Shown here one piece after another: positions 1 through 64,000 of a DNA stretch of 64,000 bases. Position 1 is the stretch's first letter, and each line of letters opens with the position of its first letter. Made by a program: the position numbers and the translations under genes. Under the pieces are notes generated by a model. It worked only from the letters and a program-made list of their open reading frames with translations, was not told the origin of the DNA and made no database searches. Source of the DNA: an uncultured Bacteroidales bacterium (GTDB lineage Bacteria > Bacteroidota > Bacteroidia > Bacteroidales > P3); the NCBI GenBank assembly GCA_900317285.1, contig ONGA01000010.1, positions 86,732 to 150,731 on the forward strand. Reading direction: 5' to 3'.

Positions 1-1153
1 GGGTGATGTAGTCCATGATGTCGTTGACGTAGGACATGACCTTGTTCGAGTTGACGTTGACCAGGCGCGGCGGAATCTTGCCGGTCTCGGGGTCCTGCAG
101 GTCTTTGAGGTAGAGCGGCGAGACGTTGCCCTGCTGGTCGACATACACCATGCAGCCGGTGCAGCCCTGATTGAAGAGGGTGTGCACGCCCATGCCCATC
201 AGCGAGCAGTAGGTGAGGTCGAAGGCGATGGGGGTGTGGCAACGGATTTCGTAGCCGACCTCCACGGGGCGGGTCTTCACTTTCAGGCCTATCTCCTTGG
301 CTTTGCGTTCGAGCAGGTCGTTGAAGATGTGGGCTTTGGACACTTTTCCGAGTTCGGGGTGGCCGTGCTCGTCGTAGCTGAAGTGGATGCCGGAGTTCTT
401 GATTTCCTCGTCGCTCAGCGAGTGGAACACGCCCTCGCTGATCATGGCGGCACCGTAGTTGATGCCCATGATTTTGCGTTTGATGATGCAGGAGATGACC
501 ATGTTGATAATTTTCTCGACGGTGATCTCGGTCTTGTTGAAGAACTCGGGGATGATGACCATGGGATAGTGGCAGGCACCGGCGATACCGAGGGCGAGGT
601 GACCTGCGGAGCGACCCATGGCGCTGACCACGAACCAGTTCTCGCTGGTGCGGGCGTCCTCCATGACGGCGGTGGCGAGCACACAACCCTGGGCTTTGGC
701 GCTGTTGTAGCCGAAGGTAGGGCTGGAGTTGGGCAGCGGCAGGTCGTTGTCGATGGTCTTGGGAACGTGGATGTTGGCGATGGGATAGTGCTTGTCGGCC
801 AGGAACTTGGCGATGCGGTTGGCCGTCGAGGCGGTATCGTCGCCACCCACGGTGACAAGGAGTTTGATTTCGTTGTCGGTGAAGAGCTTGAGGTTGAAGC
901 GCTGTTCAAAATCCTCGGGAGTCGGTTTGAAACGGCTCATCTTGAGGATGCTGCCGCCCTTGTTGAAAATTTCGTCGGCGGTGAGGAAATCGAGGTCCTG
1001 CATACGGGGTTTGTCGGTGAAGAGGGCGCTGTAGCCGCCGTGGAGACCTATGACGCGGTAACCGTCGCGCAGGAAGGTTTTGGCAACCGAGGCGACGACA
1101 GTGTTCATTCCGGGAGCGGGGCCGCCGCCGGTGAGGATGGCAATGCTTTTCAT
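1..1153 (-). CDS. pfp: PPi-dependent 6-phosphofructokinase (5' part; runs off the window)
   Basis: This glycolytic enzyme phosphorylates fructose 6-phosphate. The first 384 codons are present and the C-terminus lies beyond position 1. The N-terminal glycine-rich phosphate loop LTGGGPAPGMN is visible. Two residues decide the donor: VGGDDT (about residues 102-107) has a second Asp where ATP enzymes have Gly, and PKTIDND (131-137) has Lys where ATP enzymes have Gly. Both are signatures of pyrophosphate enzymes, so PPi rather than ATP is the likely phosphoryl donor, making the step reversible. D135 is the expected catalytic base. The start ATG at 1153 follows a TATCTTTG promoter box at 1208-1215. 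The family assignment is firm; donor specificity is inferred from motifs. Confidence 0.9.
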   Translation of the reverse strand, partial: MKSIAILTGGGPAPGMNTVVASVAKTFLRDGYRVIGLHGGYSALFTDKPRMQDLDFLTADEIFNKGGSILKMSRFKPTPEDFEQRFNLKLFTDNEIKLLVTVGGDDTASTANRIAKFLADKHYPIANIHVPKTIDNDLPLPNSSPTFGYNSAKAQGCVLATAVMEDARTSENWFVVSAMGRSAGHLALGIAGACHYPMVIIPEFFNKTEITVEKIINMVISCIIKRKIMGINYGAAMISEGVFHSLSDEEIKNSGIHFSYDEHGHPELGKVSKAHIFNDLLERKAKEIGLKVKTRPVEVGYEIRCHTPIAFDLTYCSLMGMGVHTLFNQGCTGCMVYVDQQGNVSPLYLKDLQDPETGKIPPRLVNVNSNKVMSYVNDIMDYIT

Positions 1154-1207
1154 AATAATATAGTATTCATTAAAATTACACTAAGGGATTCATTCAGAAT
1201 CTGGGTG

Positions 1208-1215
1208 CAAAGATA
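1208..1215 (-). promoter_or_regulatory. Promoter -7 box for pfp
   Basis: TATCTTTG on the minus strand matches the Bacteroidetes TAnnTTTG box. It lies about 55 bp upstream of the pfp start, giving a leader of roughly 45-50 nt. Confidence 0.6.
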
Positions 1216-1284
1216 CGACATTTTTCCGACGTGTGCAAAATTATTTTTCCACTATCCGCAGAGGCCTCCGCAAACCTCCCATGA

Positions 1285-1527
1285 CATAGGTGAATCATAG
1301 GTACGACATAGGAGCGACATACTATCATCCATAGACCTAGCATAGAGTTACCATAGAGGTACCATAGACCTAGCATAGAGTTAGCGGGTATAGTTTTTTG
1401 TGAATTAAATGGATGTATTGTTTTGAAAATCAGTGCCGATGATATTTATCTTCCTGACAATCAGCCTCTATTTTGATTTTCATATGGATTTTTCATCCCG
1501 TTTTGCAATTGCAAAGTTACGAAAGTT
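1285..1527. repeat. Dispersed 240-bp element, copy 1 (11-bp CATAG array plus conserved part)
   Basis: Units of 11 bp, each starting CATAG or a close variant, run from 1285 to 1384 (CATAGGTGAAT, CATAGGTACGA, CATAGGAGCGA, one 12-mer, then CATAGACCTAG and CATAGAGTTAC types). A conserved unique part of about 140 bp follows, ending in the palindrome TTTGCAATTGCAAA. The unique part holds the inverted arms GAAAATCA and TGATTTTC. Copies at 31465 and 46408 have the same order and orientation. The element fills most of the 548-bp gap between pfp and priA. No transposase, terminal inverted repeat or convincing target duplication is visible, so its mobility is unknown. Confidence 0.9.
1512..1519 (-). promoter_or_regulatory. 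Promoter-like box inside element copy 1
   Basis: TAACTTTG on the minus strand fits TAnnTTTG. It would transcribe back through the conserved part and the 11-bp array towards pfp. The same box is present in the other two copies (31692-31699, 46635-46642). Confidence 0.4.
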
Positions 1528-1620
1528 GAGCGAAATGGCAAAATTTTTTTTTGACATTTCCGAAATGAAGTAACGTCGGCGCTAGCCAAAGGTACGAAGT
1601 TTTTTGTGATTGTTTTGTCC

Positions 1621-1660
1621 TTTAACTACTTTTAACTACCTTTATCTATTTTAACTGGCT
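1621..1660 (+). repeat. 10-bp phased TTTAACTACT array upstream of priA
   Basis: Four degenerate 10-bp units (TTTAACTACT, TTTAACTACC, TTTATCTATT, TTAACTGGCT) lie just upstream of the priA promoter. A matching array sits at 46669-46708 before the DHH-FKBP gene. The helical phasing and the shared position suggest a regulator-binding or promoter-enhancing site, but this is inference. Confidence 0.5.
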
Positions 1661-1680
1661 TGATTACGGGAAAATTTTTG

Positions 1681-1688
1681 TATTTTTG
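1681..1688 (+). promoter_or_regulatory. Promoter -7 box for priA
   Basis: TATTTTTG, a TAnnTTTG box, predicts a start of transcription near 1695, only a few bases before the ATG at 1702. This rules out the in-frame upstream start codon at 1660. Confidence 0.65.
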
Positions 1689-1701
1689 CAGTTTGAAAAG
1701 G

Positions 1702-4158
1702 ATGGAGGAGAAGGTTCCATATTTTGCTGATGTGCTGTTGCCGTTGCATTTGCGCGACACTTACACTTACCGGATTCCGCGCGAGCTGGAGGGTGAGGTG
1801 CGAGTGGGCGTGCGCGTGGTGGTACAGTTCGGAGCGAAGGGCAGCCGGTTGTATTCGGCTGTTGTGCGGCGTGTGCACCAGGATGCGCCGCCGAGGATGA
1901 CGAAGTATGTGATGTCGGTGTTGGACGAGGGGCCTGTGGTGAGTGAGCGGCAGATGGAGTTTTGGGAGTGGATGGCGCGGTATTATATGTGTTATCAGGG
2001 TGATGTGATGTCGGTGGCGCTGCCATCGGGGCTGAAGCTGGCGAGCGAGAGTGCTGTGGCGATTGACCCGGCGTTCGGCGGCGACCTTTCGGGTTTGTCG
2101 AAGTATGAACGGATGGTGGTGGAGGAGTTGAGCAAGCATTCTGTGATGCGTGTGGCGGAGTTGAGCCGTGCGCTGGGTTTGCAGAAGGTGATGCCGCTGA
2201 TCCGCGGGATGATGGAGAGGGGTATTGTGGTGATGGACGAGGAGTTGCGGGAGCGGTTTGTTCCGAAGCGGGTGCAGTATGTCCTGTTGTCGGAAGATTA
2301 CCAGGATGAGGATGCACAGAAGGGGCTTTTCGACGAGCTGGAGCGCAAGAAGCGTGTGAAGCAGGTGGAGTTGTTGATGCAGTTCCTGCAGTTGTCGCAT
2401 TTCGGGAAGGAGGCTGTGGCGAAGGGTGTTTTGCCGAAGGGTTCGGCGTTGCAGACGCTTGTGAGGAACGGTGTGTTGAGGGTGGAGGAGCGCGAGGAGA
2501 GCCGCCTGGAGGTTTACGGCGACGGTGAGCTGACGGACCCTGCCTCGATTGTTCTCAACGAGGAGCAGCAGGAGGCGTTTGGTTTAATTGATAATGGAAA
2601 AGATTCCGTCTGGCTTCTGCACGGGGTGACTTCGAGCGGGAAGACGGAGGTGTATATTAAGCTGATTGACAAGGTGGTGAAGTCGGGCGGGCAGGTGTTG
2701 TTCCTGTTGCCGGAGATTGCGCTGACGGCGCAGCTCATCAACCGCCTGAGGAGGTTTTTCGGCGACAAGGTGGGTGTGTACCATTCGCGTTTCAGCGTGG
2801 GCGAGCGCACGGAGGTGTGGCGCCGCACGCTGAGGGGTGAGTACCGGGTGTTGCTGGGTGCGCGGAGTGCGTTGTTTCTGCCGTTCAATGATTTGCGGCT
2901 TGTTATTGTGGACGAGGAGCACGACAGTTCGTACAAGCAGTTCGAGCCCGCGCCACGTTATCATGCGCGCGATGCGGCGCTTTATCTGGCGCGCCTGTGG
3001 GGCGCGAGGACGGTGCTGGGGAGTGCCACTCCGAGTGTGGAGTCGTTTTTCAACGCGATGTCGGGCAAGTATGGCTTTGCGAGCATGCAGCAGCGCTACG
3101 GTGGTTTCAGCCTGCCGGAGGTGGTGTGTGTGGACATGAAGGAGGCGCACCGGAGGGGTGAGGTGAAGGGTGCTTTCTCGCGTGAGTTGCTGGAGGCTGT
3201 GGGGAGGGCTCTGGACGAGGGGCGGCAGGTGATTCTGTTCCAGAACCGGAGGGGTTTCTCGCTGCACCTGGAGTGCGACGACTGCCACGAGGTGCCGCAG
3301 TGTGTGCATTGCGATGTGTCGCTGGTGTATCACAAGGCGACGAATTCGCTGCGCTGCCATTATTGCGGCTATTCGATTCCGGTACCCAGCGAGTGTCCGG
3401 CGTGCCATTCGACGCATTTGAGGATGGCCGGTGTGGGCACTGAGCGCATCGAGGAGGATTTGCAGATTCTGTTCCCCGAGGCACGTGTGGCACGCATGGA
3501 TTTGGACACCACGCTGCAGAAGGGCCGCTATCTGGACCTTATCAATGATTTCGAGAACCGCCGCATCGATATTCTGGTGGGTACGCAGATGGTGACGAAG
3601 GGTTTGGATTTCGAGAATGTGACGGTGGTGGGCATTGTGAATGCCGACAATATGATTAATTATCCGAATTTCCGTTCGTATGAGCGTGCGTTCCAGCAGA
3701 TGACGCAGGTGAGCGGACGTGCGGGTCGCCACGCGAGCGGCGGGCGGGTGATTATACAGACGTACAACCCTCATCACCAAGTGATTTCGGATGTAATGAA
3801 CGCCGATTACCGGCATTTGTACGAGGAGCAGATTCAGGAGCGCCGGGTTTTCCGCTATCCGCCGTTCTACCGGCTGATTGAGATCACGCTGAAGCATCGC
3901 GACGCGGGTGTGCTGAACGAGGCGGCGGAGTGGATGGCGCATCAGCTGCGGGGTGTCTTTGCGGGTCGTGTGATGGGCCCGGAGTATCCGCTGGTGAGCC
4001 GCATCCGCGGGCTTTACCTGAAGACTGTCACGCTGCGTTTCGAGAAGAGCGAGTCGATTGCCGACGCCAAGCGTGTAGCTATGAAAATAGCCGACGACCT
4101 AACCCTGCAGGAGGGCTGGTCGTCGGTATCGGTTCTCTTTGATGTAGATCCCTATTAG
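1702..4158 (+). CDS. priA: Primosomal protein N' (PriA) replication restart helicase
   Basis: PriA is a 3'-5' superfamily 2 helicase that reloads the replisome at repaired or stalled forks. The protein has 818 residues, a normal length. Visible parts are an N-terminal DNA 3'-end binding region, Walker A GVTSSGKT (about 306-313), the DEEHD box (about 403), a cysteine-rich zinc module with CxxC pairs (about 526-569), motif V with GTQMVTKGLDF, and motif VI QVSGRAGR. The start at 1702 was chosen because the promoter box lies at 1681-1688, downstream of the other in-frame start. The transcript would have a leader of under 10 nt. The 3' end overlaps the convergent porin gene by 4 bp. The assignment is firm. 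Confidence 0.97.
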   Translation: MEEKVPYFADVLLPLHLRDTYTYRIPRELEGEVRVGVRVVVQFGAKGSRLYSAVVRRVHQDAPPRMTKYVMSVLDEGPVVSERQMEFWEWMARYYMCYQGDVMSVALPSGLKLASESAVAIDPAFGGDLSGLSKYERMVVEELSKHSVMRVAELSRALGLQKVMPLIRGMMERGIVVMDEELRERFVPKRVQYVLLSEDYQDEDAQKGLFDELERKKRVKQVELLMQFLQLSHFGKEAVAKGVLPKGSALQTLVRNGVLRVEEREESRLEVYGDGELTDPASIVLNEEQQEAFGLIDNGKDSVWLLHGVTSSGKTEVYIKLIDKVVKSGGQVLFLLPEIALTAQLINRLRRFFGDKVGVYHSRFSVGERTEVWRRTLRGEYRVLLGARSALFLPFNDLRLVIVDEEHDSSYKQFEPAPRYHARDAALYLARLWGARTVLGSATPSVESFFNAMSGKYGFASMQQRYGGFSLPEVVCVDMKEAHRRGEVKGAFSRELLEAVGRALDEGRQVILFQNRRGFSLHLECDDCHEVPQCVHCDVSLVYHKATNSLRCHYCGYSIPVPSECPACHSTHLRMAGVGTERIEEDLQILFPEARVARMDLDTTLQKGRYLDLINDFENRRIDILVGTQMVTKGLDFENVTVVGIVNADNMINYPNFRSYERAFQQMTQVSGRAGRHASGGRVIIQTYNPHHQVISDVMNADYRHLYEEQIQERRVFRYPPFYRLIEITLKHRDAGVLNEAAEWMAHQLRGVFAGRVMGPEYPLVSRIRGLYLKTVTLRFEKSESIADAKRVAMKIADDLTLQEGWSSVSVLFDVDPY

Positions 4159-5435
4159 AAGTTGTATTTCACCAAAGCGCAGATGCGGTGGTTGGCAACC
4201 TGGTGGAGGTTGTCGTTGTTTTTGATGCTGCCGTCGGTGGCGATGTCGCCGTAGGTGCAGGCGGTCCATTCGTATTCAAGGCCGATGTTGAAGGCTTTGA
4301 CGTTGTAGCTGATGGAGGGCGCGATACGGTAGATGCTGTTGAGGTTGGTGAAATTGGTGCCACCTTTCATGTAGATGCGGTAGTTGCCCGTACCGAAATC
4401 GTAGAGATCCTCCCCTGCCCCGAGGTTCTTCATGTAGCCGAGGAAGAGGTTGCAGCGCACTTTCTTGCCGTAGGCGATGTTGAGGTAGGAGATGGTGTTG
4501 CGGATGGGGGCATAGTTCCACGAGCCGTCGGCATTGACGCCGGTGACGGCGTAGCCGCAGAGCTGGTTGAGGTGGCTGGTGTTCTGCGCCAGAAGGGTGC
4601 GGAACTTCACGCTCCACATTCCACCCACATACTGTGCATACAGCGTCGGGGTGAAGGAGGTGACGGTCTCGTCGACTTTCTTTGTGGTGCCAGCCACTTT
4701 GGCGTGGGTGCGGGGACGGAGCATCTGCACATCGGCACCCAGCTGTGCGTACCACGGACCTTTCTTGAAGTTGAATCCGAGGAAGGCTTCTGGCACGAGG
4801 GCGTTGAGTGCGAAGTCGGTGCTGTTGGAGCTCACGTAGTCGTTTTTGGTTGCATCCCACACGGGGCCGTTGTTCATGTACTGCAGCTGGTAGAGCAATG
4901 CGGCGGTGTAGCCGATGGAGCCGAAGTACTGGATGGCGCGCACCTGGGGGGTGCGGCTGTGGGGACGGAAGGGGGCACCGGCAGCCATACCGAGCACTTC
5001 GGGCATGATGTCGCCGCTCAGGGGGTGCCAGGTCTGTCCCACAAGCAGTTCACCGTTCCAGGATTCGCTTGCAGAGCTGAGTTTCACATAGGCCTGACGG
5101 ATGCGGAGCACGGTGTTGTTAGTGCCGAAGCCACCGAAGTCGGCCTCGATTTTGCCGCTGCTCTGCATGCCGAGCAGTTCGGGTCCCTCGAGGTTGAGTC
5201 CGATACGGGTGGTGAGGGCCTGGAGCTGGGCGTGGGCCACGTCGTTGACGTCGACGCCGCTCTCCATTTTCTCGTCATAGGGAATCATGTTGTATTCGCC
5301 GCCGATGACGGTGTAGGTCTTGCGGGTGTCGAGGTTGAAGTAGTTGCGCACGAAGCCGTAGGGCTTCACGGTGACCTGCGCCGCCGCCGAAACGGCGACG
5401 CAAACCATCGCAAATATTATTATGCTTTTCTTCAT
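4155..5435 (-). CDS. Porin-like outer membrane beta-barrel protein
   Basis: The 426-residue protein has a signal peptide (MKKS, hydrophobic core, cut near AAAQ). The mature part is rich in alternating aromatic and polar stretches and ends with the outer-membrane signature, a C-terminal Phe (ALVKYNF). The general look is that of DcaP-type porins. It lies directly behind a dicarboxylate:sodium symporter, so an outer-membrane channel for the same organic acids is a reasonable inference. The start is ambiguous: ATG at 5444 overlaps the upstream stop by one base, but ATG at 5435 gives a cleaner signal peptide. A role in transport of other small anions is possible. Confidence 0.75.
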   Translation of the reverse strand: MKKSIIIFAMVCVAVSAAAQVTVKPYGFVRNYFNLDTRKTYTVIGGEYNMIPYDEKMESGVDVNDVAHAQLQALTTRIGLNLEGPELLGMQSSGKIEADFGGFGTNNTVLRIRQAYVKLSSASESWNGELLVGQTWHPLSGDIMPEVLGMAAGAPFRPHSRTPQVRAIQYFGSIGYTAALLYQLQYMNNGPVWDATKNDYVSSNSTDFALNALVPEAFLGFNFKKGPWYAQLGADVQMLRPRTHAKVAGTTKKVDETVTSFTPTLYAQYVGGMWSVKFRTLLAQNTSHLNQLCGYAVTGVNADGSWNYAPIRNTISYLNIAYGKKVRCNLFLGYMKNLGAGEDLYDFGTGNYRIYMKGGTNFTNLNSIYRIAPSISYNVKAFNIGLEYEWTACTYGDIATDGSIKNNDNLHQVANHRICALVKYNF

Positions 5436-5443
5436 GTCTCTCA

Positions 5444-6877
5444 TTAGTTAAACAGCCCAAGCTTGCCGGCAAGGATCAGGCCTGCATAAGCCACTATCAA
5501 GCCGAAGATACCCACAAAGACACCCACCTTGGCCATATCGCCGGTCTTGATGAAGCCCTTGGCGTAGGCCAGCGCGTTGGGAGGTGTGGAGATGGGGAGC
5601 GACATAGCCAGCGACGAGGAGACGGCCACCGCGATGAGCAACATGGCCACACCGCCGAGGGGTGCCAGCTGCTCCTGCATACCCATGCCGACAGCGGCCA
5701 GGATGGGCACCAGGATAGCGGCCGTGGCACTGTGGCTCATAAAGGTAGCCATCACGATGCAGAGGATACCGCTGCCGATAAGCACTGCCATCACAGGCCA
5801 GCTGCTGAAGGGGATGGTCTCCACCAGATGGCGGGCCAGACCCGTCTTATCGAGACCCACACCGAGGGCAAAGCCACCGGCAACGAGCCACAGCACATCC
5901 CAGTCGACCTTGGCGAAGTCCTTCTTGTCGAAAACGCCGAAGACGGAGAAGACAGCAAAGGGTATCAGAGCCACAATGAACGAGTTGATGCCCGTCCATT
6001 TGCCCGTGAGCCACAACAGGATGGTAGCCACAAAGGTGACATACACCAGCTTGGCCTTGGGGCTCTTGTCGAATTCACCTTCGATATTCACCTCCAGGGT
6101 GAGACCCTGACGGAAGGGGAACATCTTGAAGAGGAAGACCCACGAGACAAAGAGGATGATAAGCATGACGGGGACCATCACTATCATCCACTGCATAAAG
6201 TCGACGCCGCTACCAGCCATCGTGTCGGTCATATACTTCACGGCGATGGTGTTGGGGGGCGTTCCGATGGGGGTTCCTATACCGCCGATATTGGCAGCCA
6301 CAGGTATTGAGAGGGCCATACCGATACGGCCGCGTCCGTCGACAGGCATCTTGGCAAGCACGGGGGTCAGGATAGCCAGCATCATGGCGGCGGTGGCGGT
6401 ATTGGACATGAACATAGAGAAGATGGCGGTGACAAGGATGAAGCCAAGCATCACCATGCGGGGTTTCTTGCCGAAGGGCTTCATCATCACTCTCGCCAGA
6501 GCGGCGTCAAACTTATACTTCGAGGCGGCAATGGCCAGCACGAAGCCACCCATGAAGAGCATGATAGTAGGATCGGCGAAAGCGGCCATGATGGCCTTGT
6601 AGCTGATGGCGTTCTCTGGCAGCACTCCTTCCGGACGGAAGAAGGTCACCATGCTGTCACTCGTGGTGAGCAGCATCAGCACCATCACCATCACCGAGGT
6701 GGTCCATATGGGCACAGGCTCGGTAATCCACATGGCAGCGGCAAAAATAAACAAGGCTATGACGCGCTGCTCCACAACTGTCATACCTGCAATTCCAAAC
6801 CAATCGGTAGGTATGCACCATGCAAAGAGTGACAATGCAAGGCTAATGACCAATCCAATGATTTTCTTCTTTTCCAT
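5444..6877 (-). CDS. SLC13/DASS family sodium:dicarboxylate symporter
   Basis: This inner-membrane secondary transporter has 477 residues and about 11-12 hydrophobic segments. The family is DASS (SdcS, CitT and related), which imports succinate, malate, fumarate or citrate with sodium. Two internal repeats each carry the substrate/sodium motif: MSNTATAA (about residue 157) is canonical SNT, while the second reads MSHSATAA (about 380) with His in place of Asn. That change may alter specificity. The gene is the first of a two-gene unit with the porin at 4155-5435 and lies behind the argF terminator. The exact substrate cannot be told from sequence. Confidence 0.9.
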   Translation of the reverse strand: MEKKKIIGLVISLALSLFAWCIPTDWFGIAGMTVVEQRVIALFIFAAAMWITEPVPIWTTSVMVMVLMLLTTSDSMVTFFRPEGVLPENAISYKAIMAAFADPTIMLFMGGFVLAIAASKYKFDAALARVMMKPFGKKPRMVMLGFILVTAIFSMFMSNTATAAMMLAILTPVLAKMPVDGRGRIGMALSIPVAANIGGIGTPIGTPPNTIAVKYMTDTMAGSGVDFMQWMIVMVPVMLIILFVSWVFLFKMFPFRQGLTLEVNIEGEFDKSPKAKLVYVTFVATILLWLTGKWTGINSFIVALIPFAVFSVFGVFDKKDFAKVDWDVLWLVAGGFALGVGLDKTGLARHLVETIPFSSWPVMAVLIGSGILCIVMATFMSHSATAAILVPILAAVGMGMQEQLAPLGGVAMLLIAVAVSSSLAMSLPISTPPNALAYAKGFIKTGDMAKVGVFVGIFGLIVAYAGLILAGKLGLFN

Positions 6878-6897
6878 TACTTCTATAAATCTTTAAA

Positions 6898-6937
6898 ACA
6901 AAAAAGACCTTAAAGCCCCTAAGGTCTTTAAGGTCTT
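6898..6937 (-). terminator. Intrinsic terminator of the arcC-argF unit, built from a 9-bp repeat
   Basis: On the minus strand, just after the argF stop, AAGACCTTA occurs twice in tandem, then a short loop, then TAAGGTCTT and a T-run. Either copy can form the 9-bp stem. The plus strand shows units TAAAGCCCC, TAAGGTCTT, TAAGGTCTT, so the hairpin is itself a small 9-bp array. Confidence 0.75.
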
Positions 6938-6952
6938 TAAGTACAATAAGTT

Positions 6953-7954
6953 TTAGTCGCCAAGGGTAGCCACCATGACGGCTTTGATAGTGTGCATACG
7001 GTTCTCGGCCTCGTCGAAGACGATGCTGTTCTCGCTCTCGAAGACCTCCTCGGTCACCTCGATGCCGTTCAGACCGAACTTCTCGTTCACGTCGCGGCCA
7101 GCCTTGGTCTCAAGGTTGTGGTAGGCGGGCAGGCAGTGCATGAATTTGCACTTGGGGTTGCCGGTTTTCTTCATCAGGGCGCTGTTGACCTGGTAGGGCA
7201 TCAGCATCTTGATGCGCTCTTTCCAAACGCTGTCAGGTTCGCCCATCGACACCCAGATGTCGGTGTAGATGAAGTCGAGGCCCTTCACGCCCTTCTCGAC
7301 GTCGTCGGTGACGGTGAGCTTGGCGCCGGTCTCTTTGGCGATTTCCTGGCACTTCTTGACGAGCTCCTTGGCGGGCTGAAGTTTCTTGGGGGCGATGATG
7401 CGGATGTCCATACCCATCTTCACGCCGCCGACCATCAGGCTGTTACCCATGTTGTAGCGGGCATCGCCAATGTAAGCGAACTTCACCTGGTTGAGGGGCT
7501 TGTCGGTATGCTCCTGGATGGTGAGGAAGTCGGCAAGGATCTGGGTGGGGTGAGCCTCAGCGGTCAGACCGTTCCACACGGGGACGCCGGCATATTGGGC
7601 CAGCTCCTCGACGGTGGCCTGGTCGAAGCCACGGTACTCGATGCCGTCGAACATGCGACCCAGCACGCGGGCGGTGTCCTTCATGCTCTCCTTGATGCCG
7701 ATCTGGCTGCCGGTGGGACCCAGGTAGGTCACGTGGGCACCCTGGTCGTGAGCGCCAACCTCAAAAGCGCAGCGGGTGCGGGTCGAGGTCTTCTCAAAGA
7801 TAAGGGCGATGTTCTTGCCTTTCAGGCGGGGCTGCTCGGTGCCGGCATATTTGGCGCGCTTCAGGTCGCGGGCCAGGTCGAGCAGATAATTGAGCTCCTT
7901 CGGCGAAAAGTCGAGGATCTTAAGGAAATTGCGGTTTCTTAAATTGTAAGCCAT
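6953..7954 (-). CDS. argF: Ornithine carbamoyltransferase
   Basis: The enzyme interconverts ornithine plus carbamoyl phosphate with citrulline plus phosphate. It has 333 residues. The carbamoyl-phosphate loop STRTR (about residue 55) and the ornithine-site HCLPAYH (about 272) are present. The latter is the true ornithine form and not the HCLPVRRN-like form of the N-succinylornithine enzyme known from Bacteroides. The start at 7954 (MAYNLRNRN) is chosen because upstream codons lie in repetitive DNA. It follows arcC after 74 bp, which suggests a catabolic role (ArcB): citrulline phosphorolysis feeding carbamate kinase. No arginine deiminase gene is in the window. An anabolic role cannot be excluded. 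Confidence 0.93.
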
Positions 7955-7984
7955 TTCTATGAAAATTTGATTGTTAATTATTTT

Positions 7985-8030
7985 CTGATTACTCTGATTA
8001 TTCTGAATATTCCGAATATTCGGAAATATT
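7985..8030. repeat. 9-bp degenerate array between arcC and argF
   Basis: Units CTGATTACT, CTGATTATT, CTGAATATT, CCGAATATT and a last 10-mer run through the arcC-argF gap and touch the arcC stop codon. The palindrome CCGAATATTCGG is included. A related array with units such as CGATTATTC occurs in frame in rarA at 45693-45747. Confidence 0.7.
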
Positions 8031-8964
8031 ATCGGACAATTCTCGTTCCGCAGTTCGGGTTGTCGAGCTGGCCGGCCTCCGTGATGATGCACTCCTTGCC
8101 GCCGTGCTCCACAAACATGATGGCGGCACGCACCTTCGGAGCCATCGAGCCCTCGGCAAACTGGCCCTCGTCGAGCAGCTTCTTCGCCTCGGCAACGGTG
8201 ATGGTGTCCAGTGCCTGCTCGTTCTCCTTGCGGAAATTGATATACACCTTCGGCACATCGGTGAGGATGTAGAACTCGTCGGCACCAATCTCGATGGCGC
8301 AGAGAGCGCTGGCGAGGTCTTTGTCGATAACAGCCTCAACACCGCGCACATAATCACTCTCCTCAACCACCGGGATACCGCCGCCACCCACGGTGACGAC
8401 AATATTGCCGGCCGTGGCCAACTGCTTCACAATCTTGATATTGTTGATGCGCACAGGCTTGGGGCTTGCCACCACCTTGCGCCAGCCGTTGCCCTTCGGG
8501 TCCTCCTTGTACTTGGCACCCGTCTCGGCGGCAAACTGCTCCGCCTGCTCCTTCGTGTAATACGGTCCCACGGGCTTCGTGGGATTCTGGAACATCGGAT
8601 CCAGCTTGTTCACAGCCACCTGCGTCACAAGCGTCACCACATCGCGCTGGATATCGTGGCGCGCCATCACATTGCGCAGACCCATCTCAATCATATAGGC
8701 AATCGAACCCTGCGTCTCGGCGACACAGAAATCCATCGGCATAGCCTGCACTCCGGCGGCCTTGCCGGCCTCGTGCTGCAACATCACGTTGCCCACCTGC
8801 GGACCGTTGCCGTGGCCAATCACCACATTGTAGTTTCTCTCCAGCAGCGCGCAAAGGCTCTCACACGTAGCCTCCACATTCGACAGCTGCTCGTCATAAG
8901 TCCCTTTCTGACCGCTACGCAACAGGGCATTACCGCCGAAAGCGACGACAGCGAGTTTTCTCAT
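8029..8964 (-). CDS. arcC: Carbamate kinase
   Basis: The enzyme transfers phosphate from carbamoyl phosphate to ADP, giving ATP, CO2 and ammonia. It is cytoplasmic and 311 residues long, normal for the family. The amino-acid-kinase fold is clear: N-terminal VAFGGNALL, the HGNGPQVG loop, VGGGGIPV in the middle, and the nucleotide-site KDLASA stretch. It is the first gene of a unit with argF. Its leader contains a 7-bp hairpin (9002-9020) after a TACATTTG promoter box (9027-9034). Together with argF it would let the cell gain ATP from citrulline or other carbamoyl-phosphate sources. Confidence 0.96.
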
Positions 8965-9001
8965 TTTTATACTATTTTATTAGTTTTCAATTAATTAAAC
9001 A

Positions 9002-9020
9002 CCATACGCCTCACGTATGG
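9002..9020 (-). promoter_or_regulatory. Leader hairpin or operator of arcC
   Basis: CCATACG and CGTATGG form a perfect 7-bp inverted repeat with a 5-base loop, 7-25 bases downstream of the promoter box and about 40 bp before the ATG. It could be an RNA hairpin or a dimer-binding operator. Confidence 0.45.
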
Positions 9021-9026
9021 AAAATG

Positions 9027-9034
9027 CAAATGTA
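9027..9034 (-). promoter_or_regulatory. Promoter -7 box for arcC
   Basis: TACATTTG on the minus strand fits TAnnTTTG. It lies 63-70 bp upstream of the arcC start. Confidence 0.55.
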
Positions 9035-9083
9035 CAAAAAAAAAACTACACCGCACAATTTTTTTTCTCGCCCACCCCCAGAC

Positions 9084-9170
9084 ATAGGAGCAACTAAGAA
9101 GCATCATATACGCATCATAGGAGAACCAAAGGAGAAGTATAGGAGAATGGTAGTACAACCATAGGAGCCG
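9084..9170. repeat. Diverged 11-bp array in the arcC/buk divergent gap
   Basis: Eight units, all 11 bp until the truncated last one, run without interruption: ATAGGAGCAAC, TAAGAAGCATC, ATATACGCATC, ATAGGAGAACC and so on to ATAGGAGCCG. The pitch and the core ATAGGAG match the second unit of the dispersed element (CATAGGAGCGA), but the conserved 140-bp part is missing. The 479-bp gap 8965-9443 otherwise holds the arcC leader, an inverted copy (9192-9202), a pyrimidine-rich stretch and the buk promoter. Confidence 0.75.
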
Positions 9171-9202
9171 TTTTTTACCGATTTCGTCCCACATTCTCCT
9201 AT
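9139..9202. repeat. Inverted repeat formed with an array unit
   Basis: ATAGGAGAATG at 9139-9149 is an exact inverted match of CATTCTCCTAT at 9192-9202, with 42 bases between. The left arm is a unit of the 11-bp array. It could fold in RNA or extrude as a cruciform. No T-run follows, so it is not an obvious terminator. Confidence 0.5.
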
Positions 9203-9390
9203 CCCCCATCCCACCCCATTCCCCCGAAACCCGCATTTTTCTCCTATCTCCCGCCATATTCCACCCCCTTCCGCGTCCAGGAAACAAAAAACTCACGAAC
9301 AAAACACCTTATAACTCTAGAAACATGTATCTTACCGACATTTGTCAACAAAGGTTAAAAAAATATTGCCGGAAATCAATTTTTTTTTCT

Positions 9391-9398
9391 TATCTTTG
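9391..9398 (+). promoter_or_regulatory. Promoter -7 box for buk
   Basis: TATCTTTG is a textbook TAnnTTTG box, with TTG at 9366-9368 as a possible -33 element. The leader would be about 40 nt. Confidence 0.65.
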
Positions 9399-9443
9399 CA
9401 CCCAAATTAATTAAGGACACAAAAACAATAATTATATTTTAAG

Positions 9444-10535
9444 ATGAGTACGAAAAAATACACGTTGGTAATCAACCCCGGCGCCACCTCCACCAAGGCT
9501 GCCATCTATGAAGGGGAAACCGAAGTCTTCACCGAGAACCTGTCGCACCCCATCGAGGAAATCCAGAAATTCAAGGAAGTTGCCGACCAGTTCGACTACC
9601 GCAAGACCGCCATCCTCGACATGGTGAAACGCCATGGCGTGGGCACCGACGAGATTGCCGTCGTCATGGGTCGCGGCGGCCTCACCCGCCCCTGCGAGAG
9701 CGGCTGCTACCGCGTCAACGACCTCATGAAACAAGAGTGCCATGCCGGTATCCAGGGCAAGCACGCCTGCAACCTCGGCGCCCTCATCAGCGACGCCATC
9801 GCCCGTGAAATCGGCCTCGACTGCGCCTACATCGCCGACCCCGGCATCGTCGACGAGCGTCCCGAGTACGCCAAAATCTCCGGCCACCCCGAGTTCGACC
9901 TCGACCCCTCGCGCGAAGGCGTCATCTGGCACTGCCTCAACCAGAAAATGACCGCCAAGCTCTATGCCCGTGAGCTCGGCAAACGCTACGAAGACCTCAA
10001 CCTCATCATCGCCCACATGGGCGGCGGTGTCAGCGTGGGTGTCCACGAGCACGGCCGTTGCGTCGAAGTCAACCGCGCCCTCTGCGGCCTCGGCGCCTTC
10101 TCCCCCACCCGTTGCGGCTCCATCAACGCCTCCAAGCTCATCGAGGTCGCCTGCAGCGGCAAGTACGATGAAGCCAAACTCAAGAAGATGGTCACCGCCG
10201 AAGGCGGCTTCGTGGCCTACCTCGGCACCAACGACGCCTACGAAGTGGAGAAACGCGCCCTGGCAGGCGACGAGAAATGCAAACTCCTCGTCGACGCCTT
10301 CACCTACCAAGTCTCCATGGAAATCAGCCGTCTGGCCGCTGTGGTCAACGGCAAGGTCGACGCCATCCTTCTCACCGGCGGCATCGCCTACAGCAAACCC
10401 TGGATGGCAATGATCGAGGAGCGCATCGGCTGGATCGCTCCCGTGAAGGTCTACAAGGGCGAAAACGAGATGCTTGCCCTCGCCATCTGCGGCAAGGAAG
10501 TGCTCGACGGCGTCCAAGTGAAAGAATACAAATAA
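9444..10535 (+). CDS. buk: Butyrate kinase
   Basis: The enzyme converts butyryl phosphate and ADP to butyrate and ATP (or the reverse, or with branched short-chain acids). It has 363 residues and belongs to the ASKHA acetokinase family: N-terminal phosphate loop INPGATSTKAA, MGRGG, the AHMGGGVSVG loop at about residue 190, and LTGGIAYS near the C-terminus. Its partner phosphate butyryltransferase is not in the window. It has its own promoter box at 9391-9398. A hairpin follows the gene (10553-10581), but co-transcription with the FKBP gene 80 bp downstream is possible. It fits a fermentative gut-type anaerobe. Confidence 0.95.
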   Translation: MSTKKYTLVINPGATSTKAAIYEGETEVFTENLSHPIEEIQKFKEVADQFDYRKTAILDMVKRHGVGTDEIAVVMGRGGLTRPCESGCYRVNDLMKQECHAGIQGKHACNLGALISDAIAREIGLDCAYIADPGIVDERPEYAKISGHPEFDLDPSREGVIWHCLNQKMTAKLYARELGKRYEDLNLIIAHMGGGVSVGVHEHGRCVEVNRALCGLGAFSPTRCGSINASKLIEVACSGKYDEAKLKKMVTAEGGFVAYLGTNDAYEVEKRALAGDEKCKLLVDAFTYQVSMEISRLAAVVNGKVDAILLTGGIAYSKPWMAMIEERIGWIAPVKVYKGENEMLALAICGKEVLDGVQVKEYK

Positions 10536-10552
10536 TCAACAACCCACATCGG

Positions 10553-10581
10553 CACCCCTTGTCTCCCGCAGCCAAGGGGTG
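10553..10581 (+). terminator. Hairpin after buk
   Basis: CACCCCTTG and CAAGGGGTG form a perfect 9-bp stem with an 11-base loop. The tail (TCTCATTAT) has few T residues, so it may be a weak terminator or an mRNA-stabilising hairpin between buk and the FKBP gene. Confidence 0.5.
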
Positions 10582-10615
10582 TCTCATTATATGTATAAGA
10601 AAACAACTATATAAA

Positions 10616-11377
10616 ATGAAAAAGACCATTCTTCTGATGGCAACATGCGCCCTGATGGGGACAGCCGCCGCTCAGGACATCCAAATCAAGAAAGGCAAGG
10701 TCACCATGACCGAGGCCCAATACAACGAACTCCGCGCCAAAGCCGACGCCTACGATAAAATGATTGCTGCACCCGCCAAGTTCAACGACTCGGCCTCCTA
10801 CGCCATCGGCCGCGACATCTTCAAGCAGTGGGACGCCCAGCAGCTGGGCATCGACGGCCACTTCGCCGGCCTGGCCATGATTGAGTGCGCCGCCAAGCAG
10901 AGCCGCCTCGACGATGCCGCCGCCACACCGCTCCTCCAGCGTTTCCAGCAGGAATTCGAGCTGCGCAACAACGCCGCGGCACGCGAGAACATCAGAAAGG
11001 GCGAAGAATACATGCGCCAAATCAGCAACAACAAGAGCGTCTACACCACCAAGAGCGGTCTGAAATACCGCCGCGTGAAAGAGGGCAACGGCAAACGCCC
11101 CAAAGCCACCGACAAGGTGAAGGTGCACTACACCGGCAAGCTCATTGACGGCAAAGTGTTCGACAGCAGCGTGGAACGCGGCGCCCCCATGACCTTCCCC
11201 CTGAACCAGGTGATTCCCGGCTGGACCGAAGGCCTCCAGCTGATGGATGAAGGCTCGAAATACCTCCTCTATGTGCCCTACAACCTCGGCTACGGCACCC
11301 GCGACATGGGCAACATCCCCGCAGGCTCCACTCTCGTATTCGAGATTGAACTGCTCGAAATCAACCCCGAGAAATAG
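10616..11377 (+). CDS. FKBP-type peptidyl-prolyl isomerase (FkpA/Mip-like), exported
   Basis: This is a periplasmic proline isomerase and chaperone. It has 253 residues: a signal peptide (MKKTILLMATCALMG, cut near AAAQ), an alpha-helical N-terminal dimerisation region with SYAIGRD typical of Mip/FkpA, and a C-terminal FKBP domain from about residue 150. The FKBP landmarks VHYTGKLIDGKVFDSS, VIPGWTEGLQLM and AGSTLVFEIELLEI are intact. The start at 10616 gives the signal peptide; longer in-frame extensions overlap buk. The stop lies 3 bp before aroC, so the two are translationally close. Confidence 0.92.
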   Translation: MKKTILLMATCALMGTAAAQDIQIKKGKVTMTEAQYNELRAKADAYDKMIAAPAKFNDSASYAIGRDIFKQWDAQQLGIDGHFAGLAMIECAAKQSRLDDAAATPLLQRFQQEFELRNNAAARENIRKGEEYMRQISNNKSVYTTKSGLKYRRVKEGNGKRPKATDKVKVHYTGKLIDGKVFDSSVERGAPMTFPLNQVIPGWTEGLQLMDEGSKYLLYVPYNLGYGTRDMGNIPAGSTLVFEIELLEINPEK

Positions 11378-11380
11378 TCG

Positions 11381-12292
11381 ATGAACACTTTCGGCGAAAA
11401 ATTCAGACTGACCACCTACGGCGAGTCCCACGGTCCCGCCGTGGGTGGCATCATCGACGGCTGTCCCGCCGGCATTGCCGTCGACCTCGACGCCATACGA
11501 CGCGATTTGGCGCGCCGCCGCAACGGCGCACCGCGCCAGGAAGAGGACGACATCCAGTTCCTTTCGGGCTTGCGCGACGGCATCACCCTCGGCACCCCCA
11601 TCGCATTCGAGATTCCCAATCGCGATGCCCACCCTGACGACTATGCCAACCTCGAGCACCTTTTCCGCCCGGGACATGCCGACTTCACCTATTTCAAGAA
11701 ATATGGCCTCCGCGAGTATCGCGGCAGCGGACGGGCTTCTGCGCGTGAAACCGTTGTGCGTGTGGTGGCAGGCTCCCTCGCCAAACAGCTGCTCAACGGC
11801 ATCGCCATCTCCACCTCGGTCCATGTCGACCCCGCTGCCGAGCAGTCGGGCGACACCTACGGTGGCACCGTGCAATGCACCGTCACCGGCCTGCCCATCG
11901 GCTTAGGAGAGCCCATTTTCGGCAAACTCAATGCCCACCTGGCGTTCGCCATGCTTTCCATACCGTCGGCGATAGGTTTTGAGATGGGTTCCGGATTCTC
12001 CACCGCACAAATGACCGGCAGCGAGTACATCGACCGTTGGAACCCCGATGGCTCCACCCGTACAAACCACTGCGGTGGTGTGCAGGGAGGCATCAGCAAC
12101 GGCATGCCCGTGGAGTTCCGTGTGGCATTCCACCCCGTGGTCTCGCTCCCCCACCCCGTCGAATGCCTGCATGAAGACGGATCGCTGCACACCCTCACCA
12201 TCGGTGGGCGGCACGACCTCTGCCAGGTATACCGCGCCGCCGTGGTGGTCGAGGCAATGACGGCACTCACATTGGCAAATTATCTTTTATAA
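11381..12292 (+). CDS. aroC: Chorismate synthase, unusually short
   Basis: The enzyme makes chorismate from EPSP with reduced FMN, the last shikimate step. Conserved parts are YGESHGPAVGG at the N-terminus, GSGRASARET, a GDTYGG stretch, GLGEPIFGKL, GGISNGMP and the C-terminal GRHD. It is only 303 residues, against about 350-360 usually. The missing part appears to lie between the RASARET helix region and SGDTYGG (about residues 147-162), where other enzymes carry some 40-50 more residues. The FMN and substrate motifs remain, so it may still work. It sits between the FKBP gene (3 bp) and a DUF4369 lipoprotein (3 bp) in one operon. Confidence 0.93.
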   Translation: MNTFGEKFRLTTYGESHGPAVGGIIDGCPAGIAVDLDAIRRDLARRRNGAPRQEEDDIQFLSGLRDGITLGTPIAFEIPNRDAHPDDYANLEHLFRPGHADFTYFKKYGLREYRGSGRASARETVVRVVAGSLAKQLLNGIAISTSVHVDPAAEQSGDTYGGTVQCTVTGLPIGLGEPIFGKLNAHLAFAMLSIPSAIGFEMGSGFSTAQMTGSEYIDRWNPDGSTRTNHCGGVQGGISNGMPVEFRVAFHPVVSLPHPVECLHEDGSLHTLTIGGRHDLCQVYRAAVVVEAMTALTLANYLL

Positions 12293-12295
12293 TTA

Positions 12296-13075
12296 ATGAA
12301 TATGAGATTCAGAATCAACATCATTCTCTGCGCCTGCCTCCTCTTGCTGTCGGCAAGCGCATGCAAACGCAATTCGTTCACCATCTGCGGCACCATCGAC
12401 GGTGGCGCCGGAAAGACCCTCTGGCTCGAGGAAATTGCTCCCGACGGCCCTGTCTTTATCGACTCTATCCCTCTTGACAGCAAGGGCCATTTCAAGTACA
12501 CCTACAAGATGCCCTATCGCAGCATGTTCAACCTGCATGTCTCCGAAAACAACTTCATTGTCACCCTGCCCGACTATGGCGAAAAGGTCGAGGTAAACGG
12601 ATCCTGGGAAAGCCTTTCAACCACCTACAGCGTCAAGGGCTCGCCCGAAAGCCTCCTGCTCTGGCAGCTCCAGCAGTACACCAACGACGGCGCTACTGTC
12701 CTGAACCGACTCATCGACACCACCGAACACTACTCTGCCCTGCTTGCCGCAGGAATGGTCGACGAGTCCGTCACGCTTGCCAAGAAAGACGAGACCGACT
12801 CCATCTACCGTGAGACCTTCCGTGAACAGCAGGACCTCATCTGTCATTTCATTGAAGAGAACAAAGGCTCGCTCTCCACCTTGATAGCCCTTTACAAGCC
12901 TTTCAACAACCGTCCGCTCCTCAATCCTCAAGCACCGAATACCATGGACTACTTCGACATGGTGCTCGAAGGTTTGGAGGAAACCATGCCCGACAATCCC
13001 CATACCGCGCACTTCAAAATCACCACCGAGCATCTTCGCAGCGCAGTGATGCGACAACAAGAGCAAGAACAATAA
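12296..13075 (+). CDS. DUF4369-type lipoprotein
   Basis: The 259-residue protein has a lipoprotein signal (hydrophobic core, lipobox SASAC, Cys at about 23). The N-terminal third resembles DUF4369: a small beta-domain with FTICGTIDGGAGKTLWL and FIDSIPLDSKGHF. In Bacteroidetes this domain is usually followed by a thioredoxin/TlpA domain. Here the rest is helical and has no CxxC. The function is unknown. It is the last gene of the buk-side operon, before the terminator at 13082-13109. Confidence 0.75.
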   Translation: MNMRFRINIILCACLLLLSASACKRNSFTICGTIDGGAGKTLWLEEIAPDGPVFIDSIPLDSKGHFKYTYKMPYRSMFNLHVSENNFIVTLPDYGEKVEVNGSWESLSTTYSVKGSPESLLLWQLQQYTNDGATVLNRLIDTTEHYSALLAAGMVDESVTLAKKDETDSIYRETFREQQDLICHFIEENKGSLSTLIALYKPFNNRPLLNPQAPNTMDYFDMVLEGLEETMPDNPHTAHFKITTEHLRSAVMRQQEQEQ

Positions 13076-13081
13076 ATAACA

Positions 13082-13109
13082 AGAGCGCCCGCCGAATGGC
13101 GGGCGCTCT
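13082..13109. terminator. Bidirectional terminator between convergent genes
   Basis: AGAGCGCCCGCC and GGCGGGCGCTCT form a perfect 12-bp GC-rich stem with a GAAT loop. It lies between a plus-strand lipoprotein gene and a minus-strand peptidase gene. The T-tracts on both sides are short. Confidence 0.75.
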
Positions 13110-13126
13110 GTTTATCATGCTTCCTG

Positions 13127-15238
13127 TTATTTTTTCAGCCACTGGTCGAACCAGTCGATGAAGTTGCGATGCCATAGGAGGCTGTTCTGGGGCTTCAACA
13201 CCCAGTGGGTCTCATCGGGGAAGTAGAGATAGCGGCTGGGAATGTGACGCATCTGGGCGGCATTGTAGGCAGCCATACCCTCGCTGGCGACGATGCGGAA
13301 GTCAAACTCGGAATGGATGACACAGATGGGGGTGTTCCATTTGTCGACGAAGAGGTGCGGTGAATTGCTGTAGCTCTTCTTGATTTGCGGGTTGTTCCAA
13401 TCCCAGTAGGGACCACCCAGATCCCAGTTGTCAAACCACATCTCCTCGGTCTCGAGGTACTGCTGCTCGAAGTTGAACATGCCGTTGTGGGCGAGGAAAG
13501 CCTTGAAACGGCGACCCTCGTCGTAGCCCTTCACGTCGTGGTTGTGTCCAGCGAGCCAGTAGATGCTGTAGCCGCCGAAGGAGGCACCACAGGCACCAAT
13601 GCGCTCACGGTCAATCTGTTTGAAGTTGTTGGCAAAATAGTCGGTGGCACTCATGTAGTCCTGCATGCAGAGTCCGCCGTAGTCGCCGCTGATTTCCTCA
13701 AGCCATTCCATGCCGAAACCGGGGCATCCGCGGCGGTTGGGGGCGATGACGAAGTAGCCGGCGCCGGATATCACCTCGAAATTCCAACGGGTGCTCCAGA
13801 ACTGGCTGACAATATTCTGGGGACCGCCCTCGCAGAAGAGCAGCGCGGGATAGGTCTTGGTGCTGTCATAGTCGTAAGGATAGATAAGCCAGGTGAGCAT
13901 CTCCTTGCCGTCAACAGTCTTGATCCAGTAAGGCTCAGTCTTGCCCATGCGCACTTGCGAGAGGATATCGTCGTTGAAGGTGGAGAGCTTCTTGCCCTCG
14001 GATTTGTCGTCGCTGAGGTTGTAGGCGTAGAGGGTGGCGGGGTACTGGATGCTGACTTGCGAAGCAAAGATTTTCTCGCCATTCATCTGGAAACTGTTAA
14101 TGTCGTGCATACCGGCAGAGACCTGACGGATTGCTTTGGTCTCGCGGTTGAAAGCAAACACCTCAAGAGTGCCACGGTACATGACAACAGCGGCCAGTTC
14201 CTTGTCATCCTTGCTCCAGCTGATGCCGCTGACACCATAGTCAAAGTTCTCGGTGAGGTCGGTCTTGATACCGCTGGCGAGATCCATGACCATGAGTCGC
14301 AGCTTGTCGCTCTCGTAGCCGTCACGTTCCATGCTCTCCCACGCAATCATCTTGCCATCATGGCTGAACACGGGGTTCTGGTCATAGCCCATAATGCCTT
14401 CGCTGATATTGCGGGTGGTTCCATCTTCTATGTCATAAAGGAAGATGTCGCTATTAGTGGAGTGGGCGTAATCGTAGCCGGTCTTTTTGCGGCAGGTGTA
14501 GGCAAGAGTCTTGCTGTCGGGGCTGAAGTTATACTGCTCGGTACCGCCCCAGGGACGCATAGGTGTCTCATAGGGTTCGCTGCCGAGGATGTCAACAGCC
14601 TTCTCCATCACAGCCTTGCCGTTTTCGACAGGAACGACATAAATGCGCGGAATCTCATCCACCCAGTTGTCCCAATGACGATACATGAGGTCTTCATTGA
14701 TACGTCCGGTGGTTTTGTCCAGACCTTCGTAAAGTTTGTTGAGATTCTCGGGACGCTCAACAGGAATAGTGGAGATGTAGGCTATGGTTTTGCCGTCGGG
14801 AGACAGTTTGAAACCTTCAAAGCCACGCTCGCACTCGGCAACAACCGTTTCCTTCCTGCTGTCGAGATTCATCGAGAGAATTTGATTGCCACGACAGAAC
14901 ATGATGGTGTTGTCATCATACCACACAGGACTGAACTCGGATGCGGCCGTCGTTGTCAGTCGCACACCATCCCCGCCCTCGGCAGGCATCAAGTAAAGTT
15001 CTGCATTGTTCTTGTTCTGCTCCATGTCGGTATAACGCACGGTGTAGAGCACCTGGCTGCCGTCGGGACTGACAGCATACTCGCTCATCACACCCAAGCT
15101 CCACATTACCTCGGGAGTGAAGCGACCGTCAGCAACGGTGATTTGCGGTTTCTCAATCACCTGCTCCTCCGGAGCTTTCTTTTGGCATGCAGCAAAACAA
15201 AGCGAGGCTGCTGCCAGTGTTAGTAATGTCTTTTTCAT
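13127..15238 (-). CDS. S9-family dipeptidyl/oligopeptidyl peptidase lipoprotein
   Basis: This is a 703-residue serine peptidase of the prolyl oligopeptidase clan, probably releasing di- or tripeptides in the periplasm or at the cell surface. It has a lipoprotein signal with lipobox CFAAC, an N-terminal beta-propeller with repeated SPDGSQ/SPDGKT-type blades (about 50-420), and a C-terminal alpha/beta hydrolase. The catalytic Ser is in GASFGGYS (about 552), Asp in SEFDFRI (about 645) and His in DETHWVL (about 677). It resembles DPP5-type enzymes of Porphyromonas. It is the last gene of the rprY operon, 23 bp after the lipoprotein gene. Confidence 0.92.
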   Translation of the reverse strand: MKKTLLTLAAASLCFAACQKKAPEEQVIEKPQITVADGRFTPEVMWSLGVMSEYAVSPDGSQVLYTVRYTDMEQNKNNAELYLMPAEGGDGVRLTTTAASEFSPVWYDDNTIMFCRGNQILSMNLDSRKETVVAECERGFEGFKLSPDGKTIAYISTIPVERPENLNKLYEGLDKTTGRINEDLMYRHWDNWVDEIPRIYVVPVENGKAVMEKAVDILGSEPYETPMRPWGGTEQYNFSPDSKTLAYTCRKKTGYDYAHSTNSDIFLYDIEDGTTRNISEGIMGYDQNPVFSHDGKMIAWESMERDGYESDKLRLMVMDLASGIKTDLTENFDYGVSGISWSKDDKELAAVVMYRGTLEVFAFNRETKAIRQVSAGMHDINSFQMNGEKIFASQVSIQYPATLYAYNLSDDKSEGKKLSTFNDDILSQVRMGKTEPYWIKTVDGKEMLTWLIYPYDYDSTKTYPALLFCEGGPQNIVSQFWSTRWNFEVISGAGYFVIAPNRRGCPGFGMEWLEEISGDYGGLCMQDYMSATDYFANNFKQIDRERIGACGASFGGYSIYWLAGHNHDVKGYDEGRRFKAFLAHNGMFNFEQQYLETEEMWFDNWDLGGPYWDWNNPQIKKSYSNSPHLFVDKWNTPICVIHSEFDFRIVASEGMAAYNAAQMRHIPSRYLYFPDETHWVLKPQNSLLWHRNFIDWFDQWLKK

Positions 15239-15261
15239 TTATTATATATTTACATTAATAT

Positions 15262-16122
15262 TTATTTCAGCAGTACCTGGTCCCTGGGGCTCAGCGGGGT
15301 ACGCACGTCAATGCCATAGAAGTTGAAACCTTCGGCACCGGGCTCGACGATATCTATCTTCTGGACATTCTCCGGTAGAGGCTCAAATGTAATGGTATAG
15401 ATTCGCACATCATACCCTCCCCAGTTATGGGCAAAGTCGGTATACTCAGGATACAAGGTGATACCCTCAACAGCTTTCATCGCCATGCGCTTTCCGTCGG
15501 AGCAGTCACGGATAAACACATCCGGATGGATACAGATGCCCTTGTCATTGGTTGGACGGTGCTTCGGAGTACGCGGCATATATCCAAAAAACACCTTCGT
15601 CTCCGTCTTGGTGATTTCGATACGTTCAATGCGTATCACCTCTGCGGCAGGCGAACGTCTCTCCACAAAGGGGAAATCCAGCGTACGCGGAATGCGGGGC
15701 TTCAGGTCAAGCATGTTTTTGTCAATCTTTTGCGCCACATTGTCATTACCCTCAGATTCTCTTTTGCGCTGGAGGTTGGATTCCACCCCATAGCATTTCA
15801 TGTCTTCGCTGAAGGCAAAACGCAAAGTACCGGCGGGAGCACCCTTTTCTTTAGTGGAACTGTTGCGCATCTCATAACGGCTGTACAATGCCTGGGCTTC
15901 TCCAGTAAGCGTAGCCGAATTGTACGTAATGAATGTGCCGTTACGACGATCGTGGAATGTAGCATCGGGCAATCCGTATTCTGCAACAATGTCATAGTAG
16001 GACTTGCCCATATAGACATTTTCCAAATCGGCATCTGCACTAACATAGCGTGTCCCCCAACAGGAGGTGAGGAGAAGTGCAATTGCTGCACAGAACAATA
16101 ATGTGGTTTTATGCATATCCAT
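15262..16122 (-). CDS. Lipoprotein of unknown function, BamE-like N-terminus
   Basis: The 286-residue protein has a lipobox LLTSC. The first part of the mature chain (GKSYYDIVAEYGLPD) resembles SmpA/BamE-type domains, where a short helix and a GxP turn precede a beta-sheet. The rest is predicted beta-rich and I do not recognise it. Starts at 16122 and 16116 are both possible, differing by two residues. It lies in the rprY-to-peptidase operon, 10-16 bp after the MORN gene. A role in envelope upkeep is only an inference from its neighbours. Confidence 0.6.
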   Translation of the reverse strand: MDMHKTTLLFCAAIALLLTSCWGTRYVSADADLENVYMGKSYYDIVAEYGLPDATFHDRRNGTFITYNSATLTGEAQALYSRYEMRNSSTKEKGAPAGTLRFAFSEDMKCYGVESNLQRKRESEGNDNVAQKIDKNMLDLKPRIPRTLDFPFVERRSPAAEVIRIERIEITKTETKVFFGYMPRTPKHRPTNDKGICIHPDVFIRDCSDGKRMAMKAVEGITLYPEYTDFAHNWGGYDVRIYTITFEPLPENVQKIDIVEPGAEGFNFYGIDVRTPLSPRDQVLLK

Positions 16123-16132
16123 ATCTGTTTTA

Positions 16133-16759
16133 TTATTCTTGATTTACAAGTTGATCCGCATGAAAAGTGCCCTTTATTTCAACACCTTCTTTTGTCACGT
16201 AGGTACCCTGCCCCTCACGTTGGTCATTAAGCCAAAAGCCGCTATATGAGGAACCGTCAGAATAAACGATGGTTCCCTGCCCAGTCAGGTGCCACTGGTA
16301 AAAATCACCTTCATACCGGTCTCCATTTGCCCATACCTTGATGCCACGACCTGTGGCCATACCGTTGACAAAAGGTCCTTCATAGCGTGTACCATCTGCC
16401 CAAAGGAAGTAGCCCACACCCGTACGTGAGCCATCTTTCCAATCACCTTCCATCATGTCGCCATTGGGCCAACGGTAGATGCCATGTCCCTTGATATCGC
16501 CGTTTTTCCATTGCCCATTATAGGTGCCACCGGTAACCCAATAATAGGTGCCGATACCATCCATGGTTCCTTTTTTCCATTGTCCTTCATAGCGGTCTCC
16601 GGAAACCCATGTCATGGTTCCGTCCCCATTGCGACGTCCCTTGCCGTCACGCTGTCCTGAATAAAAGGAGCCGTCGTCATAATAGGTTGTTTCACGCACT
16701 TGTGCTACAGCCATAGACCCGATTAATAGTATCAATATTATAAATGATATCTTCTTCAT
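16133..16759 (-). CDS. Exported MORN-repeat protein
   Basis: The 208-residue protein has a signal peptide (MKKISFIILILLIGS, cut near AVAQ) followed by about seven MORN repeats of roughly 23 residues (YEGQWKKGTMDGIGTYYW type). The start at 16759 is used because the longer frame overlaps the glycosyltransferase gene and would hide the signal peptide. MORN repeats form beta-hairpin strips that bind partners or the membrane. The precise role is unknown. It is 22 bp from the GT2 gene in the same operon. Confidence 0.8.
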   Translation of the reverse strand: MKKISFIILILLIGSMAVAQVRETTYYDDGSFYSGQRDGKGRRNGDGTMTWVSGDRYEGQWKKGTMDGIGTYYWVTGGTYNGQWKNGDIKGHGIYRWPNGDMMEGDWKDGSRTGVGYFLWADGTRYEGPFVNGMATGRGIKVWANGDRYEGDFYQWHLTGQGTIVYSDGSSYSGFWLNDQREGQGTYVTKEGVEIKGTFHADQLVNQE

Positions 16760-16781
16760 TTTCAACTTGTTTTTTAGAATA

Positions 16782-17690
16782 TTAATCTTCCGAGTAGTGC
16801 ATTTTACGGATAAAAATAGCCAAACGATAGAATTCAAATTGGGAGAGCGTGATGGCTTTTCCCCCTACGAAATGCGATTCGAGCAGGGAATTGAATAATT
16901 TAAAGAGGAAATTCACGAAGCCTTGCAAATGCATGTTTCGTATGGTAGCGTATCTACGAAGCAGTTTCAGCGAATGACATAGGCGCTGGTCCTCCCATAG
17001 AATATCATAAGCTTTGACAAGATTCTCAACCTCTATGACAGTATTGTGCAGGAACTCGGCATTTGTCTCCACATTGCCACAAGTCACAGAATTTTCAATG
17101 TGCAGAATAGGGATTCTTTTTTGCTGCAATCCGTATGCATATATGGCATCGTCGCATCCAAGTTCGTCGAGAAAAGAGTCAAATTTATTCCTCTCCAACA
17201 TCTCCCGTCTTATCATAAAATTGCAAGAAAGGAAATATTTGTAAGGATTTGCCCTACGGACATCAAGAGAGGCTACTTCATTTTTTTTGCCAAAAAGATA
17301 GTGGAGTTTGTGCTCGGCATCATTCGCACTTTTATCATATTCTCTCCCTCCAACTATCACAGAGGCATCACTCTTAGAGACTTTCTTGTAATTTGAAAGG
17401 AAATCCTGCGGAATGAGAGAATCGGCATCCAGGAAGAGGAGCCATTCCCCTTGAGTGTATTTAAGAAAAAGATTTCTGGTTTTTGCCGTTCCCACATTTT
17501 CCTCGAGACGGAGATAGGTGGCTATCTCCCCAATACCCTTGTTCTGTTTAAAATTGTATCCTGTAGAGTAGTCATCAATGCATACAATCTCAAAATCGTC
17601 ATCAAATTTCATCTGGTGAATTTGATTGACAAGTCGTCTAACCAATGGATAGGCATAATAATTGTGGATAGGTATGCAGATAGATATCAT
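16782..17690 (-). CDS. Family 2 glycosyltransferase
   Basis: The 302-residue protein has a GT-A fold: N-terminal ISICIPIHNYYAYPL, the first acidic site CIDDYS, GTAKTRNLFL, and the DxD metal site FLDADS (about residue 90). A second acidic region is DELGCDDAIY (about 183). The sugar and acceptor cannot be predicted. The gene looks AT-richer than its flanks, and its stop codon region overlaps no neighbour. It overlaps the MBL gene upstream by 4 bp. Late acquisition is possible. Confidence 0.88.
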   Translation of the reverse strand: MISICIPIHNYYAYPLVRRLVNQIHQMKFDDDFEIVCIDDYSTGYNFKQNKGIGEIATYLRLEENVGTAKTRNLFLKYTQGEWLLFLDADSLIPQDFLSNYKKVSKSDASVIVGGREYDKSANDAEHKLHYLFGKKNEVASLDVRRANPYKYFLSCNFMIRREMLERNKFDSFLDELGCDDAIYAYGLQQKRIPILHIENSVTCGNVETNAEFLHNTVIEVENLVKAYDILWEDQRLCHSLKLLRRYATIRNMHLQGFVNFLFKLFNSLLESHFVGGKAITLSQFEFYRLAIFIRKMHYSED

Positions 17691-18454
17691 ATTTCAACAG
17701 ACAAGTTATCATAGGCGAGGTGTACTCCCTCCGGTAGTTCCTTCTCGACAAGGTCATACAATCCCAACTCATGGCTTATGTGTGTTAGGAACGCTTGCTT
17801 GGGTTTAACTTTTTCAATAATATCAAGCGCCTCAGGCAGACAATAATGTGACCAGTGTTTTTCTCTCCGCAAGGCATTTAAGACAAGAAGTCTTACCCCT
17901 TGAAGTTTTTTCATTTCCTTCGGCTCGATGTAATTGGCGTCAGTGATATATGCCAGATCCCCTATGCGATAGCCAAGGATGGGAAGGTTTTTGTGCATCA
18001 CCTTAATGGGTACAACCTCAATCCCTGGGACTGGTACGAATGAAGACTCGCCATCTATCTCATGGAGATTAGCCTCGGGAAGTCCGGGATAATCATGTGG
18101 AGCAAAAATATAATGGTAGTCCCGCAAGAGCGTTTCCTGCGCAGGGGCATTAAGATAAAGTTGCATGGGTCCCTGCTGAACATAATTGAATGCACGTATG
18201 TCGTCAATCCCGGCCACATGGTCTCGGTGAGCATGTGTGATTAGAATGGCGTCAAGAGAGGTTACTCTGTTACGAAGCATCTGCTGACGGAAGTCTGGAC
18301 CTATGTCAATAAGGATACGCTTGTCCGAAACTTCTATAAGTGCAGAGGTGCGAAGTCTTCTGTCCCTTTCGTCAGCAGAATGACACACACCACACGGGCA
18401 TGCTATGACTGGCACACCCTGCGATGTTCCCGTGCCAAGAAAGGTGATTTTCAT
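17687..18454 (-). CDS. Metallo-beta-lactamase-fold hydrolase, PhnP-like
   Basis: The 255-residue cytoplasmic protein belongs to the PhnP/RNase Z-like branch. N-terminal FLGTGTSQGVP, a CPCGVC cysteine cluster as in PhnP, the metal motif THAHRDHVAG (about 74-83), DANYI (about 170), and THISHE near the end supply the two-metal site. PhnP is a cyclic-phosphate diesterase. No phosphonate genes are nearby, so the natural substrate is open. It overlaps rprY (4 bp) upstream and the GT2 (4 bp) downstream, so all are translationally coupled. Confidence 0.87.
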   Translation of the reverse strand: MKITFLGTGTSQGVPVIACPCGVCHSADERDRRLRTSALIEVSDKRILIDIGPDFRQQMLRNRVTSLDAILITHAHRDHVAGIDDIRAFNYVQQGPMQLYLNAPAQETLLRDYHYIFAPHDYPGLPEANLHEIDGESSFVPVPGIEVVPIKVMHKNLPILGYRIGDLAYITDANYIEPKEMKKLQGVRLLVLNALRREKHWSHYCLPEALDIIEKVKPKQAFLTHISHELGLYDLVEKELPEGVHLAYDNLSVEI

Positions 18455-19143
18455 TCCTTGTGTGTAAGCTTGAATCCTACACCGTGAACATTGACAATTT
18501 CAACGGTGGGGTCGGCTTTGAGGTATTTTCTGAGTTTGGTAATATACACATCCATGGAACGTGCCGCAAAGTAAGAATCATCTTTCCAGATACGCTGGAG
18601 TGTAGTGTTGCGGTCAACCAACTGGTTAAAATTGACAGCAAAAATACGAAGAAGGTCACTTTCTTTGGCTGTAAGGCGCTGGACATCATCACCGATGGTA
18701 AGGGTCTGATGGGAATAGTCGAAAGTGAATCCACCAATGCGGAAAAGGTTCTTGTCAGGACGGTCTTCATTGAAAGAGCGACGCATCGTGGCGTTGAGGC
18801 GGGCCAGGAGCTCTTCCATGGAGAAGGGCTTGGTGATGTAGTCGTCAGCACCCACCTCGAAGCCCTTCAATTTGTCTTCCTCAAGATTCTTGGCAGTGAG
18901 GAAGATTATCGGGACTTTCTTGTCGATACGACGAATTTCTTTTGCAACGGTAAAACCGTCCTTAATGGGCATCATGACATCCAAGATACATGCATCCACA
19001 TCCTCGGTGTCAAACAGATTCAAGGCATCGTCTCCATCTTTCGCCCAAGCGACAGTATAGCCTTTCTGGGTGAGATAGGCTTTCAGAATGGTTCCCAAAT
19101 TAGGATCATCCTCGGCAACTAAAAGTTTAATTCCCAGATTCAT
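18451..19143 (-). CDS. rprY: OmpR-family response regulator, RprY-like
   Basis: The 230-residue regulator has an N-terminal receiver with the acidic pair EDD, phosphoacceptor Asp in ILDVMMP (about 55), LTAK and ITKPFS. The C-terminal winged helix contains the stretch ARSMDVYITKLRKYLK, characteristic of RprY. In Bacteroides fragilis RprY pairs with the sensor kinase RprX. Here no kinase gene is adjacent. It heads a minus-strand operon with MBL, GT2, MORN, lipoprotein and peptidase genes. I see no clear TAnnTTTG box in the 91-bp gap upstream. Confidence 0.9.
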   Translation of the reverse strand: MNLGIKLLVAEDDPNLGTILKAYLTQKGYTVAWAKDGDDALNLFDTEDVDACILDVMMPIKDGFTVAKEIRRIDKKVPIIFLTAKNLEEDKLKGFEVGADDYITKPFSMEELLARLNATMRRSFNEDRPDKNLFRIGGFTFDYSHQTLTIGDDVQRLTAKESDLLRIFAVNFNQLVDRNTTLQRIWKDDSYFAARSMDVYITKLRKYLKADPTVEIVNVHGVGFKLTHKE

Positions 19144-19234
19144 ATCGCATTATTTTTTGGTTGTTTACATAATTATTTGTACCTTAATAACTCATTTTCT
19201 TGTGTTTTATTGTACAAATGTTAAAATTTTTATG

Positions 19235-20377
19235 TTAAACGAACTTTGCTTGCGAAAAATCCGAAACGGGCGTTTGCATGATACGGGAAAATGCATTCCG
19301 AAAAGCATCGGCAGTCAGGTAGCCCGATTGGTGGGCAAGTTGAATGAGAACGTCGGGGTTTTCGGTGTCGGGATGTTCTGCCAGAATGATGGATACAGCA
19401 TGTTGAACACGTAATCCATCAATATATTCTCCAAAAGATATACCCTGATAACGATGTATGGCATCAATGATATCATCTTCGGAGGTGTGGAAATGTTCGG
19501 CAAGCATAAAGACCGATATATCGGGATTGAGGAATGCTCGCCCTTTCTCTACATATTCCTCCAACTGGCGAATCAACAAAACGGAATCTTTGCGACTCCG
19601 GGGACGTCCCTGCAAGCTTTCTGCACTGCTGTTGATTTTGTATACCGAATGTCCGAGATAGAAGAGGCTCACGGCCAACGGCAGACAGTAGCCAAAGTAG
19701 AAGAGGTGTCGGTTTTCGTGCGAAAAAATGTTAAGGAACTGACTGATGGTCAAAATGAGGAGGCCAACATTGGATGCAATGTAGATACCCTTTAGATTAA
19801 TGTTGCGGAAGCGGTCGTCAGTGTAATACTCGGCATTGATGCGCTTGAATCGGATAAACTGACGGATGGAGGTGACGAAGATGAAGAATGCCTCGAAGAA
19901 GAATACCGTCCAGAAGAGGTAAGAATTGGCGAAGACGATGATGTTATAATGCCAGTTGCCGGGGATGAAATTCCACGCAAGACCCTCCGCACCACGAATA
20001 GTCCATAGGCGGTACATGTCAGCTCCACCAATAATGGAGACGACAATCGTCAGTGCGATGGTTGCCAGCGAGATAATCAGTAGCAGTCGCACTTTTGAGA
20101 TGGAGGCTTGTGGCTGTGTAAGGACCGTAAGCGCCATCTGGATGACAGCTGGCGAAACAAGGATAACATCGAAGAAGAGCATCAAAAGGAGGTATTCTCC
20201 GGCAAGGAAGGTGTTGAACATCGAGCCAAGGAGGAAGAATGTGAGCGCCACAAGGGAGAGCGCCAGCATCATGAGCCACTGGGCATTGAGCACATGGCGT
20301 TTGAACAACAAAGTGGCCAGCGGCCAAAAGAGGGCAACGAGGCCCAAAAGCGTTAATCCTAAAGATACGGGTGTCAT
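19235..20377 (-). CDS. Polytopic membrane protein with C-terminal AraC-type HTH
   Basis: The 380-residue protein has about six or seven N-terminal membrane segments (to about residue 235), a linker, and a C-terminal AraC/XylS domain. The DNA-binding part shows DIIDAIHRYQGISFGEYI and the second helix-turn-helix LAHQSGYLTADAFRNAFSR. A membrane-anchored AraC regulator would sense a signal in the membrane or periplasm. It overlaps by 4 bp the related protein at 20374-21174, which has a similar membrane part but no HTH. Its target is unknown. Confidence 0.8.
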   Translation of the reverse strand: MTPVSLGLTLLGLVALFWPLATLLFKRHVLNAQWLMMLALSLVALTFFLLGSMFNTFLAGEYLLLMLFFDVILVSPAVIQMALTVLTQPQASISKVRLLLIISLATIALTIVVSIIGGADMYRLWTIRGAEGLAWNFIPGNWHYNIIVFANSYLFWTVFFFEAFFIFVTSIRQFIRFKRINAEYYTDDRFRNINLKGIYIASNVGLLILTISQFLNIFSHENRHLFYFGYCLPLAVSLFYLGHSVYKINSSAESLQGRPRSRKDSVLLIRQLEEYVEKGRAFLNPDISVFMLAEHFHTSEDDIIDAIHRYQGISFGEYIDGLRVQHAVSIILAEHPDTENPDVLIQLAHQSGYLTADAFRNAFSRIMQTPVSDFSQAKFV

Positions 20378-21174
20378 TGTTCTTTATCTTGATTTCGTAT
20401 ATAATCTGCAAGGAATCGGGCGTCGTAGTCGTAACGATAGGCAAAATGTCCCGTAAGATAGAAGATAACGATGAGCAGCACGGCGCAGATGATGAGCCAG
20501 TATTTGTAGTAGAAGGGACGATAACCGATAAGGAAGGCGGTAATCACGAGGACCGGGAGGAAGAGCCAGGTAACAAGCACTATTTCGCGTATGTTGAGCT
20601 TGGGCATGTTAAGCCCCTGGGCATAGTAGCTGTCGAAACGTTTCTTGAAAAGGCGCACCTTGCGTTCACTGTCGAACAGCAGGATACCACCAAAGACTAT
20701 CAACACCGCTATAAATACAAACTGGTTCCAGAAAATCATGAAATTGTAGGCAAAATCGCCAGATTTCCAAGGGATAATGCCGTCCTCCGCCACCTCGAGG
20801 CACATAACCTGGTAGCGGCCGGGATGCATGCCGAAGGCCCCGATGGTGAGACCCGCAATGAAAAGAAGCGGTACAAGGAACACGCGCCGCTGACGGAGAG
20901 TGGCACCACGCGGCTCGGTGAGGGCACATAGGCTGATGTAATACATGGGTATGCAGAAGACTGCCGACACCTCGAACAGGTAGTCGTAGACGAACTGGCT
21001 TCCGACACGGCCGCGGAAAAAGACGCCGGCCACTGTGATGGTGAACGCGTCAATCATCAGCGCAATGCAGAAAAGCGCCTGCGCCCGGGTAAAGTGTTTC
21101 TTGGTGAGCACAATGATGAAAGCCCACGCAATAGCCACTATCGCCGGTATATATAATATGTAACTCCACTTCAT
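20374..21174 (-). CDS. Polytopic membrane protein, HTH-less relative of its neighbour
   Basis: The 266-residue protein has about seven predicted membrane segments and a short charged tail. Its layout matches the N-terminal half of the next protein: both show FNF- or YNF-type stretches before IIFWNQ/IVFANS-like helices, then an RF/RFK arginine-rich loop. I recognise no catalytic motif. It overlaps ispG (4 bp) and the AraC protein (4 bp), so the three are co-translated. A sensor partner that pairs with the AraC-type protein is a plausible inference. Confidence 0.65.
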   Translation of the reverse strand: MKWSYILYIPAIVAIAWAFIIVLTKKHFTRAQALFCIALMIDAFTITVAGVFFRGRVGSQFVYDYLFEVSAVFCIPMYYISLCALTEPRGATLRQRRVFLVPLLFIAGLTIGAFGMHPGRYQVMCLEVAEDGIIPWKSGDFAYNFMIFWNQFVFIAVLIVFGGILLFDSERKVRLFKKRFDSYYAQGLNMPKLNIREIVLVTWLFLPVLVITAFLIGYRPFYYKYWLIICAVLLIVIFYLTGHFAYRYDYDARFLADYIRNQDKEQ

Positions 21175-22304
21175 ATTTTTCTATCGTTTTCTATAAACTT
21201 AACTAATTCATCCACTGCATCCTTCTGGTCGATGTCGCGCTTGACGACCTCCTTGCCTTTGTAGAGGGTAATTTTGCCGTGGCCGGAGCCGACATAGCCG
21301 TAGTCGGCATCGGCCATCTCGCCGGGGCCATTGACGATGCAGCCCATCACGCCGATTTTCACACCGACGAGGTGCTTCGTCTTCTCTTTAATCTCGCGCA
21401 GGGCCGTCTGTATGTCGTACTGCGTGCGGCCGCAGGAGGGACAGGCGATGTACTCGGGCTGCGTGATGCGGGCACCGACGGCCTGGAGGATGTCGTAGGC
21501 GATGGGCATCTCGCGCTCGGGGTCCTCGGTGAGGGAGACGCGCACCGTGTCGCCGATGCCGTCGAGCAGCAGGGCGCCGATGCCGGCGGCGCTCTTGAGA
21601 CGGCCCTGCATGCCGTCGCCAGCCTCGGTGACGCCCAGGTGTATCGGGTAGTCCATGCCGAGGGCGTGCATCTTACTGACGAAAAGCCTGGTACTGTCCA
21701 CCATCACCTTCACGTTCGAGGCCTTCATGGAGAAGACGAGGTCGTGGAAGTCCTGCTGGCGGCAGACTTCGGCGAACTCGATGGCCGACTGCGCCATACC
21801 CTCGGGCGTGTTGCCGTAGCGACTCATGATGCGCTCGGACAGCGAGCCGTGATTGGTGCCGATGCGCATGACGGTGTGGTGCGCCTTGCAGATGTTGATG
21901 AGCGAGGCCATCCTCTCCCCTATCCGCTTCAGCTCATCGTTGTATTCCTGCTCGGTGAACTCCAGCTTGCCGGTATTGCGGTCGGTGTAGTTGCCCGGAT
22001 TGACGCGCACCTTCTCCACCAGCGTGGCGGCCACCTCGGCGGCCTTGGGGTTGAAGTGTATGTCGGCCACCAGCGGCACCTCGCAGCCGCGCTTCAGCAG
22101 TTCCTCCTTGATGCGGCCGAGGTTCTCGGCGGCTTTCACGTCCGGCGCCGTAATGCGCACCAGCTCGCAGCCGGCCTCCACCATGCGGAGGGCCTGCTCC
22201 ACGGTGGCCTGCGTGTCCATCGTGTCGGTATTCGTCATGCTCTGCACGCGGACGGGTGCCCCCCCGCCCAGCGTCAGATTGCCTATCTTGATTTGTCTGC
22301 TCAT
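21171..22304 (-). CDS. ispG: 4-hydroxy-3-methylbut-2-enyl diphosphate synthase (IspG/GcpE), short form
   Basis: This iron-sulphur enzyme of the MEP isoprenoid pathway reduces MEcPP to HMBPP. It has 377 residues. The TIM-barrel part has VRVNPGNY, NHGSLSERIMSRYG and HLGVTEAGDG. The 4Fe-4S part has CPSCGR and GCIVNGPGE, giving the three cysteines plus Glu ligand. Bacteroidetes IspG proteins I recall have over 600 residues because of an insert between these two parts. Here the barrel runs straight into the cluster domain. It overlaps the membrane-protein gene downstream and lies 3 bp after a small membrane protein. Confidence 0.95.
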   Translation of the reverse strand: MSRQIKIGNLTLGGGAPVRVQSMTNTDTMDTQATVEQALRMVEAGCELVRITAPDVKAAENLGRIKEELLKRGCEVPLVADIHFNPKAAEVAATLVEKVRVNPGNYTDRNTGKLEFTEQEYNDELKRIGERMASLINICKAHHTVMRIGTNHGSLSERIMSRYGNTPEGMAQSAIEFAEVCRQQDFHDLVFSMKASNVKVMVDSTRLFVSKMHALGMDYPIHLGVTEAGDGMQGRLKSAAGIGALLLDGIGDTVRVSLTEDPEREMPIAYDILQAVGARITQPEYIACPSCGRTQYDIQTALREIKEKTKHLVGVKIGVMGCIVNGPGEMADADYGYVGSGHGKITLYKGKEVVKRDIDQKDAVDELVKFIENDRKI

Positions 22305-22307
22305 GGC

Positions 22308-22808
22308 TTAGTATTCGTTCTTTATTTTGTGTTGTCTATTTACCGTATCTACCCTCACGCTGTCGCCAGCTTCACCCCAATAATGGAAAAGGTATCCTTC
22401 GAAATTGGGAGCCGACACATATTGTGCCCACCAATCAATTTGGGTTAGGGTATAGGCACTGTCGCCCGAATGGTAGTATATTATCATCATATAATTCCCT
22501 CGAGTGGTGTCGACGTAACTATTCTCCCAGTTTCTAACAAGTCCTTTTATCCTTAGTGTGTCCGGCAGGTGTCCATGCTCATTCCGATAAGATTCTATAT
22601 TTGGCACCACCATCTCAACCGTTTTCCGGAAACACTTATCATTGTATTCTTCCGAGAGAAAGAAACCCGTGCAATGTACAATCCACCACAAACCTAAAAA
22701 CACCATCAGTAGTAAAGGGAACATCCCTAACAAACTCCCTGTGGTCATCCTGCGAAGGTGTCTATGCCGCCTTCGTTGCTTAAAGTTCCATTGTCCTCTT
22801 TTCCCCAA
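22308..22808 (-). CDS. Small single-pass membrane protein of unknown function
   Basis: The 166-residue protein has a basic N-terminus rich in Arg and His, one hydrophobic segment (about 27-47, LLGMFPLLLMVFLGLWWIV) and an extracytoplasmic domain with many Trp and Tyr. I recognise no family. It lies between a DUF2027-like gene (63 bp) and ispG (3 bp) in a long minus-strand operon. Confidence 0.55.
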   Translation of the reverse strand: MGKRGQWNFKQRRRHRHLRRMTTGSLLGMFPLLLMVFLGLWWIVHCTGFFLSEEYNDKCFRKTVEMVVPNIESYRNEHGHLPDTLRIKGLVRNWENSYVDTTRGNYMMIIYYHSGDSAYTLTQIDWWAQYVSAPNFEGYLFHYWGEAGDSVRVDTVNRQHKIKNEY

Positions 22809-22871
22809 TTATCTCTCTGTGTTTATTGTTCGTCATCGGATTCTTGTTTCATCCGGGCAGTTTCACCGCAC

Positions 22872-23234
22872 TCACGAAATTCGGGCGATGGTGCGCTGCA
22901 GGCTCAGTACCTGACTCTTCAGCTGCTTGATTTGGTCCTGAAGGTTCGCGTTCTGGCTACGGAGCTTGCGGTTCTCCTCTATTAGCTCGTATTGGGTGGG
23001 CTCGCGGTGTTCCTCCTTGGCCTTCTGCTCCGCGCTCTGGCCGATGCTTTCGTCATTGAAGACCTTGCCGATGCCCTGCTGCTCGGCCATGCGGATAAGC
23101 TCGCTGGGCGCGAAAGGCATATCGAAACCGCTCTCGTCCTCGACATACACCATGCCGCCAGCCACTTTCTTCACAACTCCCCCGCCGATGGCGTTGAGGA
23201 ACTTCACTTTGTCGCCTATTTCAAAATTCGTCAT
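22872..23234 (-). CDS. DUF2027-like small beta domain with coiled coil
   Basis: The 120-residue protein starts with a KOW-like or SH3-like domain (FEIGDKVKFLNAIGGGVV, then YVEDESGFDMPF), as in the N-terminus of DUF2027/Smr proteins of Bacteroidetes. The Smr nuclease domain expected afterwards is absent. Instead, residues about 80-118 form a Glu/Gln/Leu coiled coil (LIEENRKLRSQNANLQDQI). It may be an adaptor. It follows mpl after a 9-bp-periodic hairpin (23261-23321). Confidence 0.65.
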   Translation of the reverse strand: MTNFEIGDKVKFLNAIGGGVVKKVAGGMVYVEDESGFDMPFAPSELIRMAEQQGIGKVFNDESIGQSAEQKAKEEHREPTQYELIEENRKLRSQNANLQDQIKQLKSQVLSLQRTIARIS

Positions 23235-23260
23235 TTTTCTTTCAGATTTGTGTTTTTTTT

Positions 23261-23321
23261 CTCAATCAGAACGAAAAGAACAAAAAGAAAAGTTCTGATA
23301 GTTCTTTTAGTTCTGATTGAG
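23261..23321. repeat. Symmetrical 9-bp array and hairpin after mpl
   Basis: CTCAATCAGAAC (23261-23272) and GTTCTGATTGAG (23310-23321) are perfect inverted repeats. Between and including them the DNA is 9-bp periodic: AATCAGAAC, GAAAAGAAC, AAAAAGAAA, then GTTCTGATA, GTTCTTTTA, GTTCTGATT. It starts 2 bp after the mpl stop. On the mpl strand an A-run follows, not a T-run, so it is not a classical terminator. Confidence 0.75.
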
Positions 23322-23323
23322 CT

Positions 23324-24727
23324 TTAAATTATTTCGTCGGCCAGAGCGGCGAAGTCAATGCCGTCGAAGTTGCCGCTACTCATCATCAGAAGGTTTTTAT
23401 TTTCATTATCACGGAATAACGTCATCACGTAATCCACAAGCATCTTGCTGTCGGTGAAGACCTTCACATCGCCGCCAAAAGCACGGCGCACCTCCTCGGG
23501 GTCGAGGGGCGGCAGTTTCTTAAGTTGCAGGGCGTGCTGGCTGAAATAGACGCAGCGCACGTCGGCCTCGTCCATCGTGCCGCGGTACTGCTGCAGGAAC
23601 TCCTGCGTCAGCGAGCTGAAGGTGTGCAACTCCATGCAGGCCACCAGCTTGCGACTGGGGTACTGCTCACGCATGGCGTGGATGGTGGCACGAAGCTTCG
23701 ACGGCGCATGGGCGAAGTCCTTATATACCGCGCAAGTGTCGTTCTTCTTCACCAGCTCCAGGCGCTTGCTGGCACCCTCGAAGGTGCTTATCGCCTCATT
23801 AAACTGCTCATCCGTCACCCCCACCTGGCGGCAAGCCAATCGGGCGGCGGTAAGGTTGAGCAGGTTGTGGTGGCCGAAGACCTGCAAGGGCACCGGGTGC
23901 GCAGCCGTCTCGGCTGCAGGCAGGCGGGACGCCTGCGTACCCAGCAGATAGGTAATGCCGTTCTCCACGCGGTGCTCTGGGCAGACATACGGCAGCTTCT
24001 GTATGTCGGTGCGCTTGTTCTCCACCACCACACGGTGCACCTCGGTATCCTCGTCGCAATAGATGAGCGCACCCTTGGGCTCGATGAGGTCTATGAACTT
24101 GCTGAACTGCTCGCGGTAGATGTCGAACGTCGGGAAGACATTGATGTGGTCCCACTCGATGCCGGTGATGATGGCCACGTTGGGCTTGTAGAGGTGGAAC
24201 TTGGGGCGGCGGTCGATGGGCGAAGTGAGGTATTCGTCGCCCTCGATGACCATCACCTTGGCGGTGTGACTCAAGCGCACCATCACCTCGAAGCCCTTGA
24301 GCTGCGCGCCCACCATATAGTCGGCCTCGATGCCGCAGTGCGCCAGCACGTGCAGTATCATCGCCGTCGTCGTCGTCTTGCCATGCGAACCGCCCACCAC
24401 GATGCGCAGCTTGTCCTTCGACTGCTCGTAGAGGTACTCCGGGTAGCTGTAAATCTTCAGCCCCAATTCCTGGGCACGTAGCAACTCGGGGTTATCTATC
24501 CGTGCGTGCATACCCAATACCACGGCGTCGAGGTCTTTGGTTATCCTCTCCGGGTGCCAGCCGAATTCTTTCGGCAGCAGCCCGTACTTCTCCAGCCGAC
24601 TCTTCGCTGGGTCAAAAATCTCGTCGTCACTTCCCGTGACAGTGATTCCTTTCTGGCACAGCGCGATGGCCAGATTATGCATGGCGCTGCCGCCTATAGC
24701 TATAAAGTGTACTTTGCTCACTTTCAT
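23324..24727 (-). CDS. mpl: UDP-MurNAc:tripeptide ligase (Mpl) for murein recycling
   Basis: Mpl joins recycled L-Ala-gamma-D-Glu-meso-DAP to UDP-MurNAc in the cytoplasm. The protein has 467 residues. N-terminal FIAIGGSAMHNLA, the ATP loop GGSHGKTTTTAM (about 108-119), EGDEYLT, EWDHINVF, and the C-terminal YKDFAHAP are typical of Mpl and separate it from MurC. The start at 24727 (MKVSKVHF) is preferred over an upstream in-frame codon. Residues around 265-277 (QASRLPAAETAA) are encoded by two consecutive palindromes (23901-23935) and look like an inserted REP-type unit. The gene follows the HD hydrolase. Confidence 0.93.
   Translation of the reverse strand: MKVSKVHFIAIGGSAMHNLAIALCQKGITVTGSDDEIFDPAKSRLEKYGLLPKEFGWHPERITKDLDAVVLGMHARIDNPELLRAQELGLKIYSYPEYLYEQSKDKLRIVVGGSHGKTTTTAMILHVLAHCGIEADYMVGAQLKGFEVMVRLSHTAKVMVIEGDEYLTSPIDRRPKFHLYKPNVAIITGIEWDHINVFPTFDIYREQFSKFIDLIEPKGALIYCDEDTEVHRVVVENKRTDIQKLPYVCPEHRVENGITYLLGTQASRLPAAETAAHPVPLQVFGHHNLLNLTAARLACRQVGVTDEQFNEAISTFEGASKRLELVKKNDTCAVYKDFAHAPSKLRATIHAMREQYPSRKLVACMELHTFSSLTQEFLQQYRGTMDEADVRCVYFSQHALQLKKLPPLDPEEVRRAFGGDVKVFTDSKMLVDYVMTLFRDNENKNLLMMSSGNFDGIDFAALADEII
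23901..23935. repeat. REP-like paired palindromes inside mpl
   Basis: GCAGCCG-TCT-CGGCTGC (23901-23917) and CAGGCG-GGA-CGCCTG (23921-23935) are two perfect hairpins three bases apart. They are in frame and add a short Ala/Arg/Pro-rich peptide to Mpl between conserved blocks. The structure is like bacterial REP or BIME units. I see no second copy in this window. Confidence 0.6.
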
Positions 24728-24765
24728 ATTTTTTATTTTAAGGTGTTCGCCACCCCTTACGGGGG

Positions 24766-25881
24766 TCATTGCTCTTTCGGAAAATAATGATAATATTTGG
24801 TTACTTGTTTCTCCAGGAAATGCCGGTCGAGTTGGTCGCTGGCTTCGCTGATAGGCAGGCAGCGGCCGTCCTTGTAGAGGACTTTTATCTCCTGGTCGTT
24901 GAAGTCGTAGCTTCGGTTAGCCAGTTTGCCTGTACCCTCAAAATAAGTCGAACGAACATCTGTAAATGGTTCGTTACTGAAGCGTATGGCTGGCAGGCGG
25001 CGGTTGACCATATTCTTACACAAGGTGTTCAGTATCTCGTCGTCCGAGTGTTGCCAGTGCTTAACAGCCACCATGATGTCATCGTCGTCGAGATCTGCAA
25101 AACAGTCAAGGAAAGCAGGGTCGGCAGGGTCAAGATGGAACACCGTCGGGTCGAGTTCTCTGGCGCGCCGCAGGATGTTCAGCAGCAGCTGGTCGGCGGC
25201 GATGACAGTCTTGTGCATATACACCTGCCAATACATCAGGCGGCGGCTGATGATGAACTTCTCCACGCTGTAGATGCCTTTCTCGTCAATCACCAGCTCG
25301 TCGTCGTGCACATTGAGCATAGATATGATGCGGTCGGTACCCACTATGCCCTCGCTCACACCGGTGAAGAAGGAATCTCTCCCCAGGTAGTCAAGGCGAT
25401 CCATATCGAGCTGGCTGCTCACCAGCTGATGCAGGAAATGCTTATGATAGGTGTTGGAGAAGATAGCAATAGCAGTATTCAGAACGCCACCCATCTCTTC
25501 ATTTATCCGTTGCATCATGAGCAGCGTAATCTCCTCGTGAGGCACATCGACCAGCACCCTCTCGCTGGTGTGCGAGAACGGCCCGTGGCCGAGGTCGTGC
25601 AGCAGGATGGCGAGTTTGGCTCCGCGACACTCGTCGTCGGTTATTTCCACACCCTTCAGCTTCAGCACATCGAGCGCCCGCTTCATCAGGTTCAACGCCC
25701 CAAGCATGTGGCTGAAACGCGTATGCATGGCGCCGGGATAGACCAGATAGGTCAGCCCCAGCTGCTTGATGCGCCTCTGCCGCTGGAAATAAGGATGCTC
25801 GATGACCTGCAGTATCACGGGGTCATCGATACTCAGGAACCCGTCATACACCGGGTCGTTGATTATCTTGCGTTTCGTCAT
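24766..25881 (-). CDS. HD-superfamily phosphohydrolase
   Basis: The 371-residue metal-dependent phosphohydrolase has H...HD...D: H in MHTRFSHMLGAL (about 52-58), HDLGHGPFSHTSE (about 97-109), and the distal Asp in QLDMDRLDYLGRDSFF (about 160-175). This is the dGTPase-like or YdhJ-like branch. The substrate may be a deoxynucleotide or another phosphate. The start at 25881 (MTKRKIINDP) was chosen because an upstream extension is out of family and overlaps the neighbour. It overlaps the C_GCAxxG_C_C gene by 4 bp and precedes mpl. Confidence 0.88.
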   Translation of the reverse strand: MTKRKIINDPVYDGFLSIDDPVILQVIEHPYFQRQRRIKQLGLTYLVYPGAMHTRFSHMLGALNLMKRALDVLKLKGVEITDDECRGAKLAILLHDLGHGPFSHTSERVLVDVPHEEITLLMMQRINEEMGGVLNTAIAIFSNTYHKHFLHQLVSSQLDMDRLDYLGRDSFFTGVSEGIVGTDRIISMLNVHDDELVIDEKGIYSVEKFIISRRLMYWQVYMHKTVIAADQLLLNILRRARELDPTVFHLDPADPAFLDCFADLDDDDIMVAVKHWQHSDDEILNTLCKNMVNRRLPAIRFSNEPFTDVRSTYFEGTGKLANRSYDFNDQEIKVLYKDGRCLPISEASDQLDRHFLEKQVTKYYHYFPKEQ

Positions 25882-26234
25882 ATAATGTCGCTTATCAGGC
25901 CGGCGGCATAGGCTACCATCTCGGGGCAGGGTTTCTTGCCTTGGGTTAGGAGGCGACCACAGACGATATCGCCGTTGTCCTCGCGGAATTTCTCTATCAT
26001 GGGTCGCACGTCGGCGGTGTGGCCTGTGAGGCCACAGACCATGGCCATGCCACTGACACAGCCACACACCTCGCGGGTGCCGGCGAGGCCGCGACCGAAG
26101 GGAGCGGCCATATTCATTGCATTATCAGGCGTTATTGGAAGCTTGTCGGCATAGGCCATCACCACAGCCTGGCAGCAATTGCAGCCCTGCTTGTGAAGGC
26201 TGCGGGCCTTGTCCATTCTCTCCTCTTTATTCAT
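25878..26234 (-). CDS. C_GCAxxG_C_C family protein
   Basis: The 118-residue cytoplasmic protein has the family's spaced cysteines: GCNCCQAV near residue 22, then PFGRGLAGTREVCGCVSGM, then a late CGRLL and CPEMV. The cysteines suggest a redox or metal/iron-sulphur role, but the family function is not known. The start is the ATG at 26234; an upstream TTG would lie in the 7-bp repeat array. It overlaps the HD gene by 4 bp. Confidence 0.85.
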   Translation of the reverse strand: MNKEERMDKARSLHKQGCNCCQAVVMAYADKLPITPDNAMNMAAPFGRGLAGTREVCGCVSGMAMVCGLTGHTADVRPMIEKFREDNGDIVCGRLLTQGKKPCPEMVAYAAGLISDII

Positions 26235-26241
26235 ATTACTT

Positions 26242-26286
26242 TCAATTATCAATTGTCAATTATTGTCAACTATCAATTCTCAACTT
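26242..26286. repeat. 7-bp TCAATTN array at the TrmH/GCAxxG junction
   Basis: Units TCAATTA, TCAATTG, TCAATTA, three extra bases, then TCAACTA, TCAATTC, TCAACTT. The array encodes the last residues of the methyltransferase, supplies its stop codon and ends 8 bp before the next ATG. The same unit type recurs inside the dus gene at 52903-52943. Confidence 0.65.
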
Positions 26287-26814
26287 CTTGAACATTTCCC
26301 ATATCACGATGGCAGCGGCGCAGCTGACGTTGAGCGAGTGCTTGGTGCCGTACTGCGGAATCTCCAGAGAGCCGTCGCAGAGTGGCAGCAGGCTCTCCTG
26401 CACGCCCTCAATCTCGTTGCCCATGACGATGGCAATAGGATGCCCCTCAATTGCCAACTCCTTGTTACTAATTCCTATTTTTATGCTGTCGTCCACTTGC
26501 TCCACGGCATATATCTTGTAGCCACGCTCTTTCAGTCCTTTCACACATTCGGCGGTGTCCTCGTGATAGGACCAGGCTACGCTGTCTTCGGCGCCGAGGG
26601 CGGTCTTGTGTATCTCGCGGTGGGGTGGGGTGGCGGTGATGCCGCAGAGGGCTATATGCTCCACGCGGAAGGCGTCGGAGGTGCGGAACACGGAGCCTAT
26701 GTTGTTCAGCGACCGCACGTTGTCGAGCACCACCGTCAGCGGCAACTTCTCGCTGGCGCGGAATTCCTCGACGCTCATGCGTCCCATCTCCTCGGTCGTC
26801 AGCTTGTGCGTCAT
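26266..26814 (-). CDS. TrmH/SpoU-family RNA 2'-O-methyltransferase
   Basis: The 182-residue SPOUT enzyme methylates ribose in tRNA or rRNA with SAM. Motif 1 is in LDNVRSLNNIGSVFRTSDAF (about 30-49), motif 2 in IAIVMGNEIEGV (about 126-137) and motif 3 in IPQYGTKHSLNVSCAAAI (about 151-168). It lacks an N-terminal L30e-type domain. The target base is not predictable. The C-terminus runs into the 7-bp array. It overlaps the upstream lipoprotein gene by 4 bp. Confidence 0.9.
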   Translation of the reverse strand: MTHKLTTEEMGRMSVEEFRASEKLPLTVVLDNVRSLNNIGSVFRTSDAFRVEHIALCGITATPPHREIHKTALGAEDSVAWSYHEDTAECVKGLKERGYKIYAVEQVDDSIKIGISNKELAIEGHPIAIVMGNEIEGVQESLLPLCDGSLEIPQYGTKHSLNVSCAAAIVIWEMFKKLRIDS

Positions 26815-27356
26815 TTCTTTGATTTTTTTTCGTATTCAAGCAGCTCGTCACGATACTCCTGCCAAGCCTCATACCATTCCGACGACTGCATCAGCTGGTG
26901 GAACTTCTCGGGATGACGTTTCTCTATCTCGACAGCCTTGTCCCACAACATCTCGGATACCCAGCCGTCGCTCCAGTCGAACCACTTGAGGTATAGTTCC
27001 ATCATATCCAGCGTATCGGCTGCGGCCATCTCGCCAGCAATCAGAAACAATGCTCGAGTGAGCTCCACATCTTGCCCATCTACCACAATGACAGAATATG
27101 GTTCTGTTGCCATGAAGACGTGGAAGTCCACCTTGTTCTGCGGCATCAGGGCTTGCAGGTGTTTAATCGATATCTCACTTCCGGCAATGACGCTGTCTTG
27201 TAAGTCGATAAGTTCTTTGAAATAAAACAGTTTCTCTTCAAACCGATCCCAGTTGTCAAAACATACCGCAGGCTCATCAACCTCTTCCTGAGGCTGTCTG
27301 TCGGTTGTGCATGCCACTACCAAAAACAATGCTATAACCCCAATCCACTTTTTCAT
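26811..27356 (-). CDS. Lipoprotein of unknown function
   Basis: The 181-residue protein has a short signal and lipobox LVVAC (Cys about 16). The mature part is acidic and helical, rich in Trp and Asp/Glu (WFDWSDGWVSEMLWDKA), with a charged Lys/Glu end. I recognise no family. Its ATG lies 1 bp after the sufB stop and its end overlaps the methyltransferase gene by 4 bp, so it is in the sufB transcript. Confidence 0.6.
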   Translation of the reverse strand: MKKWIGVIALFLVVACTTDRQPQEEVDEPAVCFDNWDRFEEKLFYFKELIDLQDSVIAGSEISIKHLQALMPQNKVDFHVFMATEPYSVIVVDGQDVELTRALFLIAGEMAAADTLDMMELYLKWFDWSDGWVSEMLWDKAVEIEKRHPEKFHQLMQSSEWYEAWQEYRDELLEYEKKSKK

Positions 27357-27357
27357 G

Positions 27358-28806
27358 TCAACCTACGCTTCCTTCCAGAGATATCGATAAAAGTTTCTGC
27401 GCTTCGACGGCGAACTCCATGGGGAGTTTCTTCAGCACGTCCTTGGCGTAGCCGTTCACGATGAGACCCACCGCGCTCTCGGGCGTGATGCCACGTTGTT
27501 GGCAGTAGAAGAGCTGGTCCTCGCTGATCTTGCTGGTGGTAGCCTCATGCTCAAGGATAGCGGTGTGGTTGTCGGCTTTGATGTAAGGCCAGGTGTGGGC
27601 ACCGCATTGGTCGCCCAGCAGCAGGCTGTCGCACTGCGAATAGTTGCGGGCGTTGTCAGCCCCCTTGCCAATCTGCACCAGACCGCGATAGCTGTTGTGG
27701 CTCTTGCCGGCACTGATGCCCTTGCTCATGATGGTCGAGTGGGTGTTCTTGCCCACATGTATCATCTTTGTACCGGTATCGGCCTGCTGGTAGTTGTTCG
27801 TCACGGCGACGGAATAGAACTCTGCCGTGGAATCATCTCCCTGCAGTATGCACGACGGATACTTCCACGTGACAGCAGAACCCGTCTCCACCTGCGTCCA
27901 GCTGAGCTTCGAGTGCGAGCCCTTGCAGATGCCGCGCTTGGTGACGAAGTTGTAGATGCCGCCCTTGCCATCCTTGTCGCCTGGATACCAGTTCTGCACG
28001 GTGCTGTATTTCACCTCGGCATCCTTCATGACGACAATCTCCACGATTGCCGCATGCAGCTGGTTCTCATCGCGTTGCGGAGCAGTACAACCCTCCATAT
28101 AGCTCACATATGCACCTTCGTCGGCCACGATAAGCGTCCTTTCGAACTGGCCCGTGCCTTTGGCGTTGATGCGGAAATAGCTGCTCAGCTCCATCGGGCA
28201 GCGCACACCCTTGGGGATATAGCAGAACGAGCCGTCACTGAAGACAGCACTGTTGAGGGCGGCGAAGAAATTGTCCATCGACGGCACCACCGAGCCAAGG
28301 TACTTCCTCACCAGGTCGGGGTGCTTCTGCACCGCCTCGCTGATGGGCATGAAGATGATGCCCTTCTCCTCGAGGGCTTTCTGGCTGGTGGTCTTCACAC
28401 TCACCGAGTCCATGATGGCGTCGTAGGCGACTCCCGCGAGAGCCTCACGCTCCCGCAGCGGGATACCCAGCTTGTCGAACGTCGCCAGCAGTTCGGGGTC
28501 CACCTCGTCCATGCTTTTCTTCTTCTCCTGTTTCGGAGCGGCGAAGTATATGATGTCCTGATAGTTAGGAGTCTCGTATTCGAGGTGTGCCCAGTCGGGC
28601 TCCTTCATTTTCTGCCAGCGGCGGAATGCCTCCAGTCGGAACTCCAGCAGCCATTCCGGCTCACCTTTCTTCTGCGAAATCAAGCGCACAATATCCTCGT
28701 CCAAACCCTTGCGGATGGTCTCGGTGTCGATATCTGTGGTGAAACCCCACTTGTATTCTTCATTGGTAACTTCCTGAATAATATCTTTTTCCGTATTCTC
28801 CATCAT
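27358..28806 (-). CDS. sufB: Fe-S cluster assembly scaffold SufB
   Basis: SufB builds iron-sulphur clusters with SufC and SufD. It has 482 residues, normal for SufB. Conserved stretches include [57 protein letters not shown], the cluster-related [12 protein letters not shown] and the C-terminal CQQRGI. ATG at 28806 or 28803 is possible. A TATTTTTG promoter box sits at 28831-28838. The usual sufC and sufD are not next to it: upstream is a terminated MATE gene and downstream an unrelated lipoprotein. Confidence 0.96.
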
Positions 28807-28830
28807 TAAATATTTATATTAAATAAAATG

Positions 28831-28838
28831 CAAAAATA
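28831..28838 (-). promoter_or_regulatory. Promoter -7 box for the sufB operon
   Basis: TATTTTTG on the minus strand, about 25 bp before the sufB ATG, directly overlaps the T-run of the MATE terminator. It probably drives a transcript that continues to the AraC-type gene at 19235. Confidence 0.6.
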
Positions 28839-28863
28839 CAAAAAAAGTCCGACATGCGGACTT
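28838..28863 (-). terminator. Intrinsic terminator after the MATE gene
   Basis: On the minus strand AAGTCCG, a 5-base loop and CGGACTT are followed by seven T residues in all. It starts 1 bp after the MATE stop codon and separates the htrA-MATE unit from the sufB operon. Confidence 0.85.
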
Positions 28864-28864
28864 G

Positions 28865-30226
28865 TTATTTCATCTCATTTTTCAACTTTCGGTTAATCCA
28901 GACCGCATATGGTACCGATAGCAGGAATGTGAGCACATCCGCGACCCCTTGCGCCATCTGCACGCCTGTCAGTCCGAGCCACATGGGCAGCAACAGTAGC
29001 GCCGGGAGGAAGAAAAGTCCGTTCCTGCAGACACTTAGCAGCGTGGCGGGACCTGTCATCCTGATGTTTTGGAAAAGCATGCCGGTGGTGGTGAACAACG
29101 CCACCAGCGGGAAAGCGGCGCACTGCCAGCGCAGTGTCACAGCCCCTATCTCAATCAGCACCGGATCCTCGGCACGGAAAAGCGCAACTATCTGTGGTGC
29201 AAAGATTAAGCCCACGGCAGAGATAAACAGTAGGAACCCCGTACCCACCCAGGTGGCAAAGACCCACGACTCGCGTACACGCCCATAGAGTTTGGCACCG
29301 AAATTGTAGCCGCACACAGGCTGGAACCCCTGGCTGAAACCCAGCACCACGCTGAAAGCGAACATCATGATGCGCGTCACCACGGCAAATGCCGCCACGG
29401 CGCTCGCCTCCTGACCGGGGGCGGCATAAAGGGCGGCACAATAGTTCAGCGACACCGCCGCGGCACAGTTGAACACCTGCCGGAAAAGCGACGGCAAACC
29501 GCCACGGAATATCTCGTAATACACCCTCCAGCTTGGCTTGAAGTCACGCAGTCTAATATGCACGCTTTCAGGTCTGAATGTTCCATATAAAAGCAGTCCC
29601 CAGGCAAAGAGTTGGCTGATGGCGGTAGCCAGCGAGGCACCGCTCACGCCCATGCCTAAGGTGAAGATAAACAGCGGGTCGAGGACAATGTTGAGAATGG
29701 CGCCACTGACGATGCCCACCATACCGAAACGGGCGTTGCCCTGCAGGCGCAACTGGTTGTTGAGCGTTAGCGCAGACATCATAAATGGCGTAGCCACAAC
29801 GATATAGCGCAGGTAGTCGTTGGCGTATGGCACCACATCAGCCGGGGCTCCCAGCAGCCGGCTCAGCCAGCTGAGGTTGGGCAGGCACACCAGCGCCGCC
29901 GCAAGCCCCAACAGGAACGGCGTGATGAACCCCACCGTGGCAACGACGCTTGCCGACGAGATATTCTTGGCACCCAAAGCCCTGGAAATGTGATTGCCGC
30001 TACCGTGTCCAAAGAAGAATCCAAGTGCCTGTATAAAAGTCATGTAGGCGAACGAGATGCCGATGCCAGCAGTACCCCCGGTACTCAGGCGGCCAATGAA
30101 GGCGGCATCGACGACGTTGTAGAGCGCCGTGGTGACCATCGCGATGATGGTCGGCACAGCCATCTTGCATACCAGCAGCTTCACCGGCTGCCGCGTCATC
30201 TCCTCGTATTTGTCTTCAAGTGTCAC
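28865..30226 (-). CDS. MATE-family efflux transporter
   Basis: The 453-residue inner-membrane antiporter has about 12 membrane segments. It matches the MATE family in length and in motifs such as PTIIAMVTTALYNVVDAAFIG near the N-terminus, the repeat of it in the second half (FRQVFNCAAAVSLNYC) and QGFQPVCGYNFGA. It exports cationic drugs or metabolites using Na+ or H+. The substrate is unknown. It overlaps htrA by 4 bp and ends in a strong terminator. Confidence 0.9.
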   Translation of the reverse strand: MTLEDKYEEMTRQPVKLLVCKMAVPTIIAMVTTALYNVVDAAFIGRLSTGGTAGIGISFAYMTFIQALGFFFGHGSGNHISRALGAKNISSASVVATVGFITPFLLGLAAALVCLPNLSWLSRLLGAPADVVPYANDYLRYIVVATPFMMSALTLNNQLRLQGNARFGMVGIVSGAILNIVLDPLFIFTLGMGVSGASLATAISQLFAWGLLLYGTFRPESVHIRLRDFKPSWRVYYEIFRGGLPSLFRQVFNCAAAVSLNYCAALYAAPGQEASAVAAFAVVTRIMMFAFSVVLGFSQGFQPVCGYNFGAKLYGRVRESWVFATWVGTGFLLFISAVGLIFAPQIVALFRAEDPVLIEIGAVTLRWQCAAFPLVALFTTTGMLFQNIRMTGPATLLSVCRNGLFFLPALLLLPMWLGLTGVQMAQGVADVLTFLLSVPYAVWINRKLKNEMK

Positions 30227-31353
30227 TTGCGGATAATCGACGTATTTCCGTTAGAATTAAGCAGTTTCACTTTCACAACATCGGCCTTTCCGTTACGCAC
30301 ATAATCCACATCCACCTCGTCGCCGGGGGTGAATATTCCGAGCTCTTCCATCATCTCAGCAAAGGTGTTCACCTCCTTGCCAGCCACCCTCAGGATGATA
30401 TCGCCCTGTCGGATGCCGGCACGCTCGGCGGCACAGTCGGGCATCACCTTCGCCACATAGAGCCCCTTGATTTCGCGGGCACCCGTCTGGCGTGCCACAT
30501 TGGCGTCAACCTCAGTGACTTGCACCCCAAGATAGCCACGCTGCACATAGCCGTACAGCTTCAGGTCGGCAGCCACCTTGACGGCAATATTCGACGGGAT
30601 GGCGAACGAGTAGCCGATATAGTTGCCCCCGTTGCCTGAGGCAATAGCGGTAACAACGCCTATCAATTCGGCCTGCGAGTTCACCAAGGCACCTCCACTG
30701 TTACCCGAATTGACAGCTGCATCTGTCTGAAGGAACGACTCTAACGGACTCTCATTCGAGCGGGGATTGTCGATGATATGCATGTTGCGGGCCTTGGCAC
30801 TGATGATGCCGGAGGTCACTGTCGAGGTAAGGTTGAACGGATTTCCGATGGCGAGAACAGGCTCTCCAATGCGCACCAAGTCACTGTTGCCGAACGGGAT
30901 ATAGGTCAAGTCTTCAGCCTCCACTTTAATCACCGCCAAGTCGGTGGCAGGGTCGTTGCCCACCAGTCTCGCTGGCAGTTCGCGGCGGTCGTTAAGGGTC
31001 ACCGTGATGCGTTCGGCGTCCTGAACCACATGGTTGTTGGTCAGGATATAGCCGTCGGCAGTGATGATAACACCCGAACCATAGGCGTTATAGACCTGTT
31101 TCTGAACGCCTTGCTGGATAATAAAACCAAAAAACGACTGATAGAGGGGCGTCATCTGCGTCATCTCGGTCTTGATATGCACCACGCCGTTGATGGTCGC
31201 CGCCGCCACATCGGTAAAGTCGGTAAGCGTCAGGCGCGGCTCACGTACCTGGTCCGTCACCCCAGATACATTCTGAACCTCAGCCGGTTGTGCATTGCAC
31301 GACTGCATGACAAATACGCCAATTGCAGCAACAAGACAGACAATCTTTTTCAT
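30223..31353 (-). CDS. HtrA/Deg-family serine protease, lipoprotein, single PDZ
   Basis: This envelope quality-control protease has 376 residues. The trypsin-like domain has His in TNNHVV (about 107), Asp in ATDLAV (about 136) and Ser in NSGNSGGAL (about 218). One PDZ domain follows (about 265-360). The N-terminus has a signal with lipobox MQSC, so it is likely membrane-tethered like DegS. The ATG at 31353 is used; a longer frame reaches into AT-rich leader DNA. A promoter-like box in repeat copy 2 (31692-31699) points towards it, which would give it a leader of over 300 nt containing the 11-bp array. Confidence 0.92.
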   Translation of the reverse strand: MKKIVCLVAAIGVFVMQSCNAQPAEVQNVSGVTDQVREPRLTLTDFTDVAAATINGVVHIKTEMTQMTPLYQSFFGFIIQQGVQKQVYNAYGSGVIITADGYILTNNHVVQDAERITVTLNDRRELPARLVGNDPATDLAVIKVEAEDLTYIPFGNSDLVRIGEPVLAIGNPFNLTSTVTSGIISAKARNMHIIDNPRSNESPLESFLQTDAAVNSGNSGGALVNSQAELIGVVTAIASGNGGNYIGYSFAIPSNIAVKVAADLKLYGYVQRGYLGVQVTEVDANVARQTGAREIKGLYVAKVMPDCAAERAGIRQGDIILRVAGKEVNTFAEMMEELGIFTPGDEVDVDYVRNGKADVVKVKLLNSNGNTSIIRK

Positions 31354-31464
31354 ATCCAAAAACATCTTTATTTTCTTTTTCCAAAACAACAAATAACACT
31401 TTTTATTGTCCAAGCCGCGAAAAAAAAATCCCCAATTCCCCACCCCTCCTCCAGACCTTCTTGC

Positions 31465-31707
31465 CTATGCTAAATCATAGGTACGACATAGGAGCGATAT
31501 ACTATCATCCATAGACCTACCATAGAGTTACAATAGAGGTACCATAGACCTAGCATAGACCTACCGGACATAGTTTTTTGTAAATTAAAGCAATGTATTG
31601 TTTTGAAAATCAACGCAACTAACAGTTATCTCACTGATAATCAGCCCTTATTTCGATTTTCACATGGATGCTTCATCCCGTTTTGCACTTGCAAAGATAC
31701 GAAAGAT
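31465..31707. repeat. Dispersed 240-bp element, copy 2
   Basis: It has the same order as copy 1: an 11-bp array at 31465-31564 (with variant units TATACTATCATC and AATAGAGGTAC), then the conserved part ending in TTTTGCACTTGCAAAG. It fills most of the 452-bp gap between htrA and rluB, together with the rluB terminator (31755-31782). Base changes in the array relative to copy 1 are scattered. Confidence 0.9.
31692..31699 (-). promoter_or_regulatory. Promoter-like box in element copy 2, upstream of htrA
   Basis: TATCTTTG on the minus strand is a perfect TAnnTTTG box. I find no other such box between it and htrA, so it may be the htrA promoter, with the element as its leader. Confidence 0.45.
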
Positions 31708-31754
31708 ATCCGAACCGACAAAAAAAATTTTGAACATTTTCAAAAACAAAAAAA

Positions 31755-31782
31755 AACGGGAGCCAAAAAGCATCCCGTTTTA
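31755..31782 (-). terminator. Intrinsic terminator of rluB
   Basis: On the minus strand AAAACGGGA, an 11-base loop and TCCCGTTTT are followed by a long T-rich run. It lies 24 bp after the rluB stop codon. Confidence 0.8.
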
Positions 31783-31805
31783 AAGTAAAGCATTCGGAAT
31801 CAACC

Positions 31806-32723
31806 CTAAATCATTTTCAGGTAACCCACCTCTTTTTCCGTAAGCTCTCTCCAGCGTCCACGGGGAAGATCCTTCTTGGTGAGGCCGGCGAAGGTGGTGC
31901 GGTCCAGCTTGTGCACCTCGTAGCCGAGGGCTTCGAAGAGGCGGCGCACGATGCGGTTGCGACCACTGTGCAGCTCGACGCCCACGACGCGTTTGTCGAT
32001 GGTCTTGCCAACGGCAGCATACTGTATATCATCCACATGCATGGGTCCATCCTCCAACTCGATACCCTCCAGGAGCTTCTTCATGTCCTCCTTGGTGACG
32101 GGCTTGTTGAGCTCCACCTGATATATCTTGTACACCTGCGTGGAGGGGTGAGTCAGCTTTTTCGCCAGTTCACCGTCGTTGGTGAAGAGCAGCAGACCCG
32201 TGGTGGCACGGTCGAGACGACCGACGGGATAGATGCGCTCGGAGCAGCAGCCGTCCATGAGCATCATCACCGTACGGCGCTCCTGCGGGTCGTCGGTGGT
32301 GGTGATGAAGCCCTTGGGCTTGTTGAGAAGGAAGTAGCGCAGGCGCTCGCTGCGAAGCTTCTCTCCGCCGTATTGCACCTCGTCGCCGGGCATCACCTGG
32401 TAGCCCATCTCGGTGACCACCTTGCCGTTCACCTTCACGCTGCCTGCGGCGATGAGCTCGTCGGCCTCACGGCGCGAGCAGATACCTGCATGGGCGATGT
32501 ACTTGTTGAGGCGCATGGCTCCCTCGGGATGCGGCTCCTTGGGTTTCTGGGGACCAGCAGGCTTTTTGCCTACGGGACGAGTGCCACGAGCAGGCTTGGT
32601 AGCCCGGTAGGGTTTGTCCCCTCTTTCGGCTCTATTGGGTCTATCGCCTCTATCGGTCCTGCCCTGCCCTGTCTTCGCAGGCTTACTGTTCTCCTTTTTC
32701 TGTCTGTTGTCTTTCTGTATCAT
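31806..32723 (-). CDS. rluB: RsuA/RluB-family pseudouridine synthase with RG-rich N-terminal extension
   Basis: This enzyme isomerises uridine in rRNA. It has 305 residues. Residues 1-68 are a low-complexity basic tail; an S4 RNA-binding domain follows (MRLNKYIAHAGICSRREAD, about 70-88), then the catalytic domain with Asp in VGRLDRATTGLL (about 165-176) and SGRNRIVRRLFEALG. The tail is coded partly by a 9-bp array (32613-32666), giving triplets such as GRT, DRG, DRP, NRA and ERG. RluB versus RluE or RluF cannot be settled. The start overlaps the upstream gene by 41 bp. Confidence 0.9.
   Translation of the reverse strand: MIQKDNRQKKENSKPAKTGQGRTDRGDRPNRAERGDKPYRATKPARGTRPVGKKPAGPQKPKEPHPEGAMRLNKYIAHAGICSRREADELIAAGSVKVNGKVVTEMGYQVMPGDEVQYGGEKLRSERLRYFLLNKPKGFITTTDDPQERRTVMMLMDGCCSERIYPVGRLDRATTGLLLFTNDGELAKKLTHPSTQVYKIYQVELNKPVTKEDMKKLLEGIELEDGPMHVDDIQYAAVGKTIDKRVVGVELHSGRNRIVRRLFEALGYEVHKLDRTTFAGLTKKDLPRGRWRELTEKEVGYLKMI
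32613..32666. repeat. 9-bp array coding the RluB N-terminal tail
   Basis: Plus-strand units TTTGTCCCC, TCTTTCGGC, TCTATTGGG, TCTATCGCC, TCTATCGGT, CCTGCCCTG are in register with codons, so each unit adds three residues with Arg or Lys in the middle. Confidence 0.6.
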
Positions 32724-33195
32724 GATTGTCTGTTTTTTGTTTCCATTCTTCCAAATCTTTCATCGCACGGTAGTGGCCGCCGAAATGCATCACATACGGC
32801 CAGATGTACTCCTTCTCCTGGTATTTCAGGAACCTCTCCACCTCGCGCACAAGCATCAGTAGCACACCGAGCTTGTTCTTGTAGAGCCACTTCAGCGAGT
32901 CTATATCGTGACGGCAGGCAAGGGCGAAGCGCAGGTTGACAGGCGTCAACCCGTTGCGTACCCAGTCGATGGCTTTCTCGTCACCGTCACAGGCATTGCT
33001 CAATATCGCCAACCAGGCATAATTGTTCTTGAAAAGCCACACCATGGCATCGTCGTCACCACGGATGGCGTTGCTGAAGGCCGCCAACTCCGGATAGCCG
33101 CCCCCCACAAGGAATTTGAAGAAATCCGTACGACCTCCGACGCTCTTCACCAGCGCCAGCAGCACCTTGACATCGTATTGTTCCAAGCCTTGCAT
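32683..33195 (-). CDS. Helical-repeat protein of unknown function
   Basis: The 170-residue protein has no signal peptide. About three imperfect repeats of 25-26 residues are visible: each ends in a W-[LV]-[FR/Y]-K-N-like motif (MVWLFKN, IDWVRNGL, LKWLYKNKL) and starts with a run of small hydrophobics. This looks like an ankyrin-like or other alpha-solenoid scaffold. Family and partner are not recognised. The start at 33195 (MQGLEQYD) is preferred to upstream codons in AT-rich DNA. It overlaps rluB by 41 bp. Confidence 0.6.
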   Translation of the reverse strand: MQGLEQYDVKVLLALVKSVGGRTDFFKFLVGGGYPELAAFSNAIRGDDDAMVWLFKNNYAWLAILSNACDGDEKAIDWVRNGLTPVNLRFALACRHDIDSLKWLYKNKLGVLLMLVREVERFLKYQEKEYIWPYVMHFGGHYRAMKDLEEWKQKTDNHDTERQQTEKGEQ

Positions 33196-33226
33196 GCCCC
33201 TTATTAACGGCGACCTTGCATTTATT

Positions 33227-33244
33227 ATTGTGCATACACACAAT
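33227..33244. promoter_or_regulatory. Short inverted repeat in the divergent gap before nfnAB
   Basis: ATTGTG and CACAAT face each other across 6 bases, upstream of the nfnAB promoter. It may be an operator for the divergent genes. Evidence is symmetry and position only. Confidence 0.25.
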
Positions 33245-33264
33245 ATATTTAAGAAAGAATACAA

Positions 33265-33272
33265 TATTTTTG
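33265..33272 (+). promoter_or_regulatory. Promoter -7 box for nfnAB
   Basis: TATTTTTG fits TAnnTTTG. It lies 38-45 bp upstream of the ATG. Confidence 0.6.
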
Positions 33273-33309
33273 CCCTTTTGACGTTACCGAATCAAAAATT
33301 AACACTATT

Positions 33310-35565
33310 ATGTACGAAATCATCAGCAAGCGGCTGCTCAACAGCCACGAGATCTACCGGATGGAAATCCACGCCCCTTGGATATCGCTCAGCGGCAAGC
33401 CCGGCCAGTTCGTCATTGTCATCCCCAATGAGAACGGCGAACGCATACCCCTCACCATCAGCGATATCGTCTACCAGCGGCAGTCTGTCGTCATCGTCTT
33501 CCAAGTCGTCGGCGAAACTACACGTCAGCTGGCCGAGATGAACGAGGGCGACGACCTCTACACCATCGTGGGTCCCCTCGGTCGTCCGAGTGAGCTGATT
33601 GAAAAACATGAGAAAGGCGAACTGAAGCGCCTCCTTTTTGTGGCTGGAGGCGTGGGCATCGCCCCGGTGTTTCCGCAGGTGAAATGGGCATTCCGTCAGG
33701 GCATCCCCACCGACGTCATCATCGGCGCCCGTTCCAAGGACCTCCTCTTCTATGAAGACGAGCTGCGCGCCGTGTGCCAGAACCTGCACATCATGACTGA
33801 CGACGGCTCCTACGGCGAGCAGGGATTGGTCACCGCCAAGGTCGACGAGCTCTGCACCAAAGGCGTGGAATACAGCCATTGCGTCGCCATCGGTCCGCTG
33901 CCGATGATGAAATTCGTAGCTCTCACCACCAAGAAATACAGCCTGCCCACCATCGTCAGCCTCAACTGCATGATGGTCGACGGCACCGGCATGTGCGGCG
34001 CCTGCCGCGTCCGCGTGGGCGACGAGGTGAAGTTCTGCTGCGTCGACGGTCCCGAATTCGACGGTCATCTGGTGGACTTCGACGAAGCCGCACGCAAACT
34101 CAAGACCCCCGACGCCCGACGCTACCGCATCGCCACCGCCGAAAGCGGTCACAAATGCAACCTGGCACCGGCAGTGGAAGCCGCTGTCAGCGAGACAAAA
34201 AAGCGCCAGAAACCCCGCGAGCAAGACCCCAAAGTGCGTGCCCGCAACTTCGACGAGGTCTCTTTCGGCCTCACCGAGCACCAGGTCCTCGTGGAAGCCA
34301 GCCGTTGCCTGCAGTGCAAGAAGCCGCGCTGCGTCGAAGCATGCCCCGTGGGCATCAACATCCCGCGTTTCATACAGAATATCAAGGAAGAAAACTTCAA
34401 CCAGGCCTATATCACCATCTCTCACGACTCTGCCCTGCCCGCCGTCTGCGGCCGCGTATGCCCGCAGGAGACGCAGTGCGAAGGCAGCTGTGTGATGGGC
34501 GTGAAGTCCGAACCCATCGCCATCGGCGCCCTCGAGCGTTTTGTGGCCGACAACCACCGTGCCAAATCCAAGCCGCAAAGCCCCTGCTACCCCGCCGGAC
34601 GCAAGGTGGCAGTCATCGGCTCCGGCCCCAGCGGCCTCACTTGTGCCGGCGACCTCGCCAAACACGGCTATCAGGTCACCGTCTTCGAAGCCCTGCACCA
34701 TGCAGGCGGCGTGCTCGTCTATGGCATCCCCGAATTCCGTCTACCCAAGCAGCGTGTCGTGGAACCCGAAATTGAGAACCTGCGCCGTCTGGGCGTCGAA
34801 ATACGCACCAACGTCATCATCGGCAAGAGCATCACCATCGACCAGCTCTTCGAGGATATGGAATACGACGCCGTCTATATCGCTTCCGGTGCCGGACTGC
34901 CCAAGTTCATGGGCGTCAAGGGCGAAACCCTCATCGGTGTCATCAGCGCCAACGAACTCCTCACCCGCACCAACCTCATGCACGGCTACGACGAACAATA
35001 CGACACCCCCATCTACCTCGGCAAGAAGGTCATCGTGGTGGGCGGTGGCAACGTGGCAATGGATGCCGCTCGCACAGCCCTGCGATTGGGCAGCGAGGTC
35101 ACTGTCGTCTACCGTCGCGGCCAGGAGGACATGCCCGCCCGCCGCGAGGAGGTGCACCACGCCATGGAAGAGGGCGTACAGTTCATGTTCCAGACAGCTC
35201 CCGTGGAGATTCTCGGCAACGTGGACGGCACCGTCCGTGCCCTTCGCTGTGTAAAAATGGCGATGGGTGAGCCCGACGAGAAAGGCCGCCGCAAGTTCAG
35301 CCCCATCGAGAACAGCGAGTGCGATGTCGAGGCCGACACCATCGTCGCCGCCCTCGGCACCAGCCCCAACCCCCTCATCCGCACCACCACCCCCGGTCTC
35401 GACTGCGAAACCTGGGGCGGCATCAAGGCCGACGAGAACGGTCAGACAAGCCGTAAGCTCATCTTTGCCGGTGGTGATGCCGTCAGTGGCGCTGCGACAG
35501 TCATCCTCGCCATGGGCGCCGGCCGCAAAGCGGCCAAGGCTATCATGGAGGCGCTGGAGAATTGA
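33310..35565 (+). CDS. Fused NfnAB: NADH-dependent ferredoxin:NADP+ oxidoreductase
   Basis: This flavin enzyme bifurcates electrons between NADPH, NAD+ and ferredoxin. The 751 residues hold NfnA first (about 1-280: FAD/NAD module with GGVGIAPVFPQVKWA and a 2Fe-2S site with CMMVDGTGMCGACR plus FCC), then NfnB. NfnB starts with 4Fe-4S cysteines (CLQCKKPRCVEACPVG and CGRVCPQETQCEGSC), then FAD loop VIGSGPSGLTCAGDLA and the NADPH loop VGGGNVAMDAARTA. One-piece fusions are known in Bacteroidetes. The NfnB half alone resembles the glutamate synthase small subunit, a common mis-annotation. It has its own promoter and balances redox in anaerobic metabolism. Confidence 0.93.
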   Translation: MYEIISKRLLNSHEIYRMEIHAPWISLSGKPGQFVIVIPNENGERIPLTISDIVYQRQSVVIVFQVVGETTRQLAEMNEGDDLYTIVGPLGRPSELIEKHEKGELKRLLFVAGGVGIAPVFPQVKWAFRQGIPTDVIIGARSKDLLFYEDELRAVCQNLHIMTDDGSYGEQGLVTAKVDELCTKGVEYSHCVAIGPLPMMKFVALTTKKYSLPTIVSLNCMMVDGTGMCGACRVRVGDEVKFCCVDGPEFDGHLVDFDEAARKLKTPDARRYRIATAESGHKCNLAPAVEAAVSETKKRQKPREQDPKVRARNFDEVSFGLTEHQVLVEASRCLQCKKPRCVEACPVGINIPRFIQNIKEENFNQAYITISHDSALPAVCGRVCPQETQCEGSCVMGVKSEPIAIGALERFVADNHRAKSKPQSPCYPAGRKVAVIGSGPSGLTCAGDLAKHGYQVTVFEALHHAGGVLVYGIPEFRLPKQRVVEPEIENLRRLGVEIRTNVIIGKSITIDQLFEDMEYDAVYIASGAGLPKFMGVKGETLIGVISANELLTRTNLMHGYDEQYDTPIYLGKKVIVVGGGNVAMDAARTALRLGSEVTVVYRRGQEDMPARREEVHHAMEEGVQFMFQTAPVEILGNVDGTVRALRCVKMAMGEPDEKGRRKFSPIENSECDVEADTIVAALGTSPNPLIRTTTPGLDCETWGGIKADENGQTSRKLIFAGGDAVSGAATVILAMGAGRKAAKAIMEALEN

Positions 35566-35625
35566 AAACCACCTTATTCTAAAGCATTAAATAAACATTT
35601 TTTACGAAGATTCTAAAAAGATTTG

Positions 35626-35633
35626 TATCTTTG
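35626..35633 (+). promoter_or_regulatory. Promoter -7 box for the DUF349 operon
   Basis: TATCTTTG fits TAnnTTTG and predicts a structured leader of about 80 nt before the ATG at 35721. Confidence 0.65.
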
Positions 35634-35636
35634 CAG

Positions 35637-35690
35637 TTGCGCTTCGCAAGAGGAAGCACACGGTAATTAACCTGTAACGGAATGTTACAG
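35637..35690 (+). promoter_or_regulatory. Two-hairpin leader of the DUF349 operon
   Basis: TTGCG-CTT-CGCAA (35637-35649) and CTGTAAC-GGAAT-GTTACAG (35672-35690) are perfect stems in the predicted leader. No T-run or anti-terminator is evident. It could control translation or mRNA life. I do not recognise a known riboswitch. Confidence 0.4.
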
Positions 35691-35720
35691 AAGTAGTTCT
35701 ATCAAATTAAAACCAGTAAA

Positions 35721-37682
35721 ATGGAAGAAACCAATGAGATGCAGAATGCTTCGATGGAAGCGCTGCCTAACACTGAAGAGGTCAACACCACAATGACCGA
35801 AACAACCGAAACTGAAACCGTTGCCGAACAGGCAGCCGAACCCCTAGCTGAGGAGAAACCGGCCGAAGCCCCCGAACAGGAGGAGAAGGAACCCGAGGTC
35901 GACTACAGCAACCTCTCGCGTGAAGAGCTCGTGGCAGCCTTCAAGGAACTGCTGGAGCAGGACGTGCAGAAAATCAAGAACCGCGTGACTCTTCTCCGCA
36001 CCCGCTTCAACGCCTTGGAAAGCGAGCGCAAAGCCGAAACACCCGAACCCACACCTGAACCTGAGCCTGCCGAAGCTGAGGCCCAGACAGAAAACAACGA
36101 GAAAACCGAACAGCCCGTAGAGAAACCCTTCCGCGACGAAATCAGCGAAGAGTTCCACCGCCTGCAGAACCGCTACCGCGAACTGAGACAAAAATATTTG
36201 GACAACTTGGAGGAACAGAAAAAGAAGAACCTTCAGGCCAAGCAGGCCCTTATCGAGGAACTGCGCCAACTGATAGACTCCGAGGAGGAGCAGGTACGTT
36301 CCGCCCTCGACAAATTCAATAATATCCAAGAGCGCTGGAAAGGCATCGGTGAGGTGCCGCGCGACCAGATGAACGACCTCTGGCAGAACTACCACTTCCA
36401 GATTGAACAGTTCTTCAACAAGTTAAAAATCAACCGCGAACTCCGCGCCCTCGACCAGAAGCGCAACCTCGAAGAGAAAATCAAACTCTGCGAAGCTGCC
36501 GAAGAGCTCATCATGGAGACTTCCGTCACCAAGGCATTCAAAGGCATGCAGGATCTGCGCGCCCGCTGGAAAGAGGTCGGTCCTGTGCCCGCCGAACAAA
36601 ACGAGGAGATTTGGCAACGCTTCTGCAACGCCGCCAACCAGATTGACGAACGCCGCAAGGAATACTACGACCAGCGCAAGGAGGAACTTGACAACAACCT
36701 CCTCGCCAAACAGGCTCTTATCGACAAGGCTGCCGAGCTGACAGAAAAACGTCCCGAAAGCACCAAGGAGTGGAACGATACCACCAGCGCACTCGACGAG
36801 TTGCTGAAGGTATGGAAGACCATCGGCCCCGTGCCCCGCGAAGTGAACGAGGAAATCTGGACCAAGTTCAAGGGCATGATTGACAAGCACTACAACGAAA
36901 AGAAAGAATACTTCAGCACCATTCGCGACGAGCAGGAATCCAACTACCAGAAGAAGATGGACCTCTGTCTGAAAGCCGAAGCCATCGCCAAACGCGAAGA
37001 CTGGAAGAAAGCCACCGCCGAACTGTTGGAGCTCCAGCAGGAATGGAAGAACATCGGCTCGACAAGCCGCAAGGTCAGCGACAAAGTCTGGCAGCGCTTC
37101 CGCAAAGCCTGCGACGAATTCTTCGCCAAGAAGGGTGAATTCTTCGCTGAGCGACGCACCTCCGAGAATGAGAACCTCGCCAAGAAAGAGGCAATCATCG
37201 CCGAGCTGAAGGCTCACGAATTCGGTGACAACCGCGAGGAAAACCTCGCTGCCATCAAGGAGTTCCAGCGCCAGTGGGCGGAAGTGGGCTTCGTGCCCAT
37301 GGCCGACAAAGAACGCCTGCATAAGGAATTCCGTGGCGAAATCGACCGCATCTTCGAACAACTGAAAATCAGTGCCCGCGAAGCTGAAGAAACCGCCTAC
37401 CGCGAAAGAATCCGCAATGTCGGCGCCGACGCCCACAAGTTTGTCATGAGCGAGAAGCAGGAGTTGCAGGACAAGATTGAAAAGCTGCGCAACGACCTGA
37501 ACCTCTGGGAGAACAACTTGGGATTCCTCGCCAGCTCGAAGCAAGCCGACCTCCTGAAGCAGGAGTTCGAAAAGAAGATGCAGGGTGCCCGTCAGCAGAT
37601 TGCGCTCCTTCAGGCAAAACTGCGCATCCTCGTCGAGGCTGAAAAAGCCGAGAAAGCCGAAAAAGAAGAAGGCGAGAAATGA
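35721..37682 (+). CDS. DUF349-repeat protein
   Basis: The 653-residue protein starts with an acidic Thr/Glu/Pro-rich region (about 1-130) and continues with five DUF349 repeats of about 75 residues, each beginning with a W-K-x-[IV]-G motif (RWKGIGEVP, RWKEVGPVP, VWKTIGPVP, EWKNIGSTS, QWAEVGFVP) and running into long charged coiled coil. The C-terminus is Lys/Glu-rich. Role and partners are unknown. It leads an operon with the GldB-like, LTA-synthase-like and lipid-kinase genes and overlaps the next gene by 4 bp. Confidence 0.88.
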   Translation: MEETNEMQNASMEALPNTEEVNTTMTETTETETVAEQAAEPLAEEKPAEAPEQEEKEPEVDYSNLSREELVAAFKELLEQDVQKIKNRVTLLRTRFNALESERKAETPEPTPEPEPAEAEAQTENNEKTEQPVEKPFRDEISEEFHRLQNRYRELRQKYLDNLEEQKKKNLQAKQALIEELRQLIDSEEEQVRSALDKFNNIQERWKGIGEVPRDQMNDLWQNYHFQIEQFFNKLKINRELRALDQKRNLEEKIKLCEAAEELIMETSVTKAFKGMQDLRARWKEVGPVPAEQNEEIWQRFCNAANQIDERRKEYYDQRKEELDNNLLAKQALIDKAAELTEKRPESTKEWNDTTSALDELLKVWKTIGPVPREVNEEIWTKFKGMIDKHYNEKKEYFSTIRDEQESNYQKKMDLCLKAEAIAKREDWKKATAELLELQQEWKNIGSTSRKVSDKVWQRFRKACDEFFAKKGEFFAERRTSENENLAKKEAIIAELKAHEFGDNREENLAAIKEFQRQWAEVGFVPMADKERLHKEFRGEIDRIFEQLKISAREAEETAYRERIRNVGADAHKFVMSEKQELQDKIEKLRNDLNLWENNLGFLASSKQADLLKQEFEKKMQGARQQIALLQAKLRILVEAEKAEKAEKEEGEK

Positions 37683-38611
37683 AACGCATCTTTTTCATCA
37701 TCGCACTCACACTCATAGTCACCGGTTGCGGCCACAAAGCCGAGCCGGTGACTATTCATCGTTTTGAGCAGCTTCTTTTTGCCAACCAAGGCAACGCAGC
37801 TGACTTCAACTCACCTCTCATCAACTACCTCCCCGACAACCCCGAATTCATGGCCATGGTGGCGGACTTTGTCGGCGACCCCGTCGTGCACCGCATCTAT
37901 ACGGTGACCGACAGCCTCTACCACGACCTATCATGGCTCGAACAGGATTTGGGCGATGCCATGTCTCGCGCCCACAGTATTTGCCCGGAAATCGACTACC
38001 ACCGTTTCTATACGCTGGTCACTGCCGACTTCGGCAACTACGCCAATCGGGTCTTCTGCTACGGCAACGATATGGCAATTGCCATCGACTGCTACACCCT
38101 TGGCGAAGTTGCCGAGATGCAAATGTTTGGTGTGCCGACCTATATCATGAATCTCTGTCGGCGTGAGTATATCACATCCGACTGCATGGCAGCAGCAGCA
38201 CGCAGCCATATTGAGCTGCCAGACGATGACCTCACCTTCCTCGACTGCGCTATCGCCGAGGGCAAGGTGCTCTGTTTCCTCGACCAGGTGCTGCCCTCCA
38301 CTCCCGACACCATAAAGATTCGATACACCGCCGACCAACTGGCTTGGATGGAGGAGAATGTCGAAAATGTTTGGGGATGGATTATCCAGAACGACGTGCT
38401 CTACAGCTCCGACCGCTCACATCTGCGCAACCTCATCGACGATGCCCCCAAGACCAACGCTTTCGGCGAAGGCTCGGCTCCGCGCACCGCCGCCTACATC
38501 GGGTGGCAGATTGTTCGTCGCTACATGAAGAAGAGTGGCGTCACAATGGAAGAGTTGTTTAAAGAGACCGACAGCAAGAAGATTCTCAACGAATCAGGGT
38601 GGAGACCCTGA
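37679..38611 (+). CDS. GldB-like lipoprotein
   Basis: The 310-residue lipoprotein has a signal peptide with lipobox VTGC (Cys about 17). The mature part resembles GldB, a lipoprotein needed for gliding in Flavobacteria: ISRFEQ-like IHRFEQLLF near the start, a YCYGNDMAIAID-like middle, and a helical end. In non-gliding Bacteroidales the function is unknown. It overlaps the DUF349 gene by 4 bp. Confidence 0.75.
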   Translation: MKRIFFIIALTLIVTGCGHKAEPVTIHRFEQLLFANQGNAADFNSPLINYLPDNPEFMAMVADFVGDPVVHRIYTVTDSLYHDLSWLEQDLGDAMSRAHSICPEIDYHRFYTLVTADFGNYANRVFCYGNDMAIAIDCYTLGEVAEMQMFGVPTYIMNLCRREYITSDCMAAAARSHIELPDDDLTFLDCAIAEGKVLCFLDQVLPSTPDTIKIRYTADQLAWMEENVENVWGWIIQNDVLYSSDRSHLRNLIDDAPKTNAFGEGSAPRTAAYIGWQIVRRYMKKSGVTMEELFKETDSKKILNESGWRP

Positions 38612-38624
38612 AAAATAATCAATC

Positions 38625-40496
38625 ATGATAAAGAAGAGCTATAGTATATATAAGTACATAATATATAAATGGCTATTGGCATTTGCCGCCCTGATGGCCA
38701 TGCAAGTGTTGTTCCTTGTCGCCAACCGACACATATTCCGCCCAGAAAGTGCGGCAGAATGGCTGAATATTCTATGGGGTAACGTGGTCTTCGGTGCCGC
38801 CACTGTCAGCACCTTTCTCCTCCCCTACCTCATCCTGATGCTTATCCCCGGCGACTTCCGATGGAAGAAAGGCTGCCGCATCGCCGCCGAAACGCTCTAT
38901 CTGGTCCCCATGCTCTTCGTACTCATCACCCGCGGCGCCGATTCAGCCTATTTCCAGTACACCTACCGCATGCTGTCGAACGAAATCTTCACCTACCTCG
39001 GCAACAGCGGTCCAATGGAAAAGCTCATTCCCAACTTCATGATTAACTATTGGTATGCGTGGGTATTCGGCATCGCCATCATCGTCGCATTCCTGCTGTT
39101 TAACCGCCGTTTGAAATTAGGAAACCAGAAACCATCAGGTTTCCAGTGGGCAGCGACAGCGGCAGGACTGCTTTTGGTTTGGTTCATGGCCCGCGGTGGT
39201 TTCGGCCATTTCTTGCGTCTCGACGACGCTGTCCATTACTGCCAGCCCAAGAATATTCCCGTGGTCAGCAACAGCGGCTATAATATTCTCCGCACACTCC
39301 TGCTGCCGCAATTGGAGCCCCACGACTACCTCCCGGAGGAAGAAGCCAATGCCCTCTTCTCGCCCGAATTCAATCCTGCTGCCTCATCAAGCGACAAATC
39401 CAAACGCTCGCCCAATGTGGTGCTCATCATCGTTGAAAGTTTCGGTCAGGAATATTCGAGCATCTACAATCCTTCCGGCGACACACGCACACCGTTCCTT
39501 GACTCGCTGGCACGCCATTCCACCGTCTATCAAGGTCGTGCCAACGGCAAACGCTCTATCGAAGGCATCACAGCCATCCTCACTGGCGTCCCCACCCTGA
39601 TGAACGTCCCCTTTGTCAACTGCACCTACCGTAACGACACTATCACAGGCATTCCCAACATCCTTAAACGCCACGGCTATCACACAGCTTTCTTCCACGG
39701 CAGCCACAATGGTGTGATGGATTTCGACAAGCTCTGTGCACGTGCCGGATTCGACGAGTATCTTGGTCTCAATGAGTTCAAGGACGAAGGCAAATGCCAG
39801 GAAGAGGACTTTGATAACGTTTGGGGTGTCTACGATGAACCGTTCCTTCAATATGTCGTGCGCCACACCAGCACCTTCAAGGAGCCCTTCCTCACCACGG
39901 TCTTCACCGTCACCTCACACGATCCCTTCCCGCTGCCCGAGAAATATAAGGGACAATTCGTCGAGGGCAAGCACCCCATCCTGAAATGCGTCGAATACAT
40001 GGACAACTCGTTGCGCCAGTTCTTCAATGAAGCGCGCAAACAGCCGTGGTTCAACAACACCATCTTCATCATCACCGCCGACCACAGCGGTCCCGGTCTC
40101 AGCCCCGAATATCTCGACTACGACGGTTCCTACCGCATTCCGCTCATTGTCTACAATCCCCAGAATCCCAAAGGACGCATTGACAACCGCATTGTGCAGC
40201 AGACCGACCTCCTGCCCTCTCTCATCGACCGCCTCGGTTTCAACGACCGCGTCATCGCTTTCGGGCAGAGCGTCAAGCAGACTCCCCTGGGCTGGCAGGT
40301 CTATTTCGGCAACGACTATTTCTGCATGGTCAGCAACAATGCTACCGACCCCACCAAGCACGACATTACCATCCTTTGCGGCAACCAGGAAATAGGAACT
40401 CCTGAGAACATCCGCTTCCTCAAAGCCGTGGTGCAGCAATACTTTAATCGTGTAATGAACAACAACCTGGTCGTTAAAAAGTCAAAACAGATATGA
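38625..40496 (+). CDS. LTA-synthase-like membrane sulfatase-fold transferase
   Basis: The 623-residue protein has five N-terminal membrane segments (to about residue 195) and a large extracytoplasmic alkaline-phosphatase-superfamily domain. Metal ligands and nucleophile are suggested by VVLIIVESFGQEYS (about 270), GKRSIEGITAIL (about 310) and TADHSGPG (about 485). Such enzymes move phosphoglycerol or phosphoethanolamine from a phospholipid to a glycan or lipid, releasing diacylglycerol. A lipid kinase gene overlaps its end by 4 bp, which fits recycling of that product. The acceptor is unknown. Confidence 0.87.
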   Translation: MIKKSYSIYKYIIYKWLLAFAALMAMQVLFLVANRHIFRPESAAEWLNILWGNVVFGAATVSTFLLPYLILMLIPGDFRWKKGCRIAAETLYLVPMLFVLITRGADSAYFQYTYRMLSNEIFTYLGNSGPMEKLIPNFMINYWYAWVFGIAIIVAFLLFNRRLKLGNQKPSGFQWAATAAGLLLVWFMARGGFGHFLRLDDAVHYCQPKNIPVVSNSGYNILRTLLLPQLEPHDYLPEEEANALFSPEFNPAASSSDKSKRSPNVVLIIVESFGQEYSSIYNPSGDTRTPFLDSLARHSTVYQGRANGKRSIEGITAILTGVPTLMNVPFVNCTYRNDTITGIPNILKRHGYHTAFFHGSHNGVMDFDKLCARAGFDEYLGLNEFKDEGKCQEEDFDNVWGVYDEPFLQYVVRHTSTFKEPFLTTVFTVTSHDPFPLPEKYKGQFVEGKHPILKCVEYMDNSLRQFFNEARKQPWFNNTIFIITADHSGPGLSPEYLDYDGSYRIPLIVYNPQNPKGRIDNRIVQQTDLLPSLIDRLGFNDRVIAFGQSVKQTPLGWQVYFGNDYFCMVSNNATDPTKHDITILCGNQEIGTPENIRFLKAVVQQYFNRVMNNNLVVKKSKQI

Positions 40497-41377
40497 AAAA
40501 AAAGATTGTTTTTGTCATCAACCCGATTTCCGGCGTAGGACGTCAGAGGAAAATAGAGCAACTCATCGTGGAGAATCTCAATCAGGACCTCTTCGACTAT
40601 TCCGTGCGCTATACCGAGCGCATCCACCATGGCACCGAGATAGCACGCGAGGCTGTGGACAAAGGTTTCGACTGCGTGGTGGCGGTAGGTGGCGACGGCA
40701 GCGTCAACGACGTGGCAGAGGGACTGAAAGACTCTGGTGTCACTATGGGCATCATTCCCTGTGGCAGTGGCAATGGTCTGGCCCGCGGCCTGAAAATACC
40801 GCTCAGCCCCGCCTCTGCCATCAAACTCCTCAACCAGCAGAACGAGCACCTTATTGACTCTATCGTCATCAACGACAAATACATCTCCGTCAACGCCGCC
40901 GGTGTGGGCTTTGACGCCTACATCGCACGTCTGATGAAGGCTGCCAAGACCCGTGGATTCGCCGCATATACCAACCTCATCCTCCGCGAATACGCCAGCT
41001 ATAAGAACAATACCTACACATTCACCGTCGACGGTCGTACCCTCGAGCGCAGCGCTTGGTTCATCGCCGTGGCGAACGGCAGCCAGTTCGGCTACAATCT
41101 CTCGGTGGCACCAAAAGCAAAACTCTCCGACGGTCTCATCGACATCTCCATCATCGACAAAATCCCTCTCGACCACATCCTCATCACCGCCCCCATGGCT
41201 TTCATGAACCTCCTCGACCACTCACAGCATGCCGAGATGTTCCGCGCCAAAGACCTTGTCATCGAAGGCAACGTGCACAAATGGGTCAACATCGACGGCG
41301 AGGGCATCAATGTCGGAAACACCGTGCATTTCGTCAATCATCCCCAATCCGTCAAGATTTACGGCAGGAAAAACTAA
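40493..41377 (+). CDS. Diacylglycerol/lipid kinase family protein
   Basis: The 294-residue ATP-dependent lipid kinase belongs to the DagK/YegS/DgkB family: N-terminal VINPISGVGRQRK, VAVGGDGSVNDVAEGL (about 64-79), PCGSGNGLARGL (about 89-100) and the C-terminal DGEGI. It probably phosphorylates diacylglycerol at the inner face of the membrane. The 4-bp overlap with the LTA-synthase-like gene suggests that it regenerates phosphatidic acid from that enzyme's by-product. Other lipid substrates are possible. Confidence 0.9.
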   Translation: MKKKIVFVINPISGVGRQRKIEQLIVENLNQDLFDYSVRYTERIHHGTEIAREAVDKGFDCVVAVGGDGSVNDVAEGLKDSGVTMGIIPCGSGNGLARGLKIPLSPASAIKLLNQQNEHLIDSIVINDKYISVNAAGVGFDAYIARLMKAAKTRGFAAYTNLILREYASYKNNTYTFTVDGRTLERSAWFIAVANGSQFGYNLSVAPKAKLSDGLIDISIIDKIPLDHILITAPMAFMNLLDHSQHAEMFRAKDLVIEGNVHKWVNIDGEGINVGNTVHFVNHPQSVKIYGRKN

Positions 41378-41387
41378 CCACCAAGCC

Positions 41388-41705
41388 ATGAAAAACAGCA
41401 ACATTGTCTACTCCACCAACCCCGATTTCAGCTTCGACGACGACGAGCCCGCAGTCGAGACGCTCGCTCCCGACCGTCAGCCTCTGCGTGTCAGCATCGA
41501 GCGCCACCACCGGGGTGGCAAGACTGTCACTTTGGTTAAAGGTTTTATGGGCTCCGACGACGACCTCGCCGACCTGGGCAGGAAACTGAAAACCAAATGC
41601 GGTGTGGGCGGCAGTGCCAAAGATGGCGAGATAGTCATCCAAGGCGAGTTGCGCGACAAGGTGGTGTCCATCCTCCAGTCGCTGGGTTATTCCAAAACAA
41701 AATAG
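41388..41705 (+). CDS. SUI1/YciH-family translation factor
   Basis: The 105-residue protein has a disordered acidic N-terminus and a SUI1 domain (about 30-104) with RGGKTVTLVKGF, DLGRKLKTKCGVGG and EIVIQGELRDKVVSIL. It is the bacterial YciH form related to eIF1 and may affect start-codon fidelity. It is 10 bp from the lipid kinase and convergent with the NlpC gene 5 bp later. Confidence 0.92.
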   Translation: MKNSNIVYSTNPDFSFDDDEPAVETLAPDRQPLRVSIERHHRGGKTVTLVKGFMGSDDDLADLGRKLKTKCGVGGSAKDGEIVIQGELRDKVVSILQSLGYSKTK

Positions 41706-41710
41706 TCGGC

Positions 41711-42307
41711 TTACTTCTTCACCCTACCACCCTTGTAGAAGTGCTTCTGCCAGTAGGTGTCGCTCAATCGCGACACACTTACACCGTTGCTTGTGGAGGC
41801 ATGTGCAAACAGGTTATCTTTCAGGTAGATGCCCACATGCGACACCTTCCCTTTGGAGTTGGTGAAGAACAGGATATCGCCTTCTTGCAGTTGGCTTTTG
41901 GGAATAAGGGTCACGTCGCGCAGCATGTCGTTGGACGTGCGGTGGAGCGTCACGCCGTACACCTGTCGGTAGATGGTGCCGACAAAAGCGGAGCAGTCGA
42001 TACCGTCACGGTCGGTGCCGCCATATTTATAGGGTACGCCGAGCCATGAATTGATGGCTTGGTAGAGAGCCTGGTTGTCGGAAGGGCTGTATTCAAGTCC
42101 GATGGGGTTGGTACGGTTCTGGTTCTGGCTTTGGCTGCGGGGCTTTGATATCACGGGGGTCTCCTTGACCACCTCGTCGACATAAAGCTGTCCAATGATA
42201 AAGTCCTCCTCCTCGAGGTCGCGCGACATGAAGTTTTTCAACACATCACACCCCGTCAGCATCGCACATGCCACGCACAGGAAGATTATATGTCTGTACT
42301 TTATCAC
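41711..42307 (-). CDS. NlpC/P60 endopeptidase lipoprotein
   Basis: The 198-residue peptidoglycan hydrolase of family C40 probably cuts gamma-D-Glu-DAP bonds. It has a lipobox MLTGC, a linker, and a catalytic domain from about residue 75: Cys in GIDCSAFVG, His in VSHVGIYL, and a third polar site near HASTSNGV. It forms a minus-strand group with a DivIC-like protein and MltD, so it acts in cell-wall turnover or division. Confidence 0.92.
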   Translation of the reverse strand: MIKYRHIIFLCVACAMLTGCDVLKNFMSRDLEEEDFIIGQLYVDEVVKETPVISKPRSQSQNQNRTNPIGLEYSPSDNQALYQAINSWLGVPYKYGGTDRDGIDCSAFVGTIYRQVYGVTLHRTSNDMLRDVTLIPKSQLQEGDILFFTNSKGKVSHVGIYLKDNLFAHASTSNGVSVSRLSDTYWQKHFYKGGRVKK

Positions 42308-42319
42308 TTTAGAACCTTA

Positions 42320-42619
42320 TCATTTTTTAATCACAAAAACATCCTCGTCTGCCCGCTTCATGTAGTAGTTCTCGCGGCCGTAATGCTCTATGGCGTCGAG
42401 GTTGCCCTCGATGGCTGCGGCATTGACCGAGTCGGTGACAATGGCCTCACGCAATTCCTTCTCTTCATCGTGGAGCGTCGACACCTGGCGGTGCAGCTTC
42501 ATCGTCACCAACAGGTTGTTGGGGTCGATGAAGAGGATGACAACAAGAAACACCGCGGTAGCCGCAATGTACTTGAAGCCCTTGCCCTTATAGATGTTTT
42601 TTATTTTCTCAATGCCCAT
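42320..42619 (-). CDS. FtsB/DivIC-type septum protein
   Basis: The 99-residue protein has one membrane segment (about 18-33, IAATAVFLVVILFI) and a periplasmic coiled coil ending in YGRENYYMKRADEDVFVI, the hallmark of FtsB/DivIC where an E-[YF]-x-ARE-like motif is expected. It acts in the divisome with FtsL and FtsQ. It lies between the NlpC gene (12 bp) and mltD (13 bp). Confidence 0.85.
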   Translation of the reverse strand: MGIEKIKNIYKGKGFKYIAATAVFLVVILFIDPNNLLVTMKLHRQVSTLHDEEKELREAIVTDSVNAAAIEGNLDAIEHYGRENYYMKRADEDVFVIKK

Positions 42620-42632
42620 AGGTGTCCTTTCT

Positions 42633-43913
42633 CTACCTTACTTTCAACCTCTGTCCCATCTTGATGCTGTCCTTGCGCAAGCCGTTCATGCTTTTCAGCT
42701 GATTGACCGTGAGTCCATAGCGCTTGGCGATATTGAAGAGCGTGTCACCTTTCTTCACCACATGGTAGCGTCCGCTGCCACTGCTGCTTTTAGCATTACT
42801 CTTGCCACTCTTGGCACGCTTGTGGGGCTCTATCTTCAGCGGTCGGCGGCTCAGGCTGTCTGCCGAATAGCGGTAGATGGAGTCCTGGTTGGCGATGAAC
42901 GTCGGCACAAGCGAGGTGGGGAGTGCCAAGTGGTAATGCCCCGACGATGCCGGGATGACGTCGGCACGGTATTGGGGGTTGAGGGTCCGCAGTTCGGCAC
43001 TGTCAACGCCGGTAAACTGCTCCACATAGTGGAACAACACATCCGACGAGAGGTCGATGGTGTCCGAACGCAGGGGGAGGTTCAGTTTTTCGGGACGCAG
43101 ACCGTGTTCGGGGTAGTATTTCATCACATAGGTGACGGCGATGAAGGCCGGCACATATCCGCGGGTCTCGCGCGGCAGGAAGGGGTAAATCTTCCAGAAA
43201 TTGCGCTCACCGCCGGAACGGGCGATGGCTTTGTTGATGTTGCCGGGACCGCAGTTATAGGCGGCGATGGCAAGTTCCCAGTCATGGAACACCCTGTAGA
43301 GGTCGGCAAGGAAGCGCGCGGCAGCCTGACTCGACTTGTAAGGGTCGCGGCGCTCATCAACGACCGAGTTCACCTCCAGCCCGTAGAGTTTGCCGGTGTT
43401 GTACATGAACTGCCACAGACCGGCGGCACCCACCCTCGACGTCGCCATCGGGTTCAGGGCCGACTCCACTATGGTCAGGTATTTCAGCTCCTCGGGCACC
43501 CCGTAGCGGTCCAATGCCTCCACGAAAATGGGAAAATACTGCTCTTTCTGCAGCAGCGTCAGCGACAGGCGGCGCGACATGACACGCAGGTAGAAGCGGA
43601 TATGTGCACGCACCTCACTGTTGTAGGTCATCGGGACAACGGTGTGCAGCGAGCGTAGCCGTGCGGCAAGCACCGAATCGGGTATGGCGTCGAATTCTTC
43701 CACATTGAATTCCCCGCCGCGGGCATGCCGGCTACGGGGATAACGTTTGAGATAGAAGCTGTTGAGCAGACTGTCGTACGAAGAGGTATAGCGCTGCGCC
43801 ATCACCCCAGCATCGCTGGTTGCGGCGCCCGTGTTGCCCGTCTGCCCCTGCACCGCGGTGGCGCCTCCGGCAAGCAGCATAAGCAACAGGATATAGCAAT
43901 TCTTAAACTTCAT
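42633..43913 (-). CDS. mltD: Lytic murein transglycosylase D with LysM
   Basis: The 426-residue exported protein has a signal peptide, a family 1 SLT domain (about 130-260) with the catalytic Glu in LTIVESALNP, GAAGLWQFM and IAAYNCGPGNINKAI, and one C-terminal LysM domain (about 380-425, YHVVKKGDTLFNIAKRYG). It cleaves MurNAc-GlcNAc bonds to give 1,6-anhydro ends. It is the first gene of the MltD-DivIC-NlpC unit. The gap of 120 bp to queA shows no TAnnTTTG box that I can support. Confidence 0.93.
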   Translation of the reverse strand: MKFKNCYILLLMLLAGGATAVQGQTGNTGAATSDAGVMAQRYTSSYDSLLNSFYLKRYPRSRHARGGEFNVEEFDAIPDSVLAARLRSLHTVVPMTYNSEVRAHIRFYLRVMSRRLSLTLLQKEQYFPIFVEALDRYGVPEELKYLTIVESALNPMATSRVGAAGLWQFMYNTGKLYGLEVNSVVDERRDPYKSSQAAARFLADLYRVFHDWELAIAAYNCGPGNINKAIARSGGERNFWKIYPFLPRETRGYVPAFIAVTYVMKYYPEHGLRPEKLNLPLRSDTIDLSSDVLFHYVEQFTGVDSAELRTLNPQYRADVIPASSGHYHLALPTSLVPTFIANQDSIYRYSADSLSRRPLKIEPHKRAKSGKSNAKSSSGSGRYHVVKKGDTLFNIAKRYGLTVNQLKSMNGLRKDSIKMGQRLKVR

Positions 43914-44033
43914 ACACTTCGTAACGCGTTTTTAAAACTATTATTATTCCGCATGCCAAATTTTTTTTTTCATACACATATACCAATTTAAAAAAAAATA
44001 CGTTATACCTCTGTTTTTTTAGAAAATAAGAAG

Positions 44034-45089
44034 ATGAAATTATCCCAGTTCCGATTCAACCTGCCAAAAGAACTCATAGCTGAAAAACCCCCGCGCAACC
44101 GCGACGAGGCACGCCTGCTCGTCCTCCACCGTGACTCCGGTCAGGTGGAACACCGCATTTTCAAAGACTTCATCGACTATGTCGAAAAGGACGATGTCGT
44201 CGTCGCCAACAACACCAAGGTCTTCCCCGCCCTCCTCGACGGCGAGAAGGAAAAAACCGGTGCACGCATCCAGGTGTTCCTCCTCCGCGAACTCAACGAG
44301 GACATGCGCCTCTGGGACGTCATTGTCGACCCCGCCCGCAAGATCCGCATCGGCAACAAGCTCTACTTCGGCACCAACGACGCCCTCGTAGCCGAAGTGG
44401 TCGACAACACCACCTCCCGCGGCCGCACCATCCGCTTCCTCTTCGACGGCTCTCACGAGGAGTTCATCTCCATCATCAAGAGCATGGGCCGCACCCCTCT
44501 GCCCGACGAACTCCGCAAGCTGCGCGACATCGAGAAGTCCGACACCGAGAACTACCAGACCATCTACGCCAAAAACGAAGGCTCGGTGGCAGCGCCCATC
44601 GCCGGTCTCCACTTCAGCCGCGAACTCCTCAAGCGTCTCGAAATCAAGGATGTCAAGTGGGTCGAGCTCACCCTCCATGCCGGCATGGGCGAATTCAAGA
44701 GCATCGATGTCGAGGACCTCTCCAAGCACCGCATGGACGCCGAGGAGATGCACCTCTCCGCCGAAACCTGCGCCGCCATCCAGCAGGCCAAGGACAACGG
44801 CCACCGCATCTGCTGCGTCGGCACCACCTCCATGCGCGCCCTCGAGAGCGCCGTCACCATCCCCGGACACCTCTTCCCCTACGACGGATGGACCAACAAA
44901 TTCATCTTCCCGCCCTACCAGTTCACCATCGCCGACATGATGGTCACCAACTTCCACCACCCCATGTCCTCACAGTTCATCATGGCGTCAGCCTTCGCCG
45001 GTCCCGAGCTCCTCATGCAGACCTACCAGACCGCCATCAAGGAGAAATACCGCTTCTCCACCTACGGCGACGCAATGCTCATCATCTGA
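44034..45089 (+). CDS. queA: tRNA preQ1(34) S-adenosylmethionine ribosyltransferase-isomerase
   Basis: QueA adds the ribosyl part of SAM to preQ1 in tRNA, forming epoxyqueuosine. It has 351 residues, normal for the family. Conserved parts are [23 protein letters not shown], the central [21 protein letters not shown] and the VTNFHHP-like C-terminal motif. It is followed 2 bp later by rarA. Confidence 0.96.
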
Positions 45090-45091
45090 TA

Positions 45092-46381
45092 ATGACGCCG
45101 TTAGCGGAGATACTAAGGCCCCAAAGCCTCGACGAATACATCGGACAGCAGCACCTTGTCGGACAGGGTGCTGTTCTTCGCACATTGATTGACAGCGGCA
45201 ACATCCCCAGCATGATTTTCTGGGGTCCCCCGGGCATCGGCAAGACCACCCTGGCAATGATCATCTCCAACACCCTCCACCGCCCCTTCCACACACTCTC
45301 CGCCATCAGCAGCGGCGTCAAGGAGGTGCGCGAAGTGATTAACGCCGCACAGGAGGAAGAAGGCGCCATACTCTTCATCGACGAAATCCACCGCTTCAAC
45401 AAGGCCCAGCAGGACTCCCTGCTCGGCGCCGTCGAGCGCGGCACCATCACCCTCATCGGCGCCACCACCGAGAACCCCTCCTTCGAGGTCATCTCCGCCC
45501 TGCTCTCCCGTTGCCAGGTCTACGTCCTCAAGGAATTCGGCGAAGACGACATGCGCCAGCTCATAGCCACGGCAGTGAAGCACTACGCCTCACAGGGCAT
45601 CGCCGTCGAAATCAGCGAAGACGAAGCCCTCATGCGCATCTCCGGCGGCGATGCCAGGAAACTGCTCAATGCCATCGAGTTGGTAGTAAATCGGAACATT
45701 CAGACTATTCAGAACACTCCGAATACTCCGATTATTCTGAATAATTCCACTGTCACCACCGTCATCCAGCAAAACCTCGCCTTCTACGACAAACAGGGCG
45801 AGATGCACTACGACATCATCTCCGCCTTCATCAAATCCATGCGCGGCTCCGACCCCAACGGCGCCGTCTACTGGCTCGCCCGCATGATCGCCGGCGGCGA
45901 AGACCCGCTCTTCATCGCCCGACGCATGCTCATCTTCGCCTCCGAAGACATCGGCAACGCCAACCCCAACGCACTCCTCCTTGCCAACGCCACCTTCGAG
46001 GCCGTCAGCAAGATAGGCTACCCCGAATGCCGCATCAACCTCTCCCAGTGCGCCGTCTACCTCGCCTGCTCCGCCAAGAGCAACGCCACCTACATGGCAC
46101 TCAACAACGCCGAACAGGCAGTGCGCCAATGGGGCGACCTCCCCGTGCCGCTGCACCTCCGCAACGCCCCCACCAAGCTCATGAAACAGATGGGCTACCA
46201 CGACGGCTACAAATACGCCCACGACTACGCCGGCAACACCGCCCTTGGCGGCTTCGCCGAGCAGGAATACCTGCCCCAGGGCCTCGAAGGGACCAAATTC
46301 TACGAGCCCGGCAACACACCGCGCGAGAACGACACCCGCAACGCACTCCGCTCACGCTGGCAATCCAAATACAACTATTAA
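45092..46381 (+). CDS. rarA: Replication-associated recombination ATPase RarA (MgsA)
   Basis: The 429-residue AAA+ clamp-loader-like ATPase acts at stalled forks. Walker A WGPPGIGKTTLA (about 45-56), Walker B ILFIDEIHRF (about 94-103), sensor 1 IGATTENPS, and the C-terminal tetramer domain (YLPQGLEG) are present. Residues about 202-218 (NIQTIQNTPNTPIILN) come from the 9-bp array at 45693-45747 and break the usual sequence between the AAA lid (SGGDARKLLNAIEL) and the C-terminal domain. The start at 45092 follows the queA stop. Confidence 0.94.
   Translation: MTPLAEILRPQSLDEYIGQQHLVGQGAVLRTLIDSGNIPSMIFWGPPGIGKTTLAMIISNTLHRPFHTLSAISSGVKEVREVINAAQEEEGAILFIDEIHRFNKAQQDSLLGAVERGTITLIGATTENPSFEVISALLSRCQVYVLKEFGEDDMRQLIATAVKHYASQGIAVEISEDEALMRISGGDARKLLNAIELVVNRNIQTIQNTPNTPIILNNSTVTTVIQQNLAFYDKQGEMHYDIISAFIKSMRGSDPNGAVYWLARMIAGGEDPLFIARRMLIFASEDIGNANPNALLLANATFEAVSKIGYPECRINLSQCAVYLACSAKSNATYMALNNAEQAVRQWGDLPVPLHLRNAPTKLMKQMGYHDGYKYAHDYAGNTALGGFAEQEYLPQGLEGTKFYEPGNTPRENDTRNALRSRWQSKYNY
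45693..45747. repeat. 9-bp array inside rarA
   Basis: Units GGAACATTC, AGACTATTC, AGAACACTC, CGAATACTC, CGATTATTC and a final TGAATAATTC encode an Asn/Thr/Ile/Pro-rich loop. The unit type matches the array at 7985-8030 between arcC and argF. Confidence 0.7.
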
Positions 46382-46407
46382 AACCCTCTCCCCCGTCCCC
46401 CTGTTGT

Positions 46408-46647
46408 CATAGGTAATGCCAAGGTACGACATAGGAGCGACATACTATCATCCATAGACCTACCATAGAGTTACCATAGAGGTACCATAGACCTAGCATA
46501 GAGTTAGCGTCCATAGTTTTCTGTAAATTAAAGCCATGTATTGTTTTGAAAATCAGTGCCGTTTATATTTATCTATCTGATAATCAGCACATATTTCAAT
46601 TTTCATAGGGCTTCTTCATCCCGTTTTGCACTTGCAAAGGTACGAAG
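46408..46647. repeat. Dispersed 240-bp element, copy 3
   Basis: It has the same structure as copies 1 and 2: nine 11-bp units (46408-46507), then the conserved part with CTGATAATCAG and TTTTGCACTTGCAAAG. It fills the gap 46382-46762 after rarA together with the promoter cassette for the DHH-FKBP gene. Like copy 1 it is followed by a TTTAACTACT array and a TATTTTTG box. Confidence 0.9.
46635..46642 (-). promoter_or_regulatory. Promoter-like box in element copy 3
   Basis: TACCTTTG on the minus strand fits TAnnTTTG. A transcript from it would cross the element and run antisense into the rarA 3' end. Confidence 0.35.
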
Positions 46648-46668
46648 TTTTTTCCGAATGATTTTCCC

Positions 46669-46708
46669 TTTAACTACTTTTAACTACCCTTAACGTCATT
46701 AACTACTT
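46669..46708 (+). repeat. 10-bp phased TTTAACTACT array before the DHH-FKBP gene
   Basis: Units TTTAACTACT, TTTAACTACC, CTTAACGTCA, TTAACTACTT. The first two are identical to those upstream of priA (1621-1640). Confidence 0.5.
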
Positions 46709-46728
46709 TTTTTACGAGAAAAAAATCG

Positions 46729-46736
46729 TATTTTTG
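46729..46736 (+). promoter_or_regulatory. Promoter -7 box for the DHH-FKBP to pyrI gene run
   Basis: TATTTTTG followed by CA, as in the priA promoter. It puts the transcript start near 46743 and excludes the TTG at 46745 as a useful start, favouring ATG 46763 or 46781. Confidence 0.65.
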
Positions 46737-46762
46737 CATTCGGTTTGCAGCCCCTGCAGGTT

Positions 46763-48328
46763 ATGCAATCCATTGATTATATGAATATTGAAGCGGTACA
46801 TACAATTCGTTTGGTTGACGGATGGAGTCCCGAGCGCCTGCGCGCCCTGTTGAATGGGTCGCGGAAGGTGGTGTTGGTGGCTCACACCAATGCCGACGGC
46901 GACGCCGTGGGTTCGGTGACGGGTATGTATGCGCTGCTGAGGGAAGCGTTAGGTCGCGAGGTCACGTTGACGCCGATGCTTCCGGACGGTTGCCCCGAGG
47001 ATTTGGCGTGGCTGCCGAACACAAGTTATATCCTGAACGGCCAGAAGGAACCCGAGCGTTGCCGCGAGGCTATTGCGGAGGCTGACGTTGTGATGGGTAT
47101 GGACCTGAACGGATTCGACCGCACGGGTGTGCTGGCGGAGTGGTTGTGGGGCAGCGCTGCGAAGAAGGTGCTGCTGGACCACCACATCGGTCCCGACCGC
47201 GAGCGGTTCGACCTAGTGGTGTCCGACCCCGACATTTCGTCGACGTGCGAACTGGTGTATTGGACGATGCTTGCCACCTACGGCAAGGATGTTTTCACGC
47301 CCGAGGCGGCGACGAGCCTTTTCACGGGCCTGTGCACCGACACGGGCACCTTTGCCTACAGCAACCGTCAGGCGAGCCTGTATCTGGCGGCGGCGGAGTT
47401 GTCGCAGATGGGCATCGACCCGATGGATATCAACCGTAAGATCAAGAATGTGTTCACCCCCAACCGCCTGAAGTTTTTCGGCCACGCGATGAGCGAACTG
47501 CTGACGGTGTACGACCGCGAGGGTGTGGCGCTGATGGTGATAAGGCGTGAGGATATGGAGCGCTACGGGGTGGAGAGCCACGAGTTGACGGGGTTGGTGA
47601 ACGAGGTGATGAAGCTGCGCGACACCGACTGTGCCATTCTGGTGCGCGAGGAGGAGGGTAAGGTGAGGTTGTCGCTGCGCTCGAAGTGCCACACGGATGT
47701 GAACCGCCTGGCGGGCGAACTTTTCGGTGGCGGCGGTCACGAGAGGGCTGCCGGTGCCACGTCGATGCTGAGCCTGAAAGAGACGGTGGAGGTGGTGAAG
47801 CGCAAGCTGCGCCTGCTGACGCTGGTGCTGCCGTTGGCGCTGACGCTGGCTTCGTGCCACGATGTGCCAGTGGTGGATGTGGCGAAGCCGAAGGGCGACA
47901 CGCTGAAGGAGAATATGATGAATGCCAACCGCTATATTGCCCACAGCGAGGAGACTCAGATTGATTCCTACGTGCAACGGCGTGGCTGGACGATGGAGAA
48001 GCTCTCAGGCGGGGTGCGTGTGATGGAGACGGAGCGGAAGTCCGGCGGAAAGGCAATAAACTACGAAGACACAGTCACAATGCGCTACAGTGTGGAAGCC
48101 ATCAACGGCACTCCTGTCTACAGTGATGTGGAGGAGACCATTGTGGCGGGACGCATGCAGCCGAATGCGGGACTGGATGCAGCGTTGCGGACCCTGAAGG
48201 AGGGCAGCAAGGCCCGGGTGATTGTCCCCTCGCACCAGGCTTACGGTGTGGCGGGTGACGGCAACAGGGTGAAGAGCCGCATGATTCTGGTCTACAACCT
48301 GGAAGTGGAGAGGGTGATTAAAAACTAA
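46763..48328 (+). CDS. DHH phosphoesterase (NrnA-like) fused in frame to an FKBP lipoprotein
   Basis: Single frame of 521 codons. The first 345 or so are a complete DHH/DHHA1 phosphoesterase: TNADGDAVGS, VLLDHHIG, GLCTDTGTF and the DHHA1 motif FGGGGHERAAG. NrnA enzymes degrade nanoRNA or pAp in the cytoplasm. With no stop, the frame then enters a lipoprotein signal (KRKLRLLTLVLPLALTLASC; Cys coded near 47855) and a GldI-like FKBP domain (about 400-520). Cytoplasmic and exported halves cannot easily work as one chain. Internal starts ATG 47765, GTG 47792 or GTG 47795 would give a free lipoprotein. It may be two in-frame overlapping genes or a true fusion. The first start is ATG 46763 or 46781. 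Confidence 0.85.
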   Translation: MQSIDYMNIEAVHTIRLVDGWSPERLRALLNGSRKVVLVAHTNADGDAVGSVTGMYALLREALGREVTLTPMLPDGCPEDLAWLPNTSYILNGQKEPERCREAIAEADVVMGMDLNGFDRTGVLAEWLWGSAAKKVLLDHHIGPDRERFDLVVSDPDISSTCELVYWTMLATYGKDVFTPEAATSLFTGLCTDTGTFAYSNRQASLYLAAAELSQMGIDPMDINRKIKNVFTPNRLKFFGHAMSELLTVYDREGVALMVIRREDMERYGVESHELTGLVNEVMKLRDTDCAILVREEEGKVRLSLRSKCHTDVNRLAGELFGGGGHERAAGATSMLSLKETVEVVKRKLRLLTLVLPLALTLASCHDVPVVDVAKPKGDTLKENMMNANRYIAHSEETQIDSYVQRRGWTMEKLSGGVRVMETERKSGGKAINYEDTVTMRYSVEAINGTPVYSDVEETIVAGRMQPNAGLDAALRTLKEGSKARVIVPSHQAYGVAGDGNRVKSRMILVYNLEVERVIKN

Positions 48329-48378
48329 AAAGGAAGAACCAAGAAGTAATTAATAAAGTAATAATATTTAATAACAAA

Positions 48379-49293
48379 ATGAAAAAAGGTTTCAAGATGG
48401 TCGCCCTTGCGGCCGCAACGACAATGCTTTTCGCCTGCAACGGAGGCGAGATGGCCGGTTTCAAAACCACCGACAACGGTTTGTATTACAAGTTCGAGAA
48501 GCAGAACAAGGACGGTCAGCAGGTGCAGGAGGGTGATGTGCTGGTGGGTGAGATGACTGTGCGCTTCGACACGATGGAACTTTTCTCCACCAAGGGTGAG
48601 GCCACGCGCATCGCGCAGGCTGCTCCCAGCTTCAACGGTGGCCTCTACGAGGGTCTCATCATGATGCATGTGGGCGATATCGCCACCTTCGCCATCGAGG
48701 CCGACTCGCTTGCCAAGTATGTGCAGCCGAACCAGATGCCCCAGGGTTACGAGCCCGGCAAGGGAATGAAGATTTTCTACGAGATCAACCTGCAGGACAT
48801 TGTGACCAAGGAAGACCTCGCCGCCGAGCAGGCTAATTTCATGCAGGAAGTGCAGAAGCGTCAGGCCGAGGAGCCTGAGGAGATTGCCGCCTATGTGAAG
48901 GAGAACGGCATCACCGCCAAACCCAATGCCGACGGTGTGTATATCATCGTGAAGAAGAAAGGCACGGGTGCAAAGGTCGCCACCGGCAAAGAAGTCTCTG
49001 TGAACTACACCGGCCGCCTGCTCGACGGCACGATGTTCGACACCAGCGTCGAGGGCGATGCCCGCAGCGGCGAGATTTACAACAAGGACCGCAAGTATGA
49101 GCCCATGACTTATGTCGTGGGACGCGACCGCCTGATTCCCGGCTGGGAGCAGGGTGTGATGGGTCAGCCCGCCGGTACCGTTCTTCAGCTTGTGATTCCC
49201 TCAGCCCAGGCCTACGGTCCCCGTGGTGCAGGCAACATGATCCCCCCCTACTCTCCCCTTGTGTTCGACATCGAGATTGTCAGCGTAAAATAA
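48379..49293 (+). CDS. FKBP-type isomerase lipoprotein with two FKBP-like domains
   Basis: The 304-residue lipoprotein has lipobox LFAC (Cys about 20). A first, degenerate FKBP-like domain spans about 30-140, with GLYEGLIMMHVGD. A complete C-terminal domain (about 185-304) shows VNYTGRLLDGTMFDTS, LIPGWEQGVMG and AYGPRGAGNMIPPYSPLVFDIEI. It lies behind the DHH-FKBP frame and 11 bp before adk. It acts in envelope protein folding. Confidence 0.9.
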   Translation: MKKGFKMVALAAATTMLFACNGGEMAGFKTTDNGLYYKFEKQNKDGQQVQEGDVLVGEMTVRFDTMELFSTKGEATRIAQAAPSFNGGLYEGLIMMHVGDIATFAIEADSLAKYVQPNQMPQGYEPGKGMKIFYEINLQDIVTKEDLAAEQANFMQEVQKRQAEEPEEIAAYVKENGITAKPNADGVYIIVKKKGTGAKVATGKEVSVNYTGRLLDGTMFDTSVEGDARSGEIYNKDRKYEPMTYVVGRDRLIPGWEQGVMGQPAGTVLQLVIPSAQAYGPRGAGNMIPPYSPLVFDIEIVSVK

Positions 49294-49304
49294 AGTAGAC
49301 AGAG

Positions 49305-49862
49305 ATGAAGAATATTGTGATTTTCGGTGCTCCCGGTGCCGGCAAGGGCACGCAGAGCGATTTCATCGTGGAGCATTACGGCCTGACACATGTTTCGACG
49401 GGCGACCTGCTGCGCAAGGAGATAGCCGACGAGACGGAGCTGGGCAAGCGCATCAAGGGCATCATGGATGCCGGACAGCTGGTGAGCGACGACATCGTGA
49501 TTGAAATGATGGACAAGGCTATCGCCGCCGACACGAAGGGTATGCTCTTCGACGGCTTCCCCCGCACAGTGGCTCAGGCCGAGGTGCTGGACAAGCTGCT
49601 TGCCAAGCACGGTCGCGAGCTGACCTGCATGGTGCAGCTCGAGGTGCCGAAGGAGGAGTTGGTGCGCCGCCTGCTGGAGCGCGCCACGATTCAGGGTCGC
49701 GCCGACGACAACGAGGTGACCATCAACAACCGTCTGAACGAGTACAACAGCAAGACGAAACCCGTGGCCGATTATTACGCCAAGCAGGGTAAGCAGCGCG
49801 TGGTGGACGGTTTGGGTTCCATCGAGGACATCGCCGCCCGTATCCGTCAGGCCATCGGTTAA
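49305..49862 (+). CDS. adk: Adenylate kinase
   Basis: The enzyme balances ATP, ADP and AMP. At 185 residues it is the short-lid form: P-loop GAPGAGKGTQ (about 8-17), HVSTGDLLR, the AMP-site DGFPRT (about 85-90) and a short lid with RATIQGRADD in place of the zinc lid. It is followed by obg, a common Bacteroidetes order, across a 100-bp gap with a telomere-like hairpin. Confidence 0.97.
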   Translation: MKNIVIFGAPGAGKGTQSDFIVEHYGLTHVSTGDLLRKEIADETELGKRIKGIMDAGQLVSDDIVIEMMDKAIAADTKGMLFDGFPRTVAQAEVLDKLLAKHGRELTCMVQLEVPKEELVRRLLERATIQGRADDNEVTINNRLNEYNSKTKPVADYYAKQGKQRVVDGLGSIEDIAARIRQAIG

Positions 49863-49869
49863 ACAATAA

Positions 49870-49954
49870 GGTTTAAGGTTTATGGTTTACGGGGCATGGG
49901 AACGCAACACTTTCGAATCCTAAGCCTCAAACCTTAAACCCTAAACCTTAAACC
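49870..49954. repeat. Inverted 7-bp GGTTTAA / CCTTAAA arrays between adk and obg
   Basis: Left units GGTTTAA, GGTTTAT, GGTTTAC face right units CCTCAAA, CCTTAAA, CCCTAAA, CCTTAAA. The arms 49870-49889 and 49935-49954 pair at 19 of 20 positions, with a 45-base loop. No T-run follows. It is probably an intercistronic RNA hairpin; the right arm ends 8 bp before the obg ATG. Confidence 0.75.
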
Positions 49955-49962
49955 ATGTATTT

Positions 49963-50958
49963 ATGACCAGCAACTTTGTAGACTACGTCAAGATATTGGT
50001 TCGCTCAGGCAAGGGCGGAGCTGGAAGCGCGCACCTGCTGCGGGTGAAGTACAACGCCAAAGCGGGTCCCGACGGTGGCGACGGCGGAAGGGGCGGTCAC
50101 GTGATTCTGCGTGGCACCACCCAGCGCTGGACGCTGCTGCACTTGAAGTACACCAAGCATGTCTTTGCCGAGGACGGCGAGCACGGCGGGGAGAATCTCT
50201 GCACAGGCCGCACAGGCAAGGACCAGGTGCTGGAAGTGCCGCTGGGATGCGTCTGCCGCGATGCCGAAACGGGCGAGGTGCTGGGCGAGGTGACCGAAGA
50301 GGGTCAGGAGCTGATCATTGCCAAAGGCGGACGCGGAGGTTTGGGAAACGACCATTTCAAGAGTGCCACGAACCAGACGCCGCGCTACGCACAGCCTGGC
50401 GAGCCTGCCGTCGAGCGGTGGGTGATCATCGAGCTGAAGGTGCTGGCCGACGTGGGCCTTGTAGGTTTCCCCAATGCCGGCAAAAGCACTTTCCTCAGCG
50501 TGGTCAGTGCCGCGAAGCCGGAGATTGCCAATTATCCCTTCACCACTCTGGTGCCCAACCTGGGGATGGTGCGCTACCGTGACGACCAGTCGTTCTGCAT
50601 TGCCGATATTCCCGGCATCATCGAAGGTGCCAGCGAAGGCAAAGGGCTGGGTCTGCGATTCCTCCGCCACATCGAGCGCAACTCGATACTTCTGTTTATG
50701 GTAAGCTGTGAGCAGCTTGAAATTTCAAAGGAATACCATGTGCTGCTTGAGGAGCTGAAGAAGTACAACCCCGAGTTGCTTGACAAGAAAAGGATTCTTG
50801 CCGTCACCAAGTGCGACATGATGGACGAAGAGATGCAGAAACAGTTGAAGCGCCACCTTCCCAAGGGTGTCGACAGCATTTTCATCAGTGCCGTCAGCGG
50901 ACAGAACATACAGCAGCTAAAGGATATGATTTTCAGCAAACTGACCGAGGATGATTGA
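49963..50958 (+). CDS. obg: GTPase Obg (CgtA)
   Basis: This is an essential ribosome-associated GTPase. It has 331 residues. The glycine-rich Obg domain (about 1-158) has [12 protein letters not shown] and [13 protein letters not shown]; the G domain has GFPNAGKST (about 167-175), [16 protein letters not shown] and TKCD. The C-terminal OCT domain of longer Obg proteins is absent, as in many Bacteroidetes. Its end overlaps the PAP2 gene by 8 bp. Confidence 0.97.
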
Positions 50959-51547
50959 GACACTTAACAATTTCGACACCCAACTCTTTTATTTGGTCAA
51001 TCACCACCACTGCACGGTGATGGACTGGGTGATGTGGATCTTTTCCAGTCGCTGGAGTTGGCTGGTGGTCATTGTGGCGGCCTATTTGTTCACGGCCATC
51101 AAGCGTGAACCGCGCCGGTGGTGGCTGGTGCTGGCAGGTATCGCACTCTGTTTCCTGCTTGCCGACCAAGGGTCTGTGCAGCTGTTCAAGAACACCGTCT
51201 GCCGCCTCCGTCCTTGTCACGCCCTGTCCGATGTGCACATGTTCCGTGAAGGCTGCGGCGGGCAGTACGGGTTCATCTCGTCACATGCCGCCAACGCTTT
51301 TGCCATTGCCACATTCTTCTGGCTGCGCTACCGACGCTGGACGGGGTATTCCCGCGGGAAAGCCCTGATTGTTCCCGCATGCATGATTGCATGGGCCTGC
51401 CTTACGAGCTACAGCCGAGCCTACCTGGGCAAACATTACCCCGGCGACCTCATTTGCGGAGCACTTTTCGGCATCATCATGGGACTGCTGGTCAACCTGC
51501 TAATCAAGTGGATTGAAAAAAAATTGCAACGGCATGTAACAAAATGA
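50951..51547 (+). CDS. PAP2-family membrane phosphatase
   Basis: The 198-residue membrane protein has about five or six segments. The three phosphatase motifs are [10 protein letters not shown] (KxxxxxxRP), SSHAANAF (for PSGH) and [12 protein letters not shown]. Likely substrates are undecaprenyl diphosphate, phosphatidylglycerol phosphate or lipid A phosphates, which motif reading does not separate. Hairpins and a terminator follow. Confidence 0.88.
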
Positions 51548-51581
51548 GCGCATTTTCGTTATATAAAACGTGCTTGCTTAA

Positions 51582-51598
51582 TTCTATCATTGATAGAA
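51582..51598. other. Short perfect hairpin after the PAP2 gene
   Basis: TTCTATC-ATT-GATAGAA, 35 bp after the PAP2 stop and just before the terminator. It may be part of the same 3' end or of a small untranslated RNA; no independent evidence. Confidence 0.35.
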
Positions 51599-51615
51599 GA
51601 AAAATGTGTTATTCG

Positions 51616-51653
51616 AGCGCCTTACCACATTCGGCTGGGCGCTTTTTCTTTTT
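51616..51653 (+). terminator. Intrinsic terminator before the CvpA gene
   Basis: AGCGCC and GGCGCT form a 6-bp GC-rich stem with a 16-base loop, followed by TTTTCTTTTT. It probably ends the transcript of the adk-obg-PAP2 group. I do not see a clear promoter for the CvpA gene downstream. Confidence 0.65.
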
Positions 51654-51677
51654 CGAAACGATTAAAGCCCCAACACG

Positions 51678-52181
51678 ATGACCCTGCTCGACCTTCTGCT
51701 CGCCATCCCGATGGCGTGGTTTGTATTCAAAGGATGGAAACACGGCATTATCCGCGAGGCGGCCACGTTGGCAGGCGTGGTGGCGGGGATATGGGCGGCT
51801 GTGCATCTCTCACAATGGGTTGCCACGCTACTCGGACTCGAAGGCGACAACCCCATCCTCCTCGCATTTTTTGTCACTTTTGTCGGCACAATGGTGCTCG
51901 CCTACCTTCTCGGTCGGGGGATTGAAAAGATGATGAAGGCAGCCAAGCTCTCGCTCGCCAACCAGATTTCGGGTGCTGCACTTGGAATGGTGAAAGCCCT
52001 ATGTATCCTTTCGGTAGTAATCAACGGCATCGTGCTTGTCGACCGACAGGAACAACTGCTCACTCCCACGGTGAAAGAAAAAAGCATCCTATACAAACCC
52101 GTCTACGCTACCGGCAATAAACTGACCGAATCCCTCAAACAATTCATCAACAACTCATCAAAACTTACGAGCAAACAATGA
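51678..52181 (+). CDS. CvpA-family membrane protein
   Basis: The 167-residue protein has four membrane segments and a short cytoplasmic tail, the layout of CvpA/colicin V production proteins. N-terminal LLDLLLAIPMAWFVFKGWKHGIIRE and the later FLGRGIEK-like loop fit the family. The mechanism is not known; the family is linked to envelope stress and bile tolerance in some bacteria. It overlaps the dus gene by 4 bp. Confidence 0.85.
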   Translation: MTLLDLLLAIPMAWFVFKGWKHGIIREAATLAGVVAGIWAAVHLSQWVATLLGLEGDNPILLAFFVTFVGTMVLAYLLGRGIEKMMKAAKLSLANQISGAALGMVKALCILSVVINGIVLVDRQEQLLTPTVKEKSILYKPVYATGNKLTESLKQFINNSSKLTSKQ

Positions 52182-53128
52182 TACTGGCACCCATGCAAGG
52201 ATTGACGGAAGTCCTCTTCCGGCGCGTCTACGAGAAATGCTTCCCCAAAGCTATTCCCCTTGCCGTATCGCCGTTCATTTCTCTCACTCATAACCTCCTG
52301 CAATCGCCAGAAGAGCTGTCGAAGAACGGCAAACTTGCTGACATTCTGCCCTCCAACAACTCTGATTCCATACCCGTCATACCCCAAATTTTGGGGAAGG
52401 AACCCGATGAATTCATTGCTGTTGCCAATTGTCTCTATGAAATGGGCTACCGCGAGGTAAATTGGAACATCGGATGCCCTATGCGGCAGGTCACCGCCAA
52501 GCATCGTGGAAGCGGCATCCTCCCCTACCCCGAGGAGGTTCGTCACATTCTCAATACCATAATTCCAAACTTGAAGCCTGCCCTCAGCGTCAAAATGCGC
52601 ATCGGGCTTCGCGACAAGTCTGAAATATTCAACATCATACCGGTACTCAACGACTATCCCCTTGCCTCCGTCACCATACATCCGCGACTCGGACGCCAGC
52701 AATACACCGGAATCCCCGACCTCGAAATTTATGGTCTCGCACTACAACAATTGCGACATCCTGTCATTTACAACGGCGACATCCGTACCCCTGCCGATGT
52801 CCACAACATCCTTTCCAGATTTCCGGAAACCAGCAATATCATGATTGGTCGCGGAATCCTCTACAATCCTTCTCTTCCACTGGAAATCAAAAATGAAACT
52901 CACAATTCTCAGTTCTCAATTCATAATCATAATTCTCAATTTATTAAATGTCTGCTGCAGGAAATATTCTCCTACTACAGTGCCGACGAATCCCGTATCC
53001 GAAAAATAAAAGAATACTGGTGCCTATTGTGGCACTCCCTTTCAATCACAGAAAGCGAGGCCCGTCTGGTACTACGACTTCAGACATTGACAGATGTTGA
53101 TAAAAAAATCCAGACTTTTCTACAATAA
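52178..53128 (+). CDS. tRNA-dihydrouridine synthase
   Basis: The FMN enzyme reduces uridine in the tRNA D-loop. It has 316 residues: N-terminal ILAPMQGLTEVLFRRVY, catalytic Cys in NWNIGCPMRQV (about 105), KMRIGLRD, TIHPRLGRQQYTG and the FMN site IMIGRGILYNP. Residues about 243-255 (NSQFSIHNHNSQF) come from a 7-bp array at 52903-52943, placed between the barrel and the helical tRNA-binding domain. DusB-like or another Dus subgroup cannot be settled. Confidence 0.92.
   Translation: MILAPMQGLTEVLFRRVYEKCFPKAIPLAVSPFISLTHNLLQSPEELSKNGKLADILPSNNSDSIPVIPQILGKEPDEFIAVANCLYEMGYREVNWNIGCPMRQVTAKHRGSGILPYPEEVRHILNTIIPNLKPALSVKMRIGLRDKSEIFNIIPVLNDYPLASVTIHPRLGRQQYTGIPDLEIYGLALQQLRHPVIYNGDIRTPADVHNILSRFPETSNIMIGRGILYNPSLPLEIKNETHNSQFSIHNHNSQFIKCLLQEIFSYYSADESRIRKIKEYWCLLWHSLSITESEARLVLRLQTLTDVDKKIQTFLQ
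52903..52943. repeat. 7-bp array inside the dus gene
   Basis: Units CAATTCT, CAGTTCT, CAATTCA, one 6-mer, TAATTCT and CAATTTA encode an Asn/Ser/His/Gln-rich linker. One unit is 6 bp, so the tract is not strictly periodic. The unit matches the array at 26242-26286. Confidence 0.6.
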
Positions 53129-53146
53129 AAATAACCTTTTTACGTA

Positions 53147-54076
53147 ATGTTAAAGATGAAACATAGTCTCATATACGCCTTTCTCGTTGCATCAGCACTC
53201 TCCATCCTCTTTGGAAGCTGCAAAACCCATGAGATAGAAGAGGACATGACCGACAGCGTCAAACTTGAACTTCTTGACATCAACCTTGAGAAACACCCCA
53301 ACGACCCCAAGTTGCTTGCAGCACGTGCGCAAGTGCTCTTCAACCTCCACCGCACCAAAGAAGCCAACTATGATATCAACCGTGCGGTAGAACTTGACCC
53401 CGACAACACGGGTTATCTTCTCCTTCAGGCAGACATCACCTTCGCCAACGGCGATGTTCAAGGTAGCTATAAGGCCCTTGAAAACGCAGAGAAAATTGAC
53501 CCTAAGGCCAAAGACATACAGCTTAAGATGGGCGAGATCATGTTCTACAACCGCGACTATGACCGCTCTCTCAAATGCCTCTCCAACGTTACCGCACAAG
53601 ATCCCAATAACCGTACCGCCCTTTTCATGAAAGGATTCATCTACAAAGAAAAAGGTGATACTGCCAACGCCGTTCAACTCCTCCACCGCGTATGCGACAA
53701 ATTCCCCGACTACGCCCCTGCATTTGAAGAGCTCGGCATCCTCTACGCTTCCGTCGGCAACCCTCTTGCTCTGGAGTATCTCTCCACCACCCTCCAACTT
53801 GAGCCCTCCAACACGCACGCCATGTACGCCCTCGCCATGTTCCACCAAGACCACGAACAGATGGAACAAGCCGAGGAAATCTACCGTCGTATACTCGACA
53901 TCAACGAAAACAGTGCCGATGCATGGCATAACCTCGGTTGGATTGAGCTCACCTACTACCGCGACTACCAACGGGCTATCGAATACTTCGACAAAGCACT
54001 TGCAGCTGATCCCTCCCACCAAGGAGCAATCACAAACAGACAGCTCGCACAACAAGCACTTGGAATAAATCAATAA
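53147..54076 (+). CDS. TPR-repeat lipoprotein
   Basis: The 309-residue lipoprotein has lipobox LFGSC (Cys about 25). At least seven TPR helices pairs follow, e.g. LLAARAQVLFNLHRTKEANYD, ALENAEKIDPKAKDI and AWHNLGWIELTYYRDYQRA, with Pro at unit ends. TPR arrays bind other proteins. It probably scaffolds an outer- or inner-membrane complex. It lies between dus (18 bp) and pyrB (14 bp). Confidence 0.88.
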   Translation: MLKMKHSLIYAFLVASALSILFGSCKTHEIEEDMTDSVKLELLDINLEKHPNDPKLLAARAQVLFNLHRTKEANYDINRAVELDPDNTGYLLLQADITFANGDVQGSYKALENAEKIDPKAKDIQLKMGEIMFYNRDYDRSLKCLSNVTAQDPNNRTALFMKGFIYKEKGDTANAVQLLHRVCDKFPDYAPAFEELGILYASVGNPLALEYLSTTLQLEPSNTHAMYALAMFHQDHEQMEQAEEIYRRILDINENSADAWHNLGWIELTYYRDYQRAIEYFDKALAADPSHQGAITNRQLAQQALGINQ

Positions 54077-54090
54077 AAATTATAAATAAA

Positions 54091-55008
54091 ATGAGCACAT
54101 TAAAAGGACGCAATCTCATCTCCATCACCGACTTCACCAAAGAAGAATACATTCAGGTGCTGGACATCGCAGAAGGATTCGAACAAAATCCAAAACAAAA
54201 AATCCTCTCCGACAAAGTCGTCGCCACACTCTTCTTCGAGCCCTCCACTCGTACAAGACTCTCGTTTGAGAGCGCCGCCAACCAACTCGGTGCCCGCATT
54301 ATCGGTTTTTCCGACCCCGGTGGCACCAGCGTCCAGAAAGGCGAATCCCTCCACGACACCATCGTCATGGTCTCCTCCTATTCCGACCTTATCGTTATGC
54401 GTAACCCCAAAGAAGGCTCCTCACGCTACGCCTCCGAGGTCTCGTCCGTTCCTGTCATCAATGCCGGTGACGGTGCCAACCAGCACCCCACACAGTGCAT
54501 GCTCGACCTCTATTCCATCCGGAAAACACAGGGAACCCTCGACAACCTGAACATTGCTCTTGTTGGCGACCTCAAATACGGTCGTACCGTCCACTCCCTC
54601 GTCCAGGCCATGTGCAACTTCAATGCAACCTTCCATCTCGTTTCTCCCGTGGAACTCAAACTTCCCTCCTCCGTCAAGATGAGCATTAAAGATGCCGGAC
54701 TCAAATACTACCAGTACACCGACCTTAAGGATATCATTCCCACAGCCGACATCATCTACATGACACGCGTTCAACGCGAGCGCTTCCCGGATCCCATGGA
54801 ATACGAACGCGTCAAAGATTCCTGCATCCTCACCGCCGACATGCTTAAGGGCTGCAAACCCAACATGCGCATCCTTCATCCGCTGCCCCGCGTCAACGAA
54901 ATCACCACCGATGTTGACAAGACACCCTACGCCTACTATTTCCAGCAGGCACAAAACGGCGTCTATGTCCGTCAGGCTCTTATGGCAGCCATTCTCGGCG
55001 CAAAATAA
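54091..55008 (+). CDS. pyrB: Aspartate carbamoyltransferase catalytic chain
   Basis: This is the first committed step of pyrimidine synthesis, carbamoyl phosphate plus aspartate. It has 305 residues. The carbamoyl-phosphate site FFEPSTRTRLSFE (about 48-60), the GGTSVQKGES loop, NAGDGANQHPTQ and HPLPRVNEI (about 265) match PyrB. It is followed by the regulatory chain pyrI, as in enteric-type holoenzymes. Confidence 0.97.
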   Translation: MSTLKGRNLISITDFTKEEYIQVLDIAEGFEQNPKQKILSDKVVATLFFEPSTRTRLSFESAANQLGARIIGFSDPGGTSVQKGESLHDTIVMVSSYSDLIVMRNPKEGSSRYASEVSSVPVINAGDGANQHPTQCMLDLYSIRKTQGTLDNLNIALVGDLKYGRTVHSLVQAMCNFNATFHLVSPVELKLPSSVKMSIKDAGLKYYQYTDLKDIIPTADIIYMTRVQRERFPDPMEYERVKDSCILTADMLKGCKPNMRILHPLPRVNEITTDVDKTPYAYYFQQAQNGVYVRQALMAAILGAK

Positions 55009-55009
55009 A

Positions 55010-55037
55010 GGTTAATGGTTAAAGATTAAAGGTTTTA
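55010..55037. repeat. 7-bp array between pyrB and pyrI
   Basis: GGTTAAT, GGTTAAA, GATTAAA, GGTTTTA fill the gap from the pyrB stop to a few bases before the pyrI ATG. The unit resembles the left arm of the adk-obg arrays. Confidence 0.5.
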
Positions 55038-55042
55038 AGAAA

Positions 55043-55504
55043 ATGGAAAATAAAAAAGAACTCGTCGTCTCTGCCATTGAAAACGGCACCGTCATCGACC
55101 ACATTCCCACAGAATCCGTCTATCAGGCCATCCGCATTCTCGGTCTTGAAAAATACAAGGATGAAGTCCTTATCGGCAACCACCTCGACAGCGGAAAACT
55201 CGGCAAAAAAGGAATCATCAAAATAAAGAACAAACATTTCTCTGACGACGAAATCAGCAAAATAGCACTCGTAGCTCCCTTTGCGACCATCATCGACATT
55301 GAGAACTACAAAGTCGTCCGCAAATCCAACGCCGAAATTCCCGACCACATCGAGAACTTTGTGCGCTGCGCGAACCCCAAATGCATCACCAATGCCGAAG
55401 TCGTCCCCACACGCTTCGACGTCGTTGACAAAGAGAATCTCAAACTCCGCTGCCACTACTGCGAGAAATTCACCACCAAAGAAACCATCAAATTCTCCGA
55501 ATGA
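55043..55504 (+). CDS. pyrI: Aspartate carbamoyltransferase regulatory chain
   Basis: The 153-residue allosteric subunit binds CTP and ATP in the N-terminal domain (ENGTVIDHIP, about 12-21) and zinc in the C-terminal domain through CANPKC and CHYC pairs. It joins PyrB trimers into the holoenzyme. It overlaps the following membrane-protein gene by 4 bp. Confidence 0.96.
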   Translation: MENKKELVVSAIENGTVIDHIPTESVYQAIRILGLEKYKDEVLIGNHLDSGKLGKKGIIKIKNKHFSDDEISKIALVAPFATIIDIENYKVVRKSNAEIPDHIENFVRCANPKCITNAEVVPTRFDVVDKENLKLRCHYCEKFTTKETIKFSE

Positions 55505-55899
55505 AACGGTATCTAGTTGCCCTTGTGGCGCTCACACTCCTTCTCGCCATAGTTTCGGTGGCGGTGAAGCCTATAGCCCCACAAATCATCTTGCCGGTAA
55601 ATATCCTGCTGGCTGTCTATTTTGCCGTCATCACCGGTGTACAGCACTTCATCGTGGTGAAAAGTTTTTACAAATCACCCCGCCGTTTTGTGCAAATATT
55701 CCTGGCAAGTACAGTGGCAACGTTGTTCATTCATCTAGCCGTATTGGCATTCTACCTCATTACACACCTTAATGAGGCTCGCAGTTTCACCATTGCTTTC
55801 GCTATTGGATTTGCCACCTACCTCGTCTTCGAAACCACAGCTCTGGTTCTAACTGTGAATAAAGAGAAGAAGAAACATCAAGCTGAAGCAGGCAGATAA
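55501..55899 (+). CDS. Small four-segment membrane protein of unknown function
   Basis: The 132-residue protein has about four hydrophobic segments and a Lys-rich C-terminal tail. I recognise no family or motif. It overlaps pyrI by 4 bp, so it is translated with the pyr genes, and it is convergent with the M16-like gene 1 bp later. Any link to pyrimidine metabolism is only positional. Confidence 0.55.
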   Translation: MKRYLVALVALTLLLAIVSVAVKPIAPQIILPVNILLAVYFAVITGVQHFIVVKSFYKSPRRFVQIFLASTVATLFIHLAVLAFYLITHLNEARSFTIAFAIGFATYLVFETTALVLTVNKEKKKHQAEAGR

Positions 55900-55900
55900 A

Positions 55901-57157
55901 TCACACAGCGCCTACACGGCAAACAATCATCTCGTCGGGACGGAAGAAACGTGCGGCGAGATTTTTTATTTTTTCCGGAGTACACTCCCGTAAGGCTTCC
56001 TGGAGATTGAGCGAAAGTTGTTCGGTAACACCTGCGGCACACATATCAATATAGCGAACGGAACGTTCAAAGGGACCATCTACAGTACGCATGATGTCAC
56101 CCACCATATAATTTTTTACTATTTCAAGTTCCTCCTCCGGCACAGGCTCCTCTGCCAGACGCTGCATTTCCATAAAAATTTCGTGCTCAGCATCGGCAGC
56201 ATGTTCCTTCGACACATTGGAAGTAATATAAAAGACAATAACCCCTCGGTAGACCTGCGTTCGCGCGTAAATACCGTAAGTATAGCCTTTGGTTTCACGA
56301 ATATTCTTCATGAGACGGGAACCGAAATACCCCCCGAGGATTGTAGTGAGTATCATCATGCAGGCATAATCGGGATCATCCCACCGAAGGGAAAGGATTC
56401 TTCCGATACGCAATGAGACCTGCACTGCGGAGTCCATCGGATAATTATACGATGATGCTGAATGAGGAAGATTATCCGCCGACAGCTGGAGATAGGGTAA
56501 GTCCCGTGAAGGGATCTCATGCCCGAAATGTTTCTCAAAAGATGACAATATTTTATCATCCACACAACCGCTGACAACAAACTTCACATCCCCCATACGG
56601 TGTCTGAGGCGGTAATGCTCCACCAAAGAGTCGCGGTCAAGCGCCTCTGTATCATCGGGTTCAGCATAAGTGCCGAGAGGATGCTCTGCGCCAAAAAGGC
56701 CTTGATAGAACAGACGCCGTGCCATTTCCGGGGCTGTTTTTAGGCTGCAGAGGATGTCATAACGGCGTTTGTGCCGATAAATATCGATTTCATCCTGCGG
56801 AAACGAGGGCTCACGCAACAAGGATTCGGCAAAATTCAGCAGATGGTCAGCATTTCTGCGCAGAGCGTAGAAACTTGTACAACACTGCAGCACACCGACA
56901 GAATGTTGGATGTCAATCCCGTATTCATCCTGTAATTCAGCTATCCCCAACGCATCCACCTTGTCCGACGCGACCGATGAAAGACTCTCAGCCGCTCCTG
57001 CCACCAACTTTTTTGACTGGTAGGCTGTGCCGGATTCGGTAACAAAATCAATCTTCACCAAATCCGTCCTGGACGACGGATAGCATACCACCTCACGCCC
57101 GTTGGACAGTTGATGAATTTGGGGGGCATAGCTTTCTATACTCGGGATTGCAATCAT
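55901..57157 (-). CDS. M16-like (insulinase family) protein lacking the zinc motif
   Basis: The 418-residue protein has the two-lobe M16 fold: the N-terminal QLSNGREVVCYPS strand, the LVAGAAESLSS helix region, and in the second half GGYFGSRLMKNIRETKGYTYGI, the conserved R/Y substrate site. The HxxEH zinc motif expected near residues 60-65 is absent, so alone it should be inactive. M16 proteins often pair as an active and an inactive chain. No signal peptide is visible, so it should be cytoplasmic. It follows the TonB receptor by 13 bp. Confidence 0.83.
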   Translation of the reverse strand: MIAIPSIESYAPQIHQLSNGREVVCYPSSRTDLVKIDFVTESGTAYQSKKLVAGAAESLSSVASDKVDALGIAELQDEYGIDIQHSVGVLQCCTSFYALRRNADHLLNFAESLLREPSFPQDEIDIYRHKRRYDILCSLKTAPEMARRLFYQGLFGAEHPLGTYAEPDDTEALDRDSLVEHYRLRHRMGDVKFVVSGCVDDKILSSFEKHFGHEIPSRDLPYLQLSADNLPHSASSYNYPMDSAVQVSLRIGRILSLRWDDPDYACMMILTTILGGYFGSRLMKNIRETKGYTYGIYARTQVYRGVIVFYITSNVSKEHAADAEHEIFMEMQRLAEEPVPEEELEIVKNYMVGDIMRTVDGPFERSVRYIDMCAAGVTEQLSLNLQEALRECTPEKIKNLAARFFRPDEMIVCRVGAV

Positions 57158-57170
57158 TTCTCTTTTGTTT

Positions 57171-59648
57171 TCAAAAAAGGACTGTGAGTTTCACATTCAC
57201 TTGACGCGCCGTCAGGTAATTCGGCACACGCCACGGTATTCCATCAATATCGTTCAGCCACAGATACGACACCACGTTGCGGAAATTGAAGAGGTTGAAC
57301 ACGTCAATTCCCACCTGAATATCTTCCACCACACGGAATAATTTTTTGTGCTTGAGTTTTTCGAACTGCGACAAACGAATGGTATTTCCCCAGTCCACAC
57401 GGTAGTATGACGGCAGGCGCAAACGCTCATCCACCAAGCCCGTGAAAGGATTGCTTGTAGGCAGACCCGTGGCAAAGACCAAATTCAGACTCATGCGCCA
57501 CCATGGCATATCAGGCACATTGTCCTGCAGAAAGACCTTGAAGGAAACACGCTGGTCGGTGGGGCGTGCCAACCATCCGAGACCATCGCCTTCGATGTCC
57601 TCCTGTGTCCGCATGATAGAGAGACTCGCCCACGACTCCAATCCCTTCACCAATTCACCATTCAGACGCACACTCAAACCTGTCGCATAACCCTTCGCAC
57701 GCTCTTCGGGCAGGTAGACCACGCGGAGGTTGTCCACTCTGTAAGGGACAAGGTTGGAAAGATATTTGTAGTAGAGGTCTGCCGTAAGCGAGAAGGGCTT
57801 TCCCCACATTTGAAAACACCAGTCGGTGGTGCCGGTAATCTGCCAGGAATGCTGCGGCTCCACGTCCGGACACAGACTTCCGCCCAGACGCCGGTATTCC
57901 CGGTAGAAAGGTGCCTGGCTGTATCCCCCTGCCGCAATGCGGAACAGCAGGTCATGCTGCCAACGGGGCTTGTAGTTCACACTGATTCGGGGACTGACGA
58001 AACCACGCGGTCCCACGCTGGTTTCTTCCCCATTGCTGCTCATTTCAGTCCCATACACCTGTGCACGGACACCTGCGAGGAGCTTGATGTCACTGCCACT
58101 GCGCAGGTGGAAATTAATCTCGCGTTGTGCGAAAGCCGACAGACGCAATGTCTGCATGCGGCTGTCGGAGTTGGCAAACTGCTGCAGCAGCGGTGCCACG
58201 GGGCTATTGTTGGTGTCGCCAAAGGCAGGGAAGACATAGGGCAGCGCATAGCCGGCCGAATCGACCCATTTCCACTCGCGGAGGTGGTCGTTGATACTTT
58301 CCCGCTGCAGACGCATTCCGAAGTTCCAACTTCCCAGCAAGGCGTAACGGTTTGCCCGGATGTCGAGGGTGGCGATGTCGGTGGTCAGGCGGTTGCGCGC
58401 ATGCTCGAGGAAAGTACCGACTCCATAGTCGGTAGTATCCCTCGCGGCACCCGTCTCCGTCAGTTCGTATAGCCAGTACTGGCTTTGCACATCGTAGCAT
58501 TCGCGCTCGTTGATATGCTGGAGGGCGAAGTGCGAGGTGACACGCCACTTGTCGTTGGGGCGCCAGTCGGCGCTGAAGGCACCCAGCAGCGTGCGGTAGC
58601 GGTCCTGCTCCTGACCGTCGAAATAGATGTTCAGTTCCTGCATACGTCCCGCCAGAGCGCTGCCGAACGTTGTCGTGCGACTTTCGGGCACAAGGCCGTA
58701 GACGTTGGAGGTAACCACTCCCAGCATGCCGAGTTCCAGGCGGTCGTTGACCTTATAGCCAGCCAGCGCTTGGAAATCGGTATAGTCGGTGGTGTAGCTG
58801 CCCTTGGTTTCGAGACTTCCCAGGACATAGCGGTTGCTGTGGCGACGGAAACCCGCTGCATAGGTCCAACGCTCCCCCACCCTGCCCTGGACAGAGGCCG
58901 AAGCCCCCAGTAGGCTGACGCTGGCAGAGCCTTTGAATTCGCGGGGACGGATGTAGGTGATGTCAAGTACCGAAGAGAGTTTGTCGCCATAGGTGGCGTC
59001 GAATCCTCCCGGCGAGAAAAGGATATGTTCAACCAGGTCGGGATTGATGATGCTCATGCCCTCCTGCTGCCCGCTGCGTATCAGCATCGGCCGGAAAACC
59101 TCGATATTGTTGATGTAGACGAGGTTCTCGTCGAACGAACCGCCACGCACGGAATACTGTGAGGAGAGTTCGTTGTTCGAGTTCACGTCGGGCAGCATCT
59201 TGAGCAGCGCCTCCACACCGCCGGTGGGTCCCACGGCTTCGCCGAGACGTTCCACATCGATTTGTGTGAAGGTGCTCTGCCGCACTTTCTCGTCGCGCAC
59301 CTCTACCGCCTGCAGTTGTGTGGCCGACGGTTTGAGGGTCACGTCGAGATGTGTGTTGGTACGGCTTGCCACACGGTGTTCCGCCGTTTCGTAGCCAGTG
59401 AAGGAGAAGCGCAGCGTTACACTGTCCTTCCCAGTCAGGGAAAGGCGGTAGCGGCCTGCGGCATCGGTGACGGTGCCCGTGCCGGTACCGAGAACACCGA
59501 CGTTGACAAACTCCAACGGCGCACCGCTGGAGGCATCTTTCACATTGCCTTCCACCACCCCCTGTCCCAGGGACTGGAGGGGTAGCAGCAGCATGAGCAG
59601 CACTTTAAAAAAGGAGAAGGTCTCCCTTCTCCCTTTTCCTGGTTTCAT
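57171..59648 (-). CDS. TonB-dependent outer membrane receptor with carboxypeptidase-like N-terminal domain
   Basis: The 825-residue protein has a signal peptide (MKPGKGRRETF, hydrophobic core), a CarboxypepD_reg-like beta-sandwich (about 30-110: VVEGNVKDASSGAPLEFVNV), a plug domain (about 125-230: YSVRGGSFDENLVYINNIEV), and a large beta-barrel ending in VKLTVLF. It imports a ligand across the outer membrane with energy from TonB. Its ligand is not known. It is not a SusC-type protein with a SusD partner. It lies between a TPR gene (12 bp) and the M16-like gene. Confidence 0.92.
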   Translation of the reverse strand: MKPGKGRRETFSFFKVLLMLLLPLQSLGQGVVEGNVKDASSGAPLEFVNVGVLGTGTGTVTDAAGRYRLSLTGKDSVTLRFSFTGYETAEHRVASRTNTHLDVTLKPSATQLQAVEVRDEKVRQSTFTQIDVERLGEAVGPTGGVEALLKMLPDVNSNNELSSQYSVRGGSFDENLVYINNIEVFRPMLIRSGQQEGMSIINPDLVEHILFSPGGFDATYGDKLSSVLDITYIRPREFKGSASVSLLGASASVQGRVGERWTYAAGFRRHSNRYVLGSLETKGSYTTDYTDFQALAGYKVNDRLELGMLGVVTSNVYGLVPESRTTTFGSALAGRMQELNIYFDGQEQDRYRTLLGAFSADWRPNDKWRVTSHFALQHINERECYDVQSQYWLYELTETGAARDTTDYGVGTFLEHARNRLTTDIATLDIRANRYALLGSWNFGMRLQRESINDHLREWKWVDSAGYALPYVFPAFGDTNNSPVAPLLQQFANSDSRMQTLRLSAFAQREINFHLRSGSDIKLLAGVRAQVYGTEMSSNGEETSVGPRGFVSPRISVNYKPRWQHDLLFRIAAGGYSQAPFYREYRRLGGSLCPDVEPQHSWQITGTTDWCFQMWGKPFSLTADLYYKYLSNLVPYRVDNLRVVYLPEERAKGYATGLSVRLNGELVKGLESWASLSIMRTQEDIEGDGLGWLARPTDQRVSFKVFLQDNVPDMPWWRMSLNLVFATGLPTSNPFTGLVDERLRLPSYYRVDWGNTIRLSQFEKLKHKKLFRVVEDIQVGIDVFNLFNFRNVVSYLWLNDIDGIPWRVPNYLTARQVNVKLTVLF

Positions 59649-59660
59649 GACGTTTGGGTA

Positions 59661-60896
59661 TTAGTTGCCCATCAGCTGGTCCACGCGAGCCTTGATGGCG
59701 TTGGTCTCGTTGAGCATGTCCACGCGCGAGTAGGCGTTCTGGAGAGCGCGGAGCGAGTTGATGAGGTTCGGACGCTGCGAAGCTTTTGCATTCTCGTCGG
59801 TAAGACCGTCGATGTAGGCGACAGACTTCTCGAGGTAGGTGATGGCCTGACGGAAGAAGCCCTTGGCCTCGTCGTTCAGTTTCTCGTAGAGACCCACGGA
59901 GGCCTCGTCGAAGGGATCGAGCTGGTTGGCAGCGTTGTTCTTGTCGACAGCGCGGTTGTAGAACATCTTGCCCAAGCCATAGTTGGCGCCGAACTGGTTG
60001 GGGAGGATCGAGAGGCTCTCCTGGAACTTTGCCTCGGCGGCTTCGTACTCGCCGGCGGACTCGTCGAGCATCGTACCGGCTTTCACCAGCACCACGGGAT
60101 ACAGCTCGGCGTTGTCCTTTGCCATGTTGAGGGCGTTGTCAAGTTCTTCCTTGCCCTTCTCGATGTTCTTCTGGAGCAGGTAGCCCTCGGCGCTCATGAG
60201 GCAAGCGTCGGGATTGGTCTTGCAGTTGCGCTTGAAAGTGGTGGCAACCTTCATGGCCTGAGCGAAGTCCTGCTCATCCTTGTACATGTTGAAGAGGGTG
60301 CGGTAGACAAACTCTTTGTCGGTACGCTTGCGGATGAGGCTGTTGAAGTGCTTCTTGACGTTCACGGTGTCCTGCTGGGCGTAGGCACTGATACCGGCGA
60401 TGTAGAGTACCTCGCTGGCATACTGGCTCTGGCCTGCATTGTTGAACATCTCGACGGCCTGCTCGGAGAGACGCTGGGCCTCGGCGTAGTTCTTGGCCTG
60501 GTAGGCTTCGCTGGAGCGGGTCCAGTAGTCGTTGCCGACGAAGCTGAAGACCTCGTTCACCTGCTGTGCGAACTCCTGCTTGGTGTCGAGGCGCTTGCAC
60601 TCGAGGGCGGCGGTGTAGGCCTGCTCGGCCCAGTCGGGGGCGAGGTTCTTGTACTTGGATTTCTTTTCGGCTGCATCGCCGCCGATGCGGGCATAGATGA
60701 GGGCCTTGTAGCACCAGGTCTTGGCGTCATCCTTGGTGTCGGGGTGCTGGCAAGCCTTGTCGATTTCGTCCTTTGCCTTGCTCAGGTAGTTTTTGCGCAT
60801 ATCCTGGAAAGCGCTGGAGACCATCAGCGACTGAGCGCTGGCGCCCATTGTCATTGCTGTGAAGACAGCTGCGACGACAAATTTCTTCATTTTCAT
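59661..60896 (-). CDS. Exported TPR-like protein
   Basis: The 411-residue protein has a signal peptide (MKMKKFVVAAVFTAMTMG, cut near SAQ). Several TPR-like helix pairs follow (AYQAKNYAEAQRLSEQAVE, AMKVATTFKRNCKTNPDACL, ILPNQFGANYGLGKMFYN). It is a periplasmic protein-interaction module. It is 21 bp after gyrA and 12 bp before the TonB receptor. Confidence 0.82.
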   Translation of the reverse strand: MKMKKFVVAAVFTAMTMGASAQSLMVSSAFQDMRKNYLSKAKDEIDKACQHPDTKDDAKTWCYKALIYARIGGDAAEKKSKYKNLAPDWAEQAYTAALECKRLDTKQEFAQQVNEVFSFVGNDYWTRSSEAYQAKNYAEAQRLSEQAVEMFNNAGQSQYASEVLYIAGISAYAQQDTVNVKKHFNSLIRKRTDKEFVYRTLFNMYKDEQDFAQAMKVATTFKRNCKTNPDACLMSAEGYLLQKNIEKGKEELDNALNMAKDNAELYPVVLVKAGTMLDESAGEYEAAEAKFQESLSILPNQFGANYGLGKMFYNRAVDKNNAANQLDPFDEASVGLYEKLNDEAKGFFRQAITYLEKSVAYIDGLTDENAKASQRPNLINSLRALQNAYSRVDMLNETNAIKARVDQLMGN

Positions 60897-60917
60897 ATTG
60901 GTTGTTTTTTGGTGTTT

Positions 60918-63461
60918 TTATTCTTTTTCTGTATTAGTATCGGTTGCCTCGGGATTATTGCTCTCGGGGGTGGCGTTTTCGGCGCCTTCCAACTCCTGTG
61001 CCTGCTCATCGTCGTTCTCGGTGGGGACTTTGGTGATGGAGGCGATGTAGTCCTTGCCGCGGAGGTCGATGAGTTTGACGCCCTGGGTGGCGCGACCGAG
61101 GACTCGGAGTTCGCTCACCTTCATGCGGATGGTGATGCCGGAGCGGTTGATGATCATGAGGTCGTGGTCATCGGTGACGTTGGTGACAGCCACCAGCGGA
61201 CCGGTCTTTTCGGTGATCTGCATGGCTTTGACGCCCTTGCCGCCGCGGTGGATTGTGGCGCGGTAGTCGCTCAAGGCGGAGCGCTTGCCGTAGCCGTGCT
61301 CGGAGACAACGAGGAGGTTCTCGTCCTCGCTGGGGAGGCAGAGCATGTCGATGGCGGCATCGTCGTCGCCGTCGAGTTCCATGCCCTTGACGCCGCTGGC
61401 GCCGCGGCCCATGGTGCGGAATTCCTTCTCGGGGCAAATCATGACCTTGCCTTTCTTGGAGGCTATGAGCATGTAGCTCTCGCCGTCGGTGAGGCGTGCG
61501 GTGAGGAGTTCGTCGCCCTCACGGATGCCCACGGCGATGATGCCGTTGGTGCGGGGACGCGAGTAGGCCTCGAGGGAGGTCTTCTTGACGATACCGCTCT
61601 TGGTGCACATGACGATGTAGTGGTTGCCCACATATTCGCTGTCGCTGAGGGTCTCGACGTTGACGTAGGCCTTGACCTTGTCGTCGGGCTCGATGTTGAT
61701 GCAGTTGAGGATGGGGCGACCCTTGGTGTTGCGCTCGCCCTCGGGCACTTCAAAGGCACGCATCCAGTAGCAACGGCCCTTCTCGGTGAAGAGGAGGAGG
61801 TAGTTGTGGTTGGTGCAGGTGAAGATGTGCTCGACGAAGTCTTCGCTGCGCACGGCGCTGCCCTTGGCGCCCACGCCGCCGCGGCTCTGGGTGCGGTATT
61901 CGGTGAGGGGGGTGCGCTTGATGTAGCCCTTGTGGCTGATGGTGATGACCACCTGCTCGTCGGGGATGGTGTCTTCGATGCGGAAGTTGGCGGCGTCGTA
62001 TTTGATGATGGTGCGGCGCTCGTCGCCGTATTTCTCCTTGAGCTCGACGAATTCCTGTTTGATGACCTGCATGAGGACGTTGTGGTCGCCGAGGATTTCC
62101 TTGCAGCGCTCGATGAAGCGCAGTTTCTCGTCGTACTCGTCCTGGAGCTTCTGGTGGTTGAGGCCGGTGAGCTGTGCGAGGCGCATGTCGACGATGGCGC
62201 GCGACTGGGCGTCGCTGAAGCCGAAGCGCTCCATCAGGCCCTGGCGGGCCTCGTCGGGGCTCTTGCTGGCTTTGATGAGGGCGACGATTTCGTCGATGAT
62301 GTCGATGGCGCGGAGCAGACCTTCGAGGATGTGGGCGCGTTTCATCGCCTCGTCCATCTCGAACTGGGTGCGGCGTGTGACCACCTCCTCGCGGTGTTCG
62401 ACGAAGTACTGGATGAGCTGCTTGAGGTTGAGCAGCTGGGGACGCCCGTGGACGAGGGCGATGTTGTTGACGGCGAAGCTCGACTGGAGCTCGGTGAGCT
62501 GGAAGAGCTTGTTGAGGATGACGTTGGGGACGACATCGTTGCGGAGGACGTAGACGACGCGGATGCCGTCCTTGTCGCTCTCGTCGCGGATGTCGAGGAT
62601 GCCTTCGATCTTGCCTTCCTTGACGAGGTTGGCGGTTTTCTTGATCATCTCGCTCTTGTTGACACCGTAGGGGACGGTGGTGGCGACGATGAGGTTGTGG
62701 CCTTTGGCGTCCTCCTCGATTTCGGTGATGGCGCGGATGATGATGCTGCCGCGGCCGGTGGTGTAGGCCTCACGGACGCCGTTGTAGCCGTAGATGATGC
62801 CGCCGAGGGGGAAGTCGGGGGCCTTGACATAGTCCATGAGCCCTTCGACGGTGATGTCGCGGTCGTCGATGTAGGCCATGCAGCCGTCGAGCACCTCGGA
62901 GAGGTTGTGGGTGGGCATGTTGGTGGCCATACCGACGGCGATGCCGTTGGAACCGTTGATGAGGAGGTTGGGAATCTTGGCGGGCAGCACGGAGGGTTCC
63001 TCGCCTTCGTTGTCGTAGGTGGGGACCATGTCGACGGTGTTCTTGTCGATGTCGGCCACGAGCTCGTTGGAGATCTGCTTGAGGCGGGCCTCGGTGTAAC
63101 GCATGGCTGCCGGGGAGTCGCCGTCGATGGAGCCGAAGTTACCCTGGCCGTCGACCAGCGTGTAGCGCATGGACCATTCCTGCGCCAGGCGCACGAGGGC
63201 GCCATAGATGCTGGAGTCGCCGTGGGGGTGGTACTTACCCATGACGTCGCCGACGATACGTGCGGACTTCTTGGTCGGGGTGTTGTAGAGGATTCCGTTT
63301 TCGTTCATGGAGTAGAGGATGCGGCGGTGCACGGGCTTGAAGCCGTCGCGCACATCGGGCAAGGCACGGGCCACGATGACGGACATGGCGTAGTCGATAT
63401 ACGCGGTCTTCATGGTGGTCTCGATATCCACTCTCTTAATCTTTTCGTTGTCAGATACCAT
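60918..63461 (-). CDS. gyrA: DNA gyrase subunit A
   Basis: The topoisomerase subunit carries the cleavage Tyr in [10 protein letters not shown] (about residue 122). It has 847 residues. N-terminal [10 protein letters not shown], the quinolone region [10 protein letters not shown], the coiled-coil domain and a C-terminal beta-pinwheel with RxGxGxK-like blades (GAKGSAV) are present, then an acidic Glu/Asn tail. The position equivalent to E. coli Asp87 is Gly. A TATCTTTG box lies upstream (63529-63536). It heads a run with TPR, TonB and M16-like genes. Confidence 0.98.
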
Positions 63462-63528
63462 CTGTAGTTATTATTATATTATTGAATTCTAATTTATTAA
63501 TGCGTCCTACGTCGTGTATGACGAAAGA

Positions 63529-63536
63529 CAAAGATA
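63529..63536 (-). promoter_or_regulatory. Promoter -7 box for gyrA
   Basis: TATCTTTG on the minus strand, with a leader of about 60 nt before the ATG at 63461. Confidence 0.6.
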
Positions 63537-63589
63537 CGAATAAATTCCGAATTCACAAAGAAAAACTTTTCAACAGGCTAGAGACCCCC

Positions 63590-64000
63590 TCACCCCTTGG
63601 GGGAAGAGCCTTGCGGAGGCTGGGAAAGCGGAGAATGGGAAGAAGAATTGGAGGGGCTAAAGGGACAGGAAGGGCTAAAAGGGCTAAAGGGACTAGATGG
63701 ACTAGAGCTACTAGATGGACTAATGGGCTCCAGGTATTGGCTTTCGGAGGTGCGGCCCATGGGGTCTTCGATGAGGGCCCAGAGGTGGGCGTCGCGGAAA
63801 GCATCCGGGAGGAGGGTGCTGAGGCGGCGGCAGCGGCGCTCGGCGGTGGCTACGCACTGGGTCAAGCCTTGTTCCTCGCTATAGGCGAATATCTTGATAG
63901 TGTCTTCGTTTTTGGCGCCGTGGTGGTGGAGGTTCTTGTCCCAACGCAGGGTCAGGACGCCGTCCTCGACGGTGATTTCGGTGAAGGTTACCATGGGGAC
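63590..64000 (-). CDS. Protein with Ser/Pro-repeat tail, start possibly outside the window
   Basis: The readable frame runs from the window end to 63590. An ATG lies at 63994, but two more in-frame codons precede it, so the true start may be outside. Residues 1-92 form a small beta-rich domain (VTFTEITVEDGVLTLRWD, later LWALIEDPMGRTSESQYL) that resembles the C-terminal part of DUF6266-like proteins; this is tentative. Residues 93-134 are a Ser/Pro-rich tail coded by the 9-bp array. No function is assigned. Confidence 0.5.
   Translation of the reverse strand, partial: VPMVTFTEITVEDGVLTLRWDKNLHHHGAKNEDTIKIFAYSEEQGLTQCVATAERRCRRLSTLLPDAFRDAHLWALIEDPMGRTSESQYLEPISPSSSSSPSSPFSPFSPSCPFSPSNSSSHSPLSQPPQGSSPKG
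63653..63724. repeat. 9-bp array coding a Ser/Pro tail
   Basis: Eight units GGGGCTAAA, GGGACAGGA, AGGGCTAAA, AGGGCTAAA, GGGACTAGA, TGGACTAGA, GCTACTAGA, TGGACTAAT are in register with codons and give S-P-S, S-S-S and S-P-F triplets. Confidence 0.7.

Follow-up and report, generated by a model that had tools for sequence, protein, structure and literature searches.

Two proteins, a cytoplasmic enzyme and an exported lipoprotein, are encoded in a single uninterrupted reading frame in the genome of an uncultured Bacteroidales bacterium, and the question raised by this locus is how a lipoprotein signal peptide can function behind a cytoplasmic enzyme. The window analysed is the whole stretch of 64,000 nucleotides from contig ONGA01000010.1, and positions are numbered from its first letter. 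The frame at 46763-48328 is free of stops over 521 aa and closes with the stop at 48328. Translation could also begin farther upstream, at ATG 46763 or TTG 46745, without meeting a stop; ATG 46781 is the likely start of the fused ORF, since its product would begin MNIEA..., in register with the initial Met of relatives (MRIEC, MKIEC, MTIET). Upstream, positions 46729-46736 read TATTTTTG, a candidate match to the Bacteroides promoter element TANNTTTG. The first-pass annotation had described a complete DHH/DHHA1 phosphoesterase joined in frame to a lipoprotein signal, a lipobox and a GldI-like FKBP domain, and the Pfam profiles and the open frame agree with this description. It had added that the arrangement makes little sense as a normal fusion. 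The fusion proved real, and the missing sense is supplied if the product is read as a polyprotein that would be cut at the internal signal peptide. The features are listed in Table 1.

Table 1. Features of the fused ORF and its surroundings (window positions)
Feature	Position	Strand	Basis or remark
Fused ORF: NrnA-like phosphoesterase, internal lipoprotein signal peptide, FKBP domain	46781..48328	+	515 aa from ATG 46781
DHH domain with motifs HTNADGDA, DHH, TDTG	46865..47329	+	Pfam PF01368, 51.6 bits (cut-off 28.1); residues 35-189
DHHA1 domain with GGGGH motif	47561..47797	+	Pfam PF02272, 38 bits (cut-off 25.9); residues 267-345
In-frame ATG 47765, GTG 47786, GTG 47792, GTG 47795	47765..47797	+	Judged not to be start sites; contexts like internal codons
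Last phosphoesterase helix, VEVVKRKLR; proposed n-region	47786..47812	+	Place and charge as in the C-terminal helix of unfused enzymes
Hydrophobic h-region, LLTLVLPLALT	47813..47845	+	Sequence
Lipobox LASC; proposed Lgt/LspA site before Cys codon 47855-47857 (residue 365)	47846..47857	+	Motif; putative cleavage
FKBP_C domain	48056..48307	+	Pfam PF00254, 36.9 bits (cut-off 21.1); residues 432-515
Second FKBP lipoprotein gene, downstream, 304 aa, lipobox-like start	48379..49293	+	Pfam PF00254, 87.9 bits

The enzyme part was assigned to the DHH/DHHA1 (NrnA-like) phosphoesterases by its domains, which exceed the Pfam cut-offs, and by its catalytic motifs; the NrnA equivalog model NF053633 gave 78.8 bits, below its cut-off of 350. 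The closest solved relatives are the Bacteroides fragilis enzymes 4py9 and 3w5w, found by the best sequence match (E 2e-50) and also by the best fold match (Foldseek against 3w5w, E-value 1.2e-29, with low TM-scores of 0.38 by query and 0.57 by target). The FKBP part likewise stayed under the cut-offs of the GldI model TIGR03516 (57 against 157.6 bits, residues 354-516) and of the BamJ model NF053689 (36.3 against 100 bits; the downstream gene, at 75.4, is also below). Its sequence has GLDAAL where FKBPs usually carry a GWD motif, which could mean weak isomerase activity and a role closer to that of a chaperone. The fusion is single-copy in the source genome, in which two further matches are FKBP only. 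Among the forward-strand frames of more than 200 aa in the window, an internal lipobox of this kind was found only in the fused ORF; the sole other match in frames of this size lies on the antisense strand of the fused ORF's own stretch.

Between DHHA1 and FKBP the chain reads as a basic segment (VKRKLR), a hydrophobic region and a lipobox. Judged by motif, this is the basic n-region, hydrophobic region and lipobox Cys of a bacterial lipoprotein; its place is internal (residues about 345-365 of 521) instead of N-terminal. The lipobox Cys comes 40, 41 or 44 residues after the GGH motif in each of the 17 fused loci described below. In these loci the enzyme's last helix is retained, letter for letter as VKxxLGL in 12 of the 17, with the hydrophobic region attached directly to it, and the lipoprotein's own start and n-region are unrecognisable in most. 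Since unfused enzymes end with the same, equally basic helix, it was ready-made as an n-region. Net helix charge gave no sign of adaptation to this duty (2.00 in fused and 1.81 in unfused loci, p 0.38). Acidic residues in the helix are fewer in fused loci (1/17 against 10/27, p 0.03), but adaptation by their loss is not claimed, since independent tree pairs gave a median p of 0.375. The lipobox Cys is preceded by Ser or Ala in every fused locus. Position -3 varies (Leu, Met, Phe, Ile, Ala, Cys or Gly), and 5 of the 17 lipoboxes have Cys or Gly at this position or fit weakly (CVSC, CISC, CMSC, GTAC), with Ala at -3 in some.

The layout was sought in related genomes, as the first-pass annotation had proposed. 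The family search covered 190 genomes, with a match in 181, and the junction was read in 110 of the 190: 88 of 120 from the same genus, the source genome included, and 22 of 70 from other genera. Loci were picked mainly down the match ranking, so that the 80 unread genomes mostly had weaker matches or none. A stop-free fusion was present in 17 of the 88 genomes read in the genus and in none of the 22 from other genera, giving 17 fused and 93 unfused among the 110. In other families of the order the count was 0/20 (20 genomes from 20 families, of 119 genomes searched), and the FKBP match there starts 32-148 bases past the phosphoesterase stop. In the phylum sample both matches lie side by side, by coordinates, in 7 of 23 genomes of the same class (G327, G331, G347, G351, G359, G374 and G390). 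Unfused phosphoesterase and FKBP genes often overlap by a few bases. Because the genes are adjacent and separate in other genera, other families and the class sample, comparison across these genomes makes two neighbouring genes the old state. Two proteins that are separate in relatives thus share one frame here, with a signal peptide at the joint, as in a polyprotein.

Apparent fusions outside the genus at G211, G229 and G251, suggested by open-frame lengths, were discarded, each being two frames parted by stops. The open-frame length column is useless for calling fusions, since the value for L042 comprises both frames and the stop between them. A phosphoesterase from another class of the phylum (G403:C29:107132-108085) is given an open frame of 855 aa and is perhaps another fusion; the same column can join frames across a stop. 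At L114 (G188) the first FKBP gene is seemingly absent, and the sole FKBP match falls within a frame of 306 aa that resembles the second gene's. At L096 (G126) a stop lies near the start of the phosphoesterase match, and the frame is either broken or begins later.

The fused and split states were then placed on trees. On the phosphoesterase tree (80 rows) the fused/split label needs 7 changes, at least 4 of them on well-supported branches; on a tree from both proteins with the junction left out (47 rows) it again needs 7, at least 5 of them supported. The 47-row tree rejects all 17 fused rows as a single clade (p-AU 2.6e-8). According to these trees the fused loci do not all descend from a single fusion; the state changed at least 7 times, a count that does not separate gains from losses. 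The places of L028 and L055 are unsure because both are flagged as long branches. Split rows L015, L016, L020 and L032, and also L029 and L030, nest among fused rows and from this position may have re-split. Each of L015, L016, L020 and L032 has a stop after the final helix of the enzyme and, 10-12 bases on, a new start rich in A, as if a fusion had been undone.

Both halves of the fused gene are kept by selection, as judged from their sequences. Of the 17 fused loci, 16 include the DHH part (L054 is cut by its contig) and all 16 have its motifs intact; dN/dS of the DHH and FKBP parts was 0.04-0.59 in the 8 pairs tried. Values for the hydrophobic part are noisy because it is short (one was above 1 and one undefined). 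LspA and Lgt genes were found in the source genome.

The first-pass annotation had proposed that in-frame starts at ATG 47765, GTG 47792 and GTG 47795 could yield a second product. These codons are present, together with a further GTG at 47786. An ATG, GTG or TTG falls 15-32 codons before the Cys in 15 of the 17 fused loci, and codon usage alone predicts 14.2 (P 0.44). The other two are without a usable candidate. L022 has no such codon from 48 to 7 codons before the Cys: it holds only a TTG six residues before it, and farther upstream the nearest start is an ATG within DHHA1, at a distance of 48 residues from the Cys. In L021 the sole candidate is an ATG that precedes the Cys by 12 residues and is followed by no basic residue.

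Bacteroidetes are described (PMC6847099) as lacking Shine-Dalgarno sequences, with initiation tuned by mRNA structure and by upstream bases such as A at -3; start contexts were compared on this basis. In the wider comparison 81 unfused ATG starts, after exclusion of 12 of 93 unfused rows for which no ATG was picked, had a median A+T of 0.65 and a folding energy of -3.9 kcal/mol. The corresponding values were 0.40 and -15.8 kcal/mol for 29 candidates in fused genes, and 0.35 and -17.0 kcal/mol for 393 other internal start codons; none of four measures separated the last two groups (p 0.16 to 0.96). Within the clade, loci were ranked by A+T against internal codons of the same gene; the median percentile was 1.00 in the 27 unfused loci and 0.54 in the 15 fused ones (p 4e-7). 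These medians include one wrong unfused row (L036, with a wrong Cys and a start 1101 bases upstream), redone for the start-context matrix. The matrix was trained on 130 starts, taken from the phosphoesterase and from the FKBP gene downstream. It gave the 27 unfused lipoprotein starts of the clade, with their A-rich, open context, a median score of 14.0, and none of them fell below the 98th percentile of internal codons. In the 15 fused loci that offer a candidate the median was -9.6, within the best-of-n null (-13.5 to -7.4), which takes the best of as many random internal codons; taken singly, their best candidates are slightly above internal codons (p 0.006) and not above best-of-n. At the source locus the best candidate, GTG 47786, lies at the 85th percentile, and that of L017 reaches the 91st. 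For independent tree pairs, an average of 4.6 of 5 contrasts linked fusion with a lost start context; the p of 0.0625 is the smallest that 5 pairs allow.

A gene with two products, the long fusion and a lipoprotein started at an in-frame GTG or ATG (47765-47795), is in our judgement unlikely. It can draw on the start codons in the right range, although their number is what codon usage yields, and on the Val column V1, in which GTG is used in 12 of 14 cases (57% elsewhere; 9/16 in the next column) and which is occupied by ATG in L028; the GTG excess could hint at start use. It can also draw on L054 (G086), whose candidate GTG (score 2.8, 98th percentile) alone among fused loci has an A-rich, open context; this may be a fusion young enough to retain its start site. 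The remaining 14 of the 15 fused loci with any candidate resemble ordinary internal codons, L021 and L022 offer nothing usable, and re-initiation has no stop to feed on. Start-codon availability, Val codon choice, A and A+T content, folding energy, accessibility and the context matrix thus gave no support for an internal start, barring the V1 excess and L054, which is the exception to the rule that the second protein lacks a separate start. With candidates at codon-usage expectation and the upstream context of unfused relatives gone, the proposed second product was not borne out. As there is neither a recognisable internal start nor a stop, the lipoprotein should derive from the long chain.

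That chain might persist uncut, as a bitopic protein with the hydrophobic stretch as permanent anchor, the phosphoesterase inside and the FKBP part in the periplasm. A single chain is the simplest reading of the ORF, and the internal hydrophobic segment could indeed put the long form in the inner membrane, as had been suggested. In the chain model (mean pLDDT 75.8) a predicted helix (332-357) passes from the enzyme into this stretch with low confidence there; the model is weak at the junction (pLDDT <50 at 348-382) and was for that reason not counted as evidence. We nevertheless regard a permanently uncut protein as quite improbable: all 17 fused loci preserve the Cys and a small residue in front of it, and the fused and split states interchange, which together suggest the same mature lipoprotein in both. 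An artificial joining of two normal genes by assembly or sequencing error, conceivable for a window from a 28-contig draft genome, is hardly credible. The fusion recurs in 17 genomes, which refutes a sequencing error, and the context of the split gene's start has gone too. A second collection of genome contigs gave 7 loci (uncultured Bacteroidales or Bacteroidetes), of which 5 are fused in frame, some evidently from the same genomes.

We consider it probable, from the comparison of sequences, that the fused ORF is a bacterial polyprotein gene which arose by in-frame merger of neighbouring genes and whose single chain is cut at the internal signal peptide. One chain would be translated from the phosphoesterase start, and its NrnA-like DHH/DHHA1 part would fold in the cytoplasm. 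The enzyme's last basic helix would serve as the n-region of the internal lipoprotein signal peptide, which would insert at SecYEG with its N-terminus inside. The FKBP part would then be exported, Lgt would lipidate the Cys at 47855-47857, LspA would cut before it and the FKBP lipoprotein would pass to the envelope. The signal peptide would stay on the phosphoesterase as a short membrane tail at its C-terminus, barring removal by another protease. Because the lipobox is kept, the chain should still be matured by Lgt and LspA. That this maturation is the processing step of the polyprotein, giving enzyme and FKBP lipoprotein in a fixed ratio and leaving a membrane-tailed phosphoesterase, with several gains and perhaps losses within the genus, seems to us somewhat favoured. 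Points against the polyprotein reading are the V1 and L054 observations, the slight edge of the best fused candidates when taken singly, the five lipoboxes that deviate or fit weakly, the p of no less than 0.0625 on independent pairs, and the chance that a signal peptide inserts poorly when a large folded domain precedes it.

If cleavage takes place in this way, LspA would be the processing protease of a polyprotein in which a large cytoplasmic domain lies folded ahead of the cut; its substrate range would be widened, and an RNA- or nucleotide-degrading enzyme would be tied to the membrane. The fused and split sister genes are natural test material. Signal-peptide prediction from N-termini alone misses exported lipoproteins of this kind.

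The enzyme part shares its domain order and motifs with the NrnA/nanoRNase DHH-DHHA1 proteins of B. fragilis (3w5w, 4py9) and differs from them in being joined to a lipoprotein. The lipoprotein part has a lipobox followed by FKBP_C, as have the FKBP lipoproteins GldI and BamJ of Bacteroidota, and is here fused to an enzyme. BamJ is identified as Bt3612, a lipoprotein of the Bacteroides BAM complex (PMC12578637); membership of the present FKBP part in this complex is not claimed. An LspA-cut polyprotein or a phosphoesterase-FKBP gene pair was absent from the top-ranked matches of a literature search that left most subscription journals aside. To our knowledge, one chain cut at a buried export signal is familiar from viruses and unusual in bacteria. 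In Bradyrhizobium, fbcH encodes a cytochrome b/c1 polyprotein, which signal peptidase cleaves at a signal peptide inside the chain. There, too, a single bacterial ORF codes for two proteins separated by such a signal; the partners are both membrane proteins of one complex and the protease is signal peptidase I, whereas here a cytoplasmic enzyme precedes a lipoprotein and LspA is the proposed protease. In layout the locus resembles the hepatitis C virus core-E1 junction, where (PMC5402940) the signal peptide of the exported protein that follows forms the end of a cytoplasmic protein and keeps the latter anchored once cleavage has occurred; that system is viral and uses a eukaryotic signal peptidase, and the likeness is one of analogy only.
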